Part shown: positions 1 to 64,000 of the stretch, one piece after another | Layout: every line of letters starts with the position of its first letter | Numbering within the stretch: position 1 is the stretch's first letter | NCBI GenBank assembly: GCA_033675265.1 | Contig: JAUJYZ010000932.1 | Coordinates: 1-64,000 of the forward strand | Length of the DNA: 64,000 nt | DNA from: Actinostola sp. cb2023 | Taxonomy: Eukaryota > Cnidaria > Anthozoa > Actiniaria > Actinostolidae | Reading direction: 5' to 3' | Notes under the pieces: generated by a model | The model's input: the letters and a program-made list of their open reading frames with translations, nothing else | Database searches by the model: none | Told to the model about the DNA's origin: nothing | Translations under genes and position numbers: made by a program

Positions 1-110
1 AAATTCGATCCTTAGTCAGCGCGCGCGCCTTTAATTATAATCACGTGTAAACACAATGGTTGATCACACTGATGAAGGGCTATGCCCGAAACTGTTAAAA
101 TACGATTGAC
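1..110 (+). mobile_element. 3' end remnant of a Penelope-like element
   Basis: The first bases resemble the tail of the Penelope-like remnant that ends near 3.9 kb: a GC-alternating stretch (gcgcgcgc) is followed by a CTGATGA...GAAAC hammerhead-like core. No coding sequence of the element is inside the window here. The assignment rests on the shared tail organisation only. Confidence 0.4.
69..92 (+). ncRNA. hammerhead-ribozyme-like core (Penelope-like element)
   Basis: CTGATGA is followed by a short stem II (GGGC, loop TAT, GCCC) and then GAAAC, the order found in hammerhead ribozymes that Penelope-like elements are known to carry. I can see the catalytic core and stem II, but I did not establish stems I and III or the cleavage triplet, so activity is unproven. 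A second copy with a different stem II lies at 3841. Confidence 0.5.
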
Positions 111-1040
111 ACTTTAAATAATTTTGTTACCATTGTTTTTTTTTTAACATAACATGCCTCGTTATAAGGACGTACTGATAGATCATTTGCAAAAGTTTAT
201 TTATGAAGCCATAAAAAGATGACAAGAAAACATCTAATCATTGTTGAGTTGCAAGGTACTTACTTAATTGCAAAAGATATAAAATAGCATTTGTAAAGGT
301 TGTTGTATTGGTGTTAGAAATTTCATTAAAGAGAACATCAAAGCGTGGAAAATTCATATTAAAAAGTAAATCCCTGTGCTGCCTTTTGGCATCATCATGC
401 TCCAGTGGATCTTGTCCAAAGGTCTGTTCTTCAGTCAGTCTTCCATTGTACATTTGTTTAGCTTGGACTGCATTTGGTAGAATATTGGGGATACTAGAGC
501 TGCTTTACAATTGTTGCGTCTTTCTTGTGGAATGCCTTTGCCTGGGAAATGAATGTGATAAAATATTTCATATGAATAACTCCTGGGGAGTACATAGCAT
601 ATATACTCCCCTATATATGCTATACGGGTATGTGCCGCGGGATAGGGTATGACTTTTGAACTCCAAGGTCTGGTATCATTTTTTGCGTTTTTAGTCTGGG
701 ATAGGGTACGTTTCGGCATGGTATAGGGTATGGTTTCCGCAATAACGCCACTATCAGTCGCTATCAGTTTACATATTCCTTTATCACGCTTTCAATTAAA
801 CAAAAGAGCTCAATAGAAGGAAACGTTTATTAAACAGTCTGTTATTTGTCAATATGTCAGCGATATACTACTTTGGTAAACATTCCATGAATGTGAAAAA
901 TGAACGTGAAAAATGTTAGGAGAAAATCAACAAGGCGTGTGGTCCCTATATATCGTTTAATTCAGCTTTTCAAAGCATTGAATTCCTCCCTCTCATCATG
1001 TTTGCTTCTAAGCCAATCAGCGTGCGAGTTTCACATGAGC
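111..1040. other. non-coding stretch with short degenerate repeats
   Basis: No convincing gene is visible. Around 636-735 a degenerate repeat of the type GGGATAGGGTATG occurs three times (cgggatagggtatg, gggatagggtacg, gtatagggtatgg). The open frames on both strands are short, overlap one another and match no family I recognise. Confidence 0.4.
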
Positions 1041-1049
1041 TATGGGATT

Positions 1050-1800
1050 CTATGCCGTAGCTCGAACCAAAACAGGAGAAATGTACAGAGAAACAAACTA
1101 CGCTCTTGGGTTTCTGGCACTCTATCAAGAGGCATCTTTTCAGATTAAAATCTTCTTCCAAACAATATGTCCACAGACCCCCAGTTTCAAATATATAACC
1201 TGATGCTGGGTGTCCAATTAGAGCATATGAAGTGTAGTGGTAAAGACAACAACGTCCATCAACCAATCATTGAAGAAGAAGGATTTGGCAAAACTCTGAT
1301 CATCCGAGACGTCTCTCAAGAGTACAGTATCCCTTCTACGCAATATTTGGTTTAATGCTGTCCTGTTCTTTTGTAGAAGAGGAAGGGAGGACAAGAGAGA
1401 ACTGACAAGGTCAAGCTTCAAGTCTGAAGTCGATGGAGGCGGCCGCAATTATGTCCCAATCGTACATGACGAGCTCAGAAATATATCATCAAGGTGGGTT
1501 AAATATCACACAACCAGCACAGAGAAGTATGCCAGGAAGTATGAAACCAATCAGGAAAATGAGATTGAAAAAAAGAAGAAAAAAGAACTGAGAGCCAACC
1601 AAGCAAGTTTGGTACGAAGTGCAGCCAATTGGAGTAAACAACCTCGACACCGTGATGAAAACAACAAATGAAATTGCAGGACTTTCGAGAGTCTACACGA
1701 ACCATTCAGTCAGGACAACAGCAATCAAATTGAACTATGGGCGTGTGCTTTTGAAGGCAAATATCTCATCCGTATTGACAGTTTTTGTAAACGTGCTTTT
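1050..1800 (+). pseudogene. DUF3504-type (Crypton-related) tyrosine recombinase remnant
   Basis: The frame from 1609 reads WYEVQPIGVNN, then VMKTTNEIAGLSRVYTNHSVRTTAI. This matches the signature of the DUF3504 domain found in Crypton-derived proteins such as the KCTD1, QRICH1 and ZMYM2 C-termini, where the Y-T-N-H-S-V-R-x-T block carries the HxxR part of a tyrosine recombinase active site. Upstream pieces (about 1160-1340, containing a TDPQFQIYNLM segment) may belong to the same gene, but frames change and stop codons intervene. I infer a decayed copy. The N-terminal exon of a similar gene lies 0.5 kb downstream, in the same orientation and in the wrong order to belong to this copy. Confidence 0.55.
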
Positions 1801-2146
1801 AAGTTTGGTTACACAAATAAATTCACACCCATCCAGGACATTATTTGTACATGAGACATGAAGCTTTGGAAAAATATACTAATAACAGTAATCATTGTTT
1901 GCATGACCTTCTTCTACCTGAGCAGAGATCTCGCAATCTCGCAAAGTGACCCATGGGTATAATTTACGAAACGTACGTACGGAACGTTTCAAACGTTCTT
2001 ATATACATAGATGCTTATTTAACTTTATTTGATATTATAATTTTTGATTTCATTTTAAATTTACTTGTAAACTTACACGTCTGTTTGTAAGTATATTTTT
2101 TCAATAAAGACAAAAAAGTTTTTTTTACCAATACAAAAACAACGAC

Positions 2147-2347
2147 ATGAAAATGAATAGCGAGGAAGAGGTTCCGAATTTTGATTTTGAAAAGATATTT
2201 GAAGAAAACGAAGAGACAGTAGTTGCCAACCGAAAAAAAAAGAATGGTTTGCGAGTCTCGGTGAAGGAGAACTCGATGAACTTGTAGATGGCGCTGAGGC
2301 AAAATCTACGAAGTATGCCACAAAATATGCAGTTTCAGTGTTTAAAG
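2147..2347 (+). pseudogene. N-terminal exon of a DUF3504-type protein
   Basis: An ATG at 2147 opens an acidic N-terminus (MKMNSEEEVPNFDFEKIFEE). After a frame change in the A-run near 2230 comes WFASLGEGELDELVDGAE, ending with a lysine-rich ATKYAVSVFK block and a GT donor (AAAG|gtaaca, 2347/2348). This block is the usual start of anthozoan DUF3504 recombinase-like proteins, in which a short helix with a conserved TKxxTK...F segment leads into the core-binding domain. The A-run frameshift would disable translation. The following exons are not found nearby, so it is probably an isolated, broken exon. Confidence 0.5.
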
Positions 2348-2494
2348 GTAACAATTTGTAAAGAAATATTATATATAAGTTAAATTCTTATTATTATTAA
2401 ATTCTTAGAACGGCAACGAGTTATTTACGTATACTTGACAAAATATTTCACACAAATGCTATAACTTATATTCTGGTTTTTGAAAAAGTTTAAA

Positions 2495-2565
2495 AAAATG
2501 TAGCCACAAAGGCACCATTCAAAAAGGAGAAATTTCGTAGTTGTTGTAAGCAATAGAAAACGTTT
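2495..2565 (+). repeat. dispersed repeat, copy 1 of 2
   Basis: The segment starting aaaaaatgtagccacaaagg and running to the AAAACGTTTT run recurs at 3078-3150 with nearly the same bases. The second copy is slightly shorter. No coding function is apparent. Confidence 0.6.
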
Positions 2566-2779
2566 TCTCTTGACTTCGTCTCGGGTAATTATCTCGAATT
2601 TTCCCAATCTCCCTGTGCGTTTATATCAGGCTATGTAAACACATAAAACGTTTTCTATTGCTTAATTCCAAATCCAAACCAGAGCAAAGCAGTAAGGTCC
2701 CTTCCATCTGGTTTGCTACGTGAGTGGAAAAGTTCTTACCATTATGCATCGGTCAGCCCAACCAAATTTTTTGAACAAG

Positions 2780-3020
2780 TGGAAAGCACCCCAGATCCGC
2801 GATTTGGTACCTCTTAGGGTGTCACAAATCTAAAAGGACCACGAGAAACTAAGCTGGTACCATTAAGGGTGTTTGTCAGGAAATAAGATACTTGAGAAAA
2901 GATGACAGCCGGATAGTAGCTTTTGTCACTTTAGTTAGAGTTGGTACTTTTTAGGGGTAAAATTATTTGTTGCCACGCCCACCAGGACTCAGGTGCTTCT
3001 TAGGGGTGATTTTCAAAATT
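2780..3020. repeat. degenerate GGTACC...TTAGGGGTG repeats
   Basis: Four to five imperfect units share a GGTACCTCTTAGGGTG-like core (near 2806, 2859, 2943 and 2995). It looks like a decayed short tandem or dispersed satellite. No gene is visible in this interval. Confidence 0.4.
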
Positions 3021-3041
3021 TCCGACAAGCATCCCCACCAC

Positions 3042-3070
3042 TTTATATATATATATATATATATATATAA
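3042..3070. repeat. (AT)n microsatellite
   Basis: An uninterrupted TATATA run. Similar runs occur at about 3925-3946, 4508-4528 and 4777-4798, each at the edge of a Penelope-like fragment, where they appear to mark junctions between element copies. Confidence 0.85.
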
Positions 3071-3077
3071 ATTTATA

Positions 3078-3150
3078 CAAAAATGTAGCCACAAAGGCAC
3101 CATTCAAAAAGGAGAAATTTCGTAGTTTAAGCAATAGAAAACGTTTTTTT
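3078..3150 (+). repeat. dispersed repeat, copy 2 of 2
   Basis: Near-copy of 2495-2565 (aaaaatgtagccacaaagg onward), placed directly after an AT microsatellite and before the Penelope-like GIY-YIG remnant. Confidence 0.6.
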
Positions 3151-3189
3151 TTACTAGTTATTCTACAAATAGCTTTTATTGTATCAAAC

Positions 3190-3545
3190 AACATCTTAGT
3201 TGTAAATCTAAAAATATAATTTATTTAATTTCATGTAAAAAATGTCGAGTTCAATATGTAGGCTCAACCAGAAACGAATTTAAGGTTAGATTTAGAAATC
3301 ACAAGTCAGCTATGTTAACTAAGAAAACCACTTGTGAAGTAGCTATACATTTTAATAGTGCACCTCATAAGTTATCGGATTTTAGCTTTATGTGCATTGA
3401 GTCAATACATAATTTAGAAAACATAGAACAAAACCTACTTAACAGAGAAGCATATTGGTGTACTCAATTGTTTACTTATCAGCCATTCGGACTTAATAAA
3501 AGATTAGAAATTAATTCTAGGAATAGAATTAACTATAATAATTAA
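3190..3545 (+). pseudogene. Penelope-like element GIY-YIG endonuclease domain (C-terminal piece)
   Basis: The frame reads LISCKKCRVQYVGSTRNEF, then VRFRNHKSA, CEVAIHF and EAYWCTQLFTYQPFGLNKR before a stop. This is the GIY-YIG nuclease end of a Penelope-like reverse transcriptase: QYVGST corresponds to the YVG half of the GIY-YIG motif, R-x-R-x-x-x-H supplies the catalytic arginine and histidine region, and the EAYW glutamate helps bind metal. The reverse transcriptase part upstream is missing. The untranslated tail continues to the hammerhead-like core at 3841. It is closely related to the domain at 6081-6630. Confidence 0.8.
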
Positions 3546-3840
3546 TAGCAATTTAATTGAATGTTATTATTATTTATCATGGTGCTTATCTTTAGTTTGT
3601 TTATTGTATTTTTTGTATGCAGACTGAGGTGGTTCGCGTTAGTAACAATCTCTTGATCAGTATAGGGGTCATCCTTTAGTTTTTTTGGTGGTAGATTTAC
3701 TTTAGTTCTAGGTTCCTGGGGTTCATTTTTAGCGCGCGCTTTGTATGTGCGCACGCGCGCTATTGTTGTTTTCTTGTTTTCTTGTGTCACCTAGTGGACA
3801 TGATTTAGCGGTTGGCTGCGCGCGGATCAAATCAGTCTTG

Positions 3841-3865
3841 CTGATGAAGGCCGAATGGCCGAAAC
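3841..3865 (+). ncRNA. hammerhead-ribozyme-like core in Penelope-like tail
   Basis: CTGATGA is followed by stem II (GGCC, GAAT loop, GGCC) and GAAAC. The element's GIY-YIG remnant ends about 300 bases upstream, which is the arrangement described for Penelope-like elements. Stem II differs in sequence from the copy at 69 but keeps its pairing. Flanking stems were not resolved. Confidence 0.55.
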
Positions 3866-3950
3866 GTACAATTAAACAGTGTACAAAGTTACAAGTTGGT
3901 GTCTTGGTTTTACCTTTATTCTACATATATATATATATATATATATAAAA

Positions 3951-4499
3951 AACTTGAATATGAGAAATGGTAGGCCAACGACGAGCTTCCAGTAGAAGGA
4001 TTCCAGAAGGAATTCACAGTCTGCTCTCCATATAAATAGATTAAATGTAGCGAAGAAGAAGAGACGCAGGCAACCTCTGACTGTTCCAAATAATGTATTA
4101 ACGTTTCGGCAATTCAGCCTTCTTCAGAAAAAAAATATATATAATAATGAATATGTACAGGATAAATTGATAAAAATGTAAAGATTACCTACTGTGTTAC
4201 AAGTATATATACGCTAAGGAAAACAAAGGATGATGTAACCAATCACCAGGGGAAAATGCCCAAAGGAAACCTAAAGGGACCAAGTTACATCATCCTTTGT
4301 CAAACCAACAATAATAAACGAGAAATATACGTGCGCATGCATAAATAGAAATCTTGATGAATAGTAGTAATGAGACCCTATGCCTGAAAATGAATTCTAC
4401 GCTTAGACTTAAATTCCTGCCTTTTGTTGAGGCCTTCTGGGCGTAAAGTACGAAGCTGCGTTGCCCAGTAAGTTTCCCTACGTCTCTTCTTCTTCGCTA
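3951..4499 (-). repeat. Penelope-like terminal repeat, copy 1
   Basis: This stretch and 4799-5336 are near-identical direct repeats (start aacttgaatatgagaaatgg). Read on the minus strand it contains ...CCGAAACGTTA-type tail sequence and, at 4390-4485, the complement of the C-terminal coding end found at 6540-6635. It is therefore the inverted terminal part of the same Penelope-like family. Its end at about 4482-4512 also pairs with 4030-4066 (GCGAAGAAGAAGAGACG and complement). Confidence 0.7.
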
Positions 4500-4528
4500 C
4501 ATTTAATCTATATATATATATATATATA

Positions 4529-4720
4529 ACCAATGTGTATACTACTCAGTTTTTGAGTACATAGAGTTTAATACAATTTGTTTCGTAGACCGACGTGAAG
4601 TCGGTCCACTCTTCAGTTAATCTCTATACACTGAAGAGTGGACCGACTTCACGTCGGTCTACGAAACAAATTGTATTAAACTCTATGTACTCAAAAACTG
4701 AGTAGTATACACATTGGTTA
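4529..4720. repeat. 192-bp near-perfect palindrome (head-to-head Penelope-like tails)
   Basis: The left arm begins aaccaatgtgtatactactc and runs to about 4617. The right arm from about 4632 is its reverse complement, ending ...acacattggtt. Only some 14 central bases are unpaired. Each arm carries a CTGAAGAG...GTCGGTC...GAAAC series resembling a degenerate hammerhead core, so it looks like two Penelope-like ends joined head to head. Confidence 0.8.
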
Positions 4721-4798
4721 AATTCGCTCCTTCATTGTAGAGCACTATCTTGGTTTCACCGGTGAACTTCACCTGAATTATATATATATATATATATA

Positions 4799-5336
4799 AA
4801 ACTTGAATATGAGAAATGGTAGGCCAACGACGAGCTTCCAGTAGAAGGATTCCAGAAGGAATTCACAGTCTGCTCTCCATATAAATAGATTAAATGTAGC
4901 GAAGAAGAAGAGACGCAGGCAACCTCTGACTGTTCCAAATAATGTATTAACGTTTCGGCAATTCAGCCTTCTTCAGAAAAAAAAATATATATAATGAATA
5001 TGTACAGGATAAAATTGATAAAAATGTAAAGATTACCTACTGTGTTACAAGTATATATACGTTAAGGAAAACAAAGGATGATGTAACCAATCACCAGGGG
5101 AAAATGCCCAAAGGAAACCTAAAGGGACCAAGTTACATCATCCTTTGTCAAACCAACAATAATAAACGAGAAATATACGTGCGCATGCATGAATAGAAAT
5201 CTTGATGAATAGTAGTAATGAGACCCTATGCCTGAAAATGAATTCTACGCTTAGACTTAAATTCCTGCCTTTTGTTGAGGCCTTCTGGGCGTAAAGTACG
5301 AAGCTGCGTTGCCCAGTAAGCTTCCCTGGTTAGCAG
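4799..5336 (-). repeat. Penelope-like terminal repeat, copy 2
   Basis: Direct repeat of 3951-4499. It continues beyond the first copy (5337-5500) into the complement of the GIY-YIG coding region at 6365-6545, so it forms an inverted repeat with the plus-strand element that follows. Confidence 0.75.
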
Positions 5337-5500
5337 AATTCTATCGTAATCACTATCAGCCTGAAAATGTGTTATTTTTTCTATAACAATGAAGTTAAAG
5401 TCATTGAGATTATGCGGGCTATCATTAAAATGGATGGCTACTTCGCAATTTGTTTTCTTAGTAACAATAGAAGATTTGTGATTGCGAAAACGGACCTTAA
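5337..5500 (-). pseudogene. inverted copy of the GIY-YIG coding region
   Basis: Read as reverse complement this segment matches 6365-6545, including the codons for VTKKTNCEVAIHF. At about 5500 the sequence switches to plus-strand reverse transcriptase coding sequence. This inverted 5' part followed by a forward body is a known organisation of Penelope-like elements. Confidence 0.7.
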
Positions 5501-5970
5501 ATCTGTGGTGGAGATACAGGGACGATGTAGTTGATGTTTGGACCTTGGGTTTACCTAAATTACTGGAATTTACTGACTACATCAATTCTCTGTATCCCAC
5601 TATCAAGTTTGAGGTTGTTTACTCTCAACATAGTTTGAATGTTTTGGATCTCACTCTGCATATTCATAATGGGTTTATTTCAACCGATGTTTATTCTAAG
5701 CCAACCGATAGTCATTTGTACTTACCTTTCAATAGCTCACATCCATCACACTGTAAGAATTCGATCCCTTACGGGGTAGCTCTTAGGTTAAAAAGAAATT
5801 GCTCTTCTAATGAGACTCTGGAGAATAGATGCCGTGAATACAAATTTTATCTCCGATACCAGAACTATGATCCAGCCCTCGTGGAAAAGCAATTTCATAA
5901 AGCACTGTCGGTTGATAGAGAGTCAATTCTTAAACCCAAGAACAAAAGTAAAAAGAAGGTCTTCCTTTAG
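5500..5970 (+). pseudogene. Penelope-like element reverse transcriptase (C-terminal part)
   Basis: The frame begins with WWRYRDDVVDVW, the catalytic YxDD block (motif C) of Penelope-like reverse transcriptases. It continues with LDLTLHIHNGFISTDVY, KPTDSHLYLPFNSSHP and GVALRLKRNCS, all typical of the thumb and connector in this family. Motifs upstream of YRDD are absent, because the element starts within the domain at the junction with the inverted copy. The frame ends at 5968 and coding continues in another frame at about 5960-6080, so a frameshift separates this part from the GIY-YIG domain. The copy is dead. Relatives copy RNA into DNA at chromosome ends or broken DNA. Confidence 0.8.
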
Positions 5971-6080
5971 TTTTAGACTACAACCCCAGACTCCCAGATA
6001 TTTCTAAGATCATTAAGACTCATTCCAGCATTATTTCCAATTCTACTGTTCTTAATACTATTTTTCCACCTAAGTCTATT

Positions 6081-6632
6081 ATGACAGCTTTTAGAAGAAC
6101 TAAGAACCTTAAGGAATTACTGGCACCTTCTAGATCCACAAAAGATCTTTCTAATAATGTAAATTCCAGTCACGGGTGCTTCAAGTGTGGCAAGAGGTGC
6201 GACCTATGCAAAAACTTCTTGGTTCAGTCTGATTGTTTTAGGAGTTTTTCCACTGGTCGTACCTACAAGATTAGGCAATCTGTTTGCTGTACTTCTAGCA
6301 ACGTTATCTATCTTATTTCATGTACTAAATGCAACCTTCAATATGTCGGTTCCACTTCTAATCAATTTAAGGTCCGTTTTCGCAATCACAAATCTTCTAT
6401 TGTTACTAAGAAAACAAATTGCGAAGTAGCCATCCATTTTAATGATAGCCCGCATAATCTCAATGACTTTAATTTCATTGTTATAGAAAAAAATTACACA
6501 TTTTCAGGCTGATAGTGATTACGATAGAATTCTGCTAACCAGGGAAGCTTACTGGGCCACGCAGCTTCGTACTTTACGCCCAGAAGGCCTCAACAAAAGG
6601 CAGGAATTTAAGTCTAAGCGTAGAATTCATTC
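6081..6632 (+). pseudogene. Penelope-like element linker and GIY-YIG endonuclease
   Basis: MTAFRRTKNLKELLAPSRS is the usual linker of Penelope-like proteins. It is followed by a cysteine-rich patch (CFKCGKRCDLCKNF) and the nuclease: NVIYLISCTKCNLQYVGST (GIY-YIG equivalent), VRFRNHKS and CEVAIHFND. A frame change near 6505 separates the last piece (REAYWATQLRTLRPEGLNKR, 6545-6605). It belongs with the RT piece just upstream. Because of two frame breaks I treat it as inactive. Confidence 0.8.
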
Positions 6633-6635
6633 TAA

Positions 6636-7192
6636 AATATTTATAGGAAACGGAGAAAGAAGACGTTGTTCGGTCAGGCTCGCTTTGGAACACGACGTAA
6701 CTGGTAAGGTCACACCATCAGATGTGGTAACGTTTCTACATAGAGAAGGAGAATGTGAAGAGGGAGCTATCAAATGCGTACAGACGGACAAGGGCGGATC
6801 AGTGATTGTGACTTTCGAAAGTCCAGGTTACGTGGAACAGATACTGAAGTTCGGGACGATAACGATCAATGGATTCCCTGTGGTAGTAACAAGTGTCGAT
6901 GCGCGGAGGAAATACGTGAAAGTTTACTACTTGCCATATGAGGTGCACAATAGAGATCTAGTTGGAGAATTGTCAGAATACGGCCATGTGTACAATGTAC
7001 GCAGGGATACGATGGTTAACTATCCCGAGATCGAGACAGGAGTAAGGACGGTAACGATGGCGTTGGATAACCATATACCAAGTTTCTTGAATGTGGTGGG
7101 ATTTCAAACTAAAGTATTCCGGTACAAAACTTGGTCCTTTAATCCACTCTGTAACTATCAACCTGATTTCAGGGTTAAGCGACTGGACTAAT
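6636..7192 (+). pseudogene. family B LINE ORF1 fragment
   Basis: The sequence joins the Penelope-like tail at about 6636 and then reads RRRCSVRLALEHDVTGKVTP, followed by KCVQTDKGGSVIVTFES and YVKVYYLPYEV. It is the same protein as the ORF1 at 31302 and close to that at 14731. In this fragment the reading frame leaves the family consensus just before the zinc knuckles (FRYKTWSFNPLC...), so no CCHC motif remains. The family's ORF1 is a nucleic-acid-binding chaperone-like protein of a two-ORF LINE; this piece is a 5'- and 3'-truncated relic. Confidence 0.8.
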
Positions 7193-7440
7193 ACGATCAT
7201 AGTCATAGAGGAAGGCTCTCAGCTTTCTGCTCTTCTTTGGTAGACGTTTCAGCGTCCGTACTAGTAATCTACTGGGGTCACGACCCAGTTCGCAATCACG
7301 TCTAGATACATAGCACTTACACACAACAAGACCATGATCAGCTTACCGTATTTTCTATTCTAACATTACGGCAGTGGAATTTAAATATAATTTATAATTT
7401 CAATTAATTTATATAAACTGATATGCCTGCTCTCATTATA
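7193..7440. other. non-coding gap
   Basis: AT-rich sequence between the LINE fragment and the next remnant. Nothing recognisable was seen. Confidence 0.4.
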
Positions 7441-7765
7441 CCAGCAATTGGTATGGAATGTAGCCCTGGAGCAACTAATGTACAAGTTTAAAGACCATAT
7501 GATCGCCATGGCTCACTCAGAATTCATTTTTAAACCGCTTTGCCTCCTCACGTGGATGAAAGATGGGATTAACGGCAATAGACTGAAAAAATTCAAAATT
7601 GTGCAACTCAGAAACCAATCAAAGTCTACTTCAATGGTGGCACTGGCATGAACAGGGTTCCAAATGCCACCACATGCTCAAGCACGCTGACAATCCCTAC
7701 AACATATGATAGGATGTCCGAATTTAAGAACGAATTTGATCTTATCCTAGCTGATGAGTCGTGAA
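7440..7765 (+). pseudogene. possible HECT-domain C-lobe-like fragment
   Basis: In one frame the sequence reads KVYFNGGTGMNRVPNATTCS, then STLTIPTTYDRMSEFKNEFD and LILADES before a stop. The order 'hydrophobic strand, asparagine-x-TC-S, LxIP, aromatic, helix' resembles the catalytic-cysteine end of HECT ubiquitin ligases (TCxxxLxLP). The matching upstream part is in another frame, so the fragment is broken. The resemblance is short and the call is tentative; an unrelated pseudogene is possible. Confidence 0.35.
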
Positions 7766-7799
7766 TCGCTCACAATGAGTCTGGCCTAAACTTACTGTA

Positions 7800-8394
7800 C
7801 TTACTAGAATGATCCTAGAGTAGTTATTATTCAGAGTGCATTTGTGATTTTTTTTTCAAGAAATCATTCAGACTGATGATTTTCTTCTTTACTTTCATAC
7901 TACATGTACACCAACTGTAGCATACTGTCCTGCAATCTATTAAACTAGTTTGGTGTTGTATTACACTAATCTAAATAAAGATATTATATTATTATCTAAA
8001 TAAAGTTTTCACAACATTTTTTTTTTGTGAATTCAAATGCAGAGTCCCATGCAGAAGCATAGTCCTATGCTAACCCAGTTTAGCCCACAGATATGCTCTA
8101 GTAAGAGGTAGTAAGTCTACTAAGTTAAAGGTAAGTAACATAATGGTAAATATACAATAATTTCAGTATCTTGATCAGTATCTTGATCAGTTCTTCCTCC
8201 GGTATCAAGATACATCCACCTAACCCGAATCGTGAGAGCTGATTGGTTGTTGAGCTAATGAATTATTAATGAGTTTGAGAAAAGTTATATATCAAACTCT
8301 CGTGCTTCTTTCATCCCATATAGCTTGATATAGCTTCTAGTGATTTTCCTCTGATGTTTCATTAAATAAATTGTTCATGAATTTGAGAAGTACA
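7800..8394. other. non-coding stretch, AT-rich
   Basis: No gene was recognised. A short duplicated phrase (atcttgatcagt) occurs at 8169-8190. The interval leads into the U2 flank shared with two other loci. Confidence 0.4.
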
Positions 8395-8857
8395 TATGAA
8401 CCCTAGGGTGATAAGTAGTTCTCGTACTCATTCATTATTCATGAGGAAACCAACCAATCAAATGTGCAGAACCAGACCACTTGGGGAGAAAGAGATTGAA
8501 GCTATTTGTTAGAATTTCCTACTTGAACAAACGCGCCACCAGCGAGCAATTTTCCTGATTTGTAATGTAATGACGTCATACGTCACGTGATCATAAAAAG
8601 CTTTGCACCAAACTGTTAAGGACTCGATATCCAATCTATGCACTAGTTTTCGTGCAAACATATCAAATGTGTGCTGAGTTTTTGAAGAAAAAGTGAACTC
8701 TCAAAAAGGCCCAAATGCCATGCCGTAACACACCCCACTAGCCTTTCAGGCAATATTGCTTGGGCTCTCCATCTCATGAAATAGCGATTTTCGCGGGAGG
8801 GCCCACACGAGGTACTGAGGAATTCATAAAGGAATGCAAGCGGCGCACTTGGACGGT
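8395..8857 (+). promoter_or_regulatory. U2 snRNA 5' flank, copy 1
   Basis: This segment (from atgaaccctagggtg) is shared with 25353-25756 and 61163-61563, and in all three places ends exactly at the first base of U2 snRNA. It contains an AATCAAATGTGCAGAA block, a TGACGTCATACGTCACGTGATC block and, 30-50 bases before U2, a conserved GGTACTGAGGAATTCAT stretch. That last stretch lies where snRNA genes carry the proximal sequence element, so I propose it as the core promoter. Conservation between diverged copies supports function, but no factor site was tested. Confidence 0.6.
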
Positions 8858-8886
8858 ATCGCTTCTCGGCCTTTTGGCTAAGATCA
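8858..8886 (+). ncRNA. U2 snRNA gene, 5' fragment (nt 1-29)
   Basis: ATCGCTTCTCGG, CCTTTTGGCTAAGATCA is the first 29 bases of animal U2 snRNA, including stem-loop I. The match stops abruptly at 8887, where the family A LINE begins. U2 resumes at 14616 on the far side of the element with AAGATCAAGTGTAG, so the LINE interrupts U2 after nt 29 and AAGATCA is present on both sides. This copy cannot make functional U2. Confidence 0.9.
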
Positions 8887-9036
8887 GCACCGTCTTTGTG
8901 GGTATCCTTACCGCCAACGTTCGTTTGTGGAGTTCCTGTGTTGAATTTCTTCAAACTTCAGAAAGTTGTTACACGTGTGGTACTCATTTCGGACGTTTGT
9001 AAGTATACTGTCTGTATCTGTCACTTTTTATACATT

Positions 9037-9278
9037 ACCTAGTGGGCGTTGTCGATCCAGACCTCCCCCACTAGGTCCCACCTTTTTGGGAGGACCTTCT
9101 CTGTGAATTTATCGCATAAATTTGCATAAATTTTCCTTTTCTCAAAACATCCCACAAGCGTTTCCGGGCAACCTTGACGAGAGATAGGGACACTTTGGTG
9201 TTGCCTATCTCCAAGGCTCGATCACCGTGGTCAAGCCCGGGTGGGCTTGATCACCGCAGTTCGGCCCGGTTGGGCGAA
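9037..9278 (+). ncRNA. structured 5' UTR of family A LINE (four hairpins)
   Basis: Four successive stem-loops can be read. ACCTAGTGGG pairs with CCCACTAGGT (9037-9076). GAGATAGG pairs with CCTATCTC (9181-9211). GTGGTCAAGCCC pairs with GGGCTTGATCAC with one G-U (9227-9254). TTCG and CCC pair with GGG and CGAA, with a bulged G (9260-9278). They end about 50 bases before the ORF1 start. A structured leader might assist internal translation or RNP assembly; this is inference. Confidence 0.6.
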
Positions 9279-9325
9279 GTGCTCAGTTTTTTCTTTTTTC
9301 ATTTTCATTTTTCTCTCTTTTTGAA

Positions 9326-10450
9326 ATGGCGGGCGCCGAACAGTTAGACAATTTTTCTGTCAGACGTCCTGATACTTTAGAGCTTTCACTTCCGAACTAT
9401 ATGCATACTAGAAATAATAATATTTCTCGTACTGATTTTTGTAAATCCGTTTTTGAGTCCCTGGGAGATGAAGCCAAGGGCCATATTAAGTGTATCCAGC
9501 GTTCATCTTCTGGACCAACTTTAGAGTTACTTTTAAGTCGGGGCAGGATAATCTTCGAGATAAACTTCTCATCGAGGGAATCCACCTCTACGGCAACTTT
9601 TGTTATTTCTTGGAATCCGAATCAAGGGCCCAAGTTGTTACTGTTTTCAACCTACCTACGGAAATTTCCGATAACATCGTAGGCCAGGCTTTCACTAAGT
9701 ACGGGTTCGTGAGAAGTGTCTCACGCCCGGTAGACAGATGGGGTATTGAAACTGGGGACAGGAAAGTTATCATCCAGATGCAGTACCATATACCCAATTT
9801 AGTTTTTATCGGGAAGTTCCCTGCCATCATTACTTATCCTCGCCAGCCCATGTGCTGTCACCACTGCAACTGGTGGGGACACCGCAATCGACACTGCCCT
9901 TTTTCTCGTGCCTGCCGGTACTGTGGCGACAAAGATCATACCTCCGACGAATGCATCATGGGGTACGTGCCGGCACCAGCATACCCGGTGACAGGGCAGA
10001 TGCCAGTCTTCTCTCATCCCTTCCACGTTCGGGCATCCCAGGACTCAACCACCAGCTCAGTCAGGCCTGATGTGAACAATGATAGCCCAGCGACTCAGTC
10101 TCAGTCTCAAACTTCAGATGTTCCTCCGTCAACACCGGCTTCCCAGCCAACACCGGTTCCACAGTCACCACCGGGCTCTCTGTCAACACCATCAGAACCG
10201 TGTGTGTCACTTACTCAACTTTTTGGCTCTATGTCGGACATGTCAGAAATGTCAGCTGATGACATTAGACCCCTCCAATACTCAAGTTCTTTTTGACTCC
10301 CAGCCTGATGGAGATGCAACCTCACAGGAGCAGATCTTCCCACATCCCACAGCAGAGGACTCCCTCAATCAGATGGCTGTTGATGACACCCCTCAAGAGC
10401 AGGCTATCCCGGAGACCCAAGAACAAATGTTCCAAATGCTTTTGCTGTAA
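9326..10450 (+). pseudogene. family A LINE ORF1 (CCHC zinc-knuckle protein), frameshifted
   Basis: The ATG at 9326 opens MAGAEQLDNFSVRRPDTLEL. At about 9510-9540 coding moves to the +1-related frame (RVTFKSGQDNLRDKLLIEG), giving a domain with VTVFNLPTEISDNIVGQAF, KYGFVRSVSRP and IETGDRKVIIQM that resembles an RNA-recognition fold. Two zinc knuckles follow: CCHHCNWWGHRNRHC and CRYCGDKDHTSDEC. A long Pro/Ser/Gln-rich tail comes next, and a second frame change near 10280 restores the original frame for an acidic C-terminus ending at 10450. The protein should coat LINE RNA. Two frameshifts make this copy non-functional. Its central domain shares the -GxVxxxxR...xETGxRxV- pattern with families B and C. 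Confidence 0.8.
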
Positions 10451-10495
10451 GTTTTTTGAATTTTGTTCAAAAACAGTTAAAGATGTATTGTATAG

Positions 10496-10793
10496 GGTTC
10501 CCTATGTCCAAAATGGACGTCTGGAACCGCGTTCTGTATGCCCAAAATGGGCATATAGAACAATTGATGTCTGTGTCATGTTCTTTATGTCCAAAATGGA
10601 CATATAGAACGAGTCTTCAATGTATTGGGTTCCTTATGTCCAAAATGGACATATGGAACCGCGCTCTGTATGCCCAAAATGGGCATATAGAGCAATTGAT
10701 GTCTGTGTTTGTCATGTTAATTGAAAAAAAAAAAAGTTAATTGAAAAAAAAAATGTTCTGTGTTTCCATATATCCAAAATGGATATATGGAAA
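10496..10793 (+). ncRNA. array of six homologous hairpins in the ORF1-ORF2 spacer
   Basis: Six stem-loops of 31-33 bases lie at 10496-10528, 10531-10561, 10580-10610, 10628-10660, 10663-10693 and 10763-10793. All share the apex CCAAAATGG (triloop AAA) but have different, still complementary stems: TATGTCC with GGACATA, TATGCCC with GGGCATA, ATATATCC with GGATATAT; outer stems GGTTCC with GGAACC, GTTC with GAAC, GCTC with GAGC. Paired changes on both sides argue for selected RNA structure. They fill the 400-base gap between the ORF1 stop (10450) and the probable ORF2 start (10853). Function is unknown; see findings. Confidence 0.85.
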
Positions 10794-10852
10794 ATCTTCT
10801 AAGGAGTTTTTCAATCATACAAGAGCCTTTTTTTCTCAAAAAGAACAAAATC

Positions 10853-13800
10853 ATGAAAGCAGCTACCATAAATACAAGAGGGCTCAGAGATCATGTCAAG
10901 AGAGCGGCCTTCATATGTTGGCTGGACTCTCTGGGCATGGATTTCATCTGTATCCAAGAGACCCACTGCACCTCCCAACAAGAACTGGATTCCTGGGTAT
11001 CTCTCTCTCCTTTTTGTGCCTTTGGGCATTCTATACAAGCAGATCCGCTGGAGTCGCAATTCTTATACGCAAGGCTAGTGGCCTATCCGTCACCAGACGG
11101 ATGGCAACAAATGATGGCCGCTTCCTTGCCCTGCAAATACAAGCTGGGACATCACACTTCACTGTGTGTACTCTCTATGCTCCAAATCACAACCCACAGA
11201 AGGCTACCTTTCTCGAGGACTTAACTCAACACCTCGATCCCACAGAAGATATTATTCTCATGGGGGATTTCAACACAGTACCTTACCCTGATCTGGACAG
11301 GTCATCCGCGAGGGCGGCCCTACACCATTCTTACGATTGTCCGGTCGTCGTGGATGAGCTTCTCACCTTTTCCCGTAATGTTGATGTCTGGAGGTACTTC
11401 CATCCTAGAGATGCCAAGTTCACATATTCCACCTCAGATGGCCTGGCACACTCTAGGATCGACCTTATTACAATGCCGATCCGCTTTATTCCCACAGTCT
11501 CTTCATGCAGTATAGTCCCTTGTCCTCATTCAGATCACTGTTATGTAACTGTTTCATTTCAACTTCCTACCGCTCCAGAAAAGGGACCAGGCTACTGGAA
11601 ACTAAACACCTCCCTTTTGCAAAACGACTCTCTAAATGATCTGATCCAAACTTTCTGGGCCTACTGGCGTACCCAGCGTCCCAGGTATCAGTCCCCGCTC
11701 GACTGGTGGGAACTGGGAAAACGTCGGATAAAGGACCTATGCATAACCTTCAGCGTTGAGCAACGCAAAAAAAAAAACTCCCAAACCCATGCACTTGAAA
11801 ATAGGGCCAAGTACCTCAAGGCGCAGATCGACTCTGGTAATCTCTCTGGTCTAGCGGACTACCATAATATCTTGAATGAGCTGGCTCTCCTAAATAGTGA
11901 AAAGGCTCAGGGCGAGAAGGTGCGCTCTAGGGCGCGCTGGATCGAGGAAGGAGAAATATCGACCGGCTTCTTTTTTAGGCTAGAGAAACAACACATGGCC
12001 GAATCAACTATTGACGTGATTCAAAAAGAAGACGGTACCCTTACCACAGACCCTGAGGAACTTCTCTTAACTTGGCATAAATTTTATGATGATCTTTTTT
12101 CCGCGTCTCTAACCGATAGAGGCTTGCAGAACTCTTTCCTCAACACCTTGGAAAGAAAGCTCCGCCATCACTCTTCTGAATCCTGCGAAGGCCTCCTCTC
12201 CACAGAGGAATGCCTCTCTGCTCTGAGAGGCATGTCAAATAATAGAACACCAGGAATTGACGGCCTTCCAAAAGAATTTTATATTGTTTTTTGGGATACC
12301 ATCGGCCCAGACCTGGTGTCTGTTCTTAACTACGCTTTTCCAACAGGCACCCTGGCTTACTCCCAACGCTTGGGCATCATCAAACTTATCTATCATAAAG
12401 GGCCAAGACAACTATGTAAAAATTGGCGTCCAATCTCCCTCCTGTGCTATGACTATAAGATCGCCTCTAGGGCGATCTCTTCACGCCTTAGGGGAGTCAT
12501 AGCACAGGTTGTCTCTCCAGACCAGACATGCTGTGTCCCTGGGCGTTACATTGGTGAAAATGTGCGCCTCTTATCTGACTCCATTCTTTATGCTGATATG
12601 ACAGGCCAGCCACTTGCTCTTCTCTCATTAGATCAGGAGAAAGCTTTTGACAGGGTGGACTGGCCTTTCATGCAGCGAGTTCTACAACGCATGGGCTTTG
12701 GACCCTCTTTTTGTGGTTGGGTGAGGCTTTTTTACACCTCCCCAATAGCCTCCGTACAAGTAAATGGCTTTTTCACTCCAATTATTCATCTTTCCAGAGG
12801 AGTCAGACAGGGATGTCCCCTGTCTGCAGCTCTCTATGTTCTCGTTGCGGAGTCTCTGGCTTGCATGCTGCGTGCCTCGCCCTCCCTGAGGGGATTTCCC
12901 TTCCGGATGGGTCGGGGCGAGCAGCTCTTGTAAGTCAGTACGCAGACGACACAACCCTCTTTTGTACCTGCGATGCAGAGATCACGCAGACGTTTCAAGT
13001 TTACTCTGATTATGAGAAGGCCTCTGGGGCAAAATTGAATATGGATAAATCGAAGGGACTTCTTTGTGGCACCTGGATTGGTCGGTCGCAGCTGCCGGTG
13101 GTCCTGCAGTGGTCCTCCACTCATCTGAGATGTCTGGGGGCTGCTGTGGGCCACGGGGGGCTCGAAAAAGACAACTGGGATGGCCGCATTGAGTCCCTCA
13201 GAAAAGTTCTAGTCTCATGGAGACAGCGCTCTCTCTCACTGTCAGGAAAGGCCTTGGTGGTAAATGCACTGGCCCTATCGGGGCTATGGTACATAGCCTC
13301 GGTAGTCCATCTCCCTGATAGCTTTTTAAAACAGATCAACTCTCTAGTGTATCCCTTCTTCTGGTCTGGCAAGAAGGACCTCGTTGCCAGAGATGTCGTC
13401 ATGCAGTCTCTGGACAGCGGGGGCTATAACCTTGTCAGCACCAGACTGAAAGTATTGTCACTTCACGCCATTTGGATAAAGCGCCTCAGCTGCTACCCAA
13501 GCAAATGGTGTGCCTTCTTCTCCTTTTTTGTATCTAGAGCCTATGGTGCGTCAGTAGATGACATCCTTACTGACCCGGCCTACTATCCTCCCCACCTCCT
13601 CCCATCCTTCTATGCATCAGTGCTGGAAGGCTGGGCGCTCCTAGGGGGTCACCATGATTTTTCTTTGGGTCTCACTGTGCGCACGAGCTCCGGCAATCCA
13701 CTTGCCATAGCGGATGCCACAACGAAGATCCTATATACTACGCTTGTCGAAGAGACTGGTCCCACTCCTCACTGTGTTGCAAAGTTTGAACCGGTGTATG

Positions 13801-14369
13801 GAGCGCTCTACTGGCCGGTCACCTTCAAACAGTTATCTTTAATGCCCCTGGACCGGAAGGTGCACGCGCACAATTGGAAGATTGCGCATGGGGTCCTCTA
13901 CACGGCGGATCGACTTGTTGGCTTCGGTCAACAGGTTGATCCAATGTGCTTCTGCTCTACAGCAAGAGAGGATCCTCCACATTTGTTCTTCTCTTGCGTT
14001 TTTATCTCTGCACTGTTACTTTGGGCACAGACCATCCTACTGAGAGTCACCACTCTGTGCCCTTCGTTTCAAGTACGACATCTCCTTTTTGGCTTCAGCG
14101 CGGATGAATTGGAAATAGTACCGCCTGTTGCCACCTATCTCCTGAACCTAATTAAGTATTTTGTATGGTTAGCGCGAAATGATCTGCGTGTCAATGGAGT
14201 GGTGCCTGATTCTGCACGCACAAGAGCGCAGATCATTGCGCGTTTCAACCTCCATCTGAGAATTTTCTCCAAGAAGTTCAAGACACAGAGGCAGAGGAGG
14301 TTCTTCCACAGAGCCTGGAATGTCTTGGGCAAGTTTGCCCCAGATATCAAAACTATCTCTTTTAACTAA
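10853..14369 (+). pseudogene. family A LINE ORF2: endonuclease and reverse transcriptase, frameshifted
   Basis: The likely start is the ATG at 10853 (MKAATINTRGLRDHVKRAAF), because this gives the canonical apurinic-type endonuclease N-terminus with CIQETHC. Coding changes frame near 11040 to continue with GVAILIRK, LYAPNHNPQ, ILMGDFNTVPY and CPHSDHCYV, and again near 12920. The reverse transcriptase shows RTPGIDGLPKEFY, NWRPISLLCYDYKI, LLSLDQEKAFDRVDW, SRGVRQGCPLSAALYVLVAE and QYADDTTLFC (catalytic DD). A C-terminal segment carries a C-x-C...H...C arrangement (CFCSTAREDPPHLFFSC). The protein cuts target DNA and primes reverse transcription there. Two frameshifts disable it, but no large deletion is visible. 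Confidence 0.85.
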
Positions 14370-14615
14370 TTTGCCTCATTATTCATTGCTAGAGTGTCTT
14401 CCCCTTAACAAGATGTTTTTCCTCAGGAAGAGACGTGGTCTCTTCCCTTAACAGTTTCAATTACATTATGAATATAATGGGTATCCGTAGTATGCCAAAC
14501 CGGTTTCCGTAGTGTTAAAATGAGATATTCCCAATTTTTCGATCTTTTCTAGGGACTCAATGTTCTTAGGTGACAACCTCTGGGGTCCTCGCGACCCCTA
14601 ACAAGCAAAAACAAA
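14370..14615 (+). other. 3' UTR of family A LINE with hairpins
   Basis: Two perfect stem-loops are visible: GGAAGAGAC, loop GTG, GTCTCTTCC at 14426-14446, and GGGGTC, loop CTCGC, GACCCC at 14582-14598, the latter 17 bases before U2 resumes. In sequence-specific LINEs the 3' UTR structure is often what the reverse transcriptase binds, so these are candidate recognition elements (inference). Confidence 0.6.
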
Positions 14616-14636
14616 AAGATCAAGTGTAGTATCTGT
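14616..14636 (+). ncRNA. U2 snRNA gene fragment (about nt 23-43)
   Basis: AAGATCAAGTGTAGTATCTG plus one T continues U2 exactly where the fragment at 8858-8886 leaves off. At 14637 U2 stops again and family B LINE 5' UTR sequence begins, so two LINEs sit head to tail in the same U2 gene, separated by 21 bases of U2. Confidence 0.85.
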
Positions 14637-14678
14637 GCGATTTATTTGAGAGCTACTTGATCGTAGTCAGTCAGACTC

Positions 14679-14706
14679 AGTTTCTTCGGCTTGGCCGAAA
14701 GAAACT
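14679..14706 (+). ncRNA. 5' UTR stem-loop of family B LINE
   Basis: AGTTTC and TTCGGC pair with GCCGAA and GAAACT around a TTG loop, with one bulged A. The copy at 31249-31276 keeps the same structure. It lies 24 bases before the ORF1 start. Confidence 0.65.
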
Positions 14707-14730
14707 TTAAAGAGAAGTTTCAACAGAAAG

Positions 14731-15270
14731 ATGTCACAAGATAGACGATGCTGTTCAGTCCGGCTCGCGATAGAGCATGATGTAACCAAGAGAGTGTCGC
14801 CAGCCGACGTGGTGGAGTTCTTGTATGGCGAAGGAGAGTACGATGAGGGACAAGTGAAGTGCGTGCAAGTCGACAAGGATGGCTCGGTGATTGTCACGTT
14901 CGAGAGTCAAGAGTGCGTAGAATGGATCTTGGCCCAGGGTACCATCATCATCAATGGGTACCCTGTGGTAATAACAAGCACTGATGCCAGGAGAAAATAT
15001 GTGAAAGTATACTATCTCGCGTATGAAATAGCAAACAAAGATCTACTAGCCGTATTGGGAGAATATGGTCATGTATATCATATCAGAAGCGACGTAATGG
15101 CCAACCACGAGTTAATCGAGACGGGCGTAAGGACGGTCACGATGGCAATCAGCAAGCCAGTCCCGAGTTTCTTAAAAGTTGGCAGTTGCCAAGTGAAAAT
15201 CTACTACACAGGACAGCCGCAAACATGCCGAAAGTGTGGAGGAGTGGGCCATTTCGCCAGAGAGGGACTG
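14731..15270 (+). pseudogene. family B LINE ORF1, truncated
   Basis: MSQDRRCCSVRLAIEHDVTK begins at 14731, followed by KCVQVDKDGSVIVTFES, YVKVYYLAYEIANKDL and IETGVRTVTMA. It reaches the first zinc knuckle (CRKCGGVGHFARE) and is then interrupted after about 180 codons. The intact homologue at 31302 has 371 codons and three knuckles. The break coincides with GACTGCCGCGAATAG, a sequence that also marks the ends of the Mutator-like element at 46.1 and 60.2 kb. Confidence 0.85.
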
Positions 15271-15388
15271 CCGCGAATAGTATGCTAAACAAGGTTTGGT
15301 GTGAATGGGGTATTAGAATAAAATTCAAAAATCTGATTATGTTAAATATATTTTTTAATGTAAAGTGTAAGCATCAGAATTTATAGTT
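15267..15388. repeat. segment shared with the right flank of the Mutator-like element
   Basis: From GGACTGCCGCGAATAG through the TTTGGTGTGAATGG block to the TTAA at 15389, this matches 60205-60319 closely. The first 16 bases equal the Mutator-like element end and the rest its flank, so the locus looks like a deletion that fused family B ORF1 to the end of such an element. Confidence 0.6.
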
Positions 15389-15392
15389 TAAC

Positions 15393-16374
15393 CCATTCGC
15401 TCCTGAGCTATTTTGAGTTTTTTAGCGATTTTCTGGACCTATTCACGCGTAGGAAATTTCGATTCCATATAAGGGGTTTCCATGGAAATCTTGACAGTTC
15501 TGAATGCCTGTGGGCTCGCGTCTTCACGTGTGCTGCCTTTCTTCTTGGGAGCTCATAGGGGCTAGTAGTGATCACTACTCGAAGAGGCCAATTTTGCATT
15601 TTTAGAGTGTTTATAGCCATTATTCACCACAGAAGCCCCCAGGACAGCATCATTAAGCTTGACTGGTGTGGTAGAGACCGTTCTCCTGGAAGAACTCAGG
15701 AGGAAGATACGAATTCACGAACACATTTCGGCAGCTCGTTGAGATTTTCCAAAATGGCGGACTCAAAGTGAAATCGTCTCTCTGGTCTTTCTGTGGTGGA
15801 TTCCAGGGCCTACAAAGGCATTTTTGGCGACTTTGAACTTGAAAAGAATGCAACCGGTGCAATATTTTGCCTGTAGGACCGAGTGGCTCGACACTCTATA
15901 TATTCTTAAAAAACGGAAATGGCGGGAGGATTTCTGTCGAAAATTACCGGATGTTCCCGGCATCCTTTTCGGGCGTGCAGAAGGAAAACACTTGTTAGCG
16001 AAAGTGGTCCTAAGGAAATGGCTATTGTTCGGCGAGTTAAGGAAGAGAGAGGGAAACATTCACGAATATATCAAGAAGAGAGATGGAAGTTTGCTGAGAA
16101 AGTGGCGTTTTGTTTCGCAAGGATGTATTTTGGAAGAAAATCCAGGTCAAATGTCATCAAAACACGCATTTTTGATTTATATGGCAAACAAATTGAACTA
16201 ATGCCCAGAAATCAGACCTGTAAGTCAGTTTACTTCAGGTTAAAATATGAAGAGTTATCTAGTTGTCACTAATAACTGGCCATGAGATCGATGTTACGAA
16301 AATTCAGAAAGTTAGAATTTTTCAAAGCAGTATCGATGTTTACGGCCGGTTTCGGCCGGTGTAGGAGTCAATGG
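15393..16374. mobile_element. TTAA-flanked non-autonomous DNA transposon
   Basis: Ends are CCCATTCGCTCC (15393) and GGAGTCAATGGG (to 16374), imperfect inverted repeats, each next to TTAA (15389-15392 and 16375-16378). TTAA duplication is typical of piggyBac and Kolobok elements. Only short frames are present and no transposase was found. The left third (15393-15676) is duplicated at 60320-60615. Confidence 0.65.
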
Positions 16375-16378
16375 GTTA

Positions 16379-17299
16379 AGTGAATAGCACTGCGAAAGGA
16401 GAGAAAATAGAAACGTTTTTGCTACAGCCTTTATACCCTCTCCCATTACCCTACCCTACCCCACTGGGGTTGAAATTTGCTACGCGCATGCAAATGAAAA
16501 TAATCAATTACAGTCGTGAACGTTGGCCACAAATTATAGAAGAATGCCCTTTTACTGCTAAGGTAAACTCATCTTCAGCTAACAATTATTGTTTTCCACA
16601 CAAAATATGTACACTTTTGGCAAAAATTCGTGAACAAAGTACAAAATGTTTGGAGAAAATAGCACTGCACCAGAACCAGAACGATGTCGATTACAAAGTG
16701 AAAGTCGTAAATTTCATTGATATTCGCGGCCTCGGTGCGAAGCGTAGATAAAATAACCCAAGCCAAATTTTTCATATATCTTAGAATAACATATAAATAG
16801 CTCATAGCATGAATTTTAGAAAGAATAAACGTGTGACAGCTAGTGAAAATCCTTCTCGCATTTCTAAGCTCAACTCTTATTTCTTTGTTGTGTGAAATTC
16901 ATTGTCGTTCTAAAAGTGACTTTCTGATTTTCAGAGAAATGCTAGGATTACAGTTTTATGCCAAAACAGACTGCAAACTATTATTGAATCAAGATATGGA
17001 AATAGAATGGCCATAGCTTTCTTCCATTTTGCACGCGAACGAAGTTTTGGGATCTACCAAATCACTTAGGATTTTGCCTGTTTTTGAAGCCGCCGACAGC
17101 CAAAATCGATTTATGTTAATTTTTGAATTTTCGGGCCGTATTTTGAAAAACGAACTACAGCACGTTTGTTTACTTGGTAATGCCTATCTACAAGCCAAAA
17201 ACGAACGGAATCTAAATTTTGACCGTGACCGCTGTATGCTCGATATTAGCAGACATTTCCTCTTAAAACCTCAAAACAGACGTATGAGTCTTTTTATAT
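16379..17299 (+). other. region upstream of the tyrosine recombinase
   Basis: This joins directly to 15388 if the TTAA element is removed. It has short open frames (for example 16380-16751) without recognisable domains. It may be the 5' part of the recombinase element or decayed host sequence. Confidence 0.35.
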
Positions 17300-17329
17300 T
17301 ATTTTATTATCCAGAACCCAGGGAGGATT

Positions 17330-18677
17330 GCCCGCATCTGGAAACAACCACAACAATGCAGAGAATGTGGTTATGTCAATGATAAGGACTTTCGGTTTTG
17401 CCAGATATGCGGGTGCCAACCCAACCCACCAGTATACTGCGGCTCTACCACTCAACAGCTTGTTATCGACATAGAGGCCATTGACGCTCGCGTTACAGCG
17501 CTCGAGTCGGAAAGAACCGCTAAGCCGTACGAGCAACAGAAATCCAGACTTGAACGGGAATTAGACCACTTTTTAGCCTCCTTGCCCCATCCACACTCTT
17601 TGCCCTCGGCAAACCCATCCGACATCATCCGGTTTTTTGGTATGGAAGGATAGACATGGTAGAACGAAACTTCACCGCCCCGAATGTACCCATTTGAAGT
17701 CCCAATCAAGGGGGATTTGCGCATGCTTGTGTCCGCGCCGACTTGCTGCAGGGACGGTTGACAATCTAATCGGGAAACTGCGAGCGATTTTCAATGCTAG
17801 TGGTCGATCTCAGGACTGGGGCGATGCCTTTGCGAGGGGAAATCCAGTGTCTCATGTCTCCGTCAAGCGATACTTGTCATCCATCCAGGAGGAGCAAGCA
17901 AGATTGCCCGTCACACCCCAGCAAGCGACACCGATTTTCTTTGATAAGTACACCAAGCTCTGCTATTTCCTGAGAACCCAAGCCCTCGCACCGTCAACCC
18001 CTCCTCTCCAGAGGTACCACTGCGCAAGAGACCTAGCTTTCTTCTCGACCGACTTCTTCTCTGGTGACAGAGCATCAGATTTGGGTCGCACCCTAACCAA
18101 AGAGGTGTTATCCCTCCCTGATGACTCCGGTTTTATTTTTCACCACACTTTCGGGAAAACACTCCGGGGCAAGCGGGCTAAAGATTCCAACATCTTCGCC
18201 ATCAAGCAGTGCTCTGACAACACCGTCTGTCCAGTGAGTAAGCTTTATATACAGCTGTCCGACCTGATAAAGATTGACCTGCGTGACGGTTACCTCTTTC
18301 GTGTCAGCGATCGCAAGGGAAACATCTCCAACAGCCCTTTCATCGGCTCCACCATCGCAAACCGTCTGCATGCCCACCTGACGCCGTTAAACATGGATGA
18401 CGGTGAAACTATGCACAGTTTCAGGAGTGGGTGTTCGATCACCCTCTCCCTGTTAGGCGCCTCCGATCAGCAGGTAGCGAATCACGTGGGCTGGAGGAGC
18501 CTTGAGACGGCCAGATACTATATGCAGGCGGACAAGGTCATGCAGCTAAGTCAACCAGCCAGTCTCCTGGCAGAAGGCACCACGAGTGGACCCGACGGGC
18601 GCAATTCGGCTGCCAATTTGGGATGGCAGTTTAGGGACAAAAATAACCTAAGGACTTTAAGAGCAAGTATTTACTAG
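17330..18677 (+). pseudogene. ALOG-type tyrosine recombinase (DIRS/Crypton-like)
   Basis: A zinc ribbon (CRECGYVNDKDFRFCQICGC) and a helical segment (IDIEAIDARVTALESERT...SRLERELDHFL) are followed, after a one-base frame change near 17640, by WKDRHGRTKLHRPECTH, CACLCPRRLAAGTVDNLIGK and LRAIF, the signature of the ALOG DNA-binding domain described in DIRS-type integrases. The catalytic domain ends the protein: MHSFRSGCSITLSLLG holds the HxxR and HVGWRSLETARYYM the H/W and nucleophilic tyrosine. It should cut and rejoin DNA through a covalent tyrosine link. The frameshift and lack of other element genes suggest a dead copy. A fold-back element starts 7 bases after its stop. Confidence 0.75.
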
Positions 18678-18689
18678 GGCCCGAAATTT

Positions 18690-19486
18690 ACTGGCAAGGG
18701 GGGTATCTCTGATTTTCTTTTAATTCCGCACAGTGTTAGCCTATTATATATCTAAATTCGCTGTGTAGTTAGTTTCGAAAAATATTTTTTAATTTTCGAG
18801 AAATTCGTCATAAACGAAGTCCTCTTGAAATCGACTCGAAACACGTCAGAATTAGAGACACATTTAACGAGCTCGGAAATAAGGAAAATAACAGTACTGC
18901 TCTTAAAAACCGTACGACCTTCTTTCTCTCTCTCTAAATACTAGATTGCGTGATTTTGAGGTGAATTGCGTTATGTTTCATGAGCGAATTTTTTTTTTTG
19001 GCGAGGCATACATTTTAACTCGCCGAAAGTATCTATTAAACAAAGCTAATTTTCACCAGGCGATAAACCTTCAAATCTTTCTGGCCTGCGCTTGTGAACT
19101 CTATGGATGATCATCTTTTCATATATGTAAACATTTCCTTGGGCAAATAATGTAGCGATTAGCTATAGCTGCCGAAAGTTGGTGAAAATGTGTTATTTAC
19201 TTGACCTTTACAGGTCAATATCTCATAGCAAGTGTAGTATGAAAATACCTATCTGATCTTCAATCACTAGTTTTGGCGAATAAAATACACCAAAATCAAA
19301 TCACTATGAAGCTCTTACCTCAATGATACGGATATGGACTTGAGAAACGTCAGTTTTATTGTAATCCCACGGTCTTCCTTTTCGACTGTCTATTTATAAC
19401 TTTCGATGAATGTTGAAGACGACGTCGAGGCAACCGGGTTTAACGTCAAAGTTTGACCCAATTTTTAGCGTACTTTCCTCTTGGTT
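18690..19486 (+). repeat. left arm of fold-back element
   Basis: Reverse complement of 23317-24084, with few mismatches and small gaps. For instance CTATTTATAACTTTCGATGA (left) pairs with the TCATCGAAAGTTATAAATAG block on the right. Confidence 0.85.
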
Positions 19487-20125
19487 AGATTCTTACTTGT
19501 AACATTCATTGTATCCTCTGATATGATGCTTGATAACAATCGATGGAATACGAATATTCTGGTTATGATTTGCAGTTGAGGACTGCACTGAATATTTTCA
19601 ACCGCTGCTTGTTTACTCACGTGACCACATATGATACTCAGGGGGTATAGGAAGGGAGCCGGATAGTAGCTGACAAGTGAAAATAATGTATACGAAGCCT
19701 TCAATTCATTTCTTCGAGGTCAATTACTTTCATTAGTCGTATCTAATCACAGTTGATCTTTTTCATAAAACGTTTTAAATTTTCTTGCCAGTGAAAAAAA
19801 ATACATGGGCTTCCTGTGGTCCGGCGCTGCAGACTTATTTTCGTACCTAATATTTATTTTATAAAGGTATTCATAAATGTATAAAGCTTACAAATACAAA
19901 TTACACTATCACATCAGAAGGGATGACTAAGATTTGCAAATAAATGCATCTCATTGTAATAGGATTAAAACGCGCACCAAGTGTCGAGTATCACTCCTGG
20001 CATACTATTTTTAAACAGATAGAACTCGAACTCAAGCCTTCTATCGGAGCCGATAGAAGGCGAGAGTGAGCCTTCTACATTTGTATCTGTTTTAGAATAC
20101 CACAACTGACTATCTATAAAGCATA
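19487..20125. other. internal spacer of fold-back element, left
   Basis: No coding potential was recognised. Near 20030-20090 there is a short inverted repeat (GCCTTCTATCGG and CCGATAGAAGGC). Confidence 0.4.
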
Positions 20126-21092
20126 TTTCCGCTTACGGGAGGTGTCCGCTTACGGGAGGTGTCCGCTTACGGGATGTGTCCGCTTACGGGATGTGTCCGC
20201 TTACGGGAGGTGTCCGCTTACGGGAGGTGTCCGCTTACGGGAGGTGTCCGCTTACGGGAGGTGTCCATTAACATTAATATTTTAATAATGGCCATTCTTA
20301 TATAGCGCATTTCACATTCGTCCCAATGCGCTTTTACGGGAGGTGTCCGCTTACGGGAGGTGCCTGCTTACGGGATGTGTCCGCTTACGGGATGTGTCCA
20401 CTTACGGGAGGTGCCTGCTTACGGGAGGTGTCCGCTTACGGGAGGTGCCTGCTTACGGGAGGTGTCCGCTTACGGGAGGTGCCTGCTTACGGGAGGTGTC
20501 CGCTTACGGGAGGTGTCCGCTTACGGGAGGTGTCCGCTTACGGGAGGTGTCCGCTTACGGGAGATGTCCGCTTACGGGAGGTGTCCGCTTACGGGAGGTG
20601 TCCGCTTACGGGAGATGTCCGCTTACGGGAGGTGCCTGCTTACGGGAGGTGTCCGCTTACGAGAGGTGCCTGCTTATGGGAGGTGCCTGCTTACGGGAGG
20701 TGTCCGCTTACGGGAGGTGCCTGCTTACGGGAGGTATCCGCTTACGGGAGGTGTCCGCTTACGGGAGGTGTCCATTAACATTAATATTTTAATAATGGCC
20801 ATTCTTATATAGCGCATTTCACATTTGTCCCTATGCGCTTTTACGGGATGTGGCCGCTTACGGTAGGTGTCCGCTTACGGGATGTGTCCGCTAACGGGAG
20901 GTGTCCGCTTACGGGAGGTATCCGCTAACGGGAGGTGTCCGCTTACGGGAGGTATCCGCTTACGGAAGGTGTCCGCTTACGGGAGGTGTCCGCTTACGGG
21001 AGGTGTCCGCTTACGGGAGGTGTCCGCTTACGAGAGGTGTCCGCTTACGGGAGGTGTCCGCTTACGGGAGGTGTCCGCTGACGGGAGGTTCA
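20126..21092. repeat. 17-bp minisatellite TCCGCTTACGGGAGGTG with higher-order structure
   Basis: About 50 copies of a 17-base unit in three blocks, with point variants (gggatg, ggtgcc, gagagg). Two copies of an unrelated spacer of about 80 bases (ccattaacattaatatttta onward, at 20262-20340 and 20769-20848) separate the blocks, so the array has a higher-order repeat. Because 17 is not a multiple of three, all three frames are open with the same 17-residue period; these frames are not genes. Confidence 0.9.
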
Positions 21093-21513
21093 ACTGTATG
21101 ATTGTAAAATAAACTTACCACCAAAGTTAGTTTGCTCATGTGATCACTTATTGACTGATCTGACATTTGTTTTGGACTCTCCTCTATAAATGTCATCCCG
21201 TAAACAACAACTGAAGCTGCATGTCATTGAACGCACCTGAACCTACTGGTACAAACAAACCAGTACGATGTAATATGATCCAAGATTCTTCCTTTCCCAG
21301 TCCTCGATCACCCTTTGGCCAGGTGCTTGCCTTGCTTTTGTCATGACCAGAAATGGTTTGGGGAACTCTACACCTTGTGCTGGATTCCTCGCGTCCATCA
21401 TATCAAAAAATGCCTCATACAAAAGTGTCGTTAGCTCAACCAGCTTTTACTACCTTATTTGGACATTTGTACTTACGTACATATTTGGAATCCCTGTAAA
21501 TATTTTCGCTTAA

Positions 21514-22464
21514 GGTGGCTGGACTGGGTTTTTAGGTGGCGTTACCTTCCGTGTTTGAACGGAAAATACGTTGCTGCTGACAAACTAATTTAAAATCAAT
21601 TTTTATACCAAGTCTAGAGATAGATTAAAGTTTGCCACGATATATGTTTCATCACGATCGGAGTTATTCTAGGGCCAAATTGACGTCATTACGCTTTTTG
21701 AATAAATTCGATTTTCAGAGAGAGTAGAGTTTTGTTTAAAAAATTGTCTTCAAGACATAAAGTTCACATGGTCGTCTTCAAGTTTACGAAGTTTCGATGA
21801 TTTCTATGGAAGCGTTTGCAAATAGATCGAATCGGAACTTTTTGGTAGCGAATTTGTAAACAATCCTAAACAATTGTGTCGGGTGCCCGAAAACTTCGCT
21901 TTATGGACTTTAGGTAAACTTCTTTTGAGCTCATATTGTTCTGCAACCTTTTCGGGATTCCTTTTAGGATACGGAAAGAAATCGCTTCATTCGATTTCGA
22001 AAAATACGAGTTCCAGTAAAGATATGCATTTTGTCTTTTGTCAAAGATTTCACTTGTCTTTACTGAAAGAGGTAAAACTGCAAAATCCGGTGATGAATTT
22101 TTCTCTAACTACCAAGTCAATTAGTTTAGATAGCACATTCAATAACCCTGAAGTTTCAAGTTCATTGAAAACACTTTAACACGGTCAAATATTATTCTCA
22201 AATCCGAAGACTTTTGCATGCCCATTTCTAGAGTATGACAACCGCATCTTATTTGTATTATGTTTTCTTTGTCATACATCTCTATTGTACAGAATACTTG
22301 CTGAAGTTGTGCATTCCAACACACCATGCATTACATGCAGCGCCTGATTGCCTTCCGAGTCCCGTCCGAGTATCTCGGATATGGGCATTGTCACACAATT
22401 GTAATAAATTATTATATTATCATACTCGGACGGGACTCGGAAGGTAGTCAGGCGTCCAGCCACC
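21514..22464. mobile_element. nested TTAA-flanked non-autonomous transposon
   Basis: Inverted termini GGTGGCTGGAC (21514) and GTCCAGCCACC (ending 22464), each bordered by TTAA (21510-21513 and 22465-22468). The element is 951 bp and has no recognisable protein. It lies inside the fold-back element and contains a second, smaller inverted repeat near its right end. Confidence 0.7.
22341..22454. repeat. 114-bp hairpin within the nested TTAA element
   Basis: Arms of 33 bases (CGCCTGATTGCCTTCCGAGT onward at 22341-22373, and its complement at 22422-22454) differ at about two positions and are separated by 48 bases of AT-rich sequence. It may be a small insertion or a recombined terminal repeat. 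Confidence 0.75.
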
Positions 22465-22468
22465 TTAA

Positions 22469-23316
22469 AAGTACGATTTTCATCGAAAAATCCATCCAAA
22501 CTTACAGGAATTCGATCAAATGAATGTCAACTGATCAGCCATTTTGTTTCACGGCCATAGGGGCCTGGAAAAGCGAAACAGGGTGACCAACCAACTCGTG
22601 TCCAGTCTCCTAAGGGTAAACGACACCGATTTGTTGATATGCCTATTCCAAGCGAAGCTCGATGATACGGACATATTGTCATGGAATTTAGATGAGCTGG
22701 CTCGGTGAATAAAAATGTCCGACAAAGAATGAGATCGATTTCATTTTGTGGACCTGAAAAGGTCAGAGTAGACTTATGCCTGGAAATATCCTTCGTGGAA
22801 AGTAAAGGTATTATCTGAGTTTGTCGCTTTTTGTCTTTTGGATCGAAACTACACTGACGGCCACCAACAAGAGATTTGAACGAACAGCAAGCTTCCAATA
22901 ATGAACTGATTTTAAATGTTTTTATTGTAAGGTGACCAAAACACCCCAGGTAGGTGGGGACGGGAGTTATGTATCATTTTTGCAGCTCCATTTTTTCAGA
23001 AGTAAAAAAGAAATTGTTTTAAATTATATAGTCTTCGACTTTTACTCTTTTTGCTAGGTATCTATCTTACTTTTCTTAAATTTAAATATATTAATACTGA
23101 TATCAATCTGATAAATTTCCCTAACTTAAAATTTCAAGGAAGCCTTCTCGCTCTGTCAATCATCCCTATTGCAGTAATTTGCATAAGTTACGTTTGTTTG
23201 TCTAGTTCAAATCAATGAAGAATTGCGACAGTACAGCTACAATTCAAGAACAAAAGTAACGTAAAAACAAATGGGCCTATTGAACCTTTACGCATTTACC
23301 GTATCAGAAGAGGAAT
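22469..23316. other. internal spacer of fold-back element, right
   Basis: No gene was recognised. There is an open frame on the minus strand (22527-22898) without a known domain. Confidence 0.35.
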
Positions 23317-24084
23317 GGGAAGGTACGCTAAAAATACGGTCAAACTTTTGACATTTTGAACATTCATCGAAAGTTATAAATAGACAGTCGAAAAGGAAGA
23401 CCATGGGATTACAATAAAACTGACGTTTCTCAAGTCCATATCCGTATCATTGAGGTAAGAGCTTCATAGTGATTTGATTTTGGTGTATTTTATTCGCCAA
23501 AACTAGTGATTGAAGATCAGATAGGTATTTTCATACTACACTTGCTATGAGATATTGACCTGTAAAGGTCAAGTAAATAACACATTTTCACCAACTTTCG
23601 GCAGCTATAGCTAATCGCTACATTATTTGCCCAAGGAAATGTTTACATATATGAAAAGATGATCATCCATAGAGTTCACAAGCGCAGGCCAGAAAGATTT
23701 GAAGGTTTATCGCCTGGTGAAAATTAGCTTTGTTTAATAGATACTTTCGGCGAGTTAAAATGTATGCCTCGCCAAAAAAAAAAATTCGCTCGTGAAACAT
23801 AACGCAATTCACCTCAAAATCACGCAATCTAGTATTTAGAGAGTGAGAAAGAAGGTAGTATGGTTTTTAAGAGCAGTACTGTTATTTTCCTTATTTCCGA
23901 GCTCGTTAAATGTGTCTCTAATTCTGACGTGTTTCGAGTCGATTTCAAGAGGACTTCGTTTATGACGAATTTCTCGAAAATTAAAAAATATTTTTCGAAA
24001 CTAACTGCACAGCGAATTTAGATATATAATAGGCTAACACTGTGCGGAATTAAAAGAAAATCGGAGATACCCCCCTTGCCAGTA
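23317..24084 (-). repeat. right arm of fold-back element
   Basis: Reverse complement of the left arm at 18690-19486. Confidence 0.85.
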
Positions 24085-24090
24085 AATTTT

Positions 24091-24811
24091 AGTTTTATCT
24101 CATATTTGTAAATATGATCTCTTAAGCTGGCGTTGTGGCAATCAACCGATCCAATAAACCACCCTAATCTGAATGCTGTATTCAAAATTTTCTGAGTTGT
24201 GGGGAGGAGCAATAGCTTCAGGGGACCCGACCACACACGTTAAAAGCAGTACCGGGGCAGCTTTGGCTGGCACGGGACAAATAATTTCCCCCATGTCTTA
24301 TCTCATACAGTGCAAACAAAAGAGGTGCAGGTTTGGTAGTGAGAATCGGTTACTATTTTCACTGACAAAAAAGCACCGAATCAACTGCACGCAAGTATGA
24401 GTTCCACGGGCAGACACCTATACTCCCCTGGGGGTCTGCGGGTTATATAAGAAATAACAGAACAACAGTTCAGACCAGTTAACCAGCTTTTTCAGCCGGC
24501 AAGAGTAAAGGAGGGATGACGGATTTAACCACCCACCTCCCCTTGCGACGTTCTCGGCTTCGCTTATCCAGCGCACCTCTACCTTGCACTCCCAAATATT
24601 TTCCCCCATGTCTTATCTCATACAGTGCAAACAAAAGAGGTGCAGGTTTGGTAGTGAGAATCGGTTACTTTTTGAAGCAATAACAACTGCAATAAATGGC
24701 AGAAGCTTATGATATAAGTTGGAAATGAAATTGAAAATAGAGAAATGAAAAATTAGAGAATATTAGCGGATATCGCAGAGTAATTAATTTATGCAGTTTT
24801 GGGAAAATAAA
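24091..24811. other. region after the fold-back element, with a direct repeat
   Basis: The phrase tgtcttatctcatacagtgc and the bases after it, to the GAATCGGTTACT block, occur at 24295-24352 and again at 24609-24668. The 0.3 kb between them has a promoter-like gggttatataag at about 24439. The repeats could be split direct repeats of the tyrosine-recombinase element, but this is not established. Confidence 0.5.
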
Positions 24812-25047
24812 AATTGAAATAAATAAATCGTATAAGATGAAATGGAAGATAAGAAAGGAATAAGGAATAAGAAGCAAATGAAGTAATAAGAAGTAAGTTG
24901 TAAATAGTGAAATAAGTAGAAATATTGAATTAAGAGAATTATGAGGTTTAGAGTTTAGAGTAATGTAGAAAAAATTGTATAACTGGGTTAGTGCCCATTT
25001 GTTTTAAACTTTATTAAATAATTTATTAAAAAATAAAAATAAAAATA
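24812..25047 (+). mobile_element. family C LINE 3' tail
   Basis: Near-identical to 60616-60848 and similar in layout to the 3' end at 30833-31200: AT-rich 3' UTR, a gggttagtgccc hairpin, a CTTTATTAAA block and an A/T-simple tail (AAATAAAAATAAAAA), followed by a U2 stub. It is the 5'-truncated end of a LINE inserted in U2. Confidence 0.7.
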
Positions 25048-25057
25048 TGTTCTTATC
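25048..25057 (+). ncRNA. U2 snRNA stub (TGTTCTTATC)
   Basis: Corresponds to U2 nt 41-50. On its own it is too short to identify, but the homologous junction at 60849 carries the longer ATCTGTTCTTATC, also directly after the LINE tail. Confidence 0.6.
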
Positions 25058-25352
25058 GGTCACTCAAAAACAAATTATCTTCAAGTTTCAAGTGTTTTTG
25101 ACTAACTTTTCTCGGCTTGGCCGAGCAAGCGTTCAAGAAATAGTATATCCTGTCAGAAATTAAGTTATTCATTTATATGATATTTCTATTCCAAGGACTT
25201 GAACTGATATTTCCAGTCCCAGGACTTGAAACAATATTTCAAAGTACTCTAGAGCGGACTTGATCGAAATCAATCCAAAGTACTCTAGAGCGGACTTTCT
25301 TTCCGGGTATCCAGTTCCATCATGTGACCAAATTGAGGGCACCTGGATGGCT
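25058..25352. other. sequence between U2 stub and U2 flank
   Basis: Contains a stem-loop CTCGGC-TTG-GCCGAG (25111-25125), preceded by a T-rich run (GACTAACTTTT) and followed by GTTCAAGAAATAG, which resembles an snRNA 3' box. Two copies of aaagtactctagagcggact follow (25231-25291). The same layout is at 60862-61162. It could be the 3' end of an altered U2-like gene or a LINE 5' UTR piece. Confidence 0.4.
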
Positions 25353-25756
25353 GTTTATGAACCCTAGGGTGGATAAGTAGGTCTCGTACTCATTCATTAT
25401 TCATGAGGAAACCAACTAATCAAATGTGCAGAATCACACCACTATTTGTTAGAATTTCCTACTTGAACAAACGATGACGTCATACGTCACGTGATCATAA
25501 AAAGCTTTGCACCAAAATCTTGAGGACTCCAAATCCAATCTATGCACTAGTTTTCGTGCAAACATATCAAATGTGTGCTGAGTTTTGGAAGAAAAAGCCA
25601 ACTCTCAAAAAGGCCCACATTATTACACACCCCACTAGCCATTCAGGCAAGATTGCTTCATGAAATATGGTCTCATGAAATAGCGATTTTCGCGGCAAGA
25701 ACCACACGGGGTACTGAGGAATTCATGAAGGGATGCAAACGGCGCACTAGAACGCT
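25353..25756 (+). promoter_or_regulatory. U2 snRNA 5' flank, copy 2
   Basis: Homologous to 8395-8857 and near-identical to 61163-61563. Ends at the first U2 base. Keeps the TGACGTCATACGTCACGTGA block and the GGTACTGAGGAATTCATGAA stretch about 50 bases before U2, the position of a snRNA proximal element. Confidence 0.6.
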
Positions 25757-25780
25757 ATCGCTTCTCGGCCTTTTGGCTAA
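25757..25780 (+). ncRNA. U2 snRNA gene, 5' fragment (nt 1-24)
   Basis: Starts ATCGCTTCTCGGCC and ends GGCTAA, identical to U2 nt 1-24. It then switches to the family C LINE 5' UTR. The rest of U2 is not adjacent. Confidence 0.9.
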
Positions 25781-25853
25781 CTTTACAAGTCGAAGTGCTA
25801 CCCATTTCAATAGTTGACGGTCACCCTGTGCTTTACGACCTCGTGCGTGGTAT

Positions 25854-27352
25854 ATGGCCGCACCTAGTTGGCCGCGTTTTGGCGGGCCCCAAGCAGGGCC
25901 TTTTGGATCACCAAAGTCAAGCCCGGGTTTTGTATTTCGTTCACCGCAGTCAAGCCCGGTAAGCCCGGAGGGGCAACTAGCAAATGTCCTTCTGGGTGCG
26001 CCCTTTAGTACGTGGCTCGAAACCCCACAAGTTCGGACATCGACTCCCCAGGACCGCCCCGTTCAGGCCGCTGATGTGGTAGGGTTAGAGGATTACGACG
26101 AAGTTTCGAATAAAATGCCTGCTAGGCCTCGAACGATCAGCCTGCCCAGGCCTAGTAGGGGGACTTTGAGGCAGGACTACATCGATGCGCTGGTACTGAC
26201 TGGCATCGATACCAAGGACATTCTGTGCGTCCAATGGGCAAATGACCGAGTGCTTGCCACGCTCAAACAGGCGAGCCTTAGGGATAAGATACTCAACGCT
26301 GGTGTCTTGCAAGTGGCAGGAACAACAATGATGGTCCAGGATGCGGAGAAGGCCCTGACTTATGTCACAGTGTTTGATGCTCCTTTCGAGCTGCCGGATG
26401 ATGCATTGGTAGAGATTCTTGAGCCGTACGGGCTTGTAAAGTCGTGGAGACGACAGTTGCACCATGGAACATCGATCGAGACGGGGATCAGGACGGTTCG
26501 CATTGTGCTGGGTAAGCCTGTCCCTAGCATGCTACGGGTGGGCACCATGCATATTTCCATCAAGTACCAAGGGCAGGCCCCAACCTGCCGGAAATGTGAC
26601 AGCCGGACCATTTTGCAAGGAATTGCCATTTGGTGCGGTGCTTCAACTGTGGGGAATTGGGGCACAAGGCGTCGGAATGTGACGGGGATCCGCCTTGCGG
26701 ACTGTGCAACAGCGCTGACCATCTTGCATGCGAGTGCCCGTATAATTGGCGGGCCGAGCCAGCGTCGGAGGATCAAAAACAAGTAGTGGATCTGACGATG
26801 GCGGAATGCCATGCTGTAGCCAAAGGCATTGGTGACGTGTTGGCTGAGGGTAGTGGAGCAGAGCCGCTACCGCAAAGAAAGGGTTCGGGGCGTCGTCCGG
26901 CTGTGCTGGACGCTGTGGACTTGGCCCCGTTGAGAAAGGCCACGACGCCAAGTAAAGTGGGCGCGTCTACCTTGGAGATTGACCTGCGGATTACGGCGAA
27001 AAAAAACACGGCTGAGGAACTGCCCCAGGACAAGATAGAGGAGATGTCAATCGGCTCCAAGCGGGGTATATCGTCATCCCCGGGCTCATCGGACTCCGCC
27101 TCCAATGGAACAATTGAGTCAAGGCCGCCTTCGCCCAAGTGTACGACGACACTGACGCCGACACTGACGTCGACAGCCGCACCGGCACCGACACCGGCGC
27201 TGACACCTGCACCTGCACCTGCTCATGCGCCTGCACCAGTACTGATTACTACGCCTGGTCCTATGCCTGTGTCTGTGCCTACAGTGTTACCAACAGAGAA
27301 ACATGAACACTCACGTTCTAGGAAAAAGAAAGGAAAGAGACCTAAGAGCTAG
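25854..27352 (+). pseudogene. family C LINE ORF1 (zinc-knuckle protein), one frameshift
   Basis: MAAPSWPRFGGPQAGPFGSP opens a Pro/Ser-rich N-terminus. The central domain contains RQDYIDALVLTGIDTKDILC, QWANDRVLATLKQ, LTYVTVFDAPFELPDDALVE and SIETGIRTVRIVL. A missing base near 26603 changes frame within the first knuckle (CRKCDSR...). In the new frame come CFNCGELGHKASEC and CGLCNSADHLACEC, then a long low-complexity tail (SSPGSSDSAS and a Pro/Ala/Thr-rich run) and a basic end (KKKGKRPKS). It should bind LINE RNA. The copy at 61663 keeps one frame across the same place, which locates the lesion. Confidence 0.85.
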
Positions 27353-27409
27353 GCTATCATGAACAGTAAGATGTTTTTTTTTTTTTTTTAGCGATTTATT
27401 ATCTAGATC

Positions 27410-30400
27410 ATGACCTGTCTTGATATTATCTCGGTTAATGTTCGTGGTGTTGCTACTCCTGTAAAGCGTGATTTGGTTGTATCCGTTGTGTCTAGATGGA
27501 GTGTGGTGTTTGTACAAGAGAGCTATGTGTGTAATCAGAGGAAGGCGGAGAGTTTTGAGAAGGCGTGGGGTGCGAAATGTTATTGGAGCTTTGGGGGCGT
27601 GAGGTCTGCAGGGGTGGGGATTTTGGTGAGAGAGGGGCTGGATTTAGAGGTACTTGATGTCGTAAGGGATACGAGTGGGAGAGTGCTAAGTTTGTTAGTT
27701 AAGTGGGGAGGGGTGAGATATTCTTTTGTTTGTGTTTATGCGACGGTGGATGTGCGTGAACGTAAATTATTTTTCCGTGATCTCCATCATTATGTTTTCC
27801 CGAATTCTTATGTGCTCCTGGGGGGTGATTTTAATTGTGTATTACAGGCGAGGGATACGTGTGCGGTGTCAGGGGCTAATAAGGGAGGTGCGGAGGAGTT
27901 GAGAGCGTTTGTTGGAGATTGGGATTTGTGTGATGTTTGGAGAGAGTTCAATAATGATGTGGGACAGTATACGTGGGTTGGGCAAGGGGTTGGCTCGAGG
28001 CTGGATCGCTTCTATGTGTCTCGTGGTTGTCTGACTTCTGTTGCTCGCTGTGTTATTGAGTGTCTTGGTGTATCGGATCATGATGGTGTGGCGTTGAGAC
28101 TAACTAGAGGTGTGGCTGCCAAGAGTAAGGGTTTATGGCGCTTTAATAATAGTTTATTGAGTGATAGTGTGTTCATTGAGCGGATGAGAGTGTGGCTAGC
28201 TAGTAAATTAAATAGTGCGAGTGGGGATATTGGGAGAGCTTCGTGGGTGGGCTTTAAGAAGGGAATAAAGCATTTTGTGATTCGTTATAGTGTGCAGAGG
28301 GCGAGAGCTGGGAGGAGCGAGCGGGATAGGTTAACTAAGGGAATAATACTTTTGAAGCGAAGGATGGCTGGAGGGGAGGATGTGAGTGAGAGAATTAGTG
28401 TCTTAGAGGGGGATTTGAGGGGATTGCTAGAGCGTGCGTGTGAGGGTGTGAAAGTAAGGAGCAGAGTGAAATGGATTGAGGAGGGAGAGAAACCAACTAG
28501 GTTCTTTTTTAATATAAGTAAGTGCCATGGGAAGGGTAATTATATTGATGTTTTGAAAGATGGGAGGGGTGTGGAGTGTTCTGATGAGGGTGGGAAAAAG
28601 AGAGTTATTGAGTCGTTTTATCGGGAGTTGTTTAAGCAAGAAGTTGTTGATGTGGATGTTCAGGGTGATTTGTTGGGCAAGGTGGATAGGGTTTTGCTGG
28701 AGGATGTCAGTGTTCGTTGTGAAGGCTATTTATCGGTTGAGGAAATTGAGGGTGCGATGAAGGGAATGGCTGGGGAAAAGACCCCGGGTGAGGATGGCTT
28801 GACATTAGAGTTTTATAAGTGTTTTGGTGATGTGTTGCTGCCTGTGTTGTGTCGGGTGGCAAATGGGAGTTATGATGGGGGGTATCTGCCGGGTGATTGT
28901 GTGCGTGGAGTGATTAGGTTAGTTTTTAAGAAGGGTGATCGCGCTGAGCTAAAGAATTGGCGGCCGATCTCCCTTCTTAACTTAGACTATAAGATCATTG
29001 CGAGGACTTTGGGAGGGAGACTGAGGAATGTGATGAGTGAAGTAGTGTGTGATGATCAGACGTGTGGAATACCGGGAAGGGCAATTAGCGAGAATTTAAA
29101 TTTGATGAGGGATGTACTGGATCATATTGATCAAACTGGGTAGGGTGGGGTGGTGGTGTCATTGGACCAGGAAAAAGCGTTCGATAGAGTAGATCGGGGT
29201 TTTTTGGATAGTGTGTTGGGTAGGTTTGGTTTTGGGGAGGGGTTCGAAAGTGGATTAGGGTGTTGTATGTTTGGTGCCTGTGCGAAAGTGATTTGTAATG
29301 GTGAATTGACGGGTAGTGTGGAGCTGGCTAAAGGAATTCGTCAGGGGTGTCCACTGTCGCCAATGCTCTATGTATTAGTGGCAGAGGTGCTTGCGTGCAA
29401 TATTAGGGCGGAGAGAGCGATTTGTGGATTCTTAGTCCCAGGGTCGAATGGTCGGCATACAAATATTTCTCAGTATGCTGACGATACGACGGCGGTTTTG
29501 CGGGATGTGGTGTCGATGAGGAAGTTGCTGGATGTAGTAGAGTGGTTCGGTAGGGGTACTGGTGCGAGATTGAATCGGGGGAAGTCGGAGGCGATGTGGA
29601 TTGGGGCCTGGAAGTGTAGGGTGGATAAGCCGTATGGCTTGAAATGGGTTACAAAAATGAAAGTCCTGGGTGTGTGGTTTGGGGATAACGTGCTGGATGA
29701 GAACTGGGTGGCGAAATGTGAGAGGTTGAAGGGGGTGTTAGATTTGTGGAAGGGGAGGGTTTTATCATTACGTGGTAGGGTATTAGTGGTTAAGGTGTCG
29801 GGCCTGGCTAAGCTCGATTATGTTGCTCGTGTCTTAGTCATGCCCGATCGGATTACCTCGCGGGTAAATAAGCTAATTTGGAAATTTGTGTGGGGAGGTA
29901 ACGTAGAATTGGTGAAGAGGGGCACGTGTTTGTTGCCGTGGACGGAGGGGGGATTGGGCATGGTGGACATTGGAGTACGTGTTCGTGCTCTGCGTATGTC
30001 GAATGTGGTGGCTAGTTTGAGTAAAGGGATGAGTAAAATGGCGTGCTATGTCAAGTATTTTGTAGGAGCTCGGTTTGCTACGTTGCGTCAGGATTGGAAA
30101 GTGTACCGTAATGTTAGTAAACCTAGCGCTGGTGAAATGACGCGCTATTATAGCAAGGTCTTTGCTGATGTGCGTGCGTGTGCAGGCGAGTGTTCGCCTG
30201 TGCTAAAGACGATGTACGCGTATCTGGTGAAACGCGAATTTGTTATACCTCGCTGTCAGCGCTTTTGGGAAATTGAGATGGGTTATGATGTAGAGTGGAG
30301 TGGGGTATGGAAGGGTTTGATAAAGTCGTTTGCCGAGAATCGAACTAGTGAGATACGATGGCGCATTGTGCATAGGATTGTGAAAGTGAGAGAGAATTTG

Positions 30401-30832
30401 TCTAGATGGGGGTACAATGTGTCAAGCAATAGGTGTGCAGTGTGTGGCGGAGTGGAATCGATTGAGCATTGTTTCTTGCTGTGTAAACGTGTAAGGAAGG
30501 CGTGGGGCTGGGTGGTGAGTCTTGTTCTCAAGTGGTCGTGTGACTTTGTTGTGAATCCAAAGTGTGTGTTTTTGGGTCTTTTTGGAAAGGGGGTTAGTAA
30601 AAACCTCACTATGTTTGTGGTTGAGAGCATGTTGAGCACCATATGGTTCTTTCGTAATCGCGCAACGTTTCATAATGATATAAGGCCATATAAAGATATT
30701 GTGCGTGCGTGTCGATGTGATATTGTGTTCCGTTTAAAGGTTGAGAAGTGTCGCCTATCATCGACGGAGTTTAAAAAAGTATGGTGCGTTGGCAATGTGC
30801 TATGTGGTCATGATCTAGATATCCTATTGTGA
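27410..30832 (+). pseudogene. family C LINE ORF2, intact except for one TAG stop
   Basis: From ATG 27410 the frame runs 577 codons to a TAG at 29141-29143, then continues without shift to 30832, about 1,140 codons in all. Endonuclease motifs: SVNVRG, FVQESYVCNQ, LGGDFNCVLQ and GVSDHDGVAL. Reverse transcriptase motifs: GEKTPGEDGLTLEFYK, NWRPISLLNLDYKI, VVSLDQEKAFDRVD, GIRQGCPLSPMLYVLVAE and QYADDTTAV. The C-terminal C-x-x-C...H...C knuckle is CAVCGGVESIEHCFLLC. The stop lies between the PGRAISENL motif and the catalytic DQEKAFDRVD block. The sense strand is strikingly rich in G and T and poor in C, unlike family A. Confidence 0.9.
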
Positions 30833-31200
30833 TTAAATAGTTATCAGTAGATATTATGAAGTAATAACAAGTTAGTAGAAATTACGGTCATTATCGCGTT
30901 ATAATGAGTATGGACTATGAGCTGTTCATAGGTTTAATTAGCTTTAAAAGTTATTGTGCAAATATGATCTAGTAAGATTCTAGGTTTTGATAGTGTGCAT
31001 GGTCAAACAAAGTGTAATATTGTAGGGGTGGAATAGTTAATTAGGGGAAATAGGTGTAAATATGGTTGTAAATAGCATGATAATTAGTGATTGATAGAGT
31101 ATAATGTTTTTGCGTGACTGTAAAAGTGGGTTAGGAACCCATTCGCTTTTTAAATCTTTATTAAAGATTTTATAAAAAAATAAATAAAAAAAATAAAAAA
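30833..31200 (+). other. 3' UTR of family C LINE
   Basis: AT-rich. Two hairpins near the end, GGGTT-AGG-AACCC (31130-31142) and AAATCTTT-ATT-AAAGATTT (31152-31170), precede the A/T tail. The hairpin pair is shared in layout with the tails at 24.9 and 60.8 kb. Confidence 0.6.
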
Positions 31201-31205
31201 ATCTG
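31201..31205 (+). ncRNA. U2 stub ATCTG between two LINEs
   Basis: Five bases, ATCTG, lie between the family C tail and the family B 5' end. They are assigned to U2 only because the two elements are in the same register at other U2 junctions (14632-14636, 60849-60853). Confidence 0.5.
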
Positions 31206-31248
31206 GGATAATTAATTGAGAGATCCTTGATCGAGGCCATATAGATTC

Positions 31249-31276
31249 AGTTTATTCGGCTTGGCCGAAAGAAACT
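31249..31276 (+). ncRNA. 5' UTR stem-loop of family B LINE
   Basis: Same structure as at 14679-14706: TTCGGC-TTG-GCCGAA with an outer AGTTT/AAACT helix. Located 25 bases before the ORF1 start. Confidence 0.65.
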
Positions 31277-31301
31277 TTAAAGAGAAGACCCAATCATCAA
31301 A

Positions 31302-32417
31302 ATGTACTTTGGAGGAGAGAGGAGACGGTGTTCGGTCAGGCTGGCGCTAGAGCACGACGTAACGGGAAAGGTCACCCCATCGGACGTGGTAAAGTTTATG
31401 CATACAGAAGGAGAATGCGAAGAAGGAGCAATTAAATGCGTGCAAACGGATAAAGACGAATCGGTAATTGTAACGTTCGAAAGTTCAGGATACGTGGAGC
31501 AAATACTCAAGTTCGGAACAATTACGATGAATGGATTTCCTGTGGTGGTGACTAGTGTGGATGCAAGGAAGAAATATGTGAAGGTCTATTACCTGCCCTA
31601 TGAGGTAGACAATCGCGATCTGGTGAGTGAAATGTCAAAATATGGCCATGTCTATAATGTGCGCAGAGACACCATGGTGAACTACCCTGAGATTGAGACG
31701 GGAGTGAGGACAGTCACAATGGCGCTGGACGACAACATCCCAAGTTTCCTGAAGGTCATGGGCTTCCAAGCGAAAATTTACTATAGAGGTCAAACACAAA
31801 CGTGCAGAAAATGTGGGGCAACGGATCATTTTGTAAGAGACTGTCCGGACAAGGAATGCTTTCGATGTCGACAACCGGGGCACGTTTCGAAAGACTGCAC
31901 GGAAGATGCTAGATGTTCACGCTGTGGGGAAGAGGGCCACACAAGCTGGTCGTGTCAAGCGGCACATGTATATCCCAAGCCAAGGTCGGTCATGTCAGAG
32001 TTCTCAGCGCTGGGAGAAGCTGTCGCGAACACTGTTGCGGTGCCGACGTTCACATTTGCCACACCAACTCAACTAAAGAGCACACAGGAATTATTTACGC
32101 AGGACAGTACGCCAGAAGACGATAGCGCGAAGGACATCACACAAGACAGCGTGGCAAATGAACAGAACAGTACGGGAAAGGAAGAGGAGAACACGGAGAA
32201 AGACGAACAGAACACAGAGCAAGAAAAGTCAATGGAGGTCGAAGCGAAGGAGGGAGACAACGATGAACATTCATCTGTGGAATCGGAGGGGTTTTCAGAA
32301 TCTGAGATGGAAGCGAAGGAAGCGTCGGCCAAGCGACCGGCCTCACCGACAACAAGAGGAAGAATGAAGCTGAGGAAAGAGATAGACGAGATTCGGACGA
32401 TTCTGAAAGATAAATAG
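31302..32417 (+). CDS. family B LINE ORF1, intact (371 aa)
   Basis: Complete frame from ATG 31302 (MYFGGERRRCSVRLALEHDV) to TAA. Residues about 1-160 form a domain with KCVQTDKDESVIVTFES, YVKVYYLPYEVDNRDLVSEM and IETGVRTVTMALDD that resembles the central domain of families A and C. Three CCHC zinc knuckles follow at about 168-225: CRKCGATDHFVRDC, CFRCRQPGHVSKDC and CSRCGEEGHTSWSC. The C-terminal 120 residues are very acidic and repetitive (EEENTEKDEQNTEQEKS), ending in a short basic helix (MKLRKEIDEIRTIL). It should bind element RNA; the acidic tail may mediate protein contacts. The start is chosen because the 5' UTR hairpin spacing is the same as at 14731. Confidence 0.85.
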   Translation: MYFGGERRRCSVRLALEHDVTGKVTPSDVVKFMHTEGECEEGAIKCVQTDKDESVIVTFESSGYVEQILKFGTITMNGFPVVVTSVDARKKYVKVYYLPYEVDNRDLVSEMSKYGHVYNVRRDTMVNYPEIETGVRTVTMALDDNIPSFLKVMGFQAKIYYRGQTQTCRKCGATDHFVRDCPDKECFRCRQPGHVSKDCTEDARCSRCGEEGHTSWSCQAAHVYPKPRSVMSEFSALGEAVANTVAVPTFTFATPTQLKSTQELFTQDSTPEDDSAKDITQDSVANEQNSTGKEEENTEKDEQNTEQEKSMEVEAKEGDNDEHSSVESEGFSESEMEAKEASAKRPASPTTRGRMKLRKEIDEIRTILKDK

Positions 32418-32527
32418 GTATTTCAAGAGTTCGTGATGCTTAAAAAAGTAGCTTAATATTTATTTGGTAGAGAATTGTAATTTTGAATATGTAAGGAGTG
32501 TAGTATGTAAATGTCTTTGTTAACTTC

Positions 32528-34100
32528 ATGGCTAGCTTAAACCTATTGTCTTGTAATGTTCGTGGAATGGCAACAGTGGCGAGGCGAGATGTAATTTGTC
32601 CAGTATTGTCTAAGTGGAATGTTGTGTTTGTACAAGAGTCTTTTGTTTGTAATCAACGGAAAGCTGAGCGGTTTGGAAAGGCATGGAAAGGTAGATGTTA
32701 TTGGAGTTTTGGTGAGGTGAGGAGTGCGGGTGTAGGGATTTTGTTGAGTGATCGTGTGAGTTTAGATGTTTTGGATGTTCGTCGAGATACTGAGGGGAGA
32801 GTGTTGAGTTTGTTAGTCAAATGGGGGAATGTAAGATATACTTTTCTGTGTGTGTATGCGCCAGTGAATGTTAGCGATCGTTTTTTCAAGGGCTTCATGA
32901 TTATGTGTTTGCAAACTCGTACTGTGTAATGAGGGGGGGGAGATTTTAATTGTGTGTTGGAGAGTAGAGATACAATGGCGACGACAGGAACAAATAGGGC
33001 TGGTGGCGAGGAATTGAAGACGTTTTTGAGTGATTTTAAATTATCTGATGCTTGGGTGTCTGTGCATGGTCGTACTGTTTCGTTTACATGGATGGGTCAG
33101 GGAATAGGATCGAGATTAGATCGGTTTTATGTGTCAAAGGATTTAGTGGATGTTGTAACTGGCTGTTTTGTAGAAGTGTTAGGAGTATCGGATCATGATG
33201 GTGTTGTGTTGTCATTAAATTGTAGTGTGGGGTGTAAAAGCAAAGGGCTGTGGAAATTTAATAATGGGTTGTTGGAGGACAGTGAGTTTGTAAATAGTAT
33301 GAGAAAGTGGATAAGGCAATATTTAGAACGAAACAAGGGGGAGAGGGTAGGGGCTTATTGGGTCAAGTTTTAAAAAGGGGTCAAGAAATTTGTCATTCGA
33401 CATTCGGTTGCAAAGGCGAGAGAGAGAAGGAAGAAACGAGATAAGATAACTAATGAGATTATAAGGTTGAAAAGGGGTTTAGCTTTAGGGGAGGAGGTGG
33501 CTGGGAGGATTAGTGAACTGAATGGGGAATTGAAAGCGGTAGTGATGAGAGAGAGTGAAGGTGTGAAGGTAAGGAGTCGTGCGCAATGGAATGAGGAGGG
33601 GGAAAGAGCGACGATATATTTTTTTAACTTATGTGGGGGGCATGGGCAGGGGAATTTTATAGATGTGTTGAAGGATGGAAATGGAACAGAATGGAGTGAT
33701 GAGAGTGAAAAGAGGAAGGTGATTGAAATGTTTTACAGGAATTTGTTTAAGTTGGAAGATGTAGATGTAGATGTACAAGATGTATTGTTAAGTAAATTGT
33801 CAGCAGTGTTGTCAGATGAGTCGTGTAACAATTGTGAAGGGAGAGTAAGAGTGGAGGAGTTAGAGTATGCAATGAAGGGAATGGCTAATGGGAAAACACC
33901 GGGGGATGATGGGCTATCGTTGGAATTTTATAAATGTTTTAGTGAGTTGTTACTACCTGTAGTGTGTCAGCTGGCAAACGAGAGTTTCGAAGTGGAGAGT
34001 TTGCCTGAAGAATGTGTGCGGAGTGTTGTGAGGTTAGCGTTTAAGAAGGGAGATCGGAAAGAACTCAAGAATTGGAGGCCGATCTCTCTTCTTAAGTGTC
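32528..34100 (+). pseudogene. family B LINE ORF2, truncated and frameshifted
   Basis: MASLNLLSCNVRGMATVARR opens the endonuclease, with FVQESFVCNQ. A 7-base deletion near 32876 (relative to the copy at 63465) and a G-run near 32931 break the frame; coding resumes at 32954 with LESRDT and GVSDHDGVVL. An extra base near 33366 breaks it again. From 33467 the frame reaches GKTPGDDGLSLEFYK and NWRPISLL, then ends at the truncation (34098). The catalytic RT motifs are missing. Inactive. Confidence 0.85.
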
Positions 34101-35077
34101 ATTGTCTGAGAAAACCGGGCAGAGTTGAAAGATGGGGGTCGGCCGATTCCTTTCAAATTGCTATCATTTATTACCTATAGGAATAGATTAAGAATGGTCG
34201 TATTTAAAGTTTGGCCCAGGCTTTTGCTCGAAAGTTGACCACCCCCCTTGTTTTGCATCAAAATCGCCCTGAAAGACGCTAAAATTTCGGGTCACTTTGG
34301 CGCTCTGTAAAATTCATATTGCATGATTTTCTATGATACATTTAGTTTGGTTGTGATATTTAGCCTATGTAGAGCTGGGTTACATGCAATAATGGCAAAT
34401 TTTCGAAAAACATCTTATTTTCACTTCGAGTTAAAAGTCAGTTGTCGACGGCCTTCGGCGGTCGACTAAATTTAAGCCATTTTATGGAGGTCCGTTCTTA
34501 AAAGTGCGGCAGTTTATTTTCTTAATTTAGCCATTTTTAACAAGTTTATTCTTTCCTTTCTTGATTTCCAAAAACTCTTACTCGGATATTTTCAACGACT
34601 TCGCGTGAGCAGCCTCCGACTCTTCAAGGTAGTCGGCTCTTTTCCCGTCAAATTTTGTTTGTTTATCGGACTTGGTTCTTCGAATACTGTCTTTTTAACC
34701 GCAATTTGATCTAATTTGATCCGCTCATGGGTGCCCTCGGTAAGAGCGTTAGTCGGGTAAGTTAAGTCAAGTCCGTCGTCGCCTGCCCCCGTACCTGTCA
34801 AAATAATTCAATTATAGCAGCAGACGAGAGGACAATAGATAAGCCTCTGTTTGCCTACCCCCTCCTCTTCTAGTGATGCTAGGGCGAATTTGATTAACTT
34901 ATTAGCTAACACTGATAACTAACTATATGTTTGGCAGAGAGCGGACTGGAACATAAATTCAAATCGAAACGTTCGTTTGGCCAGGAATCAACTTACTGGC
35001 AACTAGTAGGGGACAACAGAGGCCAGAAAGGTCAATGATACGTCTGAATAAGAAACGACAACATATAGCGAACTGGA
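34101..35077. other. unassigned interval between LINE and RecQ/DUF6589 element
   Basis: No gene was recognised. The last 125 bases (from attcaaatcgaaacgttcgt, about 34958) recur in similar form at 43137, on the far side of the transposon, so the target was itself a short repeat. The rest has a low-complexity flavour without clear ends. Confidence 0.4.
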
Positions 35078-35087
35078 ACTGACATAT
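35078..35087. repeat. target-site duplication ACTGACATAT (left)
   Basis: Identical to 43124-43133 at the other end of the element. Confidence 0.85.
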
Positions 35088-35191
35088 CATCCTCGGGAAC
35101 CCAGGGGTATATTCTGTCGCTCGTTACTCGCTCCCAGAGAAATACCCCTGGGAACGAAGTCTGTTGGAACTTGTTCCGGAAGTCAAAATTA
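35088..35191 (+). repeat. left terminal inverted repeat (104 bp)
   Basis: Contains two internal palindromes: CCCAGGGGTAT with ATACCCCTGGG 33 bases apart, and GGAACTTGTTCC. Both are also present in the right end. Such subterminal dyads often bind the transposase; that role is inferred. Confidence 0.9.
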
Positions 35192-35299
35192 CTCTCGTTT
35201 CTGATTGGTCGACCATATATGGTCGACCAATCAGTATCAAGTATATTTAGACAAAGAATATAATGATGTAGATCGATCTGATCGATAAAAGATCGCATC

Positions 35300-37780
35300 A
35301 TGCCATCGGCAGATCGGCATGCAGTTCGGTTTCTCAACATGGCGGTCGCTGAGAAACAGTTTGACAATGTCTTCATCGATTTTCTTGCTGTTATTGAGTC
35401 TCGTTTCAAGATAAAGTCCCTGAAAGCTGAACAGCAAATGGTGTTGAAGTCATTTTTCTCTGGTCAGGATGTTTTTTTTGCTCAACTTCCAACAGGATTT
35501 GGAAAGAGTTTAATATACCAAGTAATTCCAGACCTGTGTGTCTATTTGAATCAACGAGGCTTGCCATTCAGTAAATCGCCGGTTGTGATCGTGTCCTGTC
35601 CACTTCAGTCGATCATCCGCGATCAGATTCTTTACCTGAAATCCCTTGGAATTGAAGCTGCTAATATTGGTGACCGAGCTTTTAATTCAGATCTTCTTTC
35701 CGGCAAAGTAAGAATCATATTTGGCAGCCCCGAGTCTCTTGGGAGCGAAGCATGTCGAAAGCTGTTGTCAACATCATTCTACAAGGAAAATATTGTCGCT
35801 TTGGTATGCGATGAAGTACATACCGTAACTCAATGGTAAGTTTGTTTATTTTGAATCCAAACACTTAATCCGTGCAATTAAGCTAGTAATAGTAAGTCTT
35901 ATGCCCCACACAAAACTTGTTTAGTTTAAGACATTAAGTAAGCTTAAGCTTACATTTATTCTAGCTTCTATATTAAATCGGAGAGCATTTTCTCGGGTCT
36001 TTCTGCACGTACCGCAAACCTATTGTTCTGTGTGTTTCTATTGAATTACGTACACTGTGACCGGTACCTGAACACTGAACTGGTAATGTCTTGGTTTAAG
36101 GTTTGGATGAAATTATACTTGGTTATTTGATAGTAGAGTGCAAACACTAAAATGGCGAAACAGTGCTATTAACTTACAAAGCGAGAATTTGTTGTGACAG
36201 AGACATTTGCATGTGAGCTCACTCAGTCGTAACTGCAAAGATGTTTTCATTTTGTACTCTTTCCAACAATTCTCGCTATCTGATTGACTAGTTAGTAAAA
36301 AATAAAAATGGGTCGCCATGTTGCGTCGTGCTGTAATTAGCACTAAATAGTGCAATGTCTATTGTTCTATTGGTGCTATTTAGAACTCCATAACCTCAAA
36401 GTACAAATTTGTACACAACCATGTATGCTCATAGAGTCTCTAATGGTTAATTGTTCTACTTGTACTTGTAGAATACTGGTTCAAGTCCAGTAAGAGGCAG
36501 AGCCAATGCATATAATTGAAATCTAAACTAGGTTCAATACATACAGTATGAATGACCATCACCTTTCTTTCTTTTAGGGGTCTGGCAGATAAAACAAAGG
36601 GTGATCCTTTCAGGGTGTGGTGTTCAAAAATTGGTGAGTTACGCTCATTTCTCTCTGAAGGAATCCCAATGATTGCACTCACAGCAAGTTCTAAAATGTC
36701 AACAAGGCGCAAAATCATTGATATTCTCGCAATGAAGAACTGCTTGGAGATCATTGCAAATCCTGACCGGCGAAATATAAAACTCCATGTTAAGAAGATC
36801 AAGGATGACATCCCCAGCAATTTCTCATGGCTAGCAGAGTTATTAAAGGAAAAAAGAGCAGATGCAAACAGAGTGCTGATATATTGCCAGTCGATCAAGC
36901 AATGTATCAGTTTTTATAATTTTTTCAAAATGGAACTAGGGCAATCATTATTTTGTCCTGACAAGCCAAAACTGGTCCGTAACAGACTGATTGCCATGTA
37001 TCATTCATCAACAGATGAGGATATTAAAAACATTGTTGGAAATTCTCTAAGAGATCCCAATGGGTGTATAAGGGTAGTGATTGCAACATCTGCACTGGGG
37101 ATGGGTGTGGACATTAAAGGCCTTCATAATGTTATTAATTATGGGCCACCTGATTGTATTGAGTCATATTATCAAGCATTTGGGCGTGCCGGTAGAGATG
37201 GAGAACAATCTCATGCAGTTCTAGTCTACCATGGCAGACAACTCCGGAAATGTGATTCTGATATGATTAGATATTTGAAGCATGATGAATGTCGCAGGAA
37301 ACTATTACTAGAAGTTTTTGACACAAGCAGCAGCATTAACAGTTTGCCAGTCACACCCAAGCATCTTTGTTGTGACAACTGTGTTTGTACCTGTGAAGAA
37401 CCAAGATGCAAAGATTTTGGGACAGCCCTGTAGTGGAAGCAAAGGAAAAGGAAATTGAGTTAGTGAGGCAAGAAAGAACAGTTACAGAGGAGCAGAGAAC
37501 AGTGCTTTCCAAACTACTACTTAAAAAAAGGGAAGATCTTTTTAAGGATTACCAAGATGTGTCATTTTGTTCATCTTTGGATTTGGTTACAGCATTTTCT
37601 TTAAATCTGCTTGATGAGGTTACAAGTAAATGTTCATGTATGTTTTCTGTGAATGACATTTTGAACCACACAAGTGTTTACAGCAACGAACACGCCCAAT
37701 TTATTTTCCAGTGTTTATCTGAGGTTTTCACAGACATGGATATAGACGATGAGGTATTTGCTAACATTGAAATGTAAATC
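35300..37780 (+). CDS. RecQ-like DNA helicase of the transposon
   Basis: Exon 1 (35300-35836; a second possible start MAVAEKQF is at 35339) has the helicase motifs AEQQMVLKSF, Walker A PTGFGKS, IVSCPLQSI and DEVH (motif II) and ends TQW|gtaagt. Exon 2 starts near 36579 (GLADKTKGDPFRVWC) with ALTASS (motif III), LIYCQSIKQC (IV), ATSALGMGVD (V) and QAFGRAGRDG (VI), then a zinc-binding region with HDECRRKLLLE and CCDNCVCTC. The frame ends at 37431, and a C-terminal extension of about 110 residues (EAKEKEIELVRQERTVTEEQ onward) continues in another frame to 37777, implying one lost base or an assembly error. HRDC is absent. It unwinds DNA 3'-5' by family analogy and may aid transposition. Confidence 0.8.
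35837..36578 (+). other. intron of the RecQ-like gene
   Basis: Donor gtaagt directly follows the W codon after DEVHTVTQ. The acceptor is ctttcttttag before GGTCTGGCAGAT. No other gene was seen inside. Confidence 0.75.
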
Positions 37781-38208
37781 TTGTATAACAATGTAATATG
37801 GTCAACTTTGTCTAGATGGACACCTTTCTAAGATGGACAATATTGTCTGGTTACTGCTGTACTGTTTTACTACACATGTAAATCAAATCTTGGAAGGCAG
37901 ACACCTTGCTACTAAACCAGACAGCAGAAGTTTGTCCTAAAGGTGTCCAGCTCAGAGAGAGTTAACTGTACATTGCAAGTCCTAACAAACCTATAGAAGT
38001 GGAAACTAGTGAGTACACTAGTATGGACTGCATCGGTGTATAATGATAATTTCAATGGTTAAAGGAAATCTGTAACACTGTAAAAAAGAGTATTTAACTT
38101 TATACTTACGTTTCGAGTCTGGAAGACTAGAAGCCTACAATGTATAACACTATATAAATGTAAATAAACAAAAAATGATCTCACTTACGCTCACTAAGGT
38201 AGGCCTCA

Positions 38209-41200
38209 TTACTCCCAGAAGTTGAAAATATTTTTTTTGTGATAATTTATCCATTTGTGCAATTTCACAGGATCAATTTTGGTTAAGATATCTGCAGGAA
38301 AACCAGGGAAGCTGTTGTGTTCTCTGCCATTTTGAAGATTTTCAAGAGCGTTAACTCTTTTAAGTTCATCTAAGATCGTTTGAACATCAGTAGTTGTGTC
38401 ACCATGGACATGTCTCGATGATGACTTCTTCACATTTCCCTCTTTGTCAAAGTTGTCAATTACAGTTTGAACTGAGTTGGTTGATCGACTGTAGATCTGT
38501 GCACCTTCCATAGTAAAATTTGCACCTTGACTAATGAAAAGATTCTTGGTAGTCTTAATTGTATGTTCCATTGCAAGGTCACATGCAATATTCTTTCCAG
38601 CACCACCAACTGTATTGACAGAGCGGTTCCACTTAAGACGATGAGCTTCTTGAGGTGTTAAAATTGAATTCAGTTGTACTTGAAGAAATAATGACTCAAG
38701 GGCATACTTTGTCTTACCGCGAGCTCTGAAGTACAGCATGAGGTGCTTCCATAATCTTGTTACTCGTTCTCCATCGCCCTCTTTTACAGCATCTTGGAAA
38801 TTGCGATGCAAGAGGCCTAAAAGTAGGACAGTTTTTGAATAGTTAAACATGTGATCTTCAGTTGACACCTTCTTTTCCTTTAGCTTGTCATGGTCAGAAA
38901 TAATAAGTTGATGTTCTTTAGCTTCATGGTTTTCACGATTTTTCTTTCTCTTGAAATTTCTTTGGCAGTTAGGATATCTACATGCATAACTTTGAATACT
39001 TTCATCAGCCTGTTGAACTTGTTTTCTAAGGTGAGACACTGTATTCTCTGGAAATACAAACTCATCTAGTATGCACCCAGCTTCCTTATACAGGTGAATG
39101 GTACTTGCAATGCTGTGTGATTCGTCTGTAACCATGTTTCTAGATGGCTGGCTATCCATGGAATCCATACCAAAGTGATTTGTGATGGCTAAAAGTATGT
39201 AACCATCTAGAACATCGCTGAAAAATGCTTCACAACCATGATAACAACTTGTCACACTCTCCTTGACATCTTTTCTATTGAGCCTTGTCTTGAGTTGGTA
39301 TAAGCTGCCATGATCACCAACGGATTGTTGATCATACAATAAGTCAAAAATTAACTGTGTAAGAGAAAAAAAGAAGATAAAATAGATAAAATACTGTTAC
39401 AGTTTGAATGAATAGAGTGCAAAACAATATAACTGGCACTGATGAAAGAATAGAAAACAGATAAACCTATTTTATGGTTACCTATGTTGATTTCACTCTA
39501 TCAATACATGTAGTATTACTCGCTATATGTACCTGTAATACATTCATTTCACAATGAAAATCTTCCACCTTTGGAATTATGCCTTTCAGCTGTTTAAATG
39601 GTGTCTCTGCATCCATTACCGCACCCATGGCCCCTATCGACCTCTCCACTGTCAGCTGGTCTCCTCCGAATAGTAATCTTTCTTTAATTTCCTCTTCATG
39701 TCCATTCTCCTCTTTAATAGTGGGGATGTATTTCCTGTTAATGAGTCTTAGAATTTCTACCATTTCGTGGGTAATGTTTTCGTTCTTGTCAATAAAACCC
39801 AATTGAATCTGTTTGAAATTTAAAAAAATTGTTAATATAAAACAGTGCTTATATAGACCAAGTACTATCTTGTTACATTGAACTGATGATTTTAAAGCAG
39901 CTTTGTGACATATATATTATATTACTTAATATTTTTTTGCATTAAAAATAAATAAATAAATTTATTAAAATAATGCATATACTACATATACAATGTGAGG
40001 TCAAATGACAGTTTTATAAATTATTACATTTAGTTTATACAAAACAATAATTACCACTTCATTTTTTTGCTTCATCTGTTCTGTGTATGGATGCTCAAGG
40101 TGATTTGGTACATGTTTTGAGTATCTTTTAAACCATTCACAGTACTTTACCATGACTCTTAAGATAAGAACTATGAACTCTTTTCTCAATGATTGATGTT
40201 CTTCCATGGATGGCAGGAATGTGATATTTGGCAGATCTAAGACAGACTGTATTGGTTTATCATTGTTTAGCTCATCACCTCTTACTCTCTCTTCTATACC
40301 AATCATACAGAAACCATGGATTGACTTTGTATCCTTCACAGATGAGTACTGGGATGGTCTTTGCTCAAAGTCACAGTTGTCTCCTGTGATGTCATATCTT
40401 TTAAGATTAGTATGGGAGACATCTGCTATGGGAGATATCTGAACTGAATGTAAGGGTGAGGATAACAAAGTATCATCATCCCCATCACCATCAAAGCCAT
40501 TTCTTGTTTCATCACCTATAAAATTAAAATAAATAAAATTAATACATGTTGTTTATGTTCTGTGGGTGGTTGTTGCAAAAATATCCATATAATGAGTGCA
40601 TTATGGGTAATACTTATTTACAGTTTTTCCAAATAAAACTAAAGACTAAAACACATAACATGCTAAAGAGTTTCACAATGTTGCTCGCGTGGAACATCAT
40701 TTAGGGGACATTTTCAATTACCCATAATGCACCCGATATATTGATATATTAATATTATTATATTGATTTACAAAATTTTTGCAAAGGGCTGTATATATAT
40801 TATATTATTTAGTCTTTCAAAATTACTTGTATATTTCGAAAATTTAATAGTGATAACATATTATAATAACAATTATTATCATTAGTTGCAGTAGTAGTAC
40901 TAAGTATTTAATAGTAATAACATTACATGCTTATATATTTGTTAAATACATGTACATACATTTACTTGTGAAATAAAGTTATGGTGATTATTATTTGTTT
41001 TCCAGTATTTTGAACATTTAGCCTAAATTAACTCAGTTTAAAAAATAAAATATTTCTTTCTTCACATGTGAGATCTGAAATTTGGAATTAAGTAAGTAAG
41101 TAAGTAAGTAATCAGGGACAATACAGGGTCTATAGTTTGACACTGCTAGTAATGTTACATACCACTAGTTGTTGTGATGACCATGTTTGACGATTCATGG

Positions 41201-42830
41201 TACTTTTGAACATTCTCTTTCCACTTCATTATGGGAGAGTCATGTCGTTCAGCCATCTGTTTCAACTTTGTATTTACAGTCTTCTTTGATGTGCAAATCC
41301 CCAATTTGGACAGTCTCACAAATCCCTTAAAACAATTCAAGACATTAGACTAACATGCTAGTTTTATATGTCAATTCTAGTTATATAATAACCAAACCTT
41401 TCCCTATTTTTTCTTTTTCTTTCTTTCATTTCTTCTCTTTCTTTATCTTTCAGTTATTTATCCATCAATTCAGTAAGTGATTCTAATCTATCCATTCTTT
41501 TAATCTTTCCTATTTTTTCATTCATTAATAATTATTGCTTTCCTCCTTTCTTTTTTACACTTTCTTTTTTTTGCTTTGTTCATTTCTTATTTAAATTAGT
41601 AAACTCGCATTTTTGACCAAGTGTACCTTTTTATTGGTTCGACTAGCGTGAAGAAGAATACCAACTGTGTGTTGTACGGCATTCATTCTGTTGTTCCGGC
41701 ACTTCATGATAATTGAGCCAGCCATCAAAACATGAGGTTTCCACTCTTTCTTTCGCGAGTAAGATGATGGAACTGCAGCACTTTTCAGAAGATTGAAAAA
41801 AAGTGGACAATGCATCCGCCATTCCTTCAGTATCTTGGTGATCGAAAAGGATTTCAATTGCTTAGGTTGTACAGCCTTCATTAGCGTTGTTTTCGTCTTG
41901 CAGAGCTTGTCAATTTCACGTGATATTTTGAAACAGACCTGTCTGGTGATGGATTTCGCAAGCTTCTCGTTTGACATAGCTGCACTGGCAATAGATTTGT
42001 AGTTGACTTTCCGCATTAAACTTAGTCCAAGCTTCCTTAAAGTATTCGGAAGCTTTCTTCGCTGAACCTTTGATTTCCAGACTGATGTTAACTGTGAGTG
42101 GGAATATAAGTAATTATAAATTTATATATTTTTAGCGCCGCGTATCCAAAATAAAGTCAATGAATTGTTTTTAAATTACTACGGCAACTGTACATACATA
42201 CCTCTATCCCCTCTTCTCTTTCATTTGTGTTTGCCACTGAATTTCCTCTCTCTGTTATTTTCGGTGTTTGTGTACTTTTATCGACGAAGATCGTTGAATC
42301 GCGCGGGCTTGTAGATGTATAAATGTGGGGTGGGCCGCATGCATTCATTTCCGAGACGTCCACTAGTGGTAATTGATTCGTTGCAAGAGCCCTGTTTTGT
42401 GGTGTTATATAAACGTCTGTGTGCAGTTCTGTGAAGTTAATAGACCTCTGCGCTTTGGGCTGAATCGAGCTTAATGACTTTTTACGCATTGACACAGATG
42501 AGTCTGGGTTAGGTGGTGTATTCCTTCCTCGCTTAAATCGGACAGTTTGAATATCTGCAGCAACGTTTCTAATACGACCTTTAAAAAACTCAGTCAGTTC
42601 CATGTTTTCTTTCTTTGAACGGGAGTATCTTTGCAATTTTGCTTTACAAGAAGAGCATAGATAATCGGTTGCATCCCCTTCCACAGAATATTCAAGAATT
42701 GCTTCTAAAATTTAAAAAAATTCTTGACTACCAAATAGACGATATCGGTCCTTGGCGTTTTCCAATGTCCTCCCACACGTTCGACATAAAATTTCACTCA
42801 AGTATTTTACAGGGGTTACTTTTTCAGCAT
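38209..42830 (-). CDS. DUF6589-domain protein of the transposon (candidate transposase), multi-exon
   Basis: About seven exons. Exon 1 (from ATG about 42832) has LCRTCGRTLENAKDRYRLFG and, across a T-run at about 42712 where the frame slips, YLCSSCKAKLQRY: a ZAD-like four-cysteine domain. Then come 42684-42205 (Ser/Thr-rich linker), about 42080-41628, 41335-41161 and 40515-40053. Exon 6 (39809-39532) has LLFGGDQLTVERS and IIPKVEDFHCEMNVLQ, and exon 7 (39353-38209) has VGDHGSLYQLKTRL, GCEAFFSDVLDGYI and CRYPNCQRNFKRKKNRENH (C2H2-like). GDQ and EDFH are the conserved acidic blocks of DUF6589. They would fit an RNase H-type DDE core, but that is my inference. The T-run shift would inactivate this copy unless it is a sequence error. 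Confidence 0.75.
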
Positions 42831-43019
42831 TCATGATTTCAGGAGTGAATATCTTCCCTATGAATTTCCCGCTATGAAAAAAAGGTAAGCGGGCCGGGCG
42901 TTACGAATTCACGAGTGCGACAAAGCGGAAGTGATACGAAACATTATCGATTAATCGTGGTCATTGCTCCTATTCTCTGATTGGCTGCTTTGTTGGACAG
43001 CCGCCATATTGAATAATTT

Positions 43020-43123
43020 TAATTTTGACTTCCGGAACAAGTTCCAACAGACTTCGTTCCCAGGGGTATTTCTCTGGGAGCGAGTAACGAGCGACAGAAT
43101 ATACCCCTGGGTTCCCGAGGATG
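43020..43123 (-). repeat. right terminal inverted repeat (104 bp)
   Basis: Reverse complement of 35088-35191, with no difference that I could see. Confidence 0.9.
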
Positions 43124-43133
43124 ACTGACATAT
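43124..43133. repeat. target-site duplication ACTGACATAT (right)
   Basis: Pairs with 35078-35087. Confidence 0.85.
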
Positions 43134-46070
43134 ATATTCAAATTGAAACGTTCGTTTGGCCAGGCAACTAATAAGGGACAAACAAGAATAAGATTCGACA
43201 ACAGATAAGTACAACTCGTAGCATATTTATTACTATTCAAATACACACAACGTCTTTGTCCTAGTGCCCTTGGTCTGAGTAGACGATTTATTTTATTTTT
43301 TTACGACTTATTTTTGTTACGTTGGTTGTATACCATTTCTAGTTCTAAATTATTCAGAAACTCGTTTGTTTCTTTACGGCAGTGTACTATGGCAATATGT
43401 TTGTTTCATGGCACCGCCCTCATTCATTGTCCCTTTTACAATAGTATCGTTTATTGCGGCTTTATTGCATTCTTCTCCTTCAATCAATCAGTCCTTTATT
43501 TATTTTATTATTTTATTATTTTATTTTGCGAACTCGCAGTATTGATCAGTTTTCCTTATTGCCAACTTTTCTTTCATTAGGCTCTATTTCGTGTGTGTTT
43601 TTATTATGCCGCGCATATTCATAGTTTGCTAGTGTTTTGCATATATTAGCCATGCTCTTTACACCCCAATACTCATTTTATTTCCTACCATTGTTTTAGT
43701 GTCAGTTATTCCCTTGGTAGCCCGGTTTTAATGAATGCCACTCCCTCCTATTTGTTGGCCGGGAATTATCTTTGTTGGCCGTATATCATTTGCTGTGCTT
43801 TTTGTGAGCTCCCATTGTTTGTACGTCCTTGAACCGTGAATTTAAGTCCAGGTCCTTTATTTTATTTGTTTCCCTGATTATTTGTTATCTTGTCCGTTTA
43901 TTCATCTTCAGTCAACGTATATTGCACGAATCTGTTCCATACGCATACCCCAGTTTAGCATGTTATTGCCGATTAGTATTTTTGGAAAGTCAAGTTTAGC
44001 TTGCTGCACTTGTTGATTTTGTGTTTATTTTGACAAGAGTTCATAACTGTAATGTATTTAAATCGCTTCATTCTTTTGTCATTACTTGCATATTGCGTCC
44101 ATTGACCGAGGCCTGTCCCTACAAGCCCCCTATCCAGAAACCCTTCGTTATTACACCTGTTGTCATTGATATATTTACATTGTTTCCTGTTTTATTAATT
44201 GAATTGTCCATGCATACTCTTCTGAGTTAATTAGTTTCTCCGAGGGCTGAGAAGCCAGTGGTCTGAGAAGCCAGTGGTCTGAGAAGACGATCTATTTTCC
44301 CATACACGTTTTCATGATTGATTTTGTATGTTATGCAGTCAATTTCCCCCGAAGGATGAGCAGCCAGTACTAGACAGTGGTAGGAGAAGGACGTTATATT
44401 TGCTCAAATTTCTGTTTTAATGATTTAACTTGTCCATGCATACTTTCAGTTTTGAGTCCATTTTCCGGTCCTGCATGACTGGGCTCAGCAGCCATTGTTC
44501 TGCATAAGAAGACGAGATTTGTGGAAACTATTTATTGCCTCCTTTCTCACTCCCCGTCAATTCGTTTTTATATAATATTTGCAGGCTGAGCAGCTCTATT
44601 ATTCGTCGAAGCTTCTAGCTAGTTCCCCCTGTTATGTTGGTTGTCATACCATTTCTAGTTCTAGATTATTCAGAAATTCGTTTGTTTCTTTACGGCAGTG
44701 TACTATGGCAATATGTTTGTTTCATGGCACCGCCCTTGATCATTTATTGTCCCTTTTACAACAGTATCGTTGATTGCGGCTTTATTGCATTCTTTGCCTT
44801 CAATCAATCAGTCCTTTATTTATTTATTTATATTATTATTTATATTTATTTATATTTTTTCTATTATTTTTTCTATGATTTATTTATTTATTTATTTTTT
44901 GCGAACTCATTGTTCATCCCAATTGTATCTGCCCTTTGTATATGTTTTATTAGTTCCGTTTGCTTTAACCCAATTTAGTGGATCTCTCATCGACCGTTGG
45001 TCAGTTTTGTTTTGTTTTCAATATATTTCCATTGCCTATGGTAGCCTGAAAGGGTGTCTAATACCCTAGTCGGATTACTGACGCTCAGGCTGCCATCCCT
45101 TGGGTGGGTCCTTTTGCTTCATCATAACAATTATGAGGCTAATCCTTACATAAGGCTCTTTATCGTTTTCTTTTTGGCTCCCTTATTTATCATGACTACC
45201 CAAGGGATGGTAGCTGGGCGTGATACAGTGTTCTAATTATGTTATTCTTCAAAGTTTTGAGCGTCACTCTGTTACGTTAGTTGTATCATTCACGTTTCTA
45301 AATTATTCGGAAGCTCGTTGTTTTCTTTACGACAGTGTATTTAAAGTATAATGTTTGTCCTTGATAGCACAGACCACTTTCTTTGCTTTGTCCCTTTTAC
45401 AATAGTATTCTTGTCTTGATTGCATTATATTCCACCCTTTTCCTTAGCATATGATGTATTACTTGTTCATGCCCCTATTGTGATCCGCCCCTTGTATACT
45501 CCACAAACCAATATGGTTTTCGTAGAGAAGAGAATGTCGATATACGAAGCCCTGGCTATATTTGAACGCATGGCTGCATCCCCCGTACTCTGTCACTCTC
45601 TCGGATAAGTTGCACTCTCCCAAGAAGCAGCCTAAAGCTTATTTTTTAGCCATCCTTGCAGTCAAGGAGTTTGCGAAAGTGTTGAACATCTTGGTATAGG
45701 TTGGCATGTTGTACACACCTGCCTTTCCGCCCTAATCTCACTGCATTCTTGAGCTTGAGTGATGATTTATTTCATATTAAAGCTAAATCGTTCTACGTCG
45801 GCACCCGACGAGGTTTGGACTTATTAAGTACGAACTTGTCCGACCGGAGTTCCGTGAGTTATAGTTATAGGTGTACGCTATAGTAAGTGTTTGTTGAGTT
45901 TTGGCGCTCCTTTTGTTTGAGTTTTGGCGGCCCCTTAGAGGTGTGGTCTCCGGCATGGTTTGAGTATTGGCGGCTCCTTATAGAGGTGTGGTCTCGTAGT
46001 TCGAGTATTGGCGTACTAGTTGTCTTGGGAATGGAACTTGGTGTTTCACCGGTTCTTGTCGCGGTCGGAA
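43134..46070. repeat. region of degenerate long repeats, no recognised gene
   Basis: One block (gttggttgtataccatttct and the next 150 bases, through TTTACGGCAGTGTACTATGG) occurs at 43319-43470, again at 44636-44795 and in decayed form at 45273-45410. Spacing is about 1.3 and 0.64 kb, so it may be a decayed tandem array or the repeat part of an LTR or tyrosine-recombinase element. Short open frames (for example 45420-45608) match nothing I know. Confidence 0.55.
45885..46015. repeat. short tandem repeat (gagttttggcggctcctta type)
   Basis: Four imperfect units of about 35 bases share GAGTTTTGGCG or GAGTATTGGCG and AGAGGTGTGGTCTC. They lie just before the left edge of the Mutator-like element. 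Confidence 0.6.
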
Positions 46071-46119
46071 TTATCTCCATTCCTTACTACGAGCATGAAA
46101 GGGACTGCCGCGAATAGTA
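46071..46119. repeat. direct copy of the Mutator-like element's right-end sequence
   Basis: attatctccattccttacta and the following bases, to GAATAGTATGCT, are repeated at 60168-60222. See the palindrome at 46098-46137. Confidence 0.75.
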
Positions 46120-46137
46120 TGCTATTCGCACCAGTCC
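46098..46137. repeat. near-perfect palindrome at the left end of the Mutator-like element
   Basis: GGGACTG and GCGAATAG pair with CTATTCGC and CAGTCCC around TATG. The right half looks like the inward-facing terminal repeat (CTATTCGCACCAGTCCC); the left half equals the outer end found at 60205. It therefore looks like two element ends abutting with TATG between. Confidence 0.75.
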
Positions 46138-46146
46138 CTTGCAGAG

Positions 46147-46160
46147 TGAGTATATAAGGA
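46147..46160 (+). promoter_or_regulatory. TATA-type promoter of the Mutator-like gene
   Basis: GAGTATATAAGGAACG lies 120-130 bases before the ATG at 46277, inside the terminal region. A short GAGTCC-type tandem repeat (46181-46235) lies in the presumed leader. Confidence 0.5.
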
Positions 46161-46276
46161 ACGCGAGTAAATCTAATCCAGGAGTCAATTCCGAGTCCGA
46201 GTCAAGTCCGAGTCTGAGTCAGATATCCGAGTCACCGGTCAGCGGCAAGCACCGGCTCACTGCTTTCTTTGAAGTC

Positions 46277-49200
46277 ATGGCGAACAGTGAGACAAAAGGT
46301 CAGTACAAATCCATTTGCATCGGCATTCATCTGTTAAATTATTTATTATTTACACTTTTAACATGTCAACTATGCTGTAATGCTTGAAGATCCGTTTTGA
46401 GAAGTTTTATTTTCGTTTATAACGCCGTGATTCCTCTGTCTTTCATAAGATGTTCTCGTGTTCGACCTGACGTTCGACAGGTAAACAATCAGGCTTGTGA
46501 AGTGTAAAGCTGTACTGAGCCCGTGTTCTTTTCTTATTCATTCCAACTGTACCGAATGCAATTAACTTATTCTCTTAAAGTGCCTATGACATGAAATCAA
46601 TTTATGCAGTTTTGTGAAGCTTGATATATATACTAAAAGATCTGACAGGTTGAATTTCGAAAATTGTTATTGGCGAATTGTTATTAGCTTTGAAATACGC
46701 GCCTCTGAGGCTTAAAATTGTCCATATTCGCGCGCGGCCAAAATATCACGTGACTTCGATCTATGACGTCAAGTTGTGTTGTTGATGTTGTTGGCCGTAA
46801 GACAATATGGCGGACCGAAAAGAAAAACGTCGAAAAGGAGGACGATTCTGCGTAGCTGGTGCACCAAACAACATGAGCTGTCGAAACAATTCATATACTG
46901 AAGGAATGACTGTGCATCAGTTTCCTAAGGACCCCAATGTTCGTAAAAAGTGGGTGAAATTTGTGCAACGGCATAGAGTCGACTTTGCCGAACCCGTAAA
47001 CAAATACGCTGTCTTGTGCTCAGCTCACTTTGAACAAACTTGCTATGAAAGAAGGTATTCCAACGATGAAGGTCTCAAGATGAATCGAGTGCTAATAAGA
47101 GGTTCCATTCCCACTCGTGATACAGTAATACCAACTGGGATGGAGACGATTTCGAAGCGTTCAAAACGACGCGTAAGTGAAAATTTCTCGCTCTTATTCT
47201 TATGTCAAAGAATATAAACACAAGTTTAATTTGTCTTCCTCTTCTTCTTTTATTTCACAGCTTAAACGAGAAGCTCTAATTGCTACTTTTCAACATGACA
47301 ATGGCAAAAGGGCAAGACAAGAAGATCCAACATCAAACGAACCAACGAGTCACGATGAAGGGCCATCTCACGCTGTTCATGATCAACCAAGACCAAGTAC
47401 ACCGCTTTTGAGTCGTACAGCAAGCACAAAGCCACCGAGCAGTATGAGTGTTGATAATAAAAAAATTGCTTCCCTCAAGAAAAGTAATCGCCGTCTACGA
47501 AGAAAAGTAGTTGAACTAAAACAAATAAACAAAGAACTAAAATGTGTACGTACTAAGTTTAATTTAGAAAGTTAATTGTAACAATTTCCCAGTGCATATG
47601 AAAATATGATGCAAACTGATAAATTAATACACTGATGTGTCTTGGTTTCTTTAACAGAGAGTAGTTGAGACAGAGGGTGATACTTGTACTGAGGAAGAAG
47701 ACCTCAAAGCCACTACAATCGAAGATAATCCTTCTCCATTATCCATCAATGAAGAGTCTGAACAGGAGGGGTCTGAGGAGGGGTCCGAATATGGGTTAGA
47801 AAGTGTTTATGCTTCAATGGAGGAAACAACAGAAGACAGCAATGTTGATGATGAAGAAGAAGATTATTCCTCTCAAAGAAACGTCAGGTGAGTGTTTATG
47901 GTAGCAAGTAATACCACTGCAATAATGTAGAATAAATAATACAGTTCACATCACATCAGTGCCTCATACATATGGCCCACATTTTGCAATCTTAGGGCAG
48001 AAATAATAATATAATATTATGGTAGTATTGTCTGATAATTCTGTATTTTTTTCAGATTTGATCCTGAAACTCCAGTTTATGATGAACCAAAATTCATTGT
48101 CTTCTATCAAATGTTGCTTAGCCTATTTTCAACATTCTGCTTTAACTGTAAAAAAGATAAGCCTACTGTTTCCATGGTATCCAATGGAACAATGGTGACT
48201 GTGAAACAAACCTGCTCCAATTGTTTAGATGGTTTTTCATGGAGGTCGCAGCCATTGGTGAATGGGCGATACCCTGCAGCCAATCTGCTTTTAAGCTTTG
48301 CTGTGCTGTCAGCTGGGGCCTCAATAAGTAAAATTTTGCTCGTGTTTCGGCATATGGCCCTTTCTGTGTACTCTGCAAGAAATTTCTTCAGACATCAGAG
48401 GCACTTTTTGTTTCCCATTGTTCTCAGTCACTGGGAGTCATTTCAGAATGATTCCTTTTGTAAGTTAAAACACATGAAAGATGTCATATGGGCAGGAGAT
48501 GGCAGATTTGACTCCATGGGCCATTCTGCAAAGTATGGGGTGTATACGATGTTCTGTTCCACCCTGATGAAAGTTTGTCACTTTGAAGTAGTACAGGTTA
48601 GCATGTAATGTGTGTAGAATCCCTGGGGTAGAATCCAACCCATAGAGTGATTTTACTTATCCCTGAAACACAAACTTATAGTTTGTAGCTTGTTGTCTGG
48701 ATATATTACAATTACAACATATATGTGTCTACCAGAGTACACACACTAAGCACATGCAACATAAATAGCACTAAATGTATATACATGTAGTACTAATATG
48801 TTTATTATTAAATAGTGAAAATGATATTGTTCATTTAGTGCCAAACATTGCACGGTTTTAGTGTTTATACTCTACTATTATGCTACTAACTATTTAATGG
48901 GTAAAGAAAAATCACTCTAAATCCATGAAACATTATATTTTTATATGAAAACATTGTTGCAAGTGCATGTACATGTATGTGAAAAATATATTTTTTACAA
49001 ATGTCCCAAAATAGTATGCGTCTTCTTATACAGATAGCAAATATATCTATGTGAATGGATTTATTTCTTGAATAAGTTATTTTCAGGAAAGTGGAGGGAA
49101 GTAGGGTGTAAATACCAATAGAAAGTACATGTACAGTAATTAAAATGCATGTGTATTTATCATATATCAATAAGCATCCACTTGACGTCCAAATGATGAG

Positions 49201-52200
49201 ATCTGATTGGTTGTTGGGCTTATTCATGAAAAAAAACATGAGTTTGAGATATTATATTCCAACAGGCTAATGAAACTGGTGGTAGTCCACAAACCGAGCT
49301 TGAGGGTTGCAAAAGAAGCTTCCAGTTTTTGGCAGATATTGGTCTGGGTGTATCCATCTTTGTCTCTGATCGCCATCGCAGCATTGCAAAATGGATAAGA
49401 GAATGTTGTCCTGGTACAAAACATTTCTATGATATCTGGCACATTGCTAGATCTATTACTAAGGTGTTGCTAAAGGCTTCAAAAGAAAAAGGGTGTGAGG
49501 CAATTTCTCCCTGGATCAAGCCCATCAGAAACCATTTATACTGGTGTGCTACTTCCACCAAATCTGGGTTTGGAGCCCTTATTTCTGCAAAGTGGTTGTC
49601 GTTTCTGCGACATATGGCTAACAAGCACAGTAACCATCCAGACCCCCACTACACTGAATGTAACCATGGAGACATCGAACCAAGGAAGTGGATAAAAATA
49701 GGCAAGTTATATTATTTTGATTTTAAGTAGAGTAACCATACTAAAACTATTAAAGAGCATGAAACAATACTTTTTTTCAATTTTACTTGCTTTCTTACAT
49801 CTACATGTAATCACCAAACTAAATAAAGCTATAATGTTCAATAAAGCAATATTTATTGTTGAATTCGGTTTTCGCATGATAGATACGGTACATGTATAGT
49901 AAATTAAACCTCACCCTGAATAATTATTGCTTATAATATGCATGACTCATGTCAACCACTGACTGATTGGCTCTGAACACTATCCAAAGATTAGGAACTT
50001 ACTAACACACTTGATGGCATTATATAGTGGCTACACCTCTTCGAGGTCAGTAGCCACACAAAGTATAAATCATGCTTACTTTTTGGCACTAGCAGTAATA
50101 TGCTGGTTTAAAAAATGTACCTCTGGTCTGTTTACAGGAACTGCAGCATATGACAAAATAACCAGTCTGTTGTCAAAGAAATCTCTGATTGGTGACATTC
50201 AAAAATTATCACCAGAGGCACAAACAAGCTGTTTAGAGGGCTTCCACTCTGCACTCAACCACTGGCACCCAAAGATGATACATTTTTCATGGATGGGTAC
50301 AGTCTGCAGGTAAGCATTAATTTTCATATACATACATATATGTGTTTGAAGTTCAATTCACACAAAGGGACATTTCACAGGGACCCATCTCCCATCATAT
50401 TAATTACCTTACTTGGTGGACATGGTAGAGAGTGGTCGCAGTCTAAAATATTGAGGTACATGAACATGTATAACAATGATCATACAATACAATACAGTAC
50501 ATCTGCTTCTTTATCTACAGACACATTCTAGCCAGTTTGCATTTCAATGAAAATTTACATAGGAGAGCACAAACTGCTGCTGATGGCACACAGTATTACA
50601 AAGTAGTGTATCCAAAGTATAAACTTGGTGAGGAAGTTGTTCGAACTTTAACTGTCCCTCCTACATATGGTGAGTACAAATCATGAAGTCCAGCAGTTCA
50701 TTATTCCTCATACTAAAGCTAAGACTGACCAAATGATTGAGGTCACACATGGTGACTGGGAAAGGGGCTTCTATTGATGACAGATGGTTTGCCAGCTTAC
50801 TTTAACCAACAGTAAAATGGAAGGTGGTATTCTGAATGATTATAAAACAAAACATTGGAATAACAACATTATTCAGAACCACCTTGGTGAGACTGCACAA
50901 TTCATCATATCATACTCCACCTCAACCAATAATAATGTATAACATCCATAACACATTAAAACCTCTAAACCAAATTCTATATAAATTGTAAATATAATGG
51001 TGTGTGAAATAAAGAAAAACTGAAAAACTGGAAAACTATATCTACTTGTAGGTTATGTAGATGCATTGAAGAAGTTACTTTTTAGTCTTGGCAAAGTCGA
51101 AAGAGAGAAAATATATAACAGATACTGTTCAATGGTACCTGGAACACTTACAGAACAATATGAAAACAGATTGTCAAAAGAAGAGGCTGTGAAGGCTCAC
51201 AAGAAAAAGTTCAGCATGATAAACACACAGTTATTCCCTGCTGGTAATGTCAATTATTATTATTAAATGGCATCTTCAACCTTTTGTAAATGTAAAATTT
51301 ATATACAAGCTCTGCCACAGTTGTGATTTCTATTGTGTTTTCCTCATGAATTATTTATGAATATGATTGATAATATAATATATAATTATATATTATATTT
51401 ATAATTACACTCAATTACAGAAATGTTGTAGTATATACAATTTATTGACGTTGATTGAAGGGAAAAAAATATATATATATACAAATATCTAATGAGATGC
51501 AAAATGTTAGACATGCTAAAACACAACTGTTTTAAAAGCACAAAATTGCGATACTGATCTGAAATTGATGTTTCAGATATATTAGAAGAAAATAAGTGAT
51601 GTTTCACACTTTGCATCTCATTAGATATCTTGTATCTCATAAGATATTTGTATAAATGTATACTACATGTACAACGTTTCTGCAAGCGAGTGTATATATT
51701 ATAGTTATATAAATTATTGGAATTAGGATTTAATGGTATGGGTATAATCATACTTTATTATAATCATTTATGGCATGAAAAATGGCTATCATAATAAATT
51801 ATGCTGGGCTTTGGCTCTTTGTATTTTCAAGATATAAAAGAAAAAAATATAAACAAGGACTATTTCATTTATCTAGAGCAATAATATCAATAGGTACATG
51901 TACACTTTTATTTTACAGCTGAAGAGCAGGAAGATCTGCAGCAAGCTATTATAGCACAGTCAATTATAACACAGTCAAGCACAACAAGAAAATCAAGAGT
52001 CTGCACCAAGTGTAAAAAACCTATGCGTGGTCATTCAAAGAGCAACTGCAGCATATCTACTTGATATTCTAAATTTTGATATGCCTTATTTCCTGTTTAA
52101 GCCGCCTTATCTATTTCAAGGCCTTATAATTTATTATATTAAATGAAGAAACAACTTACTGCTGATTAATATTGACAAACAAGACAAGTTATATACACTG

Positions 52201-54070
52201 TAGTCTCCTTTGCAGCCATCAGGGATTTTGTCATCCAAGCTTTGCATGACAAAATCCCTGATGGCTGCAAAGGAGACTACATACAGTGTAGCTCGACAGT
52301 GAGGGATTTTTATAACTTTGTTCTTTGTTCTCAATGTATGTCACTCCCTTTGATTTGTAGTTGCATAACCTCTTGATTGTTGAGTCGCATATTTTGTTCT
52401 GATGTGATGATATACACATGCTGGTAAGGGTCTGGTATTTTCCCAGCCCATATATCCACAGAGCCACCTTATAAGCCATCGGTAAGCTACAGCTCTAACA
52501 AACCTGGAAATGCAAAGTAAAACCTTAGTCAGAAGAATACATACTTGACTGTTGGGGGAGGGTAAATTTAAATTAAAAGAGCTGTTGGGGGGGGGAGTGG
52601 GGGGGGGGGGGGGGGGGGGGGGGGGGAACTTTGTTTAAAAAATGGTTAGGTAAGTGCGACAAGATATTCAGACCCGAACCCTGTTTTTGGAATTTGTCAC
52701 TTATGCATTTATTTAACCTGGATTAGAGAATAAAATGCCCAAAAACCTGGACCCTGGACCGCCGCACATATATATCATGTAATTATTGGGAGTACCCCCC
52801 TCCCCCCTCCCCCTCATGCGTCTTGAGTATGAACATTCATAACGTATTTATAGAATAAACAACCAACGCATCGCCGTGATAACGGTAAAGTTAATTTTAT
52901 TTCAAAACGTTCTGACCAACTGCAAAGACACACTAAAAACCGAAATGTCACATCAAATCAAAAACTTTATTTACTTACTCGTTCTCGGATACCCCAGCCC
53001 TTCTACGATAACCTCTTCCATCTCTGTCCTTTACAAGTGGAGCAACTTGAAGAAGAACTGCTCTATTGGACATTGAGCTATAGTCTTCGTGTTCAGTTAC
53101 ACACTTTACTCTTTCTATCGAGCCATCAAACACTAGCATCCCGATTGCTTGGTTGACTTCGTGACAGCAGCGATACTCCAACGCTCCAGCCAGAGTCTCG
53201 TCGTTACAACTTTCGCATCGACACCTTTATAAATGAAAATAAAATACATTTAGCGAGACAAAATGCAAATCCATCTAACCTCAAATAATCGGAATTTCTG
53301 TTCACAGCTCACCATTCACGGAAATGAACTCTTTTCTCGTATCTGGCTGCTAGGACTGCTGCTGTTAGACCATCGATGTCTACTTCATCGTCATCTTCAA
53401 CTTCGCTTGAATCAGAAGCTAACGGTTCGTCTTCGTATGGAACAAAATGCGAAGAAATTTCGCCTTCTGACGCGGAGTTTTCTTCCTCAGGAGTGCTTGC
53501 ATTTCCCAAGCTTTCTTCAGAATCACTCGACATTTTGTTATTTCTAAAATCTCGGGCAAAATCGATGTCTGTTTTTCTATTGCTCTTATCGTAGCAACTA
53601 GCAATAACACAACTTGACGTCACAACATACAAAACTCGGCCCAGTCCCCGGGACAAAAATATTGACAGGAAAACGATATTTTATCGCTAAATATTCCTTC
53701 GGAATATTTTCGCCAGAAAATTTTAAATGCCAAAATAGTTTCAATACACCTTCAATTACAAAATTTAATAATTATTGGTTTCATGTCATAGGCACTTTAA
53801 GCTTAAATGCATTTTCCTCTGCAATTTGAGATTGTGTTTCTCTTTATTTAAGCTTAGTGATTTTTATTTATTTTAGTGATGATGATGAGACAACGCAAGT
53901 ACACATACAGAGCTATGAGGTTAGATCACAAGTCTTTCGTACGATAGTAAAAGCCAATAAAACAATAATAATACTTCAGCAGATCCAATAACTATTTTAT
54001 TGACAAATTATATCTATTCATGGATCGGTTTTGTGACACAATTTAACACATGTTTGCTATGCATTTTAAG

Positions 54071-54157
<87 letters not shown>

Positions 54158-54198
54158 TAGTTTCTATTTCTATACGTACATATATCACAGTTCTTATC

Positions 54199-54238
<40 letters not shown>

Positions 54239-57200
54239 GTTTAATATAAGCATCTGGAATTAATTTCTTAGCCTGGGAAAAGTTTATTTAGGCTTCACTT
54301 TGAGATTACATATTTCTCTTCTTTACTAGTGATGATGATGATCTACTTAAGCCTTCGGTCTGCACAAAGCAACAAAAACAGAACTATGAGGTGAGAGACT
54401 TTGGTAAATATTTAGTTCTTGCAGATTTATTTGTTGTTGGTAGGCAGGGGTGCAAAGCAAATAAAACAACAAATATACTTCAACAGATCCTAAAACTATT
54501 TTATTCTGATTCACAATATGTAATTCCTATGTTTTGTGATATAATTTAACACTATTTGTGCATTTTAAGATTAAGGATTCCCCAGCCAAAGATAGAAATG
54601 CCCAGGGAAAAAGGGACATGGAATCGTCTGGTACTACTGGCAGAAAAATTGTTTGTAAAAGAAAGTGAAAGGTGAAATTCATAAGCTGTATATTGTGACA
54701 TTTCTTTGCCCAGGAAAATCTATATCTGAATGTGTTTGGAGTCCTTCAGAGCAATTTCAAGTCACATGTTACATTTCATGTTACATTTCATGTTACATTT
54801 CATTTAATCATTAAACTCATTACCAATAAATTAGCTTGGGGTACATGAATTTTCAAGTCTAGTTGTATATGGTTAACAATTTATGCCTGTAATAAGGCTG
54901 AGTGATTGCACAAGACATGTCACCCCGGGAGAGAATGTGTCTTCTGTAATGTAATTGTACAATTATTAAAAATCCTTCTGAAATTTTTCCATTTTTCAAT
55001 TCTCATGTGGAACAGTTAAGCATGACTAAATAATATATTATTTGCTATTATTAAAGATGTCAGTCAACCAACAAGTATTTGTTTTGAACATATGCCACCT
55101 CTATCTTAGCCTTGCTAAGTTGTCAATAAATTTGTTTTTTGTACATGTACCTATATACTATATAATGTGACAGAGATTACCAACTATGTATCAACAGGGG
55201 TACCAAAGTTGCACTTCTTCCAAACCTTTGGACTGAAGTTGAATTGAAAAAGGTGGACAAGTTGCCATATGATGTTGATTGCTTAGTGCAGTTTCAACTT
55301 CCCTTTGAAAAGGAAGCAAGAATGGAGTCTTCCAAGGATGGACGGCCATGGGGGGGTTATATGACATCCAGGAGGAGTGGCTTTACTGGGATACGTAGAC
55401 TTGCTAGGTGCAAAGGATCACCTAAGTGTGTTAATGATGCTTGCCCATACCTGAAGCAGTTTTATAAAAGGAACAGAGTGCATTTTCAAGTAAAGGGAGG
55501 AAAGAACATTTGTCACAGTTGTGGGGCGCCAGCAGTAAGTGTTGCTTGTTCAGCTAGTAAGGTTTGGGAATTTGATGACAAACGTGGAATGGTAGATGTG
55601 TACCATCATGGAGAACACACATGTATCCCACAAGCTACGAGCAAAATTGCTGTTGAAACTACTGAAGATGCCACTTCAAAGTTCAAGGCAATCAAGAAGC
55701 TTGGCCCCAAGGCATATTCTAGCAGCCAAATTATCCAGGCTGTGGAAGAGGGAAAGAACCTTGAGGAGGTCATGGATCTAGCATCAAATTTGACATTAGA
55801 TAAGATATCTCGTGTTAAAGAAAAAGTGAAAAAAAGCATGAACCCTTCAGGACATAGCTTTGATGCTATAGCCAAATACAAAGTCACAACTGACAAGTTG
55901 GACAAGTTCCTCATATACCGAGCCCAGAATGGTCACCTGTCCTGTGGACCTTCATATGTTTTTAAGAGTAGCAAATTACAACTTCAAATGACACTTGATA
56001 TGGATAAAGATTCCGATGGCATTCTCCACAATGAAGTGTGCTTTGCCGATGGCAATCACAAACGTTGTCCAGGATATATAACATTAACTCTCTGGGTAAG
56101 AATGTTAAACCATACATGTACATATCATCATTGTATCTATGTCTGTATTAATTCCAAGCTTGGCCCACCCCATGAATTTACAAATGTCCCATCTCAGTGT
56201 GTTTTAAGAGTGTGTGTACATGCATGTAGTTGGAGATTCTTGGAATTGATAGGGGCATATAATGCAAGTCTTGATTTTACTGATTTTATTCTCGAAAAGC
56301 ACAGTTCATTCACATATTAAACTCAGAACAAGACTACAACTCAGAAATTCTCAAAGCTACAACCTCATGTATATCACGTGATCAATTGCTAGCCAATCAC
56401 ATCTCAGTAAAACTACTGAGACTAAGCAATGTCAATCAAACTCACTCATGTGCACTTTCTTCCAATAGGCGCCCCCTTTAAATAAGCGCCCCCGTAGAGG
56501 TCTAAACATTTAATAAGCACCCCCTTCAAATAAGCACCCCTTTCCCCTAAAATGAAAAATGCTTTCATGGAACATTCTTTGTGGGAAACGTGTCGTGTTA
56601 AGTTAATAACAATTTTCTAAAACTATAAATATTCCTGAAAGCAATATGCGGTAGTTGTTGTTGTTAAATAAACATGATATGACACAAATATTGTTTAATG
56701 TAACTACAATTCAATTAATTTCTTGATTTCAATGTATAACTGTAGGTGTACCACCCATTATTGAGACAGATTGTAAAGATTGCAACAATGGAGACAGAGA
56801 CAGAAGGAAAAGAGAACATCCGTATGTTCTGGAGACTACTTAATAATGCCCTGAGGGAGATGACTGGAGATGACACATACACATTTAATCCAAGTGGTAT
56901 TATGGTCGATGAAGGTGGAGGATGGTGGGCATCCATTGCAGAGGAGTTGCCAGATGGGATAATAGATAGAACCATCAGCTATGAGAAGCATTGGAAATTC
57001 ACAGTGAAAAGGAACAAGACTGCTATCCAGTCTTCTTTTGGCACAGATGTCAGTGACGAATTTGTTGACATCACAGATGGTATGCCTCTTTTTTTCAGTG
57101 TATCTGTACGCAAACAATAATGGTGTGAGTCAGTTTAAGGGCCCAAGTAACTATATTATATGGTTGTTGCATTAGAAATTAGAAATGTAGCCCAACTCCT

Positions 57201-58608
57201 TTGTTATGATTAATTTTAAGGTATCCTAAAGGCTGCAACACCCAATATGTTTGAAATAGCAAGAAACCGATTAGAGCTCTTCCAGCAGAAATACCCAATG
57301 AAAGATCTTGTAAACTGGTGGATGTGGTGGCAAAAGAGGAAGTGGCACGTATTTCGCGCATTTAGACCCTCTTTGAACTCACCGAGAGCTAATCTAGCAG
57401 AGAGTGGCCACTCCTCCTGGAAGAATAGTGGCATTATCCACTTAGATCTTCTTGACGCAGAAAGGCAAGATGTGGCCGAAAACCTCCAACTTCGCTCTAA
57501 TCTGAAGGAATATGAGGAAGGTAGATACAGTGGGAAAGGTCCAAGCCAGTCAGAGCTGTCAAAGAGGAGCTACGCTGAGCAAGAAAAGCGGGCCCAGGCA
57601 TTCAGTAATGAACTCCTCAAGTACATGGACAACGAAGAAAATGCACCTCTGCCTAAGTCGCATGAGTCATTTGTTGATGAAAGAGCCTCTCACAGGCATG
57701 ATCCTACTCATCGATCAAAAAAGATCCCTAAACAGAAGCCATCAAAGCGGCCATGTCCTTTGAGAAACACCCGAAGCAAGACATTCGTTAGAGTTCTCGA
57801 TATTGCAAAGAAAATGAAGTCAGTCAAGGTGAAGAGTGAAACAATAGTTAGCCAACATGAGCGTCACTTCACTGTGACTTCTGTGTCTGGGGTCGACTAT
57901 GAAGTTGAAATTTGCAGCACCCCCAACTGTTCATGCAGGTATTGTAGTGACCGCGATGTTTGCAGTCACATTGTGTGGTTGCTTGTCAATCGTTTTCAAC
58001 TACCTGAAGACAGCACCATTTTGCACCAACGTGGATATACAGGCCATGAGATGGAGGTAATGTTTAGTGCGAATGGAGGCATGGCCCAGGGAAACCCGAC
58101 TGGAGGAAGCATGGCCCAGGGAAACCCGACTGGAGGAAGCATGGCCCAGGGAAACCCGACTGGAGGGGGGAGGGGAGACAGAAATGTGATTGGCGATGCA
58201 TGCAAGTGGGTCATAACAAAGCATGTGCTAAAAACGAAACCAAGATGTGCCACTTGCCATACAGAAATTGAGCATGGGGACATCAAGATCACTTGCAGTG
58301 CAAGATGGATGCCACCACACAAGAGCAGAGATGGGAATAGCTTTACAGTCCCAAGGTTATTCCACTTTTGCTTGAAGTGGGAATGTGTCAGTGGCCAGCC
58401 TCCTAAAGGAAGTACCATCAAGAACCCCCCAACAGTATTTACTGTAGATTCAGAGGTCGATTTTACACCTGATGAGTGGGAAATAATAATCTTCTTGATT
58501 TCCCATTATGTTATGATTAAATTGGCACAGCCACCATTTGTTGATTTTCAAGATCAAGCTGTAGCTGTTGAATGTATATTTTATTTCAGAACACTGTTTA
58601 TGGAGTGA
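46277..58608 (+). CDS. Mutator-like (MULE) transposase with SWIM zinc finger, multi-exon
   Basis: Proposed exon 1 is 46277-46298 (MANSETK, donor gtcagt). A small exon at 53877-53919 or its diverged duplicate at 54330-54390 would follow, then 55198-56095, 56746-57079 and 57221-58608; junctions have GT/AG. Exon 3 has zinc-binding pairs (CKGSPKCVNDACPY, ICHSCGAPAVSVAC, HHGEHTC) like the FLYWCH/WRKY-type N-terminus of MULEs, and FADGNHKRCPGYITL (first catalytic D). The next exon has GIMVDEGGGWWASI (second D). The last has a possible E (NLAESGHSSW), a SWIM finger CSCRYCSDRDVCSH, three in-frame GSMAQGNPTG repeats and a PARP-finger-like CATCHTEIEHGDIKITC. It should cut and insert DNA at element ends. 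The exon 1 link is inferred. Confidence 0.65.
46575..46578. repeat. TTAA target duplication (left) of Kolobok-type element
   Basis: TTAA directly precedes AGTGCCTATGACATGAAA. The other copy is at 53797-53800. Confidence 0.9.
46807..52064 (+). CDS. Kolobok-type THAP transposase, nine exons
   Basis: Exons: 46807-47172, 47261-47545, 47658-47887, about 48056-48596, 49266-49702 (GC donor), 50138-50309, 50521-50669, 51052-51243 and 51919-52064. Exon 1 encodes a THAP zinc finger: CVAGAPNNMSCRN, VHQFPKDPNVRKKWVKF and VLCSAHFE (C2CH), which binds DNA. Exon 2 has a coiled coil (IASLKKSNRRLRRKVVELKQ), exon 3 is acidic, and exon 4 has a CFNCKK...CSNC zinc pair and AGDGRFDSMGHSAKYG (first D). Exon 5 has FVSDRHRSIAKWIREC (second D) and FYDIWHIARSI, exon 6 LEGFHSALNHWHPKM (E), and the last exon CTKCKKPMRGHSKSNC. 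The splice sites fit throughout. Confidence 0.85.
52341..53533 (-). CDS. P2X7-ballast-like protein of the Kolobok-type element, three exons
   Basis: Start ATG at 53533 (MSSDSEESLGNASTPEEENS), acidic N-terminus ending in a basic RYEKRVHFREW. Exon 1 53533-53313, exon 2 53224-52979, exon 3 52503-52341. Exon 2 has CRCESCND, LEYRCCHEVNQAI and KCVTEHEDY; exon 3 has RFVRAVAYRWLIRWLCGYMG and LPACVYHHIRTKY before TGA. These are the features of the cysteine-rich intracellular 'ballast' domain of the P2X7 receptor, known also in transposon-like proteins. The role in transposition is unknown. The gene runs toward the transposase and ends 280 bases from it. I am fairly sure of the domain, less of the exon edges. 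Confidence 0.75.
52585..52626. repeat. poly-G tract
   Basis: About 40 G with one A and one T interruption, in the intron of the ballast-like gene. Such tracts are prone to assembly error and to G-quadruplex formation. Confidence 0.9.
53801..55197 (+). repeat. intron of the Mutator-like gene with a duplicated exon region
   Basis: The interval 53835-54070 and 54295-54575 are diverged direct copies, each holding a small exon (TGATGATGATGA...TATGAG) and the same downstream intron words (CTATTTTATT, CATTTTAAGATTAA). Two (AAT)n runs, 54073-54160 and 54200-54236, lie between and beside them. No other gene was seen. Confidence 0.65.
54073..54160. repeat. (AAT)n microsatellite
   Basis: About 29 units. 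A second shorter tract lies at 54200-54236. Confidence 0.95.
56470..56550. repeat. AAATAAGCGCCCCC-type repeat in MULE intron
   Basis: Four short units of the type 'ataagcgcccccttt' in the intron between 56096 and 56745. I have a general impression that this is common in marine invertebrate genomes; no coding role. Confidence 0.5.
58075..58167 (+). repeat. 30-bp in-frame minisatellite in the transposase
   Basis: Three units of GGCATGGCCCAGGGAAACCC type encode GSMAQGNPTG three times between the SWIM finger and the C-terminal zinc region. The units are almost identical, indicating recent expansion. Confidence 0.9.
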
Positions 58609-58750
58609 CTTGGCAACAGCTTGATTTGTGTAATATTCTGCACCTAGAAATGTTATCTGTTAATAATAATAATGATGCATGGGGCAGAATGGATGGCCAA
58701 AAATGGTGTTGATTTAATTAGTACGTCCATGAAACAATAGGCATTCTGCC

Positions 58751-58781
<31 letters not shown>

Positions 58782-60167
58782 ATAAGCGAGAGGGATAAGA
58801 TTGGGCAGGGGTAGAACATTTACAATGCTCCCAGAGGTAGTGCATTGTGATTGACACCTGAACATTTCAAATCTCTACCTTCCCTCCCCCCCCCCCCTCC
58901 CACCACACATTGATGGGTGCATAATGTATGCCCTCAGTTACAAACTGTAATGACAGACTATATTGTTACCGTTATATTGCTGTTACGACGTTATTGTTAC
59001 CATTGCCTAACACCACTCGCCAAAGATGTGAGATGGTTTGTTACCAAATGAAAATCCACACAGGGAGAAATGCAAGGAAAGAAACCATTTATTGACTTCG
59101 ATGTAAAATAAACCATTTATTGAGTTGAATATTAAAGGTTTGTTTGACAACTTTAATGGCCCACTTCCGATTCAAACAAGCTAAAACAACATAAGTAAAA
59201 ACTTCACTAATGTTTTCAGAGAAATATCCTACACTGGGATAATATGATGAAGGTTTTCAGTATGATTGGCTAGTGATGTGATTGGCTATGTGATGTGTGC
59301 ATAATTCAACCCTGTCAAGTCACGTGTATTACATTTGTGTCAGAGGTTTCGTCCTTCCATTGTGTAAAACAATAGTTACAAATGTAATGACAGACTATTG
59401 TTGTCGCATGTAGAGTCGGTTTGCCTCGAGAAAACAGACAGCAGACAATATAAAGTGGTGAGTTCATAAAAAGGCAAATTAGCATAAGAATCGCGTAACA
59501 TTGAATAAACTACATATTACGTTATTTCAGTGTAAGAAACCCATGCTTTATGCATGTATATTATATTTGTATATTATATTATATATTATTATTTTCATTG
59601 GAGAAAACTGTACTAAATAAATGTGACCAATTGCGTAAAACAACGAAGTTATAAGTGATTTTCTGATATCACGTGATTGGTGACGTCATAACACTTGATT
59701 GCATATTTGAGTTATGTTTGTGCCGGACGACACGTTGACTAAGCTTCATCCTTCTATTGTGTAAAAGTTTTAAAATTCTGAAAAATAACGGAGTTATAAA
59801 CAGTTTGCTGATGTCACGTGACAGATGACGTCACGCTATTTTGACTGATGCGTCATGTTTGTTCGGTGACAAGGACTAACTTGATGCAGTTTCGTTGTTA
59901 TTACGTTAATTATTTGGAAGTTATAAGTGACTCGGATATCTGACTCGGACTCGGATGTGACTCGGACTCGGATGTGACTCGTTCGATCGGTGTACTCTAA
60001 GGAACGCCCACTAATCAACTCTGCCCAATTCAAGTAACTAGCATTATGTCGCCCACTCAGTCAAGCTGATCTCTTTCGTGCTCACTTCCTTGGCGCCGCA
60101 TTCAATTCTAGTCCGCACCCTCCCTCCCCCTTTTTCAGTTTTATTTCAGTCTCCATTGAATACGGTC
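58609..60167. other. 3' region of the Mutator-like element
   Basis: No further gene was recognised. It contains a poly-G run (58755-58781), two copies of an ACAAA(T/C)TGTAATGACAGACTA phrase (58943 and 59377), two related CACGTGA...TGACGTCA blocks (59670 and 59815), and a GACTCGGACTCGGATGT tandem repeat (59931-59981). The last shares an 18-base word, inverted, with the left leader near 46217. Confidence 0.5.
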
Positions 60168-60222
60168 GTCATTATCTCCATTCCTTACTACGAGCATGAA
60201 AAGAACTGCCGCGAATAGTATG
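60168..60222. repeat. right-end sequence of the Mutator-like element plus flank
   Basis: Direct copy of 46071-46119. From GACTGCCGCGAATAG onward it also equals 15270-15388, where the same flank follows. Confidence 0.75.
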
Positions 60223-60615
60223 CTAAACAAGGTTTGGTGTGAATGGGTATTAAAATAAAATTCAAAAATCTGATTATGTTAAATATATTTTTTAATGTAA
60301 AGTGTAAGCATCAGAATTTATAGTTTAACCCATTCGCTCCTGAGCTATTTTGAGGTTTTTAGCAATTTTCTGGACCTAATCACGTCGTAGGAAATTTCGA
60401 TTCCATGTAAGGGGTTTCCATGGAAATCTTGACAGTTCTGAATGCCTGTGGGCTCGCGTCTTCACGTGTGCTGCCTTTCTTCTTGGGAGCTCATAGGGGC
60501 TAGTAGTGATCACTACTCGAAGAGGCCAATTTTGCATTTTTAGAGTGTTTATAGCCATTATTCACCACAGAAGCCCCCAGGACAGCATCATTAAGCTTGA
60601 CTGGTGTGGTAGAGA
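60223..60615. repeat. duplicate of 15290-15676 including the left third of a TTAA element
   Basis: High similarity from the TTTGGTGTGAATGGG block through the TTAACCCATTCGCTCC start (60327) to GACTGGTGTGGTAGAGA. At 60616 it changes to the family C tail, whereas the copy at 15.7 kb continues for 9.1 kb before the same tail. Confidence 0.8.
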
Positions 60616-60848
60616 AATTGAAATAAATAAATCGTATAAGATGAAATGGAAGATAAGAAAGGAATAAGGAATAAGAAGCAAATGAAGTAATAAGAAGTAA
60701 GTTGTAAATAGTGAAATAAGTAGAAATATTGAATTAAGAGAATTATGAGGTTTAGAGTTTAGAGTAATGTAGAAAAAATTGTATAACTGGGTTAGTGCCC
60801 ATTTGTTTTAAACTTTATTAAATAATTTATTTAAAAATAAAAATAAAA
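60616..60848 (+). mobile_element. family C LINE 3' tail, second copy
   Basis: Near-identical to 24812-25047, ending in AAATAAAAATAAAAA directly before a U2 stub. Confidence 0.75.
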
Positions 60849-60861
60849 ATCTGTTCTTATC
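60849..60861 (+). ncRNA. U2 snRNA stub (ATCTGTTCTTATC)
   Basis: Identical to U2 nt 38/39-50. Sits at the 3' end of the LINE tail, as expected if the LINE was inserted in U2 just before ATCTG. Confidence 0.75.
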
Positions 60862-61162
60862 GGCCGCTCAAAAAAAAACGCTCTTCAAGTTTCAAGTGTT
60901 TTTGACTAACTTTTCTCGGCTTGGCCGAGCAAGCTTTCAAGAAATAGTATATCCTGTCAGAAATTAAGTTATTCATTTATATGATGATATTTCTATTCCA
61001 AGGACTTGAACTGATATTTCCAGTCCCAGGACTTGAAACAATATTTCAAAGTACTCTAGAGCGGACTTGATCGAAATCAATCCAAAGTACTCTAGAGCGG
61101 ACTTTCTTTCCGGGTATCCAGTTCCATCATGTGACCAAATTGAGGGCACCTGGATGGCTGTT
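60862..61162. other. sequence between U2 stub and U2 flank, second copy
   Basis: Matches 25058-25352: stem-loop CTCGGC-TTG-GCCGAG at 60917-60931, CTTTCAAGAAATAG after it, and the repeated CAAAGTACTCTAGAGCGGAC. Confidence 0.4.
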
Positions 61163-61563
61163 TATGAACCCTAGGGTGGATAAGTAGGTCTCATACTCAT
61201 TCATTATTCATGAGGAAACCAACTAATCAAATGTGCAGAATCACACCACTATTTGTTAGAATTTCCTACTTGAACAAACGATGACGTCATACGTCACGTG
61301 ATCACAAAAAGCTTTGCACCAAAATCTTGAGGACTCCAAATCCAATCTATGCACTAGTTTTCGTGCAAACATATCAAATGTGTGCTGAGTTTTGGAAGAA
61401 AAAGCCAACTCTCAAAAAGGCCCACATTATTACACACCCCACTAGCCATTCAGGCAAGATTGCTTCATGAAATATGGTCTCATGAAATAGCGATTTTCGC
61501 GGCAAGGCCCACACGGGGTACTGAGGAATTCATGAAGGGATGCAAACGGCGCACTAGAACGCT
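61163..61563 (+). promoter_or_regulatory. U2 snRNA 5' flank, copy 3
   Basis: Near-identical to 25353-25756. Ends at the first base of U2. Confidence 0.6.
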
Positions 61564-61588
61564 ATCGCTTCTCGGCCTTTTGGCTAAG
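61564..61588 (+). ncRNA. U2 snRNA gene, 5' fragment (nt 1-25)
   Basis: ATCGCTTCTCGGCC onward, ending GGCTAAG, then family C LINE. The U2-LINE junction is at the same place (within a base) as at 25780. Confidence 0.9.
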
Positions 61589-61662
61589 TTTTTCAGCACG
61601 AAGTTCTTTCCAATTGTATAGTGGACGGTCACCCTGTGCTTTTAAGACCTCGTGTAGCGACT

Positions 61663-63042
61663 ATGGCCGCACCTAGTGGCCCTCGTTTTGGTGGACCCCA
61701 GTCATGTCCGTTTAGTGCACCGCAGTCAAGCCCGGTCAGCCCGGTCAGCCCGGAGGGGCAACTATTCAATGCTCTCCGTGGCAGTGCTTTCACCGCGTGG
61801 AAGGATACCCCGATTGAAGAACCTCAGCAGGACAACGTCTTTCAAGAGTCTGAAGAATGGAATCTGTACGGCACTAGGGCCAACGACATGCCCACGAGGC
61901 CGCTCACTGTGAGCCTTCCAAGGCCTGGTAAAGATGTAATGAGGCAAGATTATATTGATGCGCTGCTCGGGCTAGGAATTCAGGCAGACGATATTCTGTG
62001 TGTACAGTGGGCCAGCGACAGAGTGTTGGCCACCTTGAAGAAATCGGACATCCGTGACAAAGTCCTTAACGGGGGAGTGCTGCAGGTTGCTGGCCAAGCG
62101 CTCCTGGTGCAAGATGCGGACAGAGCTTTGACGTACGTGACAGTATATGATGCACCTTTCGAGCTGGCGGACGAGGCCCTTGAGCTGATTTTGAGTCCCT
62201 TTGGAACTGTCAAGTCTTGTCGAAGACAACTGCATCATGGTGGAAGGATTGAGACCGGCATACGCACAGTAAGGATGGTGTTGCATAAGAACATCCCGAG
62301 CACAGTTCGGGTAGGAACGATGAACTTATCCATCAAGTACCAGGGACAGCAGGCGACTTGTAGAAAGTGCGACAGCACGGAGCATTTTGCCAGATACTGC
62401 CACCTCATGAAGTGCTATAATTGCGGTGATTTGGGCCATCGGGCTTCGGAGTGCGTGTCGAACACGCCATGTGGGCTTTGCGGTGGGCGTGACCATCTAG
62501 TCAGGCACTGCCCGTACAATTGGCGTGGCAAGGAACGGAGAACGGAAGAGACGGCTAAAGAGATGATGACAGAGAAGGTGGAAGAGAAGGTGACAGAGAT
62601 AGTGACAGAGACGGTGAGCGAGACGGTGGCCGAGGTGGTAGCTGCTGGCATCAGTGAAATTATGGAGCTGTCGAAGGAGATCCCCCAGGTTGAGGAGCCG
62701 CGTGCGCAAAGACGGGGCTCGGGCCGCCGCCCAGCCACATTAGCTGCGGTTGCTTTAGCACCAGTAAGGAAAAACACTGCACCAAGTAAAGTTACGGGGC
62801 AGGCTAGTCTGGAAGAAGATCTCAAGAAGACGTTGGAAAAGAATGCAGGAGATCAGGAAGAAGAAGTGGATGGGGCGGAGGGGATGTCGGTGGGCTCCAA
62901 GCGGGGCCTCTCGTCATCTCCGGAGTCGACAGGCTCTGGAACGATCGAGTCAAAGCCTCCTTCACCAAGTCCCAAGCCAAAGGTGAGGTTGCCGACGAAA
63001 CCTGCCAAGCCGAAGAGGAAAGGGAAAAAGACAAAGAGCTAG
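61663..63042 (+). CDS. family C LINE ORF1, intact (about 459 aa)
   Basis: ATG 61663 begins MAAPSGPRFGGPQ, aligned with the start of the copy at 25854; the frame is open 14 codons further upstream without an ATG. The central domain has RQDYIDALLGLGIQADDILC, LTYVTVYDAPFELADEALEL and RIETGIRTVRMVL. Three CCHC knuckles follow: CRKCDSTEHFARYC, CYNCGDLGHRASEC and CGLCGGRDHLVRHC. Next is an unusual heptad-like run of TEKVEEKVTEIVTETVSETV (likely coiled coil, for trimer or dimer formation), then an acidic/serine stretch and a strongly basic C-terminus (KPAKPKRKGKKTKS). It should bind element RNA and assist reverse transcription. Confidence 0.85.
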   Translation: MAAPSGPRFGGPQSCPFSAPQSSPVSPVSPEGQLFNALRGSAFTAWKDTPIEEPQQDNVFQESEEWNLYGTRANDMPTRPLTVSLPRPGKDVMRQDYIDALLGLGIQADDILCVQWASDRVLATLKKSDIRDKVLNGGVLQVAGQALLVQDADRALTYVTVYDAPFELADEALELILSPFGTVKSCRRQLHHGGRIETGIRTVRMVLHKNIPSTVRVGTMNLSIKYQGQQATCRKCDSTEHFARYCHLMKCYNCGDLGHRASECVSNTPCGLCGGRDHLVRHCPYNWRGKERRTEETAKEMMTEKVEEKVTEIVTETVSETVAEVVAAGISEIMELSKEIPQVEEPRAQRRGSGRRPATLAAVALAPVRKNTAPSKVTGQASLEEDLKKTLEKNAGDQEEEVDGAEGMSVGSKRGLSSSPESTGSGTIESKPPSPSPKPKVRLPTKPAKPKRKGKKTKS

Positions 63043-63113
63043 AACTTTATGGACATTATGATCGGGATACAACGTTCGTCGGTATGTTTTCGTTTTTTCA
63101 TTAGTTCTAGATT

Positions 63114-64000
63114 ATGACCAGTGTTGATGTAATCTCTGTTAATGTTCGTGGAGTGGCAACAGTGGCGAGGCGAGATGTAATTTGTCCAGTATTGTCTAAG
63201 TGGAATGTTGTGTTTGTACAAGAGTCTTTTGTTTGTAATCAACGGAAAGCTGAGCGGTTTGGAAAGGCATGGAAAGGTAAATGTTATTGGAGTTTTGGTG
63301 AGGTGAGGAGTGCGGGTGTAGGGATTCTGTTGAGTGATCGTGTGAGTTTAGATGTTTTGGATGTTCGTCGAGATACTGAGGGGAGAGTGTTGAGTTTGTT
63401 AGTCAAATGGGGGAATGTAAGATATACTTTTCTGTGTGTGTATGCGCCAGTGAATGTTAGCGATCGTAAATTGTTTTTTCAAGGGCTTCATGATTGTGTT
63501 CGCCAACTCGTACTGTGTAATGGGGGGGGACTTTAATTGTGTGTTGGAGAGTAGAGATACGACGGCGACGACAGGAACAAATAGGGCTGGTGGTGAGGAA
63601 TTGAAGACGTTTTTGAGTGATTTTAAATTAGCTGATGCTTGGGTGTCTGTGCATGGTCGTACTGTTTCGTTTACATGGATGGGTCAGAGAATAGGATCGA
63701 GATTAGATCGGTTTTATGTGTCAAAGGATTTAGTGGATGTTGTAACTGGCTGTTTTGTAGAAGTGTTAGGAGTATCGGATCATGATGGTGTTGTGTTGTC
63801 ATTAAAAGGTAGTGTGGGGTGTAAAAGCAAAGGGCTGTGGAAATTTAATAATGGGTTGTTGGAGGATAGCAAGTTTGTAAAGAGTATGAGAAAGTGGATA
63901 AGGCAATATTTAGAACGAAACAAGGGGGAGAGGGTAGGGTTTTTTTGGGTCAGTTTTAAAAAAGGGGTCAAGAAATTTGTCATTCGACATTCGGTTGCAA
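63114..64000 (+). pseudogene. LINE ORF2 endonuclease region, frameshifted, continues past the window
   Basis: MTSVDVISVNVRG begins the endonuclease. VFVQESFVCNQ and FLCVYAPVNVSDRK follow; the frame breaks near 63515, next to a G-run that encodes the GGDFN motif, and resumes with CVLESRDT, RIGSRLDRFYVSKDL and GVSDHDGVVL. The reverse transcriptase lies beyond the window. From about 63140 the bases are nearly the same as 32555 onward. Confidence 0.85.

What the first reader, a model, noticed from the sequence alone, without database searches (positions are those of the whole stretch)
35088..43123. A transposon that carries a RecQ helicase and a DUF6589 protein
Identical-looking 104-bp inverted ends and a 10-bp duplication (ACTGACATAT) prove that this 8.0 kb unit moved as one piece. 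Its only genes are a RecQ-type helicase and a DUF6589 protein. No known DDE, tyrosine or HUH transposase is present, so DUF6589 is the best candidate for a new transposase. Its conserved blocks (GDQ...EDFH) sit in a layout that could form an RNase H-fold catalytic core. A RecQ helicase as partner would be unusual for a cut-and-paste element. DUF6589 is widespread in corals and mushrooms, so this may reveal what the family does.
Basis: partly seen in the sequence, partly recalled or inferred. Interest (0 to 1): 0.88.

Follow-up and report, generated by a model that had tools for sequence, protein, structure and literature searches.

The report
AcademH-type transposon with transposase and helicase
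The 8-kb unit is a real and recently moved jumping gene of a kind already described (AcademH), whose cut-and-join enzyme very likely sits in a protein family still listed as of unknown function (DUF6589) and which carries a DNA-unwinding helicase as its steady partner.

Summary
35088-43123 (8036 bp) has identical 104-bp inverted ends and an exact 10-bp target-site duplication (TSD), and encodes a RecQ-type helicase and a six-exon DUF6589 protein, tail to tail.

In the window's own 424-Mb assembly, 36 of 39 fetched places with these ends have both ends: TSDs of 9 bp in 29, 10 bp in 5, 8 bp in 1, none in 1. Of 109 DUF6589 matches, 87 have a RecQ-like helicase match within 10 kb, 86 convergent; chance predicts about 0.7. 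The two proteins diverge in step (Mantel r 0.90, 0 of 5000 permutations). A DUF6589 model (pLDDT 92) is RNase H-like, closest to Hermes transposase, with near-invariant acidic residues. So DUF6589 is very likely the transposase.

This is not a new superfamily: helicase plus 9-10-bp TSDs is how AcademH is described (PMC10045372). The founding paper is not held, so sequence identity with Academ transposases was not tested. New here are the DUF6589 link and the measured pairing. Ordinary in kind, moderately interesting.

The parts
35078..35087 (.). target-site duplication, left copy (10 bp, ACTGACATAT)
   Evidence: second unit of a diverged tandem repeat
35088..35191 (+). left terminal inverted repeat (104 bp), with an internal 11-bp inverted repeat 35100-35110 / 35142-35152
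35300..35835 (+). helicase exon 1 (Walker A 35492-35509, DEVH box 35810-35821), ends at a GT donor
36578..37433 (+). helicase exon 2 (Helicase_C, QAFGRAGRDG 37173-37202, RecQ zinc-binding cysteines); frame ends early in this copy
37434..37777 (+). C-terminal tail of the helicase gene, in another frame in this copy (ORF 37406-37777); continuous in relative P0122
38209..39354 (-). transposase exon 6: C2H2-like insert from 38982, D 38580-38578 and third catalytic E 38568-38566 (inferred)
39533..39808 (-). transposase exon 5: second catalytic D (GGDQ) 39661-39659 (inferred), ExxH motif 39565-39554
40055..40515 (-). transposase exon 4: first catalytic D (GDN) 40381-40379 (inferred)
   Evidence: weak PF20231 match (E 0.0077)
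41163..41325 (-). transposase exon 3
   Evidence: GT-AG borders; matched by relative L072
41627..42091 (-). transposase exon 2
   Evidence: GT-AG borders; matched by relative L072
42202..42834 (-). transposase exon 1: CxxC...CxxC motif (42786, 42657); in-frame TAA 42714-42712 shared by three copies; start uncertain
43020..43123 (-). right terminal inverted repeat (104 bp, 0 mismatches to the left)
43124..43133 (.). target-site duplication, right copy

Best explanation
It is an AcademH-type DNA transposon whose family moved recently. The DUF6589 protein is a DDE transposase: an RNase H-like core binds the 104-bp ends, cuts them and joins them to target strands staggered by 9-10 bp, which gives the duplication after gap repair. 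The helicase, tail to tail with it, most likely unwinds DNA at the ends or the target, or in repair or replication of the unit, so that it is a co-factor rather than cargo. The transposase also acts in trans on short, internally deleted copies of about 290 bp. Shown: ends, TSDs, gene pair, fold model, conservation, pairing, short copies. Inferred: catalysis, the helicase's role, trans action, cut-and-paste as opposed to a replicative route.
Confidence: 0.9

Rival explanations
1. A DUF6589-RecQ superfamily of its own, distinct from Academ, that reached the same TSD length and helicase partner independently.
For: The sequence link to Academ was not testable here; Pfam still lists DUF6589 as unknown, no held paper contains the word DUF6589, and XPG linkage was not seen.
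Against: Helicase plus 9-10-bp TSDs in animals is what AcademH is described to have; Academ elements are tabulated in a bivalve and in corals (passages), and bivalves are among the DUF6589 hosts found.
Confidence: 0.06
2. A diverged Mutator-like or hAT-like element that picked up a RecQ helicase.
For: Long inverted ends and 9-bp TSDs also suit Mutator-like elements (recalled); the fold is closest to Hermes, a hAT transposase ([quoted passage not shown]
Against: No MULE or hAT Pfam match in ORFs covering five of the six exons or in nine relatives; hAT TSDs are 8 bp (recalled), against 9-10 here; the helicase pairing is frequent and co-diverging.
Confidence: 0.03
3. The helicase is a passenger with no part in transposition (compatible with AcademH identity).
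For: No functional test; the helicase frame of the window copy is broken near its end and that of the second full copy at another place. Between near-identical copies dN/dS was 0.54-0.81 in the three pairs with an estimate, on very few changes.
Against: Linked in 87 of 109 cases, 86 in one orientation; distances of the two proteins correlate at r 0.90 over 17 elements. Among diverged pairs dS was saturated except in four pairs, where dN/dS was 0.07-0.14 (one helicase, three transposase pairs). The breaks are small indels that differ between copies and may be assembly errors; the copy on C812 has an open frame of 407 aa.
Confidence: 0.12

Closest known systems
AcademH lineage of the Academ superfamily (Kojima 2020, cited in PMC10045372 and PMC10799480)
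   Same: DDE-type transposase, helicase encoded in the element, 9 or 10 bp TSDs, found in animals
   Different: No difference established; the founding paper was not held, so gene order and transposase sequence could not be compared
AcademX lineage
   Same: Same superfamily as AcademH
   Different: AcademX has 3 or 4 bp TSDs and a nuclease; here 9-10 bp, a helicase, and no XPG match in the 8 ORFs scanned
KolobokH
   Same: RecQ helicase beside a DDE transposase (PMC9587614, passages)
   Different: Kolobok makes TTAA 4-bp TSDs; here varied 9-10 bp sequences
Hermes transposase (hAT)
   Different: 8-10% identity, other TSD length, helicase partner
Helitron
   Same: Encodes a helicase (PMC12730594, passages)
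   Different: Has an HUH nuclease and no TIR/TSD of this kind (recalled)

Membership tests
AcademH | 9 or 10 bp TSDs | tested here: met
   window 10 bp; 29 of 36 units 9 bp, 5 of 36 10 bp, 1 of 36 8 bp, 1 of 36 none; 7 of 8 flanked DUF6589 loci with long TIRs, one of them a near-identical copy
AcademH | helicase encoded in the element | tested here: met
   DEAD, Helicase_C, RecQ_Zn_bind; 87 of 109 DUF6589 matches linked
AcademH | DDD/E transposase | tested here: met
   RNase H-like model with conserved D, D, E in order; from fold and conservation only, catalysis not shown
AcademH | transposase groups with Academ by sequence | not testable with these tools
   no Academ sequence or founding paper held
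AcademX | nuclease in the element and 3-4 bp TSDs | tested here: not met
   no XPG match in the 8 ORFs scanned; TSD 9-10 bp; 0 of 17 XPG_I matches in the genome within 10 kb of DUF6589
KolobokH | TTAA 4-bp TSD | tested here: not met
hAT | 8-bp TSD (recalled) | tested here: not met
   1 of 36 units has 8 bp
Mutator-like | MULE transposase domain (PF10551) | tested here: not met
   no PF10551 match in ORFs covering five of six exons at E up to 1 (exon 3 not scanned) or in nine homologues at E up to 0.01
DUF6589 (PF20231) | profile match over the cut-off | tested here: met
   109.3 bits for exon 6 and 36.5 for exon 5 against a cut-off of 27; 14 control genomes give 0, which says little, as the ones named elsewhere are archaea

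The most novel reading that the evidence does not exclude
The element-borne RecQ helicase is an obligate partner of the DUF6589 transposase and sets a helicase-dependent route of transposition, for example by opening the hairpin-forming ends or the target over one helical turn, which would explain the 9-10-bp duplications against the 3-4 bp of the nuclease-bearing sister lineage.
Probability: 0.2. Interest if true: 0.65.

Novelty: new member of a known kind. Interest (0 to 1): 0.42.

Why it matters
A Pfam family of unknown function gets a well-supported role as the transposase of helicase-bearing transposons, so 'DUF6589' and some 'RecQ-like' gene models in animal genomes can be recognised as transposon genes. 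The recurrent, co-diverging pair makes the question of what a helicase does in transposition testable, in a genome with near-identical copies and short derivatives.

Tried and rejected
New superfamily: not adopted, because AcademH is already described with the helicase and the TSD length. Mutator/hAT: no Pfam support and, for hAT, another TSD length. Coincidental TSD within a repeat: the element lies in a tandem repeat, but the 10 bp match is exact, and 35 of 36 other units have a TSD, at 33 distinct sites (two pairs share their flanks: L012/L025, L029/L030). XPG linkage as independent proof of Academ kinship: none found. Shared contigs between the homologue lists: looked over by eye, none seen; the lists are partial, so this says little. 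Viral contigs: 6 pattern matches, none a relative. Viral fold library: no match with E below 0.001. PDB by sequence: one match at E 0.77, a photosystem subunit. In the second-look fold lists, families not shown are not excluded. Papers: DUF6589 in 0 held papers; PF20231 only in an unrelated one. Not read: Kojima 2020 (not held).

Rows dropped: L035, L046 and L047 lacked one end in the short stretch fetched, so they may be longer copies or single ends. L050 and L051 were left out of the first Mantel test (19 elements, r 0.93, 0 of 2000) and L064 and L066 also out of the second (17 elements). The 40 DNA candidates scored were those ranked best of 1045, so the TSD counts favour good copies; the 20 loci were picked from the better matches, so 20 of 20 linkage leans high and 87 of 109 is the fairer figure. 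The TSDs of L050 and L067, and the 9-bp reading for L065, were read by eye.

Full report
What is there. The unit at 35088-43123 is 8036 bp long, with 104-bp inverted ends that match at every base and a 10-bp duplication, ACTGACATAT, at 35078-35087 and 43124-43133. It lies in the second unit of a diverged tandem repeat of about 135 bp, so the first unit shows what such a site looks like without the insertion. Each end holds an 11-bp inverted repeat that can fold into a hairpin (z -2.4 against shuffles, 4 of 200 shuffles as good).

Genes. On the + strand a two-exon gene encodes an SF2 helicase of RecQ type with DEAD, Helicase_C and RecQ zinc-binding matches; the nucleotide-binding, DEVH and QxxGRxGR-type motifs are there (motif roles recalled). 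Its frame ends early near 37433 in this copy, while a relative of JGI origin, 97% identical over 61% of the query, continues. On the - strand six exons, all with GT-AG borders, encode a protein of 1047 codons; PF20231 matches exons 6 and 5 over its cut-off and exon 4 weakly. Codon 41 is TAA in the window, in the second full copy and in a third. So the start may lie elsewhere, or an intron was missed, or all three are defective; this is not settled. The genes run tail to tail.

Copies in the same genome. The ends gave 76 matches from 40 scored of 1045 candidates. I fetched 39 places: 36 have both ends, with TSDs of 9 bp in 29, 10 bp in 5, 8 bp in 1 and none in 1. Of the 36, 35 are short units of 245-303 bp; the one compared with the element consists of its two ends, and all 22 units of 291 bp are 98-100% identical pairwise, median 99.3%. 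One is a second full copy of 8031 bp that differs by 2 substitutions and 12 indel runs. So this family moved recently.

How constant is the pair? The exon-6 protein has 109 matches in the genome, beyond the nearest five pieces at 28-45% identity; the helicase has 136. 87 of 109 DUF6589 matches have a helicase match within 10 kb, where about 0.7 is expected, and 86 of the 87 are convergent; the median distance is 1462 bp. The 109 include two pieces of one element on C1548. Twenty loci fetched with flanks all hold the helicase. Of the 22 without one, the single one fetched ends at its contig end within a helicase remnant. The distances of the two proteins among 17 non-redundant elements correlate at 0.90, and 0 of 5000 permutations reached that (largest 0.61). 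Eight of the 20 loci show long TIRs: one, L050, is a near-identical copy of the window element, the other seven have quite different end sequences. Seven of the eight have 9- or 10-bp TSDs; L062 has no exact one. In the other 12 no long TIR pair was found within the 10 kb or less fetched; in L052 and L057 the flank was too short to test.

What it is. AcademH is described as the Academ lineage that carries a helicase and makes 9 or 10 bp TSDs, and AcademX as the one with a nuclease and 3 or 4 bp (PMC10045372, discussion section read; AcademH is also named in passages of PMC10799480). The present family fits AcademH on each point that I could test. I could not compare the transposase itself with Academ sequences, because neither the founding paper nor Repbase is held, and a side test by XPG linkage found none. 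RecQ as partner is also known from KolobokH (PMC9587614, passages); Kolobok makes TTAA duplications, which are not seen here.

How it works. The most likely course is DDE transposition: the DUF6589 protein pairs the ends, cuts and joins them 9-10 bp apart. The helicase is kept in steady company and diverges in step with the transposase, so a part in transposition is likely, but which step it serves is open. The estimates of selection are thin: dS is saturated among most diverged pairs, four usable pairs give dN/dS 0.07-0.14, and near-identical copies give 0.54-0.81 on very few changes. The short copies suggest that the ends alone are enough when enzymes are supplied; this is inference from their structure.

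Verdict. Observation confirmed; DUF6589 as transposase well supported; the claim of a new kind not supported, since the kind is described. The new elements are the DUF6589 link, for which I found no held paper, the scale of the pairing and the recent copies.

Noticed in passing
window 17637-18677 (+): ORF with an ALOG domain (PF04852, E 1e-18) followed by a tyrosine recombinase match just under its cut-off (PF00589), probably from a DIRS- or Crypton-like element (element types recalled).
   Followed up: no
window 5482-6512 (+): Two ORFs, the second with a GIY-YIG domain (E 9e-08), resembling a Penelope-like element (recalled).
   Followed up: no
window 27410-30832 (+): LINE-like ORFs with endonuclease and reverse transcriptase domains, split between 29143 and 29150; similar ORFs elsewhere in the window.
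   Followed up: no
window 46807-49730 (+): THAP-domain ORF followed by an ORF with a MULE match below its cut-off and a DIWH word, perhaps a second DDE transposon.
   Followed up: no
window 20326-20812 (+): Short tandem repeat open in three frames.
   Followed up: no
L010-L045: Short units of 245-303 bp with the element's ends, 22 of the 291-bp class nearly identical: a recent burst of nonautonomous copies.
   Followed up: partly
L062 (C504) and L066 (C608); L063 (C693) and L064 (C64): Two pairs of diverged elements whose members are almost identical to each other in both proteins, so other DUF6589-RecQ lineages may have moved recently too.
   Followed up: no
window 42834-42202 (-): In-frame TAA at codon 41 shared by three recent copies; transposase N-terminus unresolved.
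   Followed up: partly
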